Source: Eunapius fragilis (taxonomy: Eukaryota > Porifera > Demospongiae > Spongillida > Spongillidae). Taken from it: 64,000 bases of DNA. The position numbers and the translations under genes are program-made. Shown here piece after piece: positions 1-64,000 of this stretch. Under the pieces are notes generated by a model that did not search any database, was not told the DNA's origin, and saw only the letters and a program-made list of their open reading frames with translations. The stretch covers positions 4,394,122 to 4,458,121 of the forward strand of contig OY811983.1 of assembly GCA_963681505.1 (NCBI GenBank). The letters run 5' to 3'. How positions within the stretch are numbered: position 1 is the first letter of the stretch; each line of letters opens with the position of its first letter.

Positions 1-3000
1 ATGAGGTGAAGCTTATCAGTATCCAAAAACATGTGCTCAGGACAGAGAGGCTTCTCAAAAAACTACATGCACTAAGACCCATGGTCAGCAAAACATCCCC
101 ATTTTTTTACCGCACCTTTTGTCACAAAGGATCTGCCTTCTAACCAACTAATGTTACAAGTAGGTACAGATCTGATCACAAGACATGCCACTGAAGTTGA
201 GCAGGTCATATCTACACACTGCTATAGCCATTCACATTGCCAAGCGACATTGTAGGTACATACATTAACTAAACTTATATGCATCCAAATGCACATCATC
301 AATATACTTCCATGATGTACATGCTTGCACTTAGGATGTATGTGTACCTGTTTTGTTAACGTCTCCTTGCTTTCGGATGAGCTCGATAGCGACTTAGAAT
401 TGTACACTGCCAATGTATATGGTACAGAGTCTGGACAGTTCTGTATGGAAGGCAAGTCCAAACACCCATGTACATACATGTACTGCAATAACAGTACAGA
501 TGAATCCTTTACCCTGTGCAGCTTTTGGATGAAGTGAGTAGCTCTCACTCTTAACTTCTTTACCACAGATGGTATTGATACAACCTATAACATTAAAAAG
601 TCAAAGTGCTCACAATCATAGAACCTTCAACACTCCATCTTCCCAACATCCTCTTTTTTATTTACATTGCATAATGTCAAGTGTACATGTACAACAGATT
701 AGAATTTCTACGTACATAATGCCACAAGTCTAAATGTATGGATATTTTTAAAGTTATGTGATTCTAAAACCACAGACAGAATGATATTCAAAAAAAATTA
801 CCTGATGCTCAGTCCCCAGACTTTGGATAAGAGCAGCACGAAACAACTCTGCATGTCGTTGCAGATAATCCAATATCTGAGAAAATCATACAAATGGCAA
901 TATCTATGCAAGCATTAAATTTTACTAAAACTTGTTCATCCAATTAATCAATTCATGCTCTAAAGAAATGAAAAGATCAGTACTGAACCAAAGACAAATT
1001 GCATTTTGCAGCAAAGAGCATTTTAGCTACATGTACATATAATTGTACAAGTATTGTACTATACAAGAATTGCATAAAGATCACATATGTACACAAGTAC
1101 AATTATTTTTACTTCACAATGTGAGTATTCCAATGCAAATACACACTATTGAACATATATGTAGACTGTCCATCATGAGCATCTTTATGTTGCAATAGAT
1201 ACACATCTGGTACATGTTATAAATAGGGCCTTATTTTTACCTGCTCAGCAGTTGCACATATTCCAGTCAGTGAAGATACAACACACTCATTTGTTGTGTT
1301 TAGCTCCTACATGTAAGATAACAAGCAATTGACATAAGGATATACATGTACATTGTATGTCAAGAGAGTTGCATGAAAATGATTTATAACAATTTCATTT
1401 CTTAACCTTCATTCCTTGTTAGGTAAATCATATATGTCCACATACACCTATACATTGTGTGTGAAAACAATCAGCTATAGGCTATATACAATCATCAAAT
1501 TTATGTGTACATGCAAACATGTGTACATCTGTACATGTGTGCACTTGATTTACGGGCACATTCCCCTTGATACAAGTGCAGTGGTGTACTGTGTGGTGCA
1601 GTGTATGCAGGGAGGACTATCTCATTCTGCCTTCATACTCGTACTCTGTACGTTTCATACATAAATCTTCATCATTCTGATCGACTTTGTGTGATGTAGG
1701 GACAAAATGTGTTGATGCTATAGCAATGTGCTCTGGCTTGAACAATAGTTAGGCACAATACCCTTACTGGCGCACAATAAACAGATATGAAGAATATGAT
1801 AGGCCCACAAACTAGATAAACAGAGCTTCTCTGTGTGTTAACATCATTGACAGCGTTGAAGAGTAAAAGTGACAAAATTTACACAACCTAAAACTAAACA
1901 CTACATAATTAATTCATTTAACAATAATTGACCACATTGAATTTATAGCCGTACGTGTATACACCCAGACAGTACACAAATGTACACATATCCCTGTAAT
2001 AACTGTTTTTGGCATCAATATGTATACATTAATACATCAGTAAAATCGGCATGCACAGTTCATGTGAAAATTCTGTAACATTTATAATATTTCATGTTTC
2101 TCTTGTATTCATACATATAATCCATTAATGAATGACATGTATATATGAGGACAGTGTCCAGCATAATCTCCTTTATGATATTTTCAGGACAAGCAAAAAA
2201 AAAAAAGTAATTCTCTCTATGAAATGTATGGTTTATTATCAATTCAGTGCCTCATAACTTTATGATGGATAGTCTAATTATTGATGCATAATGATCATTT
2301 GATAGAGGTTCTTTGCATTTCAAGGAAAATCAAAACATTACAAAACTTAAAAAACTACCCAGAAGGGTGATATTGCTCCCAAATACATATAAAATGCTTT
2401 CCATTTGAATCACTATAACTTCAAAACAATTAATTCCTATTTTCAACACATCATACCACTCAAAAAAACATACATGTACACTGCATGCAGTGCATTACAC
2501 ACCTGGTTAGCGGTTGGTAGCTGATATTCTTGTGCCACTTTGGAAGAGTAATTGGCACACATGTCTTTTAACAATTGTGGGGGTGAGACAAAACAACATG
2601 ACTATTTATACACACATATATATATATATAGATACCACACAAGATAAAACCCTTTTAATACTAACTTACATATATCCCTTATGTCATTACTACCAAGTAA
2701 GCATTTTATTGTACATGTATATAAAGTCCTACCAGACATGAATGTCAACAGTTATTCAGCATGTATACTTAGTTGACAATGCATATTAACCTTAATATGC
2801 CCAACAATATGGATCAAGGCTCATTGATCACTATCAAGATCTCAAGCCATCTTTCAACTCTATTAGAGGTTAATCCATTAGTGAGGGTGAACTAATACCT
2901 AGAGCAATTCTGTTCAGGTCTGTGTATATTCAGGATAGATTTATGAGTAGTACTTAAATCATTTCATCTATTACTGGGGAGGCGGGGGGGGGGGGGGATG

Positions 3001-6000
3001 AAGTTAACTATTTTAAAGTGGTGTCGTGAATAGGGAGCAGACTAAGAGAGCACTTCACAGAACAGAACTTTAGACATGTACACTGTATTTCCTTATATAT
3101 ACCTTTCATTGATGCCAAAACACCACCAAATTCACTTTGCAGCCTATCAATGCACATCAGCATATTGTTAGTAGGAATACTGCTGGGCAACCCTAAATGT
3201 ATGACAATTGATGCAATTATGTGCTTCCATGTACAGTGTACATGCATATCTCTATCACCAACCTCTTGTGATTAAACATAAATAACTGCTAACAGTAGAA
3301 AGCATCCTTGATAGTTGTAAGTGATTATTGCAGAGCATCATGTTCACATTAGTAAGTTGCGGTCCACAAACAGATTCTTTGCATTCCATTTGCAAACTAG
3401 TATCCCACAAAATGGATTACAATTTAAAGATAAATACTGTACAATGTTGCACTAGTCCTAGCTGCTTCTAACCAATGCCCACCTGTGACTGTATGTAGAA
3501 CTTACTAGCACCATAGAGGAATTAGTTCCTATTAGATAGCAAGGGCAGGGATTTATCTGACCCACCCTTTACCCACCCGCTACTCACCCGTAACTTTTGG
3601 GCTTACCCACCCATGAATATTGGGTGGTACCGCTTTTTATAGTTAATCTGCATTAGTGGTGCAGGTGTGATCGTTTCTATGTGCTGCATGATTGATGGTT
3701 AGATTTGAATAATTTCATTACCATATTACACATTATAACTTCCATGGTTGACATAACCCACCCACCCTTGCCCAGTTGCCTACCCACCCATCATAAATAA
3801 AAGTCAGATAAATCCCTGAAGGGTAGATGGAAATATATTGGCTATAGGCCACATATATACCACGATTGCTGCCACAAAAAAGGATTTAAAATTTTTCCTG
3901 ATAGAAACATTATGCATGCAATTGCATAATTAAAAATTCAGAATGAACAGTCCAATTTCCAGTGTGCAAGAAAGAGGTTGCAGAGGTCCTAGGTACCTTT
4001 TTAATATTAAACATAAAAACTTGTATGTCCGTATGTTAGGTAGGTCCCTTTTCACTACAACAATCCTATACATAGTAATTTATTAACATTGAAACTACAC
4101 CATATTAATTACAACATGCAATGCAATAAAACCGCTCACAAAGTTAGTTATTCTGCCTAAAGAGGAAGGACAACCACTGCAATGGTGTGCAATTAAATGA
4201 AAATCAGAAGATGAAGATTAAAAACATACATTTACAATGACAGTAGATATGCCTTGAGCATCCCATGTAGAATACATACATGGATATATATTAAATAAGC
4301 TAATATAATCCACATATTGTCCTCTGCGAGAATAAGCCTCAAAAATGGTAAACGTTGTACAGGTGTGAAATGGACCAACCTTAATTGCATGTATGGAGTA
4401 AGTGTCTCCATGAAAATTGTGAAGTTATGAAATGCCATCGCAAACCCTTCCAAATCTGTAGAAGTAGTCTATTGAGCCAAAACCAAAATGATGTGTCAGA
4501 ATACGACAACATCTGTATATTATACCAATAAATATGGGTTCTTCTCCAGTTGCTCGCAGTAGGCAGATAGGGTACTAATGAGTGGTTTTGTGAAGCTTGA
4601 AGATGAATGCAATAGTTCGCAGAACTGGAAGCATTATAAACATTATGTACAGTCTACAAGCATATCTCTTACTTTCTGGTTTTCAATGGACATACAAAGA
4701 CCAGAGGATGTATCCAACGGATACACCTTACACCTCTTTTAATAAAAAGAACAAGTCAAATTCGAAGTTCTTACATACATGTACATGCACATGTACCTGC
4801 TCCATATAGGAATGATAAGTAGATATCTGTGTTGCAATGGTAGTCACCAGTTCTACTCCACTGGCAAGTGCCACATAAACCTGATTCTGTATATATAATA
4901 TGTATGCAAATACTTCATGTCTTTAGAGTCTGACTATGCAACAAAATAAGTTTTAAGGCAAAAGAAAACCATTTGCATTTTTATACAAACAAACCCTTTA
5001 ATATGATATTTATTTTATTGCCACATAAACTTTAGTGGATGGTTAACTATTCTCACAAAAAGAATTATATTCCAGTACCTGAATCTTTGTGTCAATAGAT
5101 GGCAGATTAAGTGCAGAGAATTCTCCTACAATTGATAATGATGAAACAAAGAATACGTAAGGACCAGCCCTCACCAGATGATGCAAATTGAGGAGATGTC
5201 TGCAAAGATTGGCCTGAAAGACAGCAAAAAGATACACATACAAGGAAATGATCAATACACACATCATAAAAGGATACACATTATTAGTGACACAGCATCC
5301 CCAGGTTAAAGTACACATAGTAAAAAAAAACATGAACATCCTGAATTTCCGTTTTAATAGTCGTCAGTCATGTGTTCTTTCTACAAGATATAGATGTACT
5401 CTAATGTAAAAGTAGTGGCTACTAAAGCATTACTTGCTCTATCGTTCGATGCACTACTACATACGAAAACATTTAGGAGAATGTAAGTTAAAGAATACAG
5501 GCATCTTTGTAAGCTTTAGTCTCAGTGGTAAGTGGCCGGGCCCCTCCCCTCGAGAGGTTACAAAATGACAACAAGTTGGTTAAAATAACCAGGCAAATTA
5601 TACAAGCTGCACTGCAATGATTAGCTAAGTTATGTTCTAGATGTTTGTAGTTATCTACTGCAATTCCAGCTGGATCGTGTCATGTGTCATGAGAATCTGC
5701 TATGCGTTATTTGCCCCATTGTGCACAAAACTAGGCTCTTTATTGTCCCTGCTTTTGCAATACTGTATTGTGTTGTTCATTGGTGTGTGTTTGAGAAGTT
5801 GGGAGACTTAGGTGATTTAGTACCCTGGTAAGCAGTATGCACTATTGGTTAAAATCCTGTGCTTAGTGTGGTCAATAATAATTTGCTGCATGATAGAATT
5901 TGCGTTTCAACATATCATTTGAAGACAAATGAGGTAAGTGCAAAAAAGAGAAGAAAAGAAATAGATGAAGAAAAAAAGCTAAGTTTTTATGCTATTTTTG

Positions 6001-9000
6001 CAACCACTTAAACCAATTCATTAGTGCAGCAAGAGATTGTGCCAGGATTATTGATCCGGTTAAATTGGTGTTAATATACCAAAGGAGTTCATTATTAATG
6101 TTGAACCGTTCGAATCAGCCAGATACAACTGTTCTTACAATGCATGTCAAAAAGGTGGTTCCATTAAGACACTGTTCGCAACAAGTTTTTGTACCATCCC
6201 GATGGTACCAAGAAGCAATGGGTATCATATTCACCATCATTGTGTTCAGTAACGAAGAATAGGACTTTCAAAATATTTAACAGTTCCTATAAACATACGC
6301 ATATATGGTATAACAAGTGTACACAATACAATAGTAAATAGCAAGCTTAGTACCATCACTGCTGGGTATAAGTAGTTAATTATCATTGTATAAATCTCTG
6401 CTCAAGCATAATTTGGAAGGGGGTAGCAATGACCACGAAAAGATCCTTCAAAACACATGTTTGAGGCAGTGTAGTATTGACACATAAAATATTAAGTATC
6501 ACATGAAATCAGAGATGTATGGTTTGTCCATTTTAAGCCCACTGTGGAATAGGTGGGTATACTCCAGAAAGGAATGTTTTAAAAGCAGCAGAGTTTTGCA
6601 CTGCAAAAAAAAATCATCTACCTATAGAAATTCAATAGTTGTACAAGCCTAATTTTTAGGATTGAGCATTCTTTCAAACAAAAAGTGACTTGCTGAAAGG
6701 CTGAGGTTTTGAGAATACATTGCCATTATATTACTCCCACTATGATATTTCCCTTACAGCAGCATCTGGAAAAAAGTAAACAGCAGCAGACAAAAAGGAG
6801 CTAGAGACATTTCTTATTAGTAGTGCCACTCATAATACATGTACTAATCAATCAAAATGTAATTACAGAATTGATTGCACACCATGTATGGTAGAATTTT
6901 GTTTTATTTTCTTGGTTCCTCTTTCTATGGAACATACAAATGCTGTTACACCTAGGAGTTCAAAAGTTATTATAGGAGGTTTTTTGATTGATTGATTGAT
7001 TGATTTGATTTACAGGTACAAAAAGTACACTGAGGTAAATAATGGCATGTGCAAATTCTAATTACTTTAAATGTGTAGCACTGTTTTATCACTATAGATT
7101 TGTCCTTTTAGCAGTTTTACTTCACCCGTTATGAAAATATACATGTAGTTACTGCACTTTCCCAGTCGGTTCACACCAATGATTTTTAAAATCCATGTCT
7201 CATTCAATGTATGGGATGCGGATGCCCAAATCATTGTCGCGAATTGGGCAGAAAAATGCACTTTTGCACAGGACAAACCAATAGAAACAGTACCCCTCCA
7301 TATACAATGTAAAACATTTGCACACTCCAATAGAAAAATATTGAACCCGTAGGGATTATACCATAGGAAGAGACTAATAGAGAATCTAACTTCTACCATA
7401 GAGAAATGGTGAAATATGATGGTAGAAAATACAATGGCAATAGCATTAATTTTTCAGAAGTTATAGCAATTCAAACGGAGAGCATAAAAAACCATTTTAT
7501 TTGGCATAACTTGGTTAAATCTATCAACATCCTGTTTTCAACAAGCATTTCTCTATTGTAGTATTTGTTTTATTCTTTCTGTTACGAAGATATAACCAAG
7601 TGAAGTGGGTGTACATTTCCCAGCCTGATTGGTGTTAATTACCTAGGCAGCTGCTTCCCATGGAAGCAATGTGCCTACACATTGGTGCAACATAATGCAT
7701 GTACTTTGCACAGTTATACATGTAACTTCATAACATGTAGAGTACAAATTAACAAACAGGACAAACAAATCAAACGGAACTCCTACACGTACAATGTATG
7801 CACACCAAATTAAATCATATGTATGGGTGCTGATTGCTCTTGATATCGTGAAGTCAGCATGTGCATTAGAACTATACATTGCAATGATTCCATCTCTGAA
7901 CATCTAGTGGCTTGCAAACAAGCATTAGGACATCCCTGAATGAACATGATGTACATTTTACATGGAATACACCTTAGATGAACATTTCAATACAAAGAAC
8001 CATTTTCTGGAATTATAATATAGTTTACTACGCTCCCTAAATTCTTCTAGGGATGGTTCTATCAGTTAATGTATACTCTGTATGGCACTGAGTTGAATTG
8101 TTAAAACTATCACTTCAAACCGCTAATGAATATCACATACCCTGAAAGTCTTGCACTCTAGAAGCTTGCACTTTGGATATCAACTCTTGGCTATATGTAG
8201 AAGTATATTTATGCATATCTATACAAAGCTATTCTCTATCAATTAACATGTCATGCGCTATGCAATACAGTCATAATGAATGCACACACACACACATGAA
8301 TTATTTGAAGGATCACAGAGACAACTCTGCTCAAAAATAAATGCCGCATTCATGAAAAGCAAACCTTTCTTCCAGTGATTTTGATAGCTTGAGTATTTTT
8401 GACTGAATAAAGTATAAAAAGCATTGAATAAACTATCCGGGACAATACATTATGCATTAGTGCTTATACATGCACCACCCCCTGGCCCTGCCCACTTAGG
8501 TTGCTGTTTCAATGGCCACAAATGACTTAGTGCATTATTTAAAATATTTTGTATTGTATCAGCTTTCATGAAAAATCGTGCGGCAAAAGGACATAATGTG
8601 CACTTGAATGCAGTAAACATTACGATACATTACCTTCATGTTTTTAACAGTAACTGTGGCATATTGTATCTTTATAGTGTGTGCATATAGTGTTGTTCAA
8701 GCCCAGAACAGTCAGTATACCAGTACACCCAATATACCTAGCACAATATGTACAGTGCTGCAGTTATGACACTTAACCATTACTGGATATTTACATTATT
8801 TCCCCATTCGCAATCCTAGGAAGTCGAAAAGCAGATTTTAAAATTAACACACACACATATACATATGTATCAACTGCACATGTAGTTCTGAATGTAAAAT
8901 TATCATGATCGCACATCATACTTCAAGTATTGCTTTCTCAGTTTTCAAGCTCTCCACAGTAATTTTGTGTTCCTTGCTCAATTCATCAATGACCAAATTA

Positions 9001-12000
9001 TTACTTGAAACCTCTCTGATATAAAGAGACACAAGTCAACACTCCTTTCGAATGTTAAACTTTTCAGTCGTTCAAAGCAGCAAAGGAAATGAGGCAAAAT
9101 AATGATGTAGACATGTATATCATATCTACGTATCAAGTGTTAGATTTAATTTGTCCCCATTGCAAATTATTTTGTTATTGCTTACAAATGTGGATCTGTG
9201 CAATTCTATGTAAGAATAAATTTTGACATTGAAACTGAAATACACTGTGTAGATTTGTACATTTTCAACAAACACAAATTGTTAAATATACTGATCCAAT
9301 CCATAATGATACCTACATGTACCACATGTAAACGACAGGTACAGCACTCACTGTTCAAGAGTTCTCACTCTACTGGTCAAGTCACTGACAGTATTTTCAT
9401 TCTTCTGTGTCAAATCCATTATCTGTATGCAAATGTGTACAGTACAAAATCAGTATGAAATTGCCAAAACTCTCAACAAACCTTTGAGTGCAGATTCTCA
9501 TTTTCTGCAATCTTTGCAGCAAGTTCTTCAGACTGAATATCATAAGCATCACTGTTTATTGACAGGGATTCATCTGCAGAAGTACCAATCTGCTCAAAGA
9601 AAGAAATGTATGAATCTAATAATTAATGGTTCATGAAATTATTTGCTGTAGAGGGTCTATATATTATATGGAGGATTATTATAATGCATGTACTGAAAGG
9701 TCTAGAGCCTCAGGCAGAGCTGAATGCATGTGTTGACTATGCAAGCTGAAATAGCACAATATTGCTAGATGGATGGCAATAATAATAATGAAATTGAAAC
9801 TACACATGCCCAACAGAAATGAGTTATCCTAATACTCATTCAAAGAATAGTAAATATTGCTTAGACTTGATGGACTGGTGAAACAAATTTCTCACATAGA
9901 ATTTACTCTATTTATGTGACTTAAAAGCAGGGCTAGAAGCATTATTGTAATGAATTGCATCAAATATTGATGTAAAGGATCCATTCCTACATACCAAATA
10001 TGTAATGCTTGTCATAACCACTTTAGTGTTAACTTTTGGTGTTAACTTTTCATTTGAAAACTTTTTTACCTTCTTTCGTCTGTTCCCTTTTCTCATAGTA
10101 TCTAACTCATCCTGAAGTATGGTCACTCTCTTACTCAACTGTAGCAGGGCAGAGCAAATTAGAACATAAATCATAATCAACTGATTCAATATACGAAGAA
10201 AAAAAGTAACAAGAAACTAGTCTTACATTGGCATGTGATAACAAATTCCATTTTAAACTCTCCAGGTGCAACAAATGAGAATTTTAATGTAATGTTGTTA
10301 ATTTAATCCGATAAAATTATTAGCTATTATTGAGACTATAATCAAAATTGCACATACAACTAATGCACAAGTAATCACCAATATAAATAAAAATGTAAAC
10401 GTGAATTTACCTGCTGATTTCTGAATTCCAAAGATTCATTTTCTTGGACATGCTTTCGCAGTGTCAAGGCCTTTTCTCTGAACTCTTCCTAAATAAACCA
10501 ATACCTTGTTACACAATTTGTATCATTGTTTTTAAGTGAATCTGCTAGAGTCATATATAAGGTAATATATAAGTACTAATTAATCCCTTATGCAGTAACT
10601 CCAACTTGTTGCAACGAGTTCAACATACATGGAAAGTACCTTACAAAGACTAAAAATCATTATTATTAAAATTAAGAGCTAAGATATTAGGAGACAAAAA
10701 TCTAACATTTACTGAGCAGGATAGATATTATCTTTATGGAGCAGCAAATGAAACTGTCTTAAATTCTACTTAGGATATCTAGTTGAACAACATTATACCA
10801 ATAAATTCAGTAAGCCTACCTGTATACCAGTTTTGTAAAGTTTGGCATTAAGACAATATTTACAATACACTATTTACATTACATGAATTTCTACCTTTAA
10901 ATTTACTTGTTGTGCAGGTACATATATAAATATAGGTTAGACAGTGAAACTGAGGGATCTACGTGATTCAGAATCCCCTAGGGACCTGGGCTGTAGCGTT
11001 CCAACCAGTAGCAAAGGTTCTAGGGCCTGAGGGGATTCTAAATCACATAGATCCCTAGCAACCAATAAGTTTATCGTACAAGATACATCCGTAGTCGCCA
11101 TTGTACGCATACTGGCAGATTCTTTTGACGTCACGAGCAGTATGTTATACATGCATTAAACAAACAGGATATCGGTATTTTGCTCTCAAATGAAACCAGT
11201 GTCAACGAGAGAATATGAAAACAGCAACACATTAAATGTGCACGCACTATGTCCCATGTACCTGGAACATACAAAATGATCTTTTGTTCCTATGGTATAC
11301 AGTTACATGCACATAGTATGATATTACATGCAATAGAAACATACATAAATAACAGAGACAAATCAACTAATTATGTTGTCAGCATACTGATCAGTTTTTA
11401 CAAATGCTCACAGTACAGAGCCAGCAGGGGGGGGGGGGGGGGGGGGGGGATTTCCAAGTACTAAATAAGTGTTGTCAGGGCAGTTAGGATCCTTCTATTG
11501 TGTTTACTTACCATGCAACTAACTAATCAGATTGTGTAAATCGCATCTTGTATTGTCTAATACTATATACAAACTTCATCTAGTCAAGCTAGTGTCAATT
11601 CATATTACAATGTTCAGAAGGAAACCAATATGACACCAAAGCTGAAATCATCAAATTTATAAAAGCTATCTGATACACTTTATTATTTTCTAGGCTGTGA
11701 TAAAACAAGTTTGTTCAGTAAATCCTGACTTTATATAACAGCAGCCCTGTAGAAGATGTTTTCTTACCGTCAAAGTTCAATTTAGAATTAAGAAGGTTCG
11801 AATTAGCGATGTCTTCATGCACTGATGGATTCTGCACCTCTGTTACTTTTTGTACTTTAACGTGTAACTATGATCATTAATAATTAATCGATATATACAT
11901 ATATATAACGTACCTCCAACTTGGTTTTCTCAGCTTGCTCGTCTCTAATAGCCTTCTTGAGGACATCTATTTGCATTCTGAGCTAAAATTGCGAACACCG

Positions 12001-12120
12001 TGAGGTAACTTCTTTAGCGAAACGCTTCAACCGAATGCGCACTACAAATGCGATGGCTATGAATACCTTGGCATACTCCTGTGCGAGCTTTTGATACTTG
12101 CCCTGCAGCTCTGAACCCAT
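1..12120 (-). CDS. PPP1R21: PPP1R21 homologue (KLRAQ-motif coiled-coil protein; FERRY complex subunit), 3' end outside window
   Basis: Exons read on the minus strand: 12067-12120, 11914-11982, 10411-10488, 9995-10138, 9482-9592, 9352-9422, 8922-9015, 8365-8387, 8141-8190, then a gap, 5079-5213, 4797-4880, 4526-4574 (tentative), 4380-4455, a gap, 3103-3192, 2503-2564, 1241-1306, 802-876, 513-557 and 348-440. The start MGSELQGKYQKLAQEYAK followed by LRMQIDVLKKA is the family's N-terminal KLRAQ region. Later pieces match human PPP1R21 in order: RVTILQDELDTM, KIAENENLH, YSSKVAQEYQLPTANQ, NTTNECVVSSL and SVPYTLAVYN. The first part is heptad-rich coiled coil and the middle is a helical domain. In mammals the protein sits on early endosomes with Rab5 and binds PP1. 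Exon phases close from 12120 to 8141 and from 3192 to 348. At least one exon is unread in 5214-8140 and another in 3193-4379. The C-terminal TTKRSYEDQL block would lie left of base 1. Confidence 0.93.
2139..2386. repeat. dispersed repeat, copy A (PPP1R21 intron)
   Basis: It shares stretches such as GACAGTGTCCAGCA, TTTTCAGGACAAGCAAAA, GATTCAGTGCCT-like and AAAACTACCCAG with 41479-41713 in the same orientation. The copies are diverged. The outer ends partly mirror each other (GACAGTGTCCAGCA against TGCTGGATACTGTC in copy B), suggesting a decayed TIR element. Confidence 0.6.
3546..3818. mobile_element. 273-bp MITE, copy 1 (PPP1R21 intron)
   Basis: The termini CAGGGATTTATCTGAC and GTCAGATAAATCCCTG are perfect 16-bp inverted repeats. 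The interior contains many ACCCACCC words near both ends. A second copy at 39926-40197 is almost identical. Confidence 0.85.
8365..8387 (-). other. PPP1R21: 23-nt microexon of PPP1R21
   Basis: The upstream exon (8922-9015) ends in phase 0 and the downstream exon (8141-8190) must be entered in phase 2. A 23-nt segment flanked by AG and GTTTGC supplies exactly that shift. It reads LSKSLEE plus two bases and continues the coiled coil into QELISKVQAS. Without it the frame breaks. Confidence 0.7.
10930..11075. mobile_element. foldback MITE (PPP1R21 intron 2)
   Basis: The left arm GGGATCTACGTGATTCAG with AATCCCCTAGG pairs with the right arm (CCTGAGGGGATTCTAAATCA, CATAGATCCC). The segment ending AGCAACCAATAAG recurs near 61995-62010 (TTGGTTGCTACG), and GAGGGATCTACGTGAT recurs at about 62048. 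Confidence 0.65.
11427..11449 (+). repeat. poly-G tract
   Basis: Run of 23 G inside the second PPP1R21 intron. Its length is likely unstable or mis-assembled. Confidence 0.9.
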
Positions 12121-12715
12121 CTCCTTAGACAAAATTGTGCCCCGCCTAGAACTAATTTCTAGATAACGCTCTCTCAGTGTTTATAAATTAAAGTTATATT
12201 TATACAAACGATATTTATACACTGCAATCGCTCTTTTCTCCGAGTGTGCCCTGCTCGCTGGCAATTCCAGGCTACATGGGATAGCCTTAAACTCAAATGA
12301 GTTTTACTTGTCTTCGCCAAATGCAGATTGTACTAGTTCGTTGTAGCCACGCCCTCGGCATGCCATGTATTATGGCTAAGGACGTGCCCATAGTGCAGTT
12401 ATGCTTCCATGCACTGCACGACCTTGTGTTGTGTCCAGATTCCTCATTTCAACACTTCCATACGTTGACTGTTCTCACCACTATTAATAGTATGAACCAG
12501 TAATAATTAAAATCACGCATTTTTGACCCATATTAAAGACTCCATACTATGACTTTAAACTATATCATAATGTGGTGATAATTTCTGATTTGAATGGTCA
12601 TGTCTAATGCATTGATGAACACCTTGAAGCACTTCACTACAACCAATAGTTATGTCTGTGTCCAGAACATACATGTATATTACACAAAGGTTCAATAAAT
12701 AGCACAGAAACGGGT
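12121..12715. other. intergenic: PPP1R21 upstream region and SLC25A19 3' flank
   Basis: The genes on both sides are transcribed leftward, so this 595-bp stretch must hold the SLC25A19 3' UTR and the PPP1R21 promoter. No coding exon, tRNA or clear repeat was seen. The two open frames here are unsupported. Confidence 0.5.
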
Positions 12716-15700
12716 TCACAAAGCTTTCTTGTCAGCCTGTCTTAAATACTGCATTACCTCTTCGTAGATGGCAAAGCTGAGAGCAGTGGATAATCCTGAC
12801 TGTAAGAAAAAAAATGCTGGTAATTGAAATTATAGTGAAATACGATATCAGACAATACCTTCAACAGTGCTGGGTAAAACCCTTTATAGAATGCTAGGAA
12901 TCCTTCTTCTCGTAGGATGCAAATGAAACAGTCTGTTACTCCACTATATCGCTGAACCCTACCAAAACTGCTACGTGCAGTTTCAAATCCTTGTACCTAA
13001 AAGAAGCATATTTATTAAATTTGCTGTATCACTACATATGTGACAATCTACCTGTAGCCGTTTTTTAATTACATCCAGAGGCAACAGGAGTGACTTGGTT
13101 GTTATCCCAGCAAGAGCTCCACATATAGTGGCTCTTGTTTTCACAAGTTCCTGAATAAGGAGATTATGATTACATGTGTGGGGAAGATATATAAAGCCAA
13201 GCATGCATGAACATACTGATAGAGATATAATGGACTTCCAGGTTACAGAGAAGAAGTTGTAGAGAGCAAAGTGAAGCCCTGCCTGTGGTATTACACTTAT
13301 CAGGGTAGGCGTCATCCCTGCAAGTACACAGGTTGTCTCACAAAGCACAGGAAATGGAGTTTTCTTTGTGTGTTGTTGTGGCAACCCCTTGACTCCATAA
13401 TTGTTCACACAGCAATGCTAACCTCTGTAAAATGCTCTGATTCCCTTCTCGTTATACATCATGCTGACACTCTTGAAGATGCTTGTGTAAAGCTGCAGCA
13501 TGACAACAGTCAGTACACCTTCATACATGTACCATGAACTTGCAACTGCTGTACATTTATTCATAAATATGAATGCAACATCACAAACAAGGCAAGTACA
13601 TGTATATGCTCATTAATCCACCAGCTTCACACTGAAAAGAGCCCACATATATGCCCTACAAAATACGTGAGGATACAACACAATAAGCATCCCTTGCATC
13701 ACAAGAATATGCGAAATAATGAGTATGCACATTATGATAGCACCAATGTGAGGGACCAAACTATTAATGCAGAATCCACAAATTATACCTTGGGCGTGCC
13801 TTGTGCTATAAAACGTGTTCTTAAGACATCTAGGGGCTGGCAGATAACCATAGCTGTAGCTCCTGCTGCACAGCCACTTAGAAAGTTGACTGCTGCAATT
13901 ATCAACATCACAATGGAAAACATTGATGACAAAACCATGAGTACTTAACTTGCCTTTCGGCCACTCTGCATTGTACGGCTGCAGCAGGACTTTGAATTGT
14001 TCATACACTGTAAACTGTATGCCCCAAATGGTGAGTAAGTTTCAGAAACTGGAACCAACATGGTATTTATAGTGTAGACTGAACTGGTACTACCTTCAAA
14101 AATTACAACGATAAAAAGGCACTTGTAATGCAGCATGGAGGGGTTTCAACCTATGCTTCCCTTTCTCACTGTTTAACTCACACAGGAAGGTGACAGGCAT
14201 CAAACAACTGTTAGATTACATACTACTTCATCTGTAATTAATGAATGCCATAAATAATTTATGCTAGAAAACCTGTACCTGCTGGGTTGGTGATTTACGT
14301 TTGATTAGTCGAGTTGTTTTATTGACTCCATACCCATTTCTATATGATTTTGTGTGGCCAATTCAATGTTGGTTCCTATACTTGCCCAGAATTATAGGAC
14401 AAGGAAGACACCAAACACACCCCTACTGTATACAGGCATGCAAACAATAGGCTAACCTGAGATGCTCCATATACTCCATACAATAATATCCCTGTGTATT
14501 GACCTTTCCTGTGTGAATTAGGGGGAATGGCTTCACTAAATTAGAATTCAGCACAATTGCATGTTACTATCACAAAGGCTCTAGGCCTGACAGCTTGTCA
14601 GTTATAATTCCTGCTCTAGTTGAACCATTAAAAACAGCGCATAGTGAAAATGCCAGATACTACTACCCACCAAAATGCAGTAGGTCCTTCTTCTCTGAGG
14701 ATAGTGTTGATAGCTTGCCAGAGGCCCTTGTACTTTGATATTTGGCTGGACTAATTTAAAAAAATGAACTGGTTGTTTTGAAGAGCACTATGCTAATACT
14801 AAATACATATTAGCAGCTTTGTATATGCAGACTGCTTTATAAATATAAATACAAAACAATGAGGCCATGTTACATTTATCAAACCTGTTACATACAATTT
14901 GCCTGACAACACACTTAGTACACAAACATGAACAAAGAAAAGAATAAAAGTTGACTATCAAACTTGTGCAATCAGCAGGGTGTATTGTACCCATTGACTG
15001 CATGGTTTTTGGAAGCCCTTTCACTCAACACATAGATACTAGCAAATAAGAAAACCTGCACAGTAGTTATTCCTTAACATGTTCTACACATATATTGTGT
15101 CCTGTCGCCATGCGCATTCACTACAGATCACATAGCCATGCAACCACAGAGTTCAGCAATGGACTTTATATAGGAGGAAAAAATTGCGTAAAGCAAACGT
15201 CTACCAGCTTACAGAATCACCCTGACCAGAAAGGAAGTGAAATAACACTTTAGCGATGCAAGGCACCAAGTCTTCACAGTGAAAGTCAAAGCATATCTTG
15301 CACTAATGTGCTGAAAAAAAAAACACAGAAGCCAAACGTTTTGCACCGGTTACCACTAAGGGTATATTTTAATCAACAATCCTATACATTGTTCCTTATG
15401 AAGGATTAAACTGACGGCATTCTTTGTAGTTCTTTTTGAGCACTATTTCCCTCACCTTCCCAACGCTTTTTACACTGCTTTGTAAAGATATAATTAATTT
15501 CACAGTCTAAGGGCAAGCCTCCCTGGCCTAGACTACAAGCTAGCCTTGAGGTCTGGGCGTTCTTCTAGCAATGTACTAATAATCAATGTTTCTTCACCAA
15601 CATATTATATACCCCAATGCACCTTTTTTGCAATGAGTGTTCTATACTGTTTAAATTGTGCATGCGTATATAATTTAGTATGGGGCCATTCATAAATAAC

Positions 15701-16555
15701 ATCATGCTATTTTTGACCATTATGGACCCCCCTCCCCTCGTCACATATTATCCCGTACTGATGTATGCTTAATGTATACATCAACACACTGGCTGATACC
15801 CCCCCTTCAGGGTAACGTAATTTATGAATGGGCCCCCTATGAAACCAGTCGCAAGCCACTTGAACTTGAAACATTTGTGCCTAATGGGTAAACAGCTGGG
15901 AGTCAGTGACTATATCAGAGCGGAGAGCAACACTATATCAGAGCATCCAGCAACACTATATCAGAGCATCCAGCACCTGGGCAACTGCACTAATACCAAA
16001 ATGATAGAGATTGAGAATGAAACTACATGCAAACGGATGAGACTACTGTACTCATATGTCCATGCCACAGAAATAATACAATTCTATTTTATAATAAACG
16101 AAGGAGACACGCAACAAGGTTGGGCCACCACGTTAATGACTCAAAAAGCAAAATTATGACAAGCTTGCAGCATGACGTTCAAAGCAACAACTCTAGCCGG
16201 CAATATGCAACGTGGCTTGAACATAGTTGGGCGTAGCCGACCTTCGCGTTTTAAAACGCCGAGGTCGAGCTACGCCCAACTACTCATTCTATAGCTATAT
16301 GCGACAGTAAATATACAAAGCAAACTCAGGAAGGCAGAGAAGGGATAAATACCACGTACAGGCATATTATGCTAGTGCAAAAGCGCTACCATAACCGTGC
16401 ACTAAGCCGCTAACTACTCTTGCCTGTTTAATAGGTTCAACTTGCAGCTGAAATCGTATCTTCAATACATCCAACGGTTCGATGAATGTTCTAGTTAATA
16501 CACCTGAAACGGTGCCAGCTATTAGGTTTTGCCTGACACCAGAAGAATCCATCAT
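12716..16555 (-). CDS. SLC25A19: mitochondrial thiamine pyrophosphate carrier-like (SLC25A19 family)
   Basis: Ten exons: 16418-16555, 14671-14750, 14457-14508, 13954-14014, 13789-13892, 13423-13492, 13217-13317, 13052-13150, 12859-12996 and 12716-12799. Phases close and give 308 residues (human 320). Three mitochondrial-carrier repeats are visible with signatures PLDVLKIRFQ, PLDVLRTRF and PLDVIKKRLQ. Diagnostic agreement with SLC25A19 includes the FWKG-QILLYG-like repeat 1 end, GLHFALYNFF and VQGFETARSSFGRVQRYSG. The family exchanges cytosolic ThPP across the inner mitochondrial membrane. The start at MMDSSGVRQ is chosen by length; an in-frame upstream ATG at 16621 would add 22 residues. The first donor is uncertain between GTAGTT after 16418 and a GC donor six bases earlier in the transcript. 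Exon 4 (13954-14014) ends at a GC donor (AG|GCAAGT). Confidence 0.92.
15682..15837. mobile_element. short TIR element (MITE)
   Basis: GGGGCCATTCATAAAT at the left pairs with ATTTATGAATGGGCCCC at the right, 156 bp in all. The interior is non-coding with a CCCCCCTCCCCT tract. It lies in the first SLC25A19 intron. Confidence 0.75.
16224..16282. mobile_element. 59-bp near-perfect palindrome, TAGTTGGGCGTAGC family
   Basis: TAGTTGGGCGTAGCCGACC and CGCGTTTTAAAACGC form a hairpin closing with CTACGCCCAACTA. It shares its ends with the 16801-17055 element. Confidence 0.75.
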
Positions 16556-16800
16556 TATAACATTGGGAGTCCACTTGGTTATTGGCTCACAAAGATAGAG
16601 TGAAATCAAACAGCTCAACAATTGTACATTGGGTGGTTATTAATAAAATCTGTAGAGAGAAAAAAAAAGGAAGACGTCTAATACTGAGTAACTACGTCGT
16701 CGGTGTTTACATTGAACCGCACCAGCTATTTACAATAGTACGTAAGTACTTAGATTAACTAAATTAATAATAATTATACTTGTCGTGAGGCCGCATGCTG

Positions 16801-17055
16801 TAGTTGGGCGTAGCCCGACCTTCGCGTTTTGCGGAAGGTGACGGTCGGGTATCTAGCTTATACAAGATTTGTGAAATGCATGTAGCCTACATGTCATATG
16901 TGATAATAGCCCACACTTGCCTATCAGATGGATACAAATCTTGGTATGGGCTTGATACCCGACCTTCCGCCAAAATAGTCTCGTGCCCACACCCAATGCA
17001 TCGGTATGGGCACGAGACTACCGCCAAAACGCGAAGGTCGGGCTACGCCCGACTA
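16801..17055. mobile_element. nested foldback element, TAGTTGGGCGTAGC family
   Basis: The outer arms are TAGTTGGGCGTAGCCCGACC with CTTCGCGTTTTG, and their complement ending at 17055. Inside are two more inverted pairs: GGTCGGGTATC with GATACCCGACC, and TAGTCTCGTGCCCA with TGGGCACGAGACTA. One molecule could therefore form several stacked hairpins. It is upstream of the SLC25A19 start. Confidence 0.75.
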
Positions 17056-17098
17056 TGCATGCTGGTGGTTGCTTACGCCTGCGAATATCACTGAGCAA

Positions 17099-17989
17099 AT
17101 TGGGCTATTCCATAAAATAATTGTACACCCCTACTGATGACGCATATCAAGGTATCCCCCCAGGACATAAAGCCTCTACACCATACACCCCCAGGACATT
17201 TATTTTGGAACCCCTCTGGACACAACATTACTATTGAACTCCCTCTGGACACAACATGATGTAGGACACCCCCCTAGGACATTACAATTGGACCCCCTCT
17301 GGACACATCCTGATGTAGGACACCCCCCTAGGACATTACCATTGAACCCCCTCTGGACACATCCTGATGTAGGACACCCCCCTAGGACATTACCATTGAA
17401 ACCCCTCCGGACACATTTCACTGTGCGACACCCCTAGGACATTGCCATTGGACCCCCCTCTGGGCACATCTCACTGCAATAGCCCTAGAAAATTTTATTC
17501 TATTTGCAGGTTTCTAGGGATAATAGCTGAGCGTGTTATTCTACATACTGCGTGATTATTACCCAATGCTGAACAGCTATTTCTATAAATTGACTATAAT
17601 CTCATTTCAGTTAAGCCACTTACACTTTAAAAGCATAAATTATACTAGCGTCCACCTCTATTTTATTCTATTGCATAGAATAAAAGCTACACATTTTTAC
17701 CATCTATGTATCCCCGTAATCGCACTGCCTTAGTTCCGCTCTTACCATTTGTGTTTGGGATTCTATTTGTAGTGTGATGCTGTATACAATATCTGTACAC
17801 TGGATGTCTCAAAGAAACGTGGTTTTCACGATATTCTAAGTTAAAGTTTTTTAATTCTATTTTTTATTCTATTTGAGAGTTTCTAGGGTTAAAACATCCC
17901 CTTAGGACATTACCATTGGACCCCCTCTGGCCAGACAACATTTTTTGTCATCAGTAAGGGTGTACAATTATTTAATGGAATAGCCCAAT
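17099..17989. mobile_element. TIR element with internal minisatellite, copy 1
   Basis: ATTGGGCTATTCCAT at 17099 is mirrored by ATGGAATAGCCCAAT ending at 17989. The inverted ends run about 45 bp, including TAATTGTACACCC and ACTGATGAC. Between them at 17200-17470 are tandem units of about 54 bp carrying CCCCCTCTGGACACA and ACACCCCCCTAGGACATTA. A second, diverged member lies at 27264-27557. Confidence 0.8.
17200..17470. repeat. minisatellite, about 54-bp unit
   Basis: Roughly five units of the type CCCCTCTGGACACATCCTGA then TGTAGGACACCCCCCTAGGA. Open frames across it on both strands only reflect the repeat, whose unit length is close to a multiple of three. Confidence 0.85.
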
Positions 17990-17999
17990 GGGAGCATGG

Positions 18000-18040
18000 G
18001 TTATTCCATTTAATAACCGTACAGGGGTACAGATGACACT
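18000..18040. mobile_element. solo terminal repeat of the TIR-minisatellite family
   Basis: GGGTTATTCCATTTAATAA then CCGTACAGGGGTACAGATGAC matches the element terminus. It lies just right of the 17099-17989 copy, and no partner end was found. Confidence 0.5.
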
Positions 18041-18327
18041 ACAATACTTAATCAGTTTTCTTTTCCAGTGGCTGCTGTCACTGTGGTGGGTAGTATGAGC
18101 AGTGGATAAATTTGGTATTGAAAATGTTGCTCACACTATCTCTCTGCCTCTCCAAAAGCACTAGTCAGCAATGGCATCTCAGTAATCCCAAATTGCCTTA
18201 CATGTTCAATCAATGGAGTACATGAATTGTGGCACTAAAATTGCAAAATTTACACACATGTGCAAGTACATGTAAACAGTTTTATATGCAGTGCATAAAT
18301 TACAATACAACAATGTGCACATAACAT

Positions 18328-21300
18328 TCATTGAGCCTGGCAAGAAACACCTTGCCTTGGTCCATCAGGCTGTTCCTCTTGGCCCTAGAGAAGATATGCA
18401 TTCATTCAGGAACACCATGACCAATATTGGAACAAAATTGCACTATACAATCTATGCATACATGCATTTGCCTTGTCATATGAAGCATGTTTTCCATTAA
18501 GATCTGCTACTGTAACACCTTACACACACATAAAAAACTAACAGGTGATAGAACTAATAATGCAATGCTGAACCACGTACAAACCAATCCGTTAAAACTA
18601 ATCTGGGGGACAGCACTGAGGAACGATATTGCAATATAATTATCATCGTCCATGCTGAATACATCACTGAAATATAAAGGAGGCTGTTGCGAGACAAATT
18701 CAAATTATTGTTTTTGCTACAGCATGTTGAAAAAAACGTAAGAAACGTGCTGTTCGAAAATACAAAATATTGAATTTTAACAATTAACCATTTTAAATGT
18801 GAAAAATATGGAAGCTCTAAAATCAGAAAAGTTTTCTTAATGTCTCAGATTTTATACAGCTATCTGCTAGTGTATGACTTACTGAGTATCTTCTCCTTGC
18901 CCTTTCAGCTTCAAAATCCATCTCTTCCAAGGTCACCTAAAGGTATAACACATTGCATGAATGAGCCAGGAAAAAATTAATAATCATTGTTATGAATGAG
19001 CTTGTAAGTTAATACAGAAATCGTACAATGTATGTGGCTCCTGTCACTATTAGATTTTTCATTGCTCCAATTTTTTCTGCATAGTTATTATATGCATGTA
19101 ATTGGTCTGTCAAATTATGAGCAGTGGCTAATAACACTACAATCGCTAAAATAATTAATTCATCTTATTAATATTACCCCAGGACACCCACCTCTTCATA
19201 GTCAGATTCATTCATTGGTTCTTCCTCAGGTTTTGCCAGCAACTTGCTAAGTTGCTTTAACTTATCTGTTGACAAGAAGTTTTTCGATGGAAACCTCACC
19301 TGCAAGTGCATAGTGTACAAGACTGTACAACTCAAAATAAGCATCACAATGTCAAATTTCAGCTTACATTAAACTTAATGATCAGCCTGCCTTTTTCGAA
19401 TGGGTTCTTCAGTTGTGGCATCCCTTCATTCAATATAACCTTTAATGTATCTAGGAGTAATATCAGTAATTCACAACTACAGTATGTTAATAAAATCTCA
19501 TTTTTACTTTTTAATGTACTGGTGTCCTTCTAGGGGGGGAGTACTGTTGTACAGTTGTCTACTGAGGTGTACTGAAAATAAATTTATTCACTTTCTGATG
19601 CTTGTTGTACAGGTCCTTTGGAGCTTGGCCCGAAATTGCCAAGCTCTAATTCTTTTTCTCTGGTCTGAGTCAGAGCGTCAAAAGTGAAGCTATTCGATTA
19701 CAATATGCATAGTTATTATAGAAAAGTATATAGCAACTACGCTTCATGCAATCGAATAGCTTCACCTTGGGACCAAAGAAAAAGAATTATGCAATTTCGG
19801 GCCAAGCTCCAAAGGAGCTGTACAACGAACATGTATGTCAAATGCAAAGGGATGTTAAACTGGCAGAGCGTGAATAAATTTATTTTCTGTACACCGTGAT
19901 AGACAAATAACCCAATGGGAGCAAGCCCAGTACATCAGACTTAAGTAGTGCATCACATAAGTAAGGGAAAGCATGCATGGAATGTACAAGTAATTATAAC
20001 GTACGAGAAGACTTCATGGCCGGAGTACTCAATTTGTATTCAAGCGCAGGTTTAGATACATGTATGTTGTACCTTTACCTTCATCAGAAGTGTTAATACT
20101 TATAAAGGCTAAGCCTGGACCTGTTTTTTTCCCTGACATCTAACAATTACAATATCCACTCCTGACATACAGTTGTGCATCTACAATTAACATTGACTGC
20201 AAACTGAGATCCCACATGCACATAATTGCTGAGAAGTTAGAGGAACTTAAACCTTACCATGTGATATAACATCACCAGGATGTGATGTGATGAGAAGACT
20301 CCTCTTGTCCAATGTTTGGATTACTTTCTTGAATCCACAGAGAGCTTCACTCAATTCTATCTCCTAAAATTTGGGGGCAATAACCACAGCAGTATACTTT
20401 ATGAATTCTCTCCCGCAAACTCTCTAATTAAAAAAATCTCTAATTAAAAAAATCCTAAATGACTGCCACCAAGTGAATTTCATTGCTGACCATGGCAATA
20501 AAAAAACTGACAAACTACTGCTGTGAACAAGGTATAAAACATTATAATAGTACCAGAGTTCAATCCTATGGTACTTTCTTTACAATTTGTTGTACACATG
20601 CATGTACATGTAACATGTTCACAACACTAGTAATATTCTTGTTGCATAAGACAGTAATTTCTATGTGCTGATGTTATATGTCACTGATGAGTATTTAATA
20701 ATACCTAGCACATACAGAGTATACTTTGGACTTCGTTAAAACGAATTCTTACAGGAATCACAGTATATTGCTATTCAGACTATATGCCATGAAGCTATCT
20801 GAATTTTAATCAGCCATACATTGTAACGTAATCCTTTTGCTTAAATGACAAGTATCTTTATTTACACACTATCAAATAAGTAACAGTCTTAGTGTAAAAA
20901 GCTCATAAGCTGTTGGTAAATGTACTTGATAACGTTGGAACAAGTTTTGATTTTCTTTAGTAATGAATACTAGCTACAGTTAATTTTATTTCATTGTAAG
21001 ATAAGATCTCCTGGAGCCCTTTATTTTTGATTATGCTATTTTTTATCACTGAAATAGTTGTCCAACCATAAGTGCTAAACTAAAATAAATCTTTTCTTCG
21101 GTTACTATGTCATACTTGTGCATATGCAGGTAATAATACCCTTACGTACCATTTCCATGAATAGGTCGGAACCTTTACGTTTGAAGATCTGGTGCTCTTG
21201 TTCATCCAGAACAATGATAATGTCTCCAGGCTCATATCCAGGTTCCTACAAGGAGAGAAATTGTATTCAGCAATAACAGCCATATTGGCAGTACTATAGC

Positions 21301-23533
21301 AGTTAAAAGGTTTCCACAGCCAGCCTTCCATATAAGCACCATGTTTCCCTGCACTTATAACGAAAGTGAGTCTGTAACAAATATGGTTTTGATTTGAGGT
21401 ATAATAAATTAATTATGCGTGAAGCCTAAAAAAACCTTGCAATCCATGATTTGTCCAATGTACATGCATCATGAAAGCTTGTGTACCATGAATTTCACTA
21501 GATAAGCATCCCTTGCTTATAAGGAGGGATGAGTTTATAAAGTTGTGTGCGTTTGCCTGTATGCCATTTAACTGGTATGTCACTATAGTGTATATCTCCC
21601 AAGTGTATAAAATACACAACTTAATACACATGGAAAATTTCCCTGTTAAGGGTGTATGAAACTGCTTTAGTAAATTGACCCATTAGCATATGCATGGCAT
21701 TGTGAACTTTAATTTATCCACAAATACATGCACCACTAATGGCATGTATGCAATGAACCACTAGATATTGCACAGCATACAGTGTATCCACAAGTAAATA
21801 CATTTATACTGTACCTGGTTGCTTTCACCTCGGAACGTTATTTTTGTGCCATCCTTCATACCCTTCTCTATGTGAACCTAACGTAGTTGTAAAAGAAGAT
21901 GCTAACACCATAGAGGATATGTGCCACAACAAAATTACGAAAGGAGGGTAGAATAGGTAAGACACATACAGATGACCAAAGCTTTAAAATAAAATAAAAA
22001 CCAAACACACCAAAACCAATGAATATACCAATGTTACTAATTGAGCATTAGATACTTTACAATAACCTTCAGTACAAGATCGAATTGCTTGCTACTTATA
22101 CATTTAATGCGCATGGACAAAAAAACAGTTAAGGTTATTCAGTTACACACCTCTAACACTTTCCTCTCTCGAACCACCTTCTCTCCTTGACATGACTTAC
22201 AACGATCTTTTTCTGTAATGGGAAACATTGTCACCTTTGCTGAAATGTTTAATGCATCCATGCTCCTCATCTCGTATATACATGCAACTGTACCATTCAG
22301 TTTGTGCATCTATTATGCACAAAGGTCACTAACAATTATGCTATGATTATTAAAACATTTGTTATGATTATTAACAGATAGAATGTTTCTTATCAACTTT
22401 GCACCAATTAGTTGGTCTTTCACTAACCATCAATGATCTCTCCACGTGCTGAACAATTTCGGCACTGAGACTGGAATTGTTGCACCATTCCTGGACCAAT
22501 CCTACTAACTGTGATCTGGTTTTAAAAAGCAGCAGTTCAAGTGATAATCATGGAGGAGTACAGATAACTGACCTGAACACCAGACCCATTGCAAACTGAA
22601 CACTTCCTCACTGAACCCTTCAATCCGGGAAAATATGCACTCATGATCAACTACCATAAGTACACACACCCAAAATTACCTCTTTGCCTCCAATACCCTT
22701 GCAGTCACTGCAAATTACATTTTTCTGTATAGCTAGTTTCGCTGTCTTACCATTGTACAGGTCCTCAAGTGTCACCTGAAAATTACCATTACTACATTAT
22801 TACACTAGCCTGATAAAAATTAATGCATACCCTAAGTGGATGAACCATATCTTTGCTTCTGTTGTCCCTTGAGCCATGACGTCCACCACCAAAGAACATA
22901 TCAAAAATGTCCATAGCGGAATGGCCGTGCATGTCAGCACCTCCAGACTTCAAGCCGTCTTCACCATGCTTGTCATAGATCTCTCTCTTCTTATCATCAG
23001 AAAGTATCTCGTACGCTTGAGATATCTGCTTGAACTATTCAATTGGTGAAAAAAAGAAACATTCCACTTTAATCAAATTACTTGTATTTCAATCACACTT
23101 TTGAAACAGGGCAGTGCAAATAAGTCTTGAACATGTGTTAGAACTCTCTCTAATAATTAATTACACATGTGTTGGAACTCTCTAATAATTAAGGTGCGCA
23201 TTTCATATATAGACTAATCCGATGTGTTTTAGTAATAGAATATTAATAGAATGTACTTTAATGTACACACGTACTCACAGCTAAGACAAGAATGACAAAG
23301 GATCGTTAGTATACACAATATCTCGTGCCGTTACCTTTTCTTCTGCTTCTGGTCCAGGATTCTTATCTGGGTGATACTTGAGGGCAAGCTTTCGGTAAGC
23401 TTTCTTAATATCGGCTTGGGTTGCGTTGGGCTGAAGCTCGAGCAAATCTTAACCAAACGAACACAAGTTTTGTAATTCAGAGCCTACAGACAATGACTGT
23501 AGTCTTACCGTAGAATTTCGTTTCCTTCACCAT
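18328..23533 (-). CDS. DNAJA1: type I Hsp40 co-chaperone, DNAJA1/2/4 family, complete
   Basis: Fifteen exons: 23509-23533, 23335-23447, 22831-23034, 22680-22775, 22573-22617, 22428-22515, 22151-22212, 21815-21877, 21150-21245, 20258-20363, 20079-20108, 19368-19423, 19192-19299, 18883-18936 and 18328-18384. All phases agree, giving 400 residues (human DNAJA1 397). Order of domains: J domain starting [11 protein letters not shown] with HPD at residues 34-36; a Gly/Phe stretch (MFFGGGRHG); a zinc-finger domain with [24 protein letters not shown] and CKSCQGEK; two C-terminal substrate-binding beta domains ([26 protein letters not shown]); and the end GVSCQAQ. CQAQ fits a farnesylation CaaX box, like the CQTS of mammalian DNAJA proteins. 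It stimulates Hsp70 ATPase and delivers clients. Paralogue assignment among A1, A2 and A4 is not certain. Confidence 0.96.
19510..19940. mobile_element. foldback element, TGTACAGGTCCTTTGGAGC family, copy 1 (DNAJA intron)
   Basis: The left half contains AATAAATTTATTCAC, GTACAGGTCCTTTGGAGCTT, GGCCCGAAATT and GAAGCTATTCGATT. The right half contains their complements in reverse order. The ends are TTAATGTACTGG and CCCAGTACATCAGAC. A relative is at 48221-48655. Confidence 0.8.
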
Positions 23534-24214
23534 CTTGTATCTCTATCTTCATACGACGAAAGGGGCAAGCTATATCATAAATATATACTAAGTTATTAAT
23601 TCTCGAGTGTTCTCGAAGCGTGCACGATCACGTGAGTATACATGAAATATTGTGTGGGGGGTGGGGGGTGGGGTATGTGTAAGATAATAGAGATAATTAT
23701 CTCTGCCTTACTGTTATTGAGGTTGCATGTGAGCAGTAAGTGACGTGGATAATTCGATTCTAAAGATTGGGCAAGCTCAAGCATTGCTACCCTCTACGCG
23801 GTCAATGCTCTCACCAACCGACATGCTAAAACTTACAGGTTTGCCTCCGAGAAAAGATAACGTCAGTTGTAATAACGCCACTCGATTATTTTTTCTTACA
23901 TACCGTACCTGTGTGCATAATTGAGGACCTTTGTCTTATCCACATCACCAGCCCTAAAAACTTGTCTTCAAGACAGGGATGACCATGCATGTAAATAAAT
24001 ATTCAAGCTACGTTTTGATAAATCCTCCCCAGCTGATAATGGGCTCCCGCCTTTTCTCAATTACATCTCCACGTACTTCGAACTAGATTTCTGTAATCCC
24101 ATCTGTAGATATACCTTGAAAAAGATGAGTTCCAGTGGCTAGCTCTGGACACTTCACATGCTTTAAAGAGTGCATGCATGCACTTTGTCCTAGTAGCTTT
24201 TTAGACCCTTTATG

Positions 24215-24560
24215 ATATTATTTTCCATCACAGAGATAGCTTGTCTAAGTCATTTTATCCTGCACATTTGTCAGTCCATGTGGAAGTAGGCTCTGGGTTT
24301 AGTGCAGACCTTTCTCGGCCAAGGTCAGCGGACATCCTAGCTAAAGAGGCCAGCTGCTTTTGATATCTTTGTTGTGTCACCGCTTAGTGCAATTATATTG
24401 CCTGTGGTGGAAACAGCAGGTGCTACCTTAGAGACAGCTGAACTAAGGAACCACATCACTAGTGATACACAAAGTGTGCTAAATTGGCTAGTTCTGCATC
24501 CTGCTTGTGGTGGAGCAGGGACCAGGTCTAGGTAACTTTGAGACTGAACATTGCATTTAG
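24215..24560 (+). pseudogene. decayed retroelement C-terminal fragment, plus strand
   Basis: With frame breaks it reads SLSKSFYPAHLSVHVEVGSG, then RPRSADILAKEA, then DIFVVSPLSAIILPVVETAG and TAELRNH. Each piece aligns in order with the 54189-55241 ORF (RHNKLRD region, RPADILASN, DLTVVSPLNP, AELRKH). It contains stops and frameshifts. Confidence 0.65.
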
Positions 24561-24730
24561 TGAGAACCAATTTATTTTATACATACATACATGCATATGC
24601 ACACACATACATACACATACATACATAACATACATGAGTCTAACTGATTAACCGAATATGTCAATAATAGTGATCTACACTGCATTTGCTCTCTGTGAAC
24701 AATGTGATGCTTAGGCAGTCCCCCCCCCCA

Positions 24731-24754
24731 AATAATAATAATAATAATAATAAT
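24731..24754 (+). repeat. (TAA)n microsatellite
   Basis: About eight TAA units just downstream of the plus-strand retroelement fragment, following a C10 tract. It could be the element's 3' tail. Confidence 0.8.
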
Positions 24755-26014
24755 TAAAGTAAGGTTCACAGTACTTTTATTACCCAAAAAGTGTTGGTAA
24801 GCCAAGCGTCTGGTGCCTTAAATGGGAGCGGGGCTTATAGCACACCCACTCCCCCCATAATACAAGAAGCAGTATGTCAAGGCACTTAAAATTAACCACT
24901 TCATCTCCCTAATAACCATAGCCAACAACCATAATACTCCACAACTGAAGAAATATTCTATCCTTGTTCATCATGCAAAGTAGACATTAGTTTAGTGTAG
25001 TTACATGATGTTAGTGTAGTTGCTAAATGTAGATCTGCAATTTGTATGCAGCGCTGATCTGCTATTGTGCAAGTTCCATATACTTGCCCTTGTTCACACT
25101 ACATACAATCATATGTAACAGTTCCTTAGTACAACAATGCAGTTGAAATATAATGATGGTCATTGCAGACAAATACGGCAATGTGAAGTGTTGGCTGGGC
25201 CTAGATACCTCAGGACTCTCAGTGTGCCTATTGCCCTGCCCACAGTCTGGATAAGGATACCTTCATAGAGTGTTGCCATCAGATCCACTCCATACCTCAT
25301 CCCACCCCCACTGATGTTTTTGTTCAGAACAGCATTTGACATAACAGTAACATCTCTGCTAACATTAGCAATTTTGGATCAGTCAAGTGCTCTTTCAGTA
25401 TTAATAGCAGCTCCGGCAGAAACACAGTAGCAATGAAGCTAAGAGTTCACAGTTGGGCTGGATATGTTTACCCTTAACAGTATAGACATATGGTAACTGG
25501 GGGAAGGATGTTATCAACACTTCTGCACTCTTGGTTAGGTGAATTGCAATGAACCATGAACCCACCATTTCCAGATAGTAAAGTCAGACGGGACCCTAGA
25601 TCCTTACCCTGTACGCTGCCTATCTGGCCTTGCCACTTGTCTGGCTATTCCTATAGGGTGCATTAAGTCACAAGCCACTGTTACTATTTATGGCAGACTA
25701 ATCATCACTCTGGTGAAGTCCTCTGGAAAAGCTCTGCTGTCGAGAGCTTTACCTTCACTGGGCATTAACACTGCATAATTAATTAAGTGTTAAGTATATC
25801 GGATGACAAGATACACAAGAAGTACACACAAGCATGCTGCATGCATGCATACACATACACACATACACACACAACACTCACATGCCTCGCATGCACAAAA
25901 ATACAACACCTCTGAAAATACCAGGGCTTTGTGGTCCTGGAGAAGATGGCCATTGAGTTAGCCCAGTTCAAGGTTAGTCTACAATGCAGTCATGAAGAAC
26001 ACAGAATTTGGACT

Positions 26015-26935
26015 TTATGAGAAGAGGTGCAAGCCAACCTGCCAACAGCGCTGATGCCTCTTTACCCCAGGTTTCATAAGACTCAGCCACAACTGGATGC
26101 AAATCCACCTCAAGATGATCAGAACACTAGAAGCCATGGGCAGAATGCTTTGGACCTCCAGCGGCTTGGGTAGCAGCACCACCTCTGCCGACACTCCTGC
26201 TTCCAATATTATTAGTGGGTTAAGCTGAGAGGTGACAAGCAGATCTAGTGCTGCTGGTCTTCTCATGCACCGGTTGGGCAAAATGATGTCAACTGGATGA
26301 GTTATGGATGATCAGGAGACAGCTGCACACTAAGGCAGGCTTAGCTACAGGTCTCAGCAGGAATATTCCTGAGCATGTTTTGGTGAACAACAACATCTCT
26401 CCCATGTTTATGTGTGATTGCATGCGTGATGGCCAATTAAGGCAGTCAAATGAGCATCCAGGGCCTAAGGCACCTCTGATGAGTTAAGGCCAAGCCTTCA
26501 TTTAATAGTACCTTGGTCAAGGTGAAGACCAAGACCCTCAGTGGGGAATCACAGAAACCAGGAGGCTGCGTTATGGGGTGGGTCGGGGAGGGGGGAGACT
26601 GGGGGGGGGGATTAACAGGCAGCAGGTGAGCTCTATAAAACAGGCTAGTTCTAATAAAAAATCTCAAACAATTGTCATCCAGCTTATTGAATAGCCGTTT
26701 TTCGAAGGAAGAGTGGGGACAAGAGGTGATCCTCAGCCTGTATAGCATTTGCTGTGTATTTGAAAATCGGGGAATAGATGGTGGCTTGCATGATTGTATA
26801 GTAGCCAGAGGAGCACAAGGACGCAAGCATAGGAGTAATGGGATAAGGCTCTCAGGTTCAGGCCTCTTCTACTGAGACTGAACTGTGCTTGCCGCCAGAC
26901 GTTGGTACATGGTATCATTGTATTGTATAACATTA
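26015..26935 (-). pseudogene. decayed retroelement C-terminal fragment, minus strand
   Basis: On the minus strand, WRQAQFSLSRRGLNLRALSH and RRPAALDLLVTSQLNPLI correspond to WMQAQLSLSKGGLGLRSLAH and KPAAFDLTVVSPLNPTLI of the 54189-55241 ORF. Stops, frameshifts and a G/C-rich insertion near 26580-26610 break it. Confidence 0.65.
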
Positions 26936-26972
26936 ATAACAAGTATTGTTGTCACCACGTGACCTAATTAAT

Positions 26973-29900
26973 ATGAGCGAAGATACCGAGAAGGCCAATC
27001 TATTGGCTGTAGGAATCTTCGACATTCTTTCTCCAGCTGTTAAGGAAGTCGATACGAAGGTGAACGAAGTAAGGTATGGTTCATTTTACGGGCTTCGTTT
27101 CCTACATGGCCACATTCATCCCACCATACGAATTGATCTTCACATTAGCTACATATTTGAAGTGGTGTATAGGGCATCAGCTATTACTGATAGATAGAGA
27201 GCCATCTATTTTTAATAAATCGAACTTGTCGCACACGGAAAGGAGGGCCGTTTGCAAATGTGTAATGGACTATTCCATTATTTAGCCGTACACCCCTACA
27301 GATGGCAATAAACTGTGTCCACGGGGGGTGTTCGTAAACATGAGGTTGTCCAGGGGAGTTTTGGAAATATGTCCCGGGGTGGTGGTGGTATAAATGCCTG
27401 TCCGGGGGGTTTGCAGGTAAAACATACGCTTGTCTAGGGTGTACTTTAAAACCTGTCCCGGGGGGTGTAGAGAAAACGGACGCCTGTCCAGGGTGATTTT
27501 ACATATAGTCCCGCGGCATCTGTAGGGGTGTATGTTTAAATAATGGAATAGCCCAATATGCTACGGCAGATGCGACCTTGTAGAACAACTAGATATTGCA
27601 GTGGTGTTAGAATACGTAGTATTTATGGCATATAGAATTGTTCGCCTTATGTACTCGATCCATTTTTCAGGAAAAGTCAAGTGACGCTCAGTGAACAGAT
27701 TGACCATTTGGCAACAGGTAGGTTGAATGTATGTTACTGGAAGTTGGCATTGCATACTTAGCTGGAATCACATTCAGTTATGTTCAAGCGTTTCAAAAGT
27801 ATAGGAATTTGCTTGTGTTTTGTTGTATAAGTTATCATTTCAAGTGAAGATCTGAAGAAATTTCATAGCCCTAATATAATTGTACTACTAATGTAGGGGC
27901 AAGTTATTATAATGCACTTATACCTCAAAATTGCTTTAAAGTTGGACCATCCATATACTTAGAAGGACAAAACTTTTTATCTACTGGAAATTGGTCTGTC
28001 CATCTGGGAGTTACAATGGCCTGAATTTTATTGCATGTGTCTCCTTCTTGGGAAAATATATTGCATTAGGTCTCTTTTTGCTGTAACAAATTTCCCCCTG
28101 TAGATGTTAATCTCTAGGCTCACATTCTAGACATGTCCTAGATCTAGGACCAACTTTTAAGGTGTTCTGATCAATTTTTGGCTGAAACTGGGGGATTTTT
28201 AGGATTTCATTTTGAAGTATAGTCATCATAGAATACACTGGATTTGTTTATAACTAAATGATTATTACATGCGCCATCACCACTTTTACCTACGAAAATC
28301 TGTATAAATGTTTGTAAGCCTAACTTTTAATGGAATATACATATGAGACTTATTTAAAGAACCCTTACTAGTAATTATTGCACAACACACAGGCACTGTT
28401 AGTTGCAACGGTAAAAGGCACTTGTCACACTGGAGGTAATGCTGATAATGGTGAATCAAATATTTTCTTCCATAACTGATATTGTTGCCTATTGGTTGGG
28501 CACACACATATAAGGTACCTTTGGTTCCTGATTACATTACTGTAAGTGTCATAATTTAAGGAATGTCATAAATTACTTAATGATAGTTTAATTGTGAGTT
28601 GGAATATTTTGAAGCGATCAGATTCCTTAATTGTAAAACGCATTTAAAAGCATACTGTGGTGGATCTTATACCAGTATTGTCAGCTACACAAATTCTCAC
28701 GCTCTGATTTTATGACGTTTCCAGTGCAAGCCAAGATGACACAAATTTAAAAAGGGACCTAATGTGATAAATTTTTCAAGAAGGAGCAAGTTGACACACA
28801 TAATTAAAATAAAAACTTCAGGCTATCGTAACTCCATGGTGGACAGACCTATTGCCAGTGCTTAAATAAGAAGTTATCAAGTGTCTATGTATATGGATGG
28901 TCCAACTTAAAAGCAGTTTCATTAATAGCACAGTTCTATTAGGACTATGAATACAGGATTCCTGGATGTTAATCTGTCAGATGCTCTCACCCTTTGTCAA
29001 TCTCCTTGACAGCCTTGAGCAGTATCTGCAAATGTTTAGACAGCTAAACTGTTGGTGTTAATGTTTAAATGTTTGCGCGTTACCCCTGGGTAACAAACAT
29101 TCCCCAGAGGTCGTTACCCCTGGATAAAGCGTTCCCCAGGGGTAATGCACATTTGATGGCTTGTAATTTTCATTTTACTATACGTAGAAGATCGATTAAC
29201 TGGCACGTGATAAACACAACTCTTGTCTTTCTCCGCCTGTGCTCTTTTTTGATTTTCGACTTTGTGTTCGTTGCATTATTTAAGGCTGAATTCTGTTGAA
29301 ATTGATGGCGTGATGATTTGCCATTATGATTCCAAGCATGCATTGTTGTGCAGTGCAGTGTTGTGCAGTCCTTTCTGACCGCAAACTACAAACAGTTACA
29401 ACAAAGCCACCTGTTGGCCGACTGCATGCCACACAGTAGTAGTATCCATTGTTCTCTTCCTTGAAAAATATGGGCACATTCTTCCTCCTAGCTCCTCAAA
29501 AAATGGCTTTGTTGTAACTGTTTGTAGTTTGCGGTCAGAAAGGGAATTCCAGTATGCAGTCACAAAGAGGATCCCAATGTATGGACTGGTATCAGGAACA
29601 TGGAATTCCACACTCTGTATGCAACACCTTCAGTTTTAATCATTACAATGTGTATTTCAACCATTTTTCAAAACTTGATTATTGGGACCATGGTTACCCG
29701 TGGGGAGCGTGATGCTTGTGCAGATAGACATTAAAGTTATTGGGTTCTCTGTAACAATTTTGGTGAACACCACCTCTCAATATCAAACACTTGAACTTAG
29801 AACACTTGTGAGTGAGGATTGAAAATGGCTGCCAGCTTTTTAAAGTGGTGTCCCAGCAGATGAGAGTCTCTGATATTTGATCAGCTAAGTGCCTTGTTGG

Positions 29901-31377
29901 TATCAGCTACTACCCACCCTAAACATTGGATGAAGTTATTTTTAGATACAACAAAACTGATGGGTTATTTATTCCCAATAAGCCAGTTCTTCATCACTGC
30001 TACATATCCATAACTGCATGCAAAAAAAAAAAAGACTGGGTCAAGTTGTCCATTATTTAGAGGGTTGTAGTTTATGAACAGTATAACTTGGGGATTATAC
30101 AGATATCCAGTGTATTTTATATAGGAGAATAGGAAGCGCTATAGCAGCGTGAAGCTTTTAGGGTGGTAAGATGTCGGAAGGACCCCAGTCATATTTGTAA
30201 CACTCACACCTTGAATCAAGCTATTTTCACTTCATCACTGTTACTGCAATAGCAATAATTGTGCAAGGATCACTAATAATACATACTTCAGTAAATAGAT
30301 GAAGTGCTTGTAATCATAGCATGTATTGCTGCTGTTCAATTATACTATTTTCCAGAACTTCGAGGTCTTTCTGAAAAACAGAGAGTGCCTGTTGACTTAG
30401 ACACTTACATCGAGAAACTGACCAATTCACGTAAAAGGATTGTGGTTGTCAATGAAATTCTGCAAAATGTTCAGGTATGTATTCTATTAAGCCTATCCAT
30501 AATAATGTCCGTAGAGTGTTGTTCAACAGGCTCCATTTTATCATAATAATACTTGTGTGACTTTGTTATTGGCCTCAAAAGTATTCATTCGAATCAAGGC
30601 CTATTTCACATGGGTGCATGCAGTGCAGTGAGATGGTTGAGTGTTGTAGTATTGATCAAAAATTAATAGTGGTCTTACCTGTAGCATTGTGCATGTTGCT
30701 GACAGTGCTCAAAATAAGGGCCAAATTTTGATTGGACATTTGGCAGACCAACATTAACTTTGGGCGGACATTGTCAGATTTGTTCGGACATCCTAATATG
30801 TATATGCATGTATATACATGTATGTTTGTAGAACAGGTGTGTAAGTTAAATCAAGTTGAGTGTTAGATCTAGATACAATTAATCATTGTCACTATCTGAA
30901 GGTAAAGAAACCATCCAGTCATTCCAGTTTTTGAGCATATCCATTTCCTCTTCACCTTCTACCTCTGTACTGTCTTTTTCTGAAGTTGTTGTCCTAGCTG
31001 CATAATCTTATATGCTGATGTGGTCTATTTAATATGTGCGCTAAAACAGCTGTTGTCACAATCCATGTGGTTAGATGTTATCATGCATACCACAATCGCT
31101 ATCATAACTAATTAGTACTACAGTATAACCCAATGGAATGGTCGGACCAAATGACCGGCTCTAGTGCAAGTTGCGCGGTCATATGCGCAAATTGATCGGA
31201 AATTGACCGATGTCCGACCGCTATTTTGAGCACTGGCTGAGTGCTGGGTTGTACATGTACTGATTGTTCAACCAAGGCACTTCTTTTCATTATTAGGATC
31301 GGTTAGAAAAACTTCATGAAAAGGTTTCCAGAGAAACAGCAAAGCAAAAGGCATTGCTGCAGTCGGGTGGAGTGTGA
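26973..31377 (+). CDS. SNAPIN: SNAPIN (SNARE-associated protein, BLOC-1/BORC subunit)
   Basis: Four exons: 26973-27073, 27671-27717, 30356-30474 and 31297-31377, total 115 residues with closed phases. The sequence starts MSEDTEKANLLAVGIFDIL and contains SQVTLSEQIDHLATEL, VDLDTYIEKL, RIVVVNEILQNVQDRLEKL and ETAKQKALLQSGG. It aligns across its length with human SNAPIN (136 residues), which has a longer N-terminus. It is an all-helical coiled-coil subunit of BLOC-1 and BORC, working in lysosome-related organelle biogenesis, lysosome positioning and SNAP-25 binding. Intron 1 (27074-27670) holds a TIR-minisatellite element and intron 2 (27718-30355) a long inverted repeat. The gene diverges from DNAJA1 across 3.4 kb of decayed retroelement. 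Confidence 0.95.
27264..27557. mobile_element. TIR element with internal minisatellite, copy 2 (SNAPIN intron 1)
   Basis: ATGGACTATTCCATTATTTA then CACCCCTACAGATG at the left is mirrored by CATCTGTAGGGGTGTA then TAAATAATGGAATAGCCCAAT at the right. The inside repeats TGTCC(A/C)GGGG-type units five to six times, the complement of the CCCC(T)GGACA units in copy 1. Confidence 0.8.
27930..28920. mobile_element. about 1-kb long inverted-repeat element (SNAPIN intron 2)
   Basis: TTTAAAGTTGGACCATCCAT near 27937 is mirrored by ATGGATGGTCCAACTTAAA near 28895. Inner pairs follow in mirror order: GGTCTGTCCATCTGGGAGTT with AACTCCATGGTGGACAGACC, and GCATTAGGTCTCTTTTTG with AAAAAGGGACCTAATG. The arms are diverged, so it is an old insertion. 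Confidence 0.65.
29372..29541. mobile_element. foldback with perfect 38-bp arms (SNAPIN intron 2)
   Basis: TTTCTGACCGCAAACTACAA running to ACAAAGCCA (29372-29409) is exactly reverse-complemented at 29503-29541. The loop is about 93 bp. Confidence 0.75.
30704..31236. mobile_element. putative TIR element (SNAPIN intron 3)
   Basis: CAGTGCTCAAAATA at the left is mirrored by TATTTTGAGCACTG at the right, 14-bp perfect TIRs. Words such as GGCGGACATTGTC and ATGTCCGACCGC near the ends also pair loosely. No transposase was seen. Confidence 0.55.
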
Positions 31378-31709
31378 TTTGTTGTTATGGAGATTTGTGT
31401 TTTCTATAACTTGTGTAATGTGAATTTTTTTGTGTTTACTGTTTTTTTTTTCCTGGGTGGTCATGCACGTTTTTGTACAAGGATGTCACTGCATAAGCAT
31501 CTGCAAGAAGCAAATGTTTAATTGTAATGAACACTAGTACATGTACCTATGCATATATTTGAATTTGTCCTTCGATGATCCTTATAAGTTATTTGGAAAT
31601 CGAATGCCATATATTTTTACCGAGTTTAGTACTTCAAAGTTACAAAGGTGACATTTATTGTGTATCAATTCATTAACACTTCTACTTTGTACCATTATTC
31701 AACTTCACC

Positions 31710-31715
31710 ATTAAA
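31710..31715 (+). terminator. candidate polyadenylation signal of SNAPIN
   Basis: ATTAAA lies about 330 bases after the SNAPIN stop codon. The motif alone is weak; placement is what makes it plausible. Confidence 0.4.
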
Positions 31716-32139
31716 GCTTTTAATGAAACGTTTGCTTATTGTGTGGTTTTAGGTTGTAGAGCAGCTGGAATTGCATGCAATTCACCCAACAAAACAATGA
31801 TGACGTGCAATCAAAGGGTGAAAATGTAATGAAATATGAAATAGGCGATTTCACTGAAAGATGTTTTTGTTTTCAAATAATCTATTACCTCATGTTGAGA
31901 AAAATTCATGAATGTGTTATTGAAGATCTGAGTTTCAAATTTTCCTTCGCACTAATTCTTTTTCTAGAGGTCGTACTATGCAAGTTAGGAGCTTCTGAAT
32001 AGCTTACCACTTGATGGTTAAAGTTAACCTGGAAACTTGTGTAGCCCAAAAACCACATCACATACATGCATGTAAACACAGCTATACAAACAAAATATCC
32101 ATTAGCTTTCCAATGAGTGCTCTCTCTTTCTCCCCTTGT

Positions 32140-32180
32140 TACACACACACACACACACACTCTCTCTCTCTCCTCTCTCT
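32140..32180. repeat. (AC)n(TC)n microsatellite
   Basis: Ten AC units followed by about ten TC units. Confidence 0.9.
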
Positions 32181-33294
32181 GTAGCATGTGCTCAAATTTT
32201 TTTGCAGTATGAAAATAAAGCTCTATAACAGTGTTATATTGATTGCTTACCAGAGAAAATGGCGATTTCAAGTACTTAACTACATGGCAATTATTTATTA
32301 AGAAATACATCAGGCGATAGCTAATCAGTGAGGCCTTGGTATGCATATTCCAACCACACTATTGTGTGGTTGAGGTGAGTAGCCGAGATGTTAGAGTTGC
32401 ACCCCTAAAGTACTAAGTGGTGAGGTCACTGAAATGTCCTGTGGGTTAACTGCAAAACCAGTCCATCACGAGAATATCGGCCGGGCATGCATGGTAAAGG
32501 TCATGACCAAGGCCACTCCCAGCCTCTAGCTAAGCACCTACAGTCTTGATAGCATGTCCTCAAAATCACACCCCTAAGGCAATAGATAGGTATATTGTGT
32601 TTACACTTGGACAATGTCATCACTAACATTGCACGTTAATTAGTCATTGGTATTACTGGTATAAACAATGGAGCTATAGCAATGACTGGGGATTGTTGTG
32701 TAACTTGTGTGCAGTGTTACTTCATGAGAATCTGTGATAAAGATTAAGAGCTACATGACTGACAAGTTTACCCAGACTTTGCTACACTATTATGCCTCAA
32801 ACCTCCATTGCTTTATGTAGGTTAGTTAGTGAGTGGATACAATTACTCTTTGTCTTAACATTGTTAGGACAGCATGGTCACTCGATCCTTTTTGTTTAGA
32901 TCTTACATGGTATAACAGTAACTATACATGTGAGTAATACAACATACAAATAGCATCAACTTAAGGTCTAACTAATGTGGTATAACTGCATCAGAATAGG
33001 TCCAGCATTTGCCCTGGCCAGGAGACGGTCATTCAACCTTAATTTTAACTGACTTGGACCCAGTGTAAACAGTCATACGAAGGACTCGAACGCGGAATCA
33101 GCACCATAATGCACCACATCGTAATTCCTCACGCTCATGCATCAACACCATTTCTCCTCGCAGTCGATCATCCCACGGGGGTAGATGACATGCCCGCTTC
33201 CTAGGCAAATCCAGATGTATCATAGATACTTTAGGTATCTCTGGCAAATCAAATCGAACAAAATTGCAAAAAATATATATGCGTACGAACAGCT

Positions 33295-33639
33295 TTACAA
33301 AGCAAGTAGACTGCGTGATCTGAGTTCGTGCACTTTCTTGTACATATCTAAGTTAAGTCCTTCGACGCAACGATACACATATGCTCTTAGTATCAACTGA
33401 CTGTCACTTCCAACACGTACTTCACCGATGAACTGATATATAATTCGCTGCCTGAATGGAAAAGGCTCTATCAAACTACAGTCTATAACAAGTGTGGAGT
33501 CTGAATCGGCATCTTTAATAACAAGTTGTTGCTTTTGAATATTGTGCTCTTGTAGTTCTCCAATTGTACGAAGCAACTTTCCTACTGGAATTTCTCCATA
33601 ACGAAGCACTGCAATAGGTACGAACGCTGCTGATGACAT
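33295..33639 (-). CDS. TEN1: TEN1, CST telomere-capping complex subunit
   Basis: A single uninterrupted frame of 114 residues (human TEN1 123) starts MSSAAFVPIAVLRYGEIP. Key matches to the vertebrate protein are LRTIGEL (human LRTFGRL), DCSLIEPFPF (CTKLVEPF), YQFIGEV (YIVLGEL) and YRCVEGLNLDMYKKV (LTCVEGMNLPLLEQA). This is an OB-fold protein that joins STN1 and CTC1 to bind single-stranded telomeric DNA and restart replication with Pol alpha. The frame stays open upstream to an ATG at 33756, which would add 39 residues; the start at 33639 is chosen because it aligns with the family start. Human TEN1 has introns and this copy has none. It lies just downstream of RAB14 on the same strand. Confidence 0.87.
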   Translation of the reverse strand: MSSAAFVPIAVLRYGEIPVGKLLRTIGELQEHNIQKQQLVIKDADSDSTLVIDCSLIEPFPFRQRIIYQFIGEVRVGSDSQLILRAYVYRCVEGLNLDMYKKVHELRSRSLLAL

Positions 33640-34106
33640 CTCGAACAGTATGTGGTAATCACCTTTATTATACAGGTGAAAATTCAGATCTGTAACATCA
33701 CCGATACGCATACGTGACCGCTTCCGTTCTGAATGGGCGGGAAACTTGAAGGGCAATCAAACACTGAAAAACAACCTCATGTAGGATTCGTGCTGAAAGA
33801 CCCTACATTTGAAGTACAGGGCGCCAGAACACTACGTACCCCCTCGACTATACCTTAATCTACCCTGTAAGTGGCTAACCTTTTCCATACATGTTCTTCA
33901 GTTGAACATAATCAACTTCACCACAAACTTTGATGAATATCAATAACACACATTCTTTTATTACACACAAGAACATGATTCAATCATATAGCAGTATCTG
34001 CTATTTTCTGTATGACAACAGTTCACTTAGCACCATAGAGCATACGTATAAACATTCTGGGCAACAAGAAACTCTAACTACATTAAACATAAAAAAGCCT
34101 GATAAT
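33640..34106. other. short intergenic region between RAB14 stop and TEN1 start
   Basis: It contains the likely RAB14 polyadenylation signal and, by position, the TEN1 promoter. The TEN1 frame stays open up to 33756, so part may be a longer TEN1 N-terminus. No repeat was recognised. Confidence 0.5.
33957..33962 (-). terminator. candidate polyadenylation signal of RAB14
   Basis: AATAAA on the minus strand, about 145 bases past the RAB14 stop codon. Confidence 0.55.
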
Positions 34107-38198
<4,092 letters not shown>

Positions 38199-38407
38199 TT
38201 CTCCGCTCCTTGAGAAACGCTGCCAAGTGCTGGTACAAAAACTCTCTCTTGCAAAGCTTAGAGTTTGATCTGAACGCTCTTACCTGCACAAAAGGTAATA
38301 GCTGTAATTCTGCGATCAACTGGGAGCTACACAAAAAGTATACCACGTGATAATCACGAGATGTTGTATAACGTCATTGTTATAATATCGTAATTAGCAG
38401 CGAAGCG
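38199..38407. promoter_or_regulatory. bidirectional promoter region RAB14 / EHBP1
   Basis: Only 209 bases separate the RAB14 start codon (38198, minus) from the EHBP1 start codon (38408, plus). Both 5' UTRs and both promoters must fit here unless there are untranslated first exons further out. No TATA box is evident. The location is firm; the regulatory role is inferred. Confidence 0.65.
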
Positions 38408-41400
38408 ATGGCAGCTATTAGGATGGTGAAGAGGGTGGGGAAAAAGGCCACCAAGTTTCAGTTCACGGCTACGTACCAGTCAATACTTCTGGAATGTCAG
38501 AATAGTACGTGGTAAGTAAAGCATTGTACTAATATCCAAACCACACACATGTACTTTGTATTGGTGTTACAATAGTTTTGTAGATGAGCCTGTCATGTGC
38601 AGTTGAGTGTCGGAACAATAACATGAAAAATGCATTATCATAGATACACTGATCTGCGATCAATGATACGATTTGACAACTCTAGTAAAAGGCTGTATTA
38701 CAAGTAGCTTAGGTCGAAGTGGGGGGCGAGGCATTAATATTGTCGTGGGGGAGGTTTCAGGATTGGGGTGGTATTTACCGGGAGGATCAGGAACTGTAAT
38801 GAAACTGTAATGATACAATGAAGCGGATTCTGTAGGGGATTCAGGGGAAAAAAAATTGAATTCGTTCATGTCATTAAAGGCGGAATAAATCTGTTTTTCT
38901 TTGTTCCCTCATCCCCCCCGTCCCACCTCCCTCTCCATATATTTACTGGAGTTGCCCCATGCGCTTGCACTACAATGTACATGTGGTAAAAGTACATAGA
39001 GACTACCTGGGTCCTTCGCTGTTGCTACCTTTAGAAAATGTTTGGTGTAAACCCCCAATCCAAGAACAAATACAAGTGCACTTAGTTTTAGGGCGTTGAT
39101 ATTGATTATCATAGTATTGTTGCCTAGTGACTGTACCAATCATCAAATGCAGATACGCTATTGTGACATTTATGTGCCACTGTTTGCTAGTAAACCTGGA
39201 AAACTCCGGTAAGAGGAAGAACTAGAAGTAATACATATACATAGGCTGGACTGATCCAAGTTTTGAATTTGGACAAAAAGGGGAGGAGCTTTTCTGTGCC
39301 GTATCCTAGGGTTTTGGATGTGGCAACCAAATGGAAGGAAGTAGCTCATGATATGCTAAGCTGTGCTGGGGTTTGTGGACAGCCAAGTCACTCATTAGAA
39401 ATGTTCTGAAAATTTTAATTGTGTCAATTGTGCAAACAATGTTGTCTGTACTACAGCCTTCTCCATTCATGTACATGTACAGGTACTTTGTAAGGGCTTC
39501 TGATCTTGGGGTTGGGAGCTGTATGTGTGGAGAGGAGGTGGGCTCAACAAGGATGCAGATGTTGCATGGCATGCATGCAAGTACAATTTATGATGTTCTT
39601 GTCATCTTGCTGGACGACTGCATGTATGCGCAATTGATAGGTTCCCTTCTCCCATTTCAAATACAAATTGCAACTAATATCACATAAAAAACACTACATC
39701 TTTGTTGCATCCATTGTTACTTCACACATTAGCCCATGTTAGGGGTGTTGAGTATAAATTATTCATATTCACAATCCTAACACATTATGGGGGGGGGGGG
39801 GGTTGAGCACATGCATGGATGGTTGGTACATAAACAGTTTTCATTATGATTTCCTTTTTATACATTACAACCTCAGTGGGACTTCAAATAAAAATAAAGT
39901 TTCCACTCATGGTGGGACTTCATCATGGATTTATCTGACCCACCCTTTACCCACCCGCTACTCACCCGTAACTTTTGGACTTACCCACCCATGAATATTG
40001 GGTGGTACCGCTTTTTATAGTTAATCACGCATTAGTGGTGCAGGTGTGATCGTTTCTATGTGCTGCATGATTGATGGTTAGATTTGAATAATTTCATTAC
40101 CATATTACACATCATAACTTCCATGGTTGACATAACCCACCCACCCTTGCCCAGTTGCCTACTCACCCATCATAAATAAAAGTCAGATAAATCCCTGTTC
40201 ATCTATTGAGCCAGTAGATCAACCTACCAATGGCACTTCCGCTACACCAACTTGACGTCCCTATACCCTCTTCCCATAGTTAAAAAGACATATTTTGTCC
40301 GGATCAAGATATGTGATCACAACAAGGGACCTAAGGTGGTATAATAAAAACTTTCAGGAACGATCATCAAAGTTAATGTGTGCAATTGAAATATACGCAT
40401 GATTAAAATTGTGGCCCACGTTGCTACTTGAAGGATAAATAAATATTCCAAACCAAGACCCCTCCCATTCCCATATAACGAAAGACTCACTTTTTTTTTT
40501 CACAATCAATACTTATCACATCAACCCATCTTAAATACACATCTTTCAGTATGCACAGTTTGTATTGATTCATTCCTGCAACTCCAGATATATTGATATG
40601 TACCTCATGTACTTTTCTCCCCCCACTATCTGTGTATTATAGGGTTCCACACAGTATTGCCATTGCCTGGTCACGCAGAGGAAGGAGATTTATCACTACA
40701 GTAAGTACATGTGCAGCGAGTACAAAGGCTCTTTGTCCCTTTTATCAAATACCACAAACCAGGTGTTGATATTTTTGTAAGGTTTGTTTGAACGGTAGAA
40801 TGTAAAGCCAGCTCCCTCCTAAACCCCTGTACCATGCACTTGACCACATACTTTGTGCAGCGTCGACTGTGCATGCAGCCAGTACCACACAACAACACCA
40901 ATAGAAAAATATCTCCTTCAATCATGACATCAAAAATTAAAAAAATTACTGGCTCTGCACGAACGCTTATGAAGAAGAGTCTACTTACTCACACTGAAAT
41001 ACCGCCACGTGGATGAGTCACGTGCATTACCCATATACCGGATTCTGGAGGGAGCATAGTTTCCATCTAATTCGCTACATTCAACTGATGGAAACATATA
41101 TTATACAGCATATGGCTTGGCTTTTACACACATCACATTCATGTGCACGTGTCACATTTAGGGAAGGCAAATGGAGACTGCCTCATTATATGGAGGTTGA
41201 GAAACTAGAAGTCAACCCGGAGCATGAGTACACAGCTGAAAGGCAACTGCATAACGTCGTACACAATAGTTAGACAACAGTCAGTTACACACAAAAGTCT
41301 TTTATTGAAGGGAAAAGGATCATTTATTTATGCTAATGCTTACATCATCAAGGTTAGCATGAGTAAAATGAGTGTGATGCACATCAGTTGAAGAGATACT

Positions 41401-44400
41401 GCAGTTAGATGTTACACATTTCAAATTGTTATTGTAATTTTGAGGTGAGAATGGGAATGATCTGTAGTTTATACGTGTATATATATGGAACAGTGTCCAG
41501 CAAAATCACCCTTGTGATACTTTTCAGGACAAGCAAAAGAAAAGTAATGCTCGCATTGAAATGTATGGCTAATTATAGATTCAGTGCCTAATAACTTTAT
41601 GGTGGATAGTTCAATTTAGGATGCGTAAGGACAAGGTCTTTGGAGTTCACGGAAAATCAAAAAATTTGAAAACTTGAAAAACTACCCAGGTGGGTGATTT
41701 TGCTGGATACTGTCCCATATATGGATATGTCGAGTGTCTATATGAGTATGAGCATAGGTGTAATTTTTAAATGGGTGTAATTGGCTTCAAAATGAAGAGG
41801 GGTAGGAGGAGCTAGAAAGTACTTGATTGAACCTCAATTTTAGGAGAGTTGGTCCAGGAACTGAAACACCTCTGGACAGGTGCTCACACTTTATGGATCT
41901 TTGCTTTACAAGGAAATGTTGCATGTCGCTTCAGAATTAAGGAAAAGGTGCTGTCTCTGTATAAAGTTTCACTCCAGCTTCTTTCAACATTACATGTTGT
42001 ATCTTATACATGTTGGCTCATGTCACCAATATGTCATGCACACTTGACCATGGCAGTCTTTTCAACTGTATATTAACCTAAGTCCTTTGGAAGTGGCAAA
42101 TAAATGTATGGTCATAGTTCTCTGGGTGACGGAATGAACAAAACAGGTTTGAAACAACCCTGTGTACATAATTGTCATCACAGATTGATTATTGGAGGCT
42201 GAACTGTAATGCATAATACACATACATGTATGCATTCACTTGACGGTCTAGTTGTAAAGCACTCTCTTTCAGTTAGAGTTATAAGTAATGTGACAATATG
42301 TGGAGATGTATAGGGTGTAATGCACTCAGTGGGCAGTGAATTTATATTCTCATATTCTTTTTGGATCTATTGGAAGATGAGGTTTGCCTTTTTTATTTAT
42401 TCATTTTTTATACTGAAACATTCGTTACAAATTGAGTTATCTAAGACCTGGCCAAAACCACTTACTTCATTCTGCCACATGTCTTCTGTAGCTGGCTAGC
42501 ATAAAGAACCTACAATTCACAGATGCATACTGGATAAGGGTCTTTTCATGGTGTTAGTACATGGGATTATTAGTACCAGTACAGGCTTGGTTTTTCCTTG
42601 CAGTGGGCCTTGTGTTTACTCCTTTTCTCTATTTTGAGCAGGTTCCATGCTTTGTCATCATACATATATCAGGTGCACAAGTGGTAACAAAGTTATTTGG
42701 GTACATGTAGCTAGTCAACCCTACCAAGGATACTTAACAACCAGTATGCAAAACATGCATGGTGTGCTATCTAAATGTGGATAAATGAAACCGGATGGTT
42801 TCCATGTTACACATCACATAGTGTCTTGTAAATCGTAATGGGAATAATCGTTTTGTCAAATCGTTTTGTTGATTCTGGGATATTGAAGATCAAAATTGCA
42901 GCGTTTGATGTACAAAACCATCCATATGCATATGTACATGTTGATGTTAAGTGACTATTGGCATTAAATGTAGTTATAGAGAGCACCAAATTCACCTGTA
43001 TTTAGCAATCAATTTCATGTATCCAGGTTCGTACATGGGAGCCATCCCCTGACAATCAGCTGCGTGCTGCATTAGTATGGCCTGAGGAAGAAACCATGGA
43101 AACTGTAATAACGCTCTACAAGGTTTGTCATTTTGAGTGCTCATGATGGTTTCTTGAACCTGCACCTATTATTAATAGTTAGGTTACTGTGAACTATTTT
43201 TACATGTACATCCCATGTATGACCTGTTTGTTCCCATGATAATGTATGTAGCTTTAACCTAACATCTAGGGACCAAAGGATAAGAACTATGAAACAAAGG
43301 AGTGGGAATTTGCAGTGTTAGATGTAAGGTTCTTTCTGTATATGTAATACGTTATTCTCCCTGTTCATGTACATTCTATTTGCATGGGAATGTACATGTA
43401 TGTGTGTTGCTGTTGTATATGACATGTGGGGATACAGAAAAAATGTGGCCTGCCTAACCAAACCAGTTTGTTTGAAATAATCATGTAACATGCCTATTTA
43501 TAAGTGCGTGGTTTTCTGTACATTTCTGGCACTACAAAGCATCCTTTTAGTTTACAGTACTGTGTACGGCGTGTATTTATCTACAGATCGATGAAGCAGG
43601 CAAAAGAAAAGTGCTAGCCACCCACTCCATCAACATGGTGAAGTATGCCTCGTCTCTTCCAATTGAACACGAACTCCACCTGATGATGAAGCCAGTCTCA
43701 AGGAAAATAAAGAAAGCCATACTTGAAGTTTCACTGTGCTCGGTGTTTCTCAAGGAGGGGAAAGCAACGTGAGCATTGTTTAAGGTTGCTTGTACAGTAT
43801 TGGCATGTATATTTGGATGTGATATGTACTTAGTCCATAGAAAAGGGTAATATACATATGTATGTACAATTGCAACTATTTTTCTTTTGTTCAGAGATGA
43901 TGATATGATAAGCTTGGCAAGCAACTTGAGTGTGTCTAATCTTTCCACAATTGGATTTCTTGAAGATGACGATGAAGGGTCTGTACGGTGAGCAATAGAA
44001 GATAATCTCTATACATGGTCTCAAGAATTGTATTTAGGACCTGTACACTTTAACAGTGATTGTGATATGTTCACACACATGTATCATAGGTCCAAGTAAA
44101 CATGCATACACCCGCATCATCTGCGTGTATGTATGAGATGCTTTTGTCAGAACTCTCTCTCCTCTCTCTCCTCTCTCCCTCACTCCTCTCTATCCATCTC
44201 TGTCTATTGTCTGTACAGTGATGATGATCGTCCTGCATCACCTGTGGTATGCCAATGTTGTTTTGCTTGCAGCACTACCCACAGCTGTACATGTACTTTG
44301 TGTAGTTATGTTACATAACTTGGTGAGACCTGTGTAGTGGTTAATCATGTAGAAAGGTACAAAAACGAAAGTGGCATCCATTATTGAATATTTAGCCCCT

Positions 44401-47400
44401 TGGTAAAATTATTTCAAAAAGTACGATTGTAGGAGAATGTCTTGGTGATAGTTGTGTGACCAAGGGATGAATATAGTGTTTTTTCCAGTTGGACTTAAAT
44501 GTGGTATGTCGTATTAATTCGAATACAAACAATATTTTATTTGCATATTAAAACAGTGCCCATGCAATGAATTTTACATTGCCATAAAGCATCACAAAGG
44601 TAACAGCTAATGTAAGACATTTACAACATGTTGTACATGGTTTTTACATTAGCACTTAGTTGTATAAAGAAATGTGACATTACGTGGCAATATCAAAACC
44701 ATATTGCTGGTACTGCTTTGATCTGGTATGATACAGTACATATACCAAATTGCAGTACCTTTACTTTCAGCTATCCACATATATATGACTTGTTTTTTTT
44801 TTTTTTTAAACCCAGGATCCATCATCTGTGCTGTCCATTGATGCTCTACTCAGTAAGTTGTGCATCAAAATAATTTACCTGTAGGAGGCATGAATGTTTT
44901 GCATTCTGATGCAGTATAAAGCTATGTATGTGTTTGAAAATTAACTGAAACACACTTACATACATGTGCATGCATTGCAAAGTTTTCACCCATACAAAAC
45001 TTACAAGACAAAATAAGAGCTCTCATCAGTTTTCTAAAGAATTGTGTGAGCAGTTAGGCCATTTCATCAGTTCGGTAATAATTAATAGCACTAACATGAA
45101 GAATTGTTCATTGTAAAGTGTAAAATAAGATCATGCCTATTCCAAAGTATTTCAATATTTTTGTCTCTCTCCCATGAGACTACATGTAGAATGTACATGT
45201 ACCTAGAATTGTCAAAACAAATCTGTGCAATCTGCAGCTCTGCTCTGTCTTATTTTTAATTGACCATGTTGTTGTCTGGAGTACCATGCAGAATACACAC
45301 ATTTCTTAACATATTAATTGTTTTTCTCTGTTAGAGTGGGCTCAAGAAATTACACAGGGATATCATGGTGTATCAATAGTCAACATGACGACCTCTTGGA
45401 GAAATGGATTGGCATTTCTAGCTATCATTCACTATTACAAACCCCAGCTTTTGTAAGTTCATGACAGTAGTTCTGATTATAGTCATATGTGTGTACTTCA
45501 AGTGCACATATAGTCATGTGTGTGACGTTGCTTTCTTCATTATAGTGATTATGATCAGCTGGCACCAACCAGCATCAAGGAGAATAACAAGTTGGTATGT
45601 ATAACTGATGTAGACCAATAGGTACACAATATTTGCAATAATTGTCATTACCCTCTGCATGTTGTATTCCTTCCTGACAAGCATTGTATGATTATGTTAG
45701 ATTGTGTGTATGCATGTGTTGCAGCACTACATCCAAATTCACCCTTAGTGGTTGTGCGGACATTACAAAGTGAACCTTGAACTTGGGCACATACAGTTCT
45801 TCCCCCCTCCCTCCTACACACTCACTTTTATTTGTCTATTTCAGTGTACTAGTACAGGATTAAACAAGGGACTTTGGGGGAAGTCCCAGTGTATGGTAGG
45901 GTCTGCAGAGTTGTGATTGATGCTTCTTGCATTCCCTAGCTGTGAGGGAGAGGTACTCCCCCTCCCTTACCCTCATTATTTCTCATTTTGGACACACCAC
46001 TCTCATGTGGAATCACACTGTTGGCAACCTTCTATTGGGGGAATCCCAAAAAACTCACCAATTCTTTATTGATGGCCAATGTTGTGCCATTTAAAATGTA
46101 ACTGCACTATGCCAAATGTACCTAGTCTTCATTACTAACTACATGTAAATCATTAAACTACATTCACCTTTGCCTCCACATCATGCTTCATCAAAAAGTA
46201 GCTGCTACATGTAGGTGATTTTAAAGTCAAGTGCTAGACAGCCATTTTTCAATATGGTATAATACATGTGGTTTTCATTGTAAACTGGACATAATGTTTG
46301 TAGGCTAAGATTATAGCTTTGGGGGAACTGCAATAAGTGCTGAATTTCATGTACAAATGTTGAACTGAAGAATTTCTGCATTTGGTTCTTTTTAAACCTT
46401 ACTGTTACTAAGAATTCACAGTTCTTAATTGAGTTAAAACTATGTGAGGAACCTGAATGTATAAAGCCACACAATTGCCATGCTACACATTGCACATTAT
46501 ATTAGATATGTTTGTTTATGTGTTTATGCACTGTTATTATCCTTTTCAGGCATTTGAACTTGCAAGAAGCTTAGGCATTTCTTGTCCTCTCACAGTCAAC
46601 ATGATGCTTACCAATACTGTACCAGACAAATTGGCCATTACATCATTTGTTTACCAGATGAATAGCTATTTCACCAAAGCAACTCTCTCTGCAATTGCCA
46701 GAGATGGCAATGCATTGCAGAGTGGAAGCCCCAATTTGTCTTCATTCGATCTGGCTTCATTCCAGCAGTTCACATATAATAACATTCCCACTTCCCCCAC
46801 TTCACTTGCTGGGGCACAGAACCATGAGAAACACAACCTGTACTCTCGTCATAGCAAGTCTTCTCTTAATGAAGGGTCCGCCATCACTGAGGTGCCTCAG
46901 AGTGAACCTTCCATTGAGGCAGGAGGCATTGCAGGAAATAGTGATGTGAAACAAACTGAGGGTACCCAGTCCCAGACAAAGACACTAGATGATGGTGGTA
47001 ATGTGCAGATGAATTCAAAATCTATAACTAGTAATGGTGTGGCAGTGTATTCAAAACCTACATCATTTAAAAATAGTCCTGACACTGCAATGCATGCAAA
47101 GTCTAGTACACCTTTACCCTTATTAGAAGGTAATACGAACCCAAGAACAGAGGCTTTATCCTTGGAAAGTGGTGCTGGTGGTGATTCCATGCCCAATCCA
47201 AGTTTATCTTCACATGTGGATAGTGCAGATAGGAATGTAGTTTATTCGAAGTCTATTACAAGTTCATCCTTAGAAGGTACAAATAGTGGTAGGACACACT
47301 CAAAACCTAGTACAAGTTCATCTTCACTTTTGGGAAGTTCTAATGGTAGTGCAATGCATTTAAAGCCTAGTGCTAGTTCACCTTCACTCTTAGAAGGAAA

Positions 47401-50400
47401 TAATGAGGGCCAGTTGCACTCAGAACCAACCACCTCATCTATATTAGAATGTAAAAACACTCAAGTGAATTCTAAGTTAAGTACTTCTTCATCTCTGGTG
47501 GAAGATGGAAGCAAAAGTGGTCAAATTCAACCCTCACCTTGTGCTGACACTGCCACTGATATCAGTGAACCTGGCACATGTATCGCAAATGCAGATAAGC
47601 TGGAGCAGTCACCACCAACTGGTGGTAGTATTGAAACAAAACCTGTAGTGCCACCCACAAATGATGAGGTTAGTTATTTCAGTGGTGGTGTGGTATGTAT
47701 AATATGGAGGGGGTGAGGCGGGAGGTAATCTCATAGCTTAGATACAAATTCAGTGATTATACTGAACATCTAAATATATGCAAGTACATGTATCATGTCA
47801 TGTACAAATTAGTATGGTTCTAAGTTAATGATGCATGTACCTTCAACAGAAACATATTGGTGCGGTACAACCATCAATGTGTCCAGTGCAAGGTTCTTGC
47901 AACCTTTCTTACCCTTCAGATTTGGCCTTGGGAGGCTTTGATGGTTCAATTTAATTACTGATGATTGTTCCAACCATAGTCTCATACTATGCAATCAGGG
48001 TCATTTGCTGTATTTAGAGTCTGAATGATTTATCTTGATTGTAGGATGCCTTGCGTATAAACAAATGCAGGCATGAGTAGTTGATTAATTGGACAAGAGC
48101 TTGTCTTTATTTGCTCATATTCACCTGGTTATACATGTATCTGTCGGACATGTACACATTGTGTGTGTTGAGTTTAAATACTGATTAGTGTGGTCTATGG
48201 AACCGATTTGTATGTTAATGTCTAATGTACTGGGTGTCATCCCTGGGGTAATTTGTCTACCGCGGTGTACATAAAATAAATTTATTCACGTTCTGCCACA
48301 TTTTACATTTTACAGTGCATGCTCGTTGTACAGGTCCTTTGGAGCTTGGCCCGAAATTCCCAAGCTCTAATTCTTTTTCTCTGGCCCCAAAACAGAACGC
48401 TGTCAAAGCAAAGCAATTTGATTGAGATTTGCGTGGTTACTATAACTGTGTAACTCAATTGCTTTGACGCTCTGGCTTGGAACTAGAAAAAAATAATTAT
48501 GCTTGGGAATTTTATGCCAAGCTCCAAAGGACCTGTACAATGCAAATGCACTGTCAAATATAAAAGGGATGTTAAACTGGTAGAAGGTGAATACATTTAT
48601 TTTCTGTACACCGTGGTAGACAAACGTACCCTGGGAGGACGCCTAGTACATTAGATATTTTACTTGAAATGCTATAGAATGAGTGATGCAGTGTTGTACA
48701 TGTGTGCTGCAAGATCCATTAGTACTGTATTAAATAAAGTGCTGTCAGTTTTTTGTTTGACTTACATTCATCCTGTGATTAGGCCAAAAGATTACTACGG
48801 AAGAAAGAAGTCCAAAAACTGCTGAAGCAAGTGCGAAACCGTGATGGATTGTTTAATACTTCCAAGAGTTCTTGTGTAAGTAAAATGATGTGGCCTTGGT
48901 TAGATTACCTGTACTGGCTAATTGTATACAACTGAGCCACCATTTTAGCATCATTGTCAAGATTTGAAGTATAACTTTTCATACATATGTAATCATTGTA
49001 TACAACTGAGCCACCATTTTAGCATCATTGTCAAGATTTGAAGTACAACATATGTTATCATTGTATACAACTGAGCCACCATTTTAGCATCATTGTCAAG
49101 ATTTGAAGTACAACTTCTCACGATGTAGGGCATAGCAACTTATGCAATTACACATAAACCTTTACTCTGATGGGGATATACTATGTATATAACTTGTTAC
49201 CCTATATTTAGGTACTATAACTTCCGCACAGATCGTGCTATGCCCAATCAAGTTTACTATGTTTGTGTTTGTCAAATATATATTCCAAACATATAACAAA
49301 GGATATGTAAATGTACGTATTCCAGAGAGTATATAAGAGAAGTGGTGCTTGCTTTTAAACATAGTGTATAATTACTGTGCACGTGCATACATTGTACATA
49401 TGCTCTGCTTACTTATATAATAATTATGCAACAGTGTTCAATAATATACATGTGTATGCAACAATATTCAGCAGTGAACTTTGGTGGATGTTTAAAACAT
49501 TGCCGGTTTATTCTACATACAATTGAAACACTAATTTTGAAGTAATTAAGTCTAACTCTTTCAGGTTACACAACATGCATGTGCATATATAAAGCAGGAT
49601 CTTATATTACACAGGATTCTGATTCATCTGAAAACCAGTATGTCAGAGCTGCACGTAATTTGATTGCTACCACGCTGGACACAAGTTCCGACTCAACCAA
49701 GGAAATTGAAGTTAGAACACTTAACAATGCAAAGGACAAAAGTGAACCCCCATCAGACATTGAAGACCAATCGCTGTCATTTTATACAAATACATCACTG
49801 AACTACCAGTCTCCCTCTACTCATAGTACTGAGAAAACAAGTGGCATGAATACTAATCCATTGTCGCACAGAAGCCCTGAACTGTCAGGTACTAGTGCCT
49901 TGAAATCAGGTGGTCTCAGTTCCTCTGCACTGTCTCCTAGTGATAACAGTATTTCAGGTATAAGTAGTAACACAGAACAAGACGAGTCAATTCTGATAAG
50001 TCCGCCTGATGTGCAACCATATTTCACAAAACGTGAGTCACAAGGTGAGGAGACAGCAACAAAGAGGTTAGAAGTACAGCAAATGGAGGCCAAAATAAAT
50101 GACACAGAAGGACTTAGGGTCAAAAAAGAGGCAGAACGACAGAAGGCCAAAGAGGAGGAAGAAGCAGAGCAATTGGAGGCTGCAAGGGAAAAAGCTGATG
50201 ATGGGAATAATGGAGCTTCTGCTGAGGTGACTAGACATAATCAGCATGCATGTATAAAAGTGTATGGTCTACTATGTACACTGTAGTACCAAATACAGTG
50301 TCTAAATACATGACTTGTGTAGTTTTATTGTGTTCACTTGTACATGTGTATTTTGTATACAGGATTGGAACCAGCACAGTGAAGCTCTTTCACAGGTAAG

Positions 50401-53400
50401 TTTGTTTACATTAAATAAACTGTTTCGTTCAGTCACTTGGGCTTAGGCTGAGAAGGGGTTGGTTTATGCTCTTTATTTTTTGACTAACTAGAATAAAAAC
50501 GAATAAAGCAGCAATTGATATTGTGCACTATTATACTGTAGCCTGTAGAACTGTACATGTACACAATTGTATACATGGGTGATGGTTTTAGCAAATTCAA
50601 GTGCTGATCTTAATCCTTTGATGATTAGTGATGCAGTTATCCTGAATTTTATTTTTGTGTACATGTACATGTATATACAGGAGCAAATAGAATAGTTCAA
50701 ATGTCCTCTCATTTGTATGGAATCGGTGTAAAATCTGATCTGAACCATTAACTTCTTATTTTCACTACAATAGAAATAATTTTGTCCCTACCTTATACAG
50801 AGAGCGTTACCCTTTAGGGTTCAAAACCTATGTATCTTAATACATGAGTGTTAATTTTGTACACATATTGGAGTCCTGTCGCTGTTAATTTGTCCTGTTC
50901 ATTCATTTTTTCTTCACACATTACGAATATTTGTTCAGAGTCCATGCACATTTGATTTGTGCCAATGATTTAGGCCATTCAATTTATGGGAGGTGAGTGG
51001 CTAAATAATTGGTATGAATCAAGCGGGAAAATGTGCACATACTTTGCTCTCCTAAATTTTCCTAATGGGTGGAGTAAAATTTAAAAAAAGGGCAAATCAA
51101 TAGTGACAGGACTGCTCTACGTATGTAACCAGATTTGACTATTCCTGGTAAGAAGATATATAGGTTTCCAATCCCTCTTAGAGTGTGTATGGAGGGAAGG
51201 TAAGAAACAAAAATGAGTTCTACCATACATGTATAGAGAGGTTGCAGTGTCATCCCGGGAAGATCGGTGGCCATGTTTTTTGGTGTCCCCTGTTCTGTTA
51301 CAGGTTGTAAACAATCCGTTACAGATTGGAAACATTCTGTAACAGAAATGGAGACACAAAAAACATGGCCACCAATCTTTCCAGGATGACACTGCAACTT
51401 CTCTGTTATAATAATGGTGTGGAATTATTTTATTTGAATGTTATACCAATTCCAACTCAGAGCATTTTAATAACCTTATATTAAATGAGGAGCTATTATT
51501 GGGACTTTAAAAGGGATCAGTTGTGTAAATGTGCATGGTACACATTTGAATATTTTTTCTGCTAGTGGTATTGATGCTGATTTAGTAACAATGCAAACTA
51601 TCCATAGGACATGCTGCTCTCTCAAAGTGAATATGTGAAAGGCGAATTAACAAAATTGAAAATTCAGCTTCAGAAGCTTGAAGTCAGAGCTTCTAGCATT
51701 GAAGTGGACATCAGAGATGCTATGTCACAAGGTATGCATGTGATATTTAATCTTTTTATTTTGGTTGAACATTGTAGTTTTTATGGGAGTAAATACAATA
51801 CAAGCAAATTCTCCATGGTTTTTAAACTTGTTACTTTGTTGAATAAATAGCTGTGCATTCATGTTAATGTTTAAAATATCCCAGCGTTGATTACATCATT
51901 TAAACTGCAATCTGGCATCTTATCTAAAATAATTCACTATCCAAATCATGATAGTGATACAGCATACACACGTACCTGTGATGATAGTAAGTTTATCATT
52001 CATGCACATCATAAAACGTGCAACACAATAAAATGCGTGCAATTTAATCCAAAAAAAAAAAAACAATGACTATCATTGTAATTAGTTCTTGTGGTGGTTT
52101 GAATTCATATGTATTATGTGTTCCAATTCAGCTACTTATGGGTATGTGTTCAATAAGAATTTCTCAACATGTGACAGTGACCTAAATAGTATAAACTACA
52201 TTTACTAGCAATTTGCCTTTCATTTTTCTCCACCTAGGGGATAAGCGACGAGAGGAATTGCTGATGCAAGAGTGGTTTGGAATTCTGAATCGGAAAAATA
52301 AGTTGATTAAACACCAAATCAGCCTCAATATACTGTGTGTCTTGTGTATATTACTCAAGGATTTTGTTTATCTCATTTAATTTTTCAGTGACAAAGAAGA
52401 AGATCTAGATCGCAGGCAGTTTTTCTTAAGACGGGAATTAAGATCACTAATGAGTGTTCAAGGTGTGTAAATGCACATCTGTCCATGGTTATTAGAGTAG
52501 TAAAAACATCGTATAATATTTATCTCAAGCAAGACCTTGGTCTTTGTAAAGAACTACTTTTGAAATAATAATAATAATATACATACTTAATAAATGCAAG
52601 ATGTTTTACAGTTACATATACATGTAAACTACAGCTGTACATGGACATATAATTTTGAGGAATGACCTTTGACGTTTTCCGCCTATACTGTAGCCAATCT
52701 CATGTGGTTGAAATGTTGATGTTGCTTTGTATTGTAGACAGTCAAAAGACACAGGAGCAAAAAGTCAGAGAGGCCCAACTATTGCAACAATTGGTGGACC
52801 TTGTTGATGAACAAGATAGGCTTGAGAGAAAAAAGATGGCTACACAAGGGAGGTAAGTTGTGCTTATCATTTACAGCAATCAATCATGCATGCAGAGTTT
52901 AGCGTTTCATCGAGAAGGAAGGAATGTGTTTACAAAAAGCAATGCAATGTATGTTCTATGCTCTGTTACAGTGCACATTGGAAATGCTTTGTACAGAAGT
53001 GCATGCTGATGAATATGCTTCAACCATTTCCTTTGTACTGGTTCAACTTGTAAAAAATTTAGTTATGTCACAAGTTGTTACCTGTGCAGAAGAATACTTA
53101 TAATATGCCCTGTGTGCATGGTGCAGTTACAAGGATGTAACTTGTAAGTGGAAATAAATTCATAAACATTATACAAAACTGGTGTTCTTCTGCACAGGCG
53201 ATTGTTTGTGAAATAAGCACTTGATTTGTTACGCAAGGAGTTGGGAGCTAATAATACTAGTGCAAAGTATATGGCGTATAACACACATAAAATTCTGTGT
53301 TTATATGTGGACACCTTTTGTCTCTTATTGCCAGAGGTCCAGATGACGCTGAACCTGTTGCACCATTGCAGAGCAACCCAAAGCAGGGTTCCAAAGAATG

Positions 53401-53413
53401 CACTGTGTCATGA
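38408..53413 (+). CDS. EHBP1: EHBP1 homologue (EH-domain-binding protein; NT-C2, CH and bMERB domains)
   Basis: Nineteen exons: 38408-38511, 40643-40700, 43027-43122, 43270-43323, 43587-43768, 43895-43987, 44219-44246, 44816-44852, 45335-45452, 45546-45594, 46550-47668, 48783-48875, 49615-50226, 50363-50395, 51608-51731, 52238-52334, 52389-52462, 52738-52852 and 53335-53413; about 1054 residues, phases closed. The N-terminal C2 domain reads VGKKATKFQFTATYQ, ETKEWEFAV and SVFLKEGKAT. The CH domain has TTSWRNGLAFLAIIHYYKP and SIKENNK. A long Ser-rich linker (exons 11 and 13) follows, then a charged coiled coil. The C-terminal bMERB domain (LMQEWFGILNRKNKL) ends in the CaaX-like CTVS. The family links Rab8/10 and EHD proteins to actin in endocytic recycling. 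No NPF motif was seen in the exons read. Exon 11 could instead end at 47692. Confidence 0.95.
39926..40197. mobile_element. MITE, copy 2 (EHBP1 intron 1)
   Basis: Nearly base-for-base the same as 3546-3818, in the same orientation. It begins at GGATTTATCTGACC (the first bases of the TIR have changed) and ends GTCAGATAAATCCCTG. Confidence 0.85.
41479..41713. repeat. dispersed repeat, copy B (EHBP1 intron 2)
   Basis: Second copy of the 2139-2386 repeat. It starts GGAACAGTGTCCAGCAAAAT and ends GATTTTGCTGGATACTGTCC, near-complementary ends that support a TIR element. Confidence 0.6.
48221..48655. mobile_element. foldback element, same family, copy 2 (EHBP1 intron 11)
   Basis: The ends are TCTAATGTACT and AGTACATTAGA. 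The interior shares GTACAGGTCCTTTGGAGCTT, CCAAGCTCTAATTC and the AAATTTATTCAC border with 19510-19940 but differs around the hairpin tip. Confidence 0.8.
48921..49112. repeat. three tandem copies of a 60-75-bp unit (EHBP1 intron 12)
   Basis: TTGTATACAACTGAGCCACC followed by ATTTTAGCATCATTGTCAAG occurs three times in a row with almost no change. Spacer lengths between copies differ slightly. Confidence 0.9.
50800..51150. mobile_element. diverged foldback of the TPMT-intron family (EHBP1 intron 14)
   Basis: It shares GGGTTCAAAAC, GTGCCAATGATTTAGG, GAATCAAGCGGGAAAATG and AAATCAATAGTGACAGGAC with the elements at 57345-58998, in the same arm order. It is older and degraded. Confidence 0.6.
51236..51405. 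mobile_element. foldback hairpin (EHBP1 intron 14)
   Basis: AGAGAGGTTGCAGTGTCATC followed by GGCCATGTTTTTTGGTGTC is mirrored by GACACAAAAAACATGGCC and GATGACACTGCAACTTCTCT. The arms are about 60 bp with few mismatches. GTTACAG words repeat around the loop. Confidence 0.75.
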
Positions 53414-53464
53414 TTTTTTGTTCATTGTTTTGTCATATTGTTTGCATATATAATATGGCCACCT

Positions 53465-53470
53465 ATTAAA
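53465..53470 (+). terminator. candidate polyadenylation signal of EHBP1
   Basis: ATTAAA lies about 50 bases downstream of the EHBP1 stop codon. Confidence 0.4.
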
Positions 53471-54188
53471 ATTAGATTGACCAAGTGTCATTAACTATAA
53501 TCACTTCATGGGCTTTAATGCATTGTAAACAGATCTTAATGGTGAGGCTGATTGCTTAAACTTGCCATGCAAATGGGACTATCTGACAATGAAGCACTGA
53601 GTCAAATCTACTGCCTGCTGGGTGTTACATTAATGAGGCAGAATGCTAGAGCCATCCTGCTGAGTTGCCCCCATATTCCCCTTCATGAATGTTAATACAT
53701 AAATAACACACAAACGCAAAATTCATGTGGGCACCATCCTACTAAGGATGGCTGAAGAAATTGATCTTATGAGGCAAATGTTCAGCCTGCCGTAAAGATC
53801 ATTATAAAGACCGACTTTGGCTTGGAGCAGGCGATTGCCAGCCTAGATGCCAATTGAGCAAAACTTTTGATCAATTATTATTATTATTTTTATATTTATA
53901 TTATTTTTTAATTATTATTGACATGATACAAGATACAATTATAGGACATACAATTATTTTATTTATTATTATTATTATTATTATTAACCCTACAATTGTA
54001 GAAATAATACATGAACAGGAATACAAGATGCAGCAGAATACACTAATCAGAATAAATGCACTAAATAACGAATGCTATTATTAATACATACATACATATC
54101 CAGACACACTGAGACACACTGGCTATGAAAGTGACAATGAGGAACTATCCCCCTCCTGAAGGGAACAGCCACATCGTAAGAGGAGGGC

Positions 54189-55241
54189 TCAGGCATTGGC
54201 TCGCACAAGAGTCAAATTAAGGTGGCCATACAAGCTGCAGACAACCTTGGACTTGGGGGAGTTGGTCCTTGTGGCAAGATATGATGCAAGCCGTGAAAAA
54301 GCTTGCATCGCTTCGTTGCCCCAGGCTCCATATGACTCGGCCACAAGGGGAATACATGTCCACCCTAGCTCGGAACACTTGGCATCATTGGCAGAGTGCT
54401 TCCTTAGCTCAGCAGCAACCGCTGCTGACCCTGCTGTGCGACCCGCTTCAGAGATAAGAGTAGGGTTAAGCGGCGACACCACAGTAAGGTCAAAGGCAGC
54501 AGGCTTGCCACAGAGCCAATTGGAAGCTAGGATGTCAGCAGGGCGTGTGTTCCGAAGCTCATGTCCTAGTCCACTACCGGCCTCTGCCTTGGCGCTGATG
54601 CAGGCATGATGGCAGGTTTGAAGCACTACATCCCTGAGCTTGTTGTGCCTGGATACAGCATCACCACCTCTCTTACATGTTATTGCATGGTGACCTAGGG
54701 GATCCAAGGGATGTTCTGGACACAATGCACAGGGAGGTGAGCCAGGTGAGGTGTTTAGCCCCAGCCACCACTTGATGGCCATTTGGTGCTCGTTGGGGTC
54801 TAAGCTTAGACCCAGGCCTGGAGATGGTACTACAGAGAGCCAAGCAGAGGCATGGGGAGAGGAGATAGATAGGAGACGAGCCTTGTCAGCCACAGAGCTC
54901 TGGGATAGAAGAGAGTTAAATTGAATGTTTTCTAATGCAGCTGATAGAGGGTGTTGTCGGCAAGGAGAAGATGCAAGACTGTTAATATTAATTGCACTCT
55001 CAGGGGGAACACACCTATTGTAGGAATTGACCGCATCAGCCAGGAAATTATCTGATGGTGAGGCAAGGCCTGCAGTACTGATGGAGGCGATAAAGGCTGC
55101 ATTAGAGTGATGAGCTAGTGAACGAAGCCCCAGGCCACCTTTGCTTAAGCTCAACTGGGCCTGCATCCAAGAACTGTCAGTAGTGTCAATAGCTTGGCAC
55201 TCTGTGAAGGTGCACCTAACCTGCTCATCAAAGGCATGCAA
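54189..55241 (-). mobile_element. C-terminal part of a non-LTR-type retroelement ORF, 5'-truncated
   Basis: A 350-codon frame is open. It has no reverse-transcriptase core motif, so it is the region downstream of RT. It contains LSLSKGGLGLRSLAHHSN, a zinc-knuckle-like CALCPEHPLDPLGHHAITC followed by RHNKLRD, and a possible PD-(D/E)XK-like segment (PADIL, then AFDLTVVSPL about 15 residues later). This layout is familiar from retroelement C-termini in sponges and cnidarians. On its strand it is followed at 53880-53990 by a TAA/TTA-rich tract that could be the 3' tail. Related broken copies lie at 24.2-24.5 kb and 26.0-26.9 kb. The element class is an inference. Confidence 0.7.
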
Positions 55242-55749
55242 CTCAATTGTATGAAAACACTTTTGAATATGAATAAATCATTGTAGCATCTGAGTATAGC
55301 TGTCCCAGGTTACATGTAGCTTGAAAGCTTGATTCACCTGCCTCCATCTTCGAGTTGTAAGGCTTTTGTATCTGCTCCTTTTGAAACAAAACTTTTTTAC
55401 TTTTAATTCGCTAATTAACTGCCTTGAACTTTGCATTTTAAGCTACGTTTTCCAACAGAATAAACCATCTCTATTATATGAGTCTGAATACCATGCATTT
55501 AGGGGCATTGTACTAAAAGTTAATATAATGAAGTTCACATTATTGTGTGATTAGTTAACATTATATAATAATTATAAGTCACTAAAAAAAAAATTTATAC
55601 AAGTGTATAATAATGAAGTTCTGTCTACAGATTCACACACATTACTGAAAGATGGAAACATACATATGTAACTTGAAGGCATGGGGCATAACATATGATT
55701 ACCCTTGTTAATACACCACCAAGCAAATTCATATTGTGTCATAAATCGT

Positions 55750-55890
55750 AAAGGCGACCATACACTATGCAACAATGTTGCATGCAACTCAATGAATTAA
55801 ATTATATTTTCAGTAAAACATTTGTTTACTGATATTTTACTAGAATTCATAGTGTTGCGCGCAACATGTTGCCTAGTGTATGGTCGGCTT
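55750..55890. mobile_element. short TIR element
   Basis: AGGCGACCATACACTATGCA with ATGTTGC at the left is mirrored by GCAACATGTTGCCTAGTGTA and TGGTCGGCTT at the right; about 140 bp. The inner TTTTACT words also pair. Confidence 0.7.
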
Positions 55891-56298
55891 AAGTATCATA
55901 GCAAAAATACATATTTGAAACGTCAACCTAGGTAAGCATGCTGATATGCATGTGCTCTGTGACACTGATCAACAAATTGCTTTGCAGCTGATTATAATGA
56001 ATCACTTAAGCCACCACCTCAGTGATGTGTCTATAACAGGTTAAATTGGACAACAGGAACCTCTTGAATTATTGAAGCCCAGCCACCATATGATCTGTTG
56101 TGAAATTCACTACCATAGAACTGCAGGTTAGGTCTAACCGATGAAAGGGCAGTGATCTAAGAGGAAGTATATGGGACCATGGGTGGTGAATAAGTTGATG
56201 AATGCTAGTTTGCATGAATGTCCTGCACAGGAAAAAGTTATAAACGTCCAGGCAAGGTTTTTTTCAGGGTGATATTTCAACAAAAAAAAAAAAACCGG

Positions 56299-56540
56299 GA
56301 TTGATGTCTAGCATTTTAAAAAAAAAATCATGGGATTAAGCATACAGGGTGGGAGTAACATATAACTATGTTGAACAAAAACCACACTGAAGTGATGAAA
56401 AAAACTTTGTATTCATTGCTTCAATATGGCTTTTGTTTGACAAAACCAGGACAAACCATATGGTTTTTATGTTATTCCCACAACAGAAGCTTAATCCCAG
56501 GATGAATTATACGCTATTCCTATGCTAGACATCCAATCAG
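56299..56540. mobile_element. putative foldback element
   Basis: GGGATTGATGTCTAGCAT at the left pairs with ATGCTAGACATCCAATC at the right. Inner ATGGGATTAAGC pairs with GCTTAATCCCA and GGGAGTAACAT with ATGTTATTCCC. Confidence 0.65.
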
Positions 56541-56867
56541 GAAGGTTTGTTAAATGACCCTGAAAACCATTCTAACTTTTATCAGTGCTGAAAAAAGACA
56601 TAGCATTTTGCTAATTCCAAATCTGCTGATGACCAAGGGACTGGAAGAGGCAGAATTTGAGCCATGAATCATATTATGTTTGTGAACAAGTGTGGATAAT
56701 TGCATTGCTAGAGTTGTAAGTGATGCATGCATATATACACTTGTGCATTCCGGCAGTTATTTGTCAGCATCATACAATGAAATGAGAAACCCATGAAATA
56801 ATATCAAGAAATTGTGCATTATATAATTACCAAGGGTCTGCAAATGCACATTGTCTAAAACAATACA

Positions 56868-59800
56868 TTACAGCCTTGTTAGCACATGAACTGGCCTAAA
56901 GGCATATGAAAGCTTAAACCTCTCAGTAAAATATGTTCCTGTTGCATCAATGGACTCAATTAGTTCCACATCAAAATGCTGTTTGAATAAGTCCTTAACT
57001 GTTGAATTAGGGACAGAAAACGGGTGTGCTTTGCGCTTTGACTGGTCATACTCCCACGTTGCCATCAAGATTTTGCCTCCAGGTTTCATGAGTGTAGCGA
57101 GAAGGCTGGCATATCTCTCACGATCTTCCACATTAAGAGCTACAATAGAATTACAATCCCAAACACAATCAAATCTTTCTGTATAACTGCTTGTAAAGTT
57201 GAAAATATCACCAACATATATTTTGATATTGCGGTCAGTGGCTGAATAGATAGTGTAGTTTGCATCTCCTAATGGGAGAAATTGTGCATGTAAATCTGTG
57301 GCATGCATAGAAATACGTACAGTACAAAAAAGTGATTACAGAATGTTCTACAAGAAAATGGGTCTTGTGGATATATATATATATATAGCATCCAAATCAA
57401 ATCAATATATGAAATATTAACGCTATCGGGTTGCTATTTATAACACAACATACCACATCATTGCTATATGCGAAAATCCATTTTGGTGTCTTATGGAAGT
57501 GGGGTACTGACGTTACAAGGTCAGATACCATATAGTTCCAAAAAGTCACATGTTCAGGTAGGAACATTAAAATCGCTTCAATTTCGTTAAGTACGTAGAA
57601 GGATGTGTACTGTTCGTTAATTTTTACTTTATTCATTATGGAGATAAAGCTGTGCAAAGTGTTTGCAAGCAATTCGCACCAGTAATTTTGGCAATTCAAT
57701 GTATGGGAAGCGGGTGCCAATTCATTGGCACGAATCCAGTGGGAAATCGTGCACACACTTTGCACAACTATATCTCAATAAAGGATGAAGTAAAAATTAA
57801 CGAACAGGACAAATCAATAGTGACAGGACCCTTCTATGTACATACCGAATTTGAAGTGATTTGAACACTCCTACCTGATAATGTGGCTATTTGGAACCAC
57901 ATGGGGTATTGGACCTTGTAACATCGGTACCCTGCATCAGTAAGACACCAAAATGTATTTTAAAATATAGCAGGGGTGTGGTATGTAGTGTTAAAATAGG
58001 AACCTTGTAGTGTTAATTTTTTGGAAGATATATTGATTTGATTTGGATGCTATATATATAAATATAAATCCACAAGGCCCATTTTCTCATAGAACTTTCC
58101 ATATATATATGGAACGTTCTATGGGAAAATGGGTCTTGTCGATTTATATATATAACATAAAAAGCAAATCGATATATCTTCAAAAATATTAATGGTATCG
58201 GGTTCCTATTTTAAACACAACATACCACACCATTACTATATGTGAAAATCCATTTTGGTGACTTACTCATGCGGAGTACTGACGTTACAAGGTCTGATAC
58301 CCCATAGGGTTCAAAACGGCCACATCTTCAGGTAGGAGCATCGAAATCGATTCAAATTCGGTACGTACGTAGAAGGGTCCTGTTGCTGTTCTGTTCATTA
58401 ATTTTTACTTTATCTGTTATGGAGATATAGCTGTGCAAAGTGCGTCCACGGTTTCCCGCTCGATTCACGCCAATGATTTAGGTACTCGCTTCCCATGCAT
58501 TGAATGTAGGACACACTCAAAACGTAGTACAAGTTCATCTTCACTTTTGAAGCCTAGTGCTAGTTCACCTTCACTCTTAGAAGGAAATAATGAGGGCCAG
58601 TTGGTAATTCACTGGTGTGAATCGAGCAGGAAACCATGCACACACTTTGCACAGCTATATCTCCGTAACGAATAAAGTAAAAATTAACGAACAGAACAAA
58701 TCAATAGCAACAGGACCCTTCTACATATATACCGAATTTGAATCGATTTGGACGACTCCTATCTGAAGATGTGGCCATTATGAACTCTATGGGGTATCAG
58801 ACCTTGTAACATTGGTACTCCGCAAGTAGGACACCAACATGGATTTTCACATATGTGTGGTATGTTGTGTTAAAATAGGAACCTGACAGCGTTAATATTT
58901 TGGGAGATGTATCGATTTGCTTTTTATGCTATATAAATATAGAAATATATAAATATATAAATCCACAAGACCGATTTTCCCATATAACGTTCCATATATA
59001 TATACGGATGGGGGTTGGGGAATGGGTTAAGATAAAAAAATTACAGCTGGTCAGCATTACGCAAGCTTAATAGAGTGCACGCCTCGTAATTTCAACACAA
59101 AAATTGGGGTGCTTGTAACAGATCCGTCAAAGAGCTAAGTGTAGGTGAAAGAGCTATGTACAATAAAGGAAGTCTTATATGAGACAGTTCCTACAATCAA
59201 GTGCTTGTTTTGACTGCCAACATGTTATGATGCCTGCTATTGGTTTGAGCAAGATAAAGCACTCGGCACCTCAATGGAGGGCTTCTGAAATTACAATGTG
59301 CACATTTACCTAATAGAAAAGAATTGATTATACAAGTCAGAAATTATGACGATTAGAAAATGTATTGCAATCACATGCATTTATGGATACGTACTACAGA
59401 TACTACATACTCTGCACATAAAAGTATATTTCTTTCCACACACACACACACACCCACAATACATGCTTATGTATAAATATTAGCAGGAAGAATGCCAAAA
59501 TGTAAAATAAATCATCCATGTCAGTAATTTACTCTACCAACTAATAATACACATATACATGTGTAGCAGCAACATTGGCGCATGTAGTACCTTATCATGA
59601 AAACAATGTACAAACCTGAAGTAGAGTAAGGAATTTTATTCTCTTCAAAAAATTGCTTAGCAGCTACTTCTGATAGTTCACAGCCCATAACAGTGTGTCC
59701 CTTCTCATTTAGCCATATGAGATCCAAGGTTTTACCACACAAAGGAACAAAAATAGAACATCCGGATTTTCCACTGATAACTCTGTCCACATGTGCCTGT

Positions 59801-60641
59801 ATATACAACATGGACATGTACAATAACAGTCAATGCCCATTGATAACTTTGTCTACATATGCCTGTACATACAAAGTATACATGTACAGATGAAAATAAA
59901 AGCTGGTAGTTTTTGGAGTGGATTCTTACTGAGGTAGGAGGTTGGGAGTGTTGGAACTGGGTAATAATATTCATCAGGACTATATAGGACCTGATACTTA
60001 TTTATCAGAAATGGGTTCAATTTAGAGTGCCTCAGCTGCTGCTAATATAGCACTCCCTGCTGCAATGCAAGCACACTCCAGTGGGTGTGCGAGAACAGAT
60101 CTCACTGAGCTTAATAAATTATACTGCATGTAATTAAAGATTGGCAAACTTATAATTGGTAGTATAGTTAAATGTTGAATGAAGTGTTTGTTTTTCTACA
60201 GCACCATTCAGTATTCCCAGCTAATGCGCCAAGGGTATGGTACTTTATAACTTGCGTGGGAACACTTTTTATAAACTCTTCAATAGAAGTGATATGCCTG
60301 GGTGCTTTAGAAGAACTGGAACACTTGCTGCAGGACATGAATTTATATATAGGTGGGCCGGCCGGCGTTTAAGATAAAAAAATAAGATAAAAAAAAATAA
60401 AATAAAAACTCTAATGCGCAGAAGCTAACTTGAACTATGCGCACGCAATGAATGGCAATGTACTAGTAACTGGTACCGTAGGCAGCTTAGGCTATCTTAG
60501 TTCCAACAGGAGAGAGAACGGTAGTTTAAACTCACGTACCTGTAATACACTGTCTACTACAGTTTTATGCCACGCAGTTTCTCCTGTGTTCCACCGTGTT
60601 AACCAGTAATTCTGATCATGGCTCTCGAGCTGTTGTTCCAT
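56868..60641 (-). CDS. TPMT: thiopurine S-methyltransferase-like (TPMT family), complete
   Basis: Three exons: 60540-60641, 59616-59796 and 56868-57295, giving 236 residues (human TPMT 245) with closed phases. The start MEQQLESHDQNYWLTRWNTG matches the family's LEEWQDKWVNGKT region and continues TAWHKT. The SAM-binding motif I is FVPLCGKTLDLIWLNEKGHT followed by GCELSE, as in human FFPLCGKAVEM. Later blocks are FDCVWDCNSIVALNVEDRER, MKPGGKILMATWEYD and HPFSVPNSTV. The enzyme would be a cytosolic SAM-dependent methyltransferase; the substrate in this animal is unknown. Intron 2 (57296-59615) is filled by two adjacent foldback elements, one carrying an EHBP1 fragment. Confidence 0.93.
57345..58098. 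mobile_element. about 750-bp foldback element in TPMT intron 2, without cargo
   Basis: Long arms mirror each other: ACAAGAAAATGGGTCTTGT, TCGGGTTGCTATTTATAACA and ACGTTACAAGGTCAGATACC on the left, and their complements in reverse order to 58098. The tip reads CAATTCAATGTATGGGAAGC. This is the ordinary member against which the neighbouring copy can be compared. Confidence 0.8.
58099..58998. mobile_element. about 900-bp foldback element in TPMT intron 2 carrying an EHBP1 exon fragment
   Basis: The arms are about 400 bp each. The left terminus TGGAACGTTCTATGGGAAAA pairs with the right terminus TTTTCCCATATAACGTTCCA. At the tip, instead of the family's usual bases, 97 bp at 58507-58603 match EHBP1 exon 11. 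It lies immediately beside the cargo-free element 57345-58098. Confidence 0.85.
58507..58603 (+). pseudogene. captured fragment of EHBP1 exon 11
   Basis: It is the same as EHBP1 coding bases 47290-47416 except for one substitution (C to G) and one 30-bp internal deletion. The reading frame of the source is kept: RTHSK, STSSSSLL, KPSASSPSLLEGNNEGQL. It has the same strand as EHBP1 and is antisense to TPMT. Confidence 0.92.
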
Positions 60642-61359
60642 GACTGTCCCTGTCTCCCACAATGGACGAGTTGCGCGTAAGGTACAAAGAATTTAATCAT
60701 TCTTAATTATTACATCCGGACTGCTACTGTTTGAACGGAGCTCAACGTGTAATACCGCCATCCTTGGGAAACCTTACTAACGTTGACGATAGAGAATCTA
60801 TAGTCGAATTAGCTGCTTATTGGCCTCTCGGTTTTTTGCCCTCTTGAGGGGGGAAGGGGGGGGGGGGGGGCGACGATTGTTATTCGCTTCGCTATTTGGA
60901 AAATGTCTAATGGCGCAAACGCGATGGTGAGGCATTTTATCCCCTGGCTGTAAGTTAAACACAGTAAGCTAGTCAGATAGCTGCCTTTCTAGGTTAGTAG
61001 GGAATCTATGAAAGGAGGCATTTGGATCGCCGGATTTGCTGTTGTCACACACTCGGCACCATGTGTCGGGCATAGCAGCTGTTTATTCTGTAACATCGGC
61101 ACCATCAAGCATGCAGCAATTCTGTGACAACATCCACCTTTAAACAACCTCCACTTCTGCAGCTGATGTCGGAGAACAACTAGTGAGCGACTATCAAGTG
61201 CATGAGTTGTCCAACAATGTTGACGATGCCTCACAGTCAGGCGCATTACCCATCGATGGGTTCAATCTAGCTCCCTTCAGACTGAATCATTAGTTAATGC
61301 TCCCAGAGTAACTCCACGTATAGAGTATCTAGAAACTCAAAATACTTCCAGAAACGAAT

Positions 61360-61599
61360 ATGCACCTACAAAGATTAACTTCAGGATCGAACTTGTGTGA
61401 TTGCCTAGTTAGAGTCTATACTGGGTTCATATTTTTTTGGCCTTCTACAACTCCCTTGGTCCAGTTGTTAATGATCGGCAGTACTGAGAGTCAAAGGAGG
61501 GCGCTCATGTACGGAATTGATCCTAAAAAACAACTGTTTATGGCGTTGGTGAAGCTAAGGCTAAATCTCATGACTAAACATTACCGTTCCTTGGGTTGA
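61360..61599 (+). pseudogene. fragment of a DDE transposase N-terminal helix-turn-helix region
   Basis: The reading contains VRVYTGFIFFW, a spacer, then DPKKQLFMALVKLRLNL. This resembles the YTG ... LSPEDELLLVLVRLRLGL arrangement before the DDE domain of THAP/HTH_Tnp_4-type transposases. The frame ends soon after and no DDE catalytic block was found, so it is a broken copy. Confidence 0.5.
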
Positions 61600-61894
61600 C
61601 AACTTTAAGACATAGACTAGTATAGTAGCAGTTCGGACGTGACGTCACGTTCAATCAAATGTTTAATCAACATTCCATCGCTTACGCCCATTGTTTGCTG
61701 CGGTTTGGCGCTAGTATATAAACATCGACATTAGGGTAATAATCCCCGGTTGACGAAATTGTGGACTCCACCTCTCGTATATGCAACACATATGTAATAC
61801 ACATCTCCTTCAGAAGTTAACACATGCAATTAGACAATAGCGGAAGTGATTCGCGCAATCTGATTGGTCAATTGCAGGCGGTAGAAACCTAGAG

Positions 61895-62092
61895 AGGGAC
61901 TCTTAAGTGCCAGTGGGGGGGAAGGGGAGGATTCTAAGTGCCCCGGGCACTTAGAATCCCTCCCGTTATCATTATCGCGTTGCGCGATAATGTATTGGTT
62001 GCTACGTATGCGTTGCTATTGTCTAAATTGGTTAGACGCTGAAACCGAGGGATCTACGTGATTTAGAATCCCCTCGGGCCCTTAATAATAAT
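61895..62092. repeat. palindrome-rich repeat related to 10930-11075
   Basis: GATTCTAAGTGCCCCGGGCA then CTTAGAATCCC is a palindrome around 61942. TTATCGCGTTGCGCGATAA is another. GAGGGATCTACGTGATTTAG at about 62047 matches the MITE at 10930. Confidence 0.6.
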
Positions 62093-62726
62093 AATCCATA
62101 ATTTGTTAAGTCTAGAAAAGGGTCTGGTGCCCACATTAGAGGGACATACAGACCTTTCTATGATTTATTTGATTTGGTAAATAATCAGTCTTTCTTTGGG
62201 GTAGAGACATGTACGTGGAAGCGATGATCATCATTACGTCTGGGTGCGAGATTGAGGCGTTACATAAATTCACAAATGGACTACTTTATGATATAATGCG
62301 TATGCATTGAAACGATTTAACATATCCTCTGTACATAAAAAAAAGAAACGTTGAGATTGTGATGAGACCAGTTTGATCTATAAATAAGTCTGTATCTCGA
62401 TCATGCAACAATAGAATAGTTTGTTTTGTACTTGATCTCTGACAGATATATTAAAAAGGCCCTTTATTTGATTCTTGAAATGATCTGTTTCAATGTATGG
62501 GACAGGGTAGACTGTAAGGGGATGTCTAGTTGGTATAGTTGTGCCATTGTTATCATGACCCAGGGTCATATTTCAACTCCATCTGAGGTTGCAATGTATA
62601 AGATGTTAATCAAACAACACAATTGGACTGCCTTCAGATACTTATTAGTGTTACCATATTCCGACAGTGTAGCTGGGGTGGCAAACCCGCGTATGTTCGT
62701 ACACTAGTCAGAGAAATACTGGTTTG

Positions 62727-62753
62727 CCCCCCCCCCCCCCCCCCCCCCCCCCC
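62727..62753 (+). repeat. poly-C tract
   Basis: Run of 27 C. Its length is unreliable and may be an assembly weak point. Confidence 0.9.
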
Positions 62754-63609
62754 AGCCAATCTGCTACTGATAGTTAGCATAACCGTAGTCAGCTCTGTGC
62801 ATCATGCAATAATATGTACTTCTGGTATCAAATTTAACATGTATACATATACCATAATAACATGCTATAAAACTTACGATCACAATTTAAATACAATAAC
62901 TAATGACATAATGATATCCAGTTCATTACTTCAGAGCTTGAATTATCAAACCAGCACACTGGCTCAGCTGTTAGGAGAGAAAGCAAGGAAAATAGATAAA
63001 TGGTTCTACATTGAAAAATACCTTTGTTGGGTCCACAACGTTGCATAGTGGCTCAAAAAGTGACAGTAAGTCCAATGGCCTTGCAGATCGTTTCACAAGT
63101 GCTCTATCAATTGAGATCTGTGGATATATAATACAAGAACTCTTCATGGACCCAAAAAATTTCAACGATTATGACAGATTACTAGAAAAGAAGGAATCCC
63201 AAAACAGCCCAGCGGTATCAAGGCAGGTAACATTAAAAATAGCAGCAAGAAGGGGTACTTGGACATTAACCCACCATTAGGAAAGTAAAATACACTAAGG
63301 ATAGACCATGATGATATAATTTGTTTTTGTTTCTACCAAAAGTGCTACAATTAAACTGAAATTGTTAACTAAAAACTAGGAACACGTGATTTTTCATGTT
63401 TGCAAGTTTTCCGGTTAGAAATACTCAGGCAATTCAATTGCTTTGGGAATATATATGAAACACCTACCAGTGCTTGCTGCCAAATGTTACGAACATGCAA
63501 TACCTGCAAAAGCCACATATATACACTGTAAGGAGGAGAAGCAATGGAACTAGAGCAAAGGAATTGAATAAGAAACACCCCCTATTAAGAAACAATGGAT
63601 AAACTTAAA

Positions 63610-63866
63610 ACAAGTAACTAGTTAAAACATTCTCTATGAGAAAGTTGGTGGTATATAGGATTTGAAGGCAATAGTGGTGTAAAAAGCAAGGAAACAAGGT
63701 CTTATCAGAAGGGAAAATGCAATAGAGCACATTTGTTGTATATGTGCTAAATATAGGATTATTACATTTTCCCATTTGAAAAGACCTTGTTTCCTTGCTT
63801 TTTACACCACTATTGCCTTCAAATCCTATATACCACCAACTTTATCATAATGTTATTAGTTACTTG
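63610..63866. mobile_element. foldback element with perfect 63-bp inner arms
   Basis: Bases 63641-63703 are exactly the reverse complement of 63781-63843. Outside this, CAAGTAACTAGTTAAAACAT pairs imperfectly with ATGTTATTAGTTACTTG, and inside GGGAAAATG pairs with CATTTTCCC. The near-perfect arms point to a young insertion or to gene conversion between arms. Confidence 0.85.
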
Positions 63867-64000
63867 CTTCATTGATATTTGTTCATACCCAAATCACTGA
63901 AATCACTGTGAATATTATGTATTGCTGCTCCCCTCCCTCCCCAGCATGTAGCGAGTGATGTAATCCAGATCTAGACGTATTAGAGGGGGAAGTACTTTGA

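Follow-up and report, generated by a model that had tools for sequence, protein, structure and literature searches.

A 98-bp piece of coding sequence at the centre of a foldback (palindromic, MITE-like) element of Eunapius fragilis was copied from an exon of an EHBP1-like gene located at a distance of 11.1 kb on the same strand. We judge it likely, with a probability of about 0.75, that this cargo is a repair patch of the transposition-independent, gap-filling kind seen in single-copy Pack-TIRs, rather than a capture made by a transposing element. In what follows, the window is the whole stretch of 64,000 nucleotides that was analysed, and all positions are those of the window unless stated otherwise.

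The cargo and its source exon

By alignment, the cargo consists of two collinear pieces of the EHBP1-like exon and is identical to it at 97 of 98 bases. The features on the two sides of this comparison are the following.

58506–58603, plus strand: cargo, two collinear exon pieces, 97/98 aligned bases identical, two places in the genome
47289–47332, plus strand: source of the first, 44-bp piece (cargo 58506–58549), one mismatch (exon C, cargo G), by alignment
47363–47416, plus strand: source of the second, 54-bp piece (cargo 58550–58603), zero mismatches, by alignment
46457–47716, plus strand: open frame with the source exon; begins in what is taken as the tail of a CH domain and goes on into Ser-rich 20-residue repeats
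45310–45453, plus strand: EHBP1-like CH-domain stretch; among solved proteins human EHBP1 matches best (E = 2.1e-14 and 2.4e-14), followed by MICAL-2 (1.4e-11)

Between the two source pieces, 30 bp of the exon (47333–47362, ten codons) are missing from the cargo. The first two cargo bases, GT (58506–58507), fit the exon and the element alike and are thus ambiguous. The original prediction, which had counted a 97-bp match with one substitution and one 30-bp gap, is therefore confirmed with one base more. Searched against all 219 Mb of the genome, the cargo aligned to the exon with E = 2e-24. As a query it found two places, namely itself and the exon, and the exon stretch as query found the identical two. 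Thus, the possibility that the matching word is a dispersed repeat, which had been named as the case against the prediction, is rejected. The reverse transfer, in which the exon gained the piece from the element, is also rejected: the piece continues the reading frame and the 60-bp-period repeats of the exon, and other copies of the element family are without it. The proposed direction of copying, from exon to element, stands on the same observations.

The single mismatch falls in a codon that reads CCT in the exon and CGT in the cargo; it is probably a change on the cargo side, since the neighbouring exon repeats, inspected by eye, read CCT as well. The 30-bp skip is half as long as the 60-bp repeat period of the exon, and no exact microhomology is present at its junction, which leaves repeat slippage unsupported as its cause. 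Equally, the copied EHBP1 allele could itself have been without these ten codons. A 100-codon open frame (58373–58675, plus strand) crosses the cargo in frame with EHBP1 and extends into both arms of the element; it is most likely due to chance.

As to the source gene, the name EHBP1-like is supported at the sequence level by the adjacent CH-domain exon, which is closest to human EHBP1, ahead of MICAL-2, and agrees with the EHBP1-type gene that had been proposed. Speaking against it, searches for the NT-C2 and bMERB domains, made exon by exon and hence able to miss split domains, gave no match inside the window, with 5 and 2 matches elsewhere in the genome. Pfam scans of the frames at 46457–47716 and 49546–50286 returned no match.

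The foldback host in a TPMT-like intron

The cargo sits between the two arms of the element at 58111–58993, which adjoins a cargo-free sister at 57341–58100. The elements and the frames around them are as follows.

58111–58505, plus strand: left arm of the element that holds the cargo, with the loop sequence at its end; divergence from the family consensus 5.3% (17/322 sites)
58605–58993, minus strand: right arm of the cargo-bearing element, an inverted copy of the left arm; 6.9% from the consensus (22/320 sites)
57341–58100, no strand: sister foldback element without cargo; arms 14.6% and 13.7% from the consensus; abuts across a TA-rich palindromic junction
56868–57335, minus strand: open frame matching TPMT profile positions 96–196 (E = 2.6e-21), with the elements upstream of it on the minus strand
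59521–59829, minus strand: open frame matching TPMT profile positions 25–81 (E = 2.6e-16)

The arms of the cargo-bearing element align as inverted copies, differing from each other at 10.5% of 352 sites, and the sister carries no insert at the same position; both points had been read correctly before. With inverted repeats that make up nearly the whole element and with many dispersed copies, the host is a foldback element or palindromic MITE, and it holds non-transposon host sequence flanked by the two inverted-repeat arms of one element, as a single-copy Pack-TIR does. The inverted repeats, the dispersed copies and the TA-rich insertion sites make the host a candidate TIR DNA transposon; a clean target-site duplication is not readable at these sites. 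Indeed, both ends of the cargo-bearing element lie in TA-rich, (TA)n-like sequence, so that none can be assigned to it.

At its centre, the majority form of the family reads CATTGAAT-GTC-TAATTCACTGG and the cargo-bearing copy CATTGAATGT[cargo]G TAATTCACTGG. Reduced to the innermost bases, this is GAAT-GTC-TAATTC versus GAATGT[cargo]G TAATTC, which puts the insert at the exact centre. It follows from this comparison that about one base was replaced while both arms were retained. The left junction has a 2-bp match, GT, that qualifies as microhomology; the right junction has none.

Both foldback elements are situated in a TPMT-like intron, since they lie between the frames that match profile positions 25–81 and 96–196. 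The two flanking frames thus bear out the intronic, minus-strand location given in the original prediction. We also agree that transcripts of the TPMT-like gene would contain the cargo antisense to EHBP1, the gene being on the minus strand. The sister element starts about 6 bp beyond the TPMT open frame (57335–57341) and may be very close to the putative splice acceptor of that exon. Elsewhere in the window, minus-strand frames encode a Ten1 telomere-capping domain (33295–33756, E = 1.2e-22) and a Rieske domain (60989–61261, E = 1.4e-4).

To place the cargo in the hairpin, 13 centres without cargo were folded as single-stranded DNA. In nine of them the insertion point fell in the 3' strand of the loop-closing stem; it was partly paired in one and lay within a small side hairpin in three, and the cargo is therefore placed at the loop shoulder. 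The loop measured 12–20 nt in the seven simplest folds. An RNA hairpin of the element would hold the cargo as an unpaired loop, and it is the arms that a Dicer-like enzyme would probably use. The suggestion that the cargo could feed small-RNA pathways is thus weak, because the cargo is at the loop region, outside the hairpin duplex.

Proposed repair patch, rival explanations and known systems

For the patch we propose the following course of events. The foldback element would first have landed in the TPMT-like intron, where its hairpin-prone centre would then have broken or stalled a replication fork. A DNA end would have primed on the nearby EHBP1-like exon and copied about 98 bp as two collinear stretches with the 30-bp skip, and the copied end would have been rejoined across the break by end joining, with about one base lost. 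The copying and the junctions can be read from the alignments; we infer the order of the steps. As to the initial lesion, the yeast Mre11 complex is described as attacking only loops of less than 9 nt (PMC8053094). The loops of 12–20 nt therefore leave a break at the tip unexplained by Mre11, and another break route or fork stalling is assumed.

Repair in place is favoured because there is one cargo-bearing copy, its source is in cis and the breakpoints are central. If sources were uniformly distributed, the chance of one at 11.1 kb would be about 1e-4. The 2-bp microhomology was set aside as evidence for repair, being at chance level (17% when a single junction is specified, 30% when either may count). 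Counted against the patch is that it is a single case (n = 1).

The capture had been described as recent and local. Its local nature is upheld by the distance of 11.1 kb, and its recency comes down to the one difference in 98 sites. Compared over 722 sites, the two arms together show 47 differences from the consensus; 11 of these are private, occurring in below 5% of 63 other arms. The private count (11/722) predicts 1.5 changes in 98 bp, where one was observed (P of at most one, 0.56), and the cruder count of all 47 differences predicts 6.4 (P = 0.013). With CpG sites left out, P becomes 0.48 for the private differences and 0.16 for all of them. An age argument that sets an old element against a young cargo was therefore dropped, as P ranges from 0.013 to 0.56 with the counting scheme.

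The same divergence counts are compatible with a similar age of insertion and capture, which would suit a transposition-dependent event (Pack-MULE-like or FoSTeST), wherein the exon piece was taken elsewhere during transposition or replication and the element then landed in, or hopped locally into, the TPMT-like intron. Multicopy foldback cargo acquired by that route is reported for Ssk-FB4 of Drosophila (PMC8277862). We nevertheless regard this route as unlikely here. No second cargo-bearing copy was found in the 219-Mb genome, whereas a Pack-MULE-type history is recognised by several loci that carry the cargo, each with a target-site duplication of its own. The source is 11.1 kb away, whereas those of multicopy cases are distal (PMC8277862), and with both ends in TA-rich sequence the element offers no assignable duplication. 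With one copy, in cis and with central breakpoints, the Pack-MULE-type capture by a transposing element that had been suggested for this locus is unsupported.

A patch could also be templated by RNA, the break being filled from an EHBP1 transcript by reverse transcription as in human class 2 TSIPs. The piece lies within one open frame, for which an RNA or a DNA origin is possible, and the microdeletion, the microhomology and a possible extra base fit the junctions of that class (PMC5110952). A strong cis bias, however, is what DNA templates would give, unlike RNA, and the 98 bp contain neither a poly(A) tract nor a spliced junction, so that we find an RNA template very unlikely. Finally, long palindromes are hard to sequence (PMC4057610), and an assembly or cloning artefact at this one deserves mention. 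It is hardly credible, given that one substitution and a 30-bp gap relative to the source are not expected from a simple misjoin, that both arms continue normally on either side of the cargo, and that the window is free of N.

The preferred reading, gap-filling repair in place, has close relatives in print. Tan et al. 2021 report 370 Pack-TIRs from 100 animal genomes and attribute most of the single-copy ones to transposition-independent gap filling (PMC8277862). In their data, 160 of 281 unique animal Pack-TIRs lie within 15 kb of the source and 190 of the 281 have microhomology, with a median of 2 bp; breakpoints are skewed inward, the median gap being 4.6% of the element, and the empty element is already present in outgroups for 91 of 97 primate cases (PMC8277862). 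The current case shares with the single-copy animal Pack-TIRs the single locus, the host sequence between the arms of one inverted-repeat element, a unique cis source within 15 kb, central breakpoints, little loss and short one-sided microhomology (PMC8277862). Specifically, its source is unique, it is the single cargo-bearing copy (two genome places in all), and the source is in cis at 11.1 kb. A point of difference is the host, which here is a near-perfect foldback with arms of about 390 bp. It would also escape the published screen, which requires over 100 bp and 80–120% of the source length (PMC8277862): the cargo, at 98 bp, is below the floor, and the ratio 98:128, or 77%, is outside the range. 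We treat these cut-offs as detection thresholds and not as defining a Pack-TIR.

Other systems are similar in part. Ssk-FB4 of Drosophila melanogaster is likewise a foldback with a host gene inside and 2-bp microhomology at one breakpoint; it differs in holding nearly a whole gene, in being multicopy and polymorphic with a distal source, and in having spread by transposition (PMC8277862), whereas the present cargo is a short exon piece in one copy with a cis source. Human class 2 TSIPs are also patches copied from elsewhere, with microdeletion and microhomology and without target-site duplication or poly(A), but TSIPs come from distant regions and are likely RNA-derived (PMC5110952), in contrast to the cis template and palindrome-centre site found here. 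Plant Pack-MULE and Pack-TYPE elements similarly have a coding fragment between the inverted repeats of a non-autonomous DNA element (PMC8903248); unlike them, the present element gives no sign of having spread with its cargo.

The statement in the original prediction that exon capture in a foldback element is little described does not hold, as a foldback case and single-copy animal cases have been published (PMC8277862). Our literature search on foldback elements and gene capture found no paper, and one on sponges and foldback elements found none on the subject as judged by title and start of abstract. The type of event is known already from the 2021 survey; the present case is distinguished by its foldback host and by the position of the patch at the loop shoulder. 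It offers one clean example of how palindromic elements can gain nearby coding sequence by patching, without transposition. The main text of the survey does not contain the words sponge, Amphimedon, Porifera, Cnidaria or Nematostella, and the example lies outside the genomes named there (PMC8277862). In addition, patches that are very short and contain internal skips would be missed with the cut-offs used there (PMC8277862), and their number may be underestimated.

Centres across the element family

The family is abundant, with 2309 candidate places, 40 of which were scored to give 167 matches. The intact 22-base centre, allowing at most two mismatches, occurs at 113 genome places, 100 of them among the matches listed. 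The loci compared were the window's own and 39 others around scored copies, the centres of a second search, six further copies and slices at disrupted centres. The left centre word has 75 exact matches: 40 of them lie next to an intact centre from the list of 100, and the other 35 were read in slices, in other loci (L016, L018, L046, L068) or in the window.

In loci L013–L117, 81 distinct centres were compared, 57 of which have a recognisable second arm. Across these 81, the gap between the ends of the query arms is at most 5 nt in 52, 12–15 nt in three and more than 20 nt in two, namely the cargo-bearing element (99 nt) and L065 (213 nt). The insert of L065 is a nested MITE of a different kind: it has terminal inverted repeats of its own, is flanked by TA on either side and occurs in dozens of copies across the genome. 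The cargo-bearing element alone thus carries a non-transposon insert; none of the remaining 56 in which a second arm was recognised has one. At 24 of the 81 centres the search found no second arm; 15 of these came from 331-base slices, and extending seven loci from those slices (~1.4 kb) revealed none. Among the same 24, a diverged second arm is visible by eye in, for example, L093, L095 and L106, and that of L032 was matched by a longer query. We do not count these armless centres as clean negatives, and the sample, drawn from the best matches, is biased.

One might generalize from the current case that the foldback centre, at the shoulder of the stem-loop, is a recurrent site of breakage and patching, and that an abundant palindromic MITE acts as a scattered trap sampling exon fragments within some 10 kb. 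With an insert of this kind in 0 of the 56 other two-armed centres, such a family-wide trap has little support, and we consider it quite improbable.

Diverged relatives also occur in the window. At 50873–51138, 3 kb downstream of the source exon, there is a much diverged foldback relative (67% over 278 columns) that was matched on both strands. Another diverged family centre, at 7201–7215 on the minus strand, is larger (GAATGAGACATGGATTTTAAAAATCATTGG), as in some other copies. Outside the window, L104, L105, L115 and L116 are repeated, nearly identical one-armed copies (C15:5.46–5.65 Mb), and five identical variant centres are found at C18:4925500–5034120. Both clusters suggest local amplification of blocks containing the elements.
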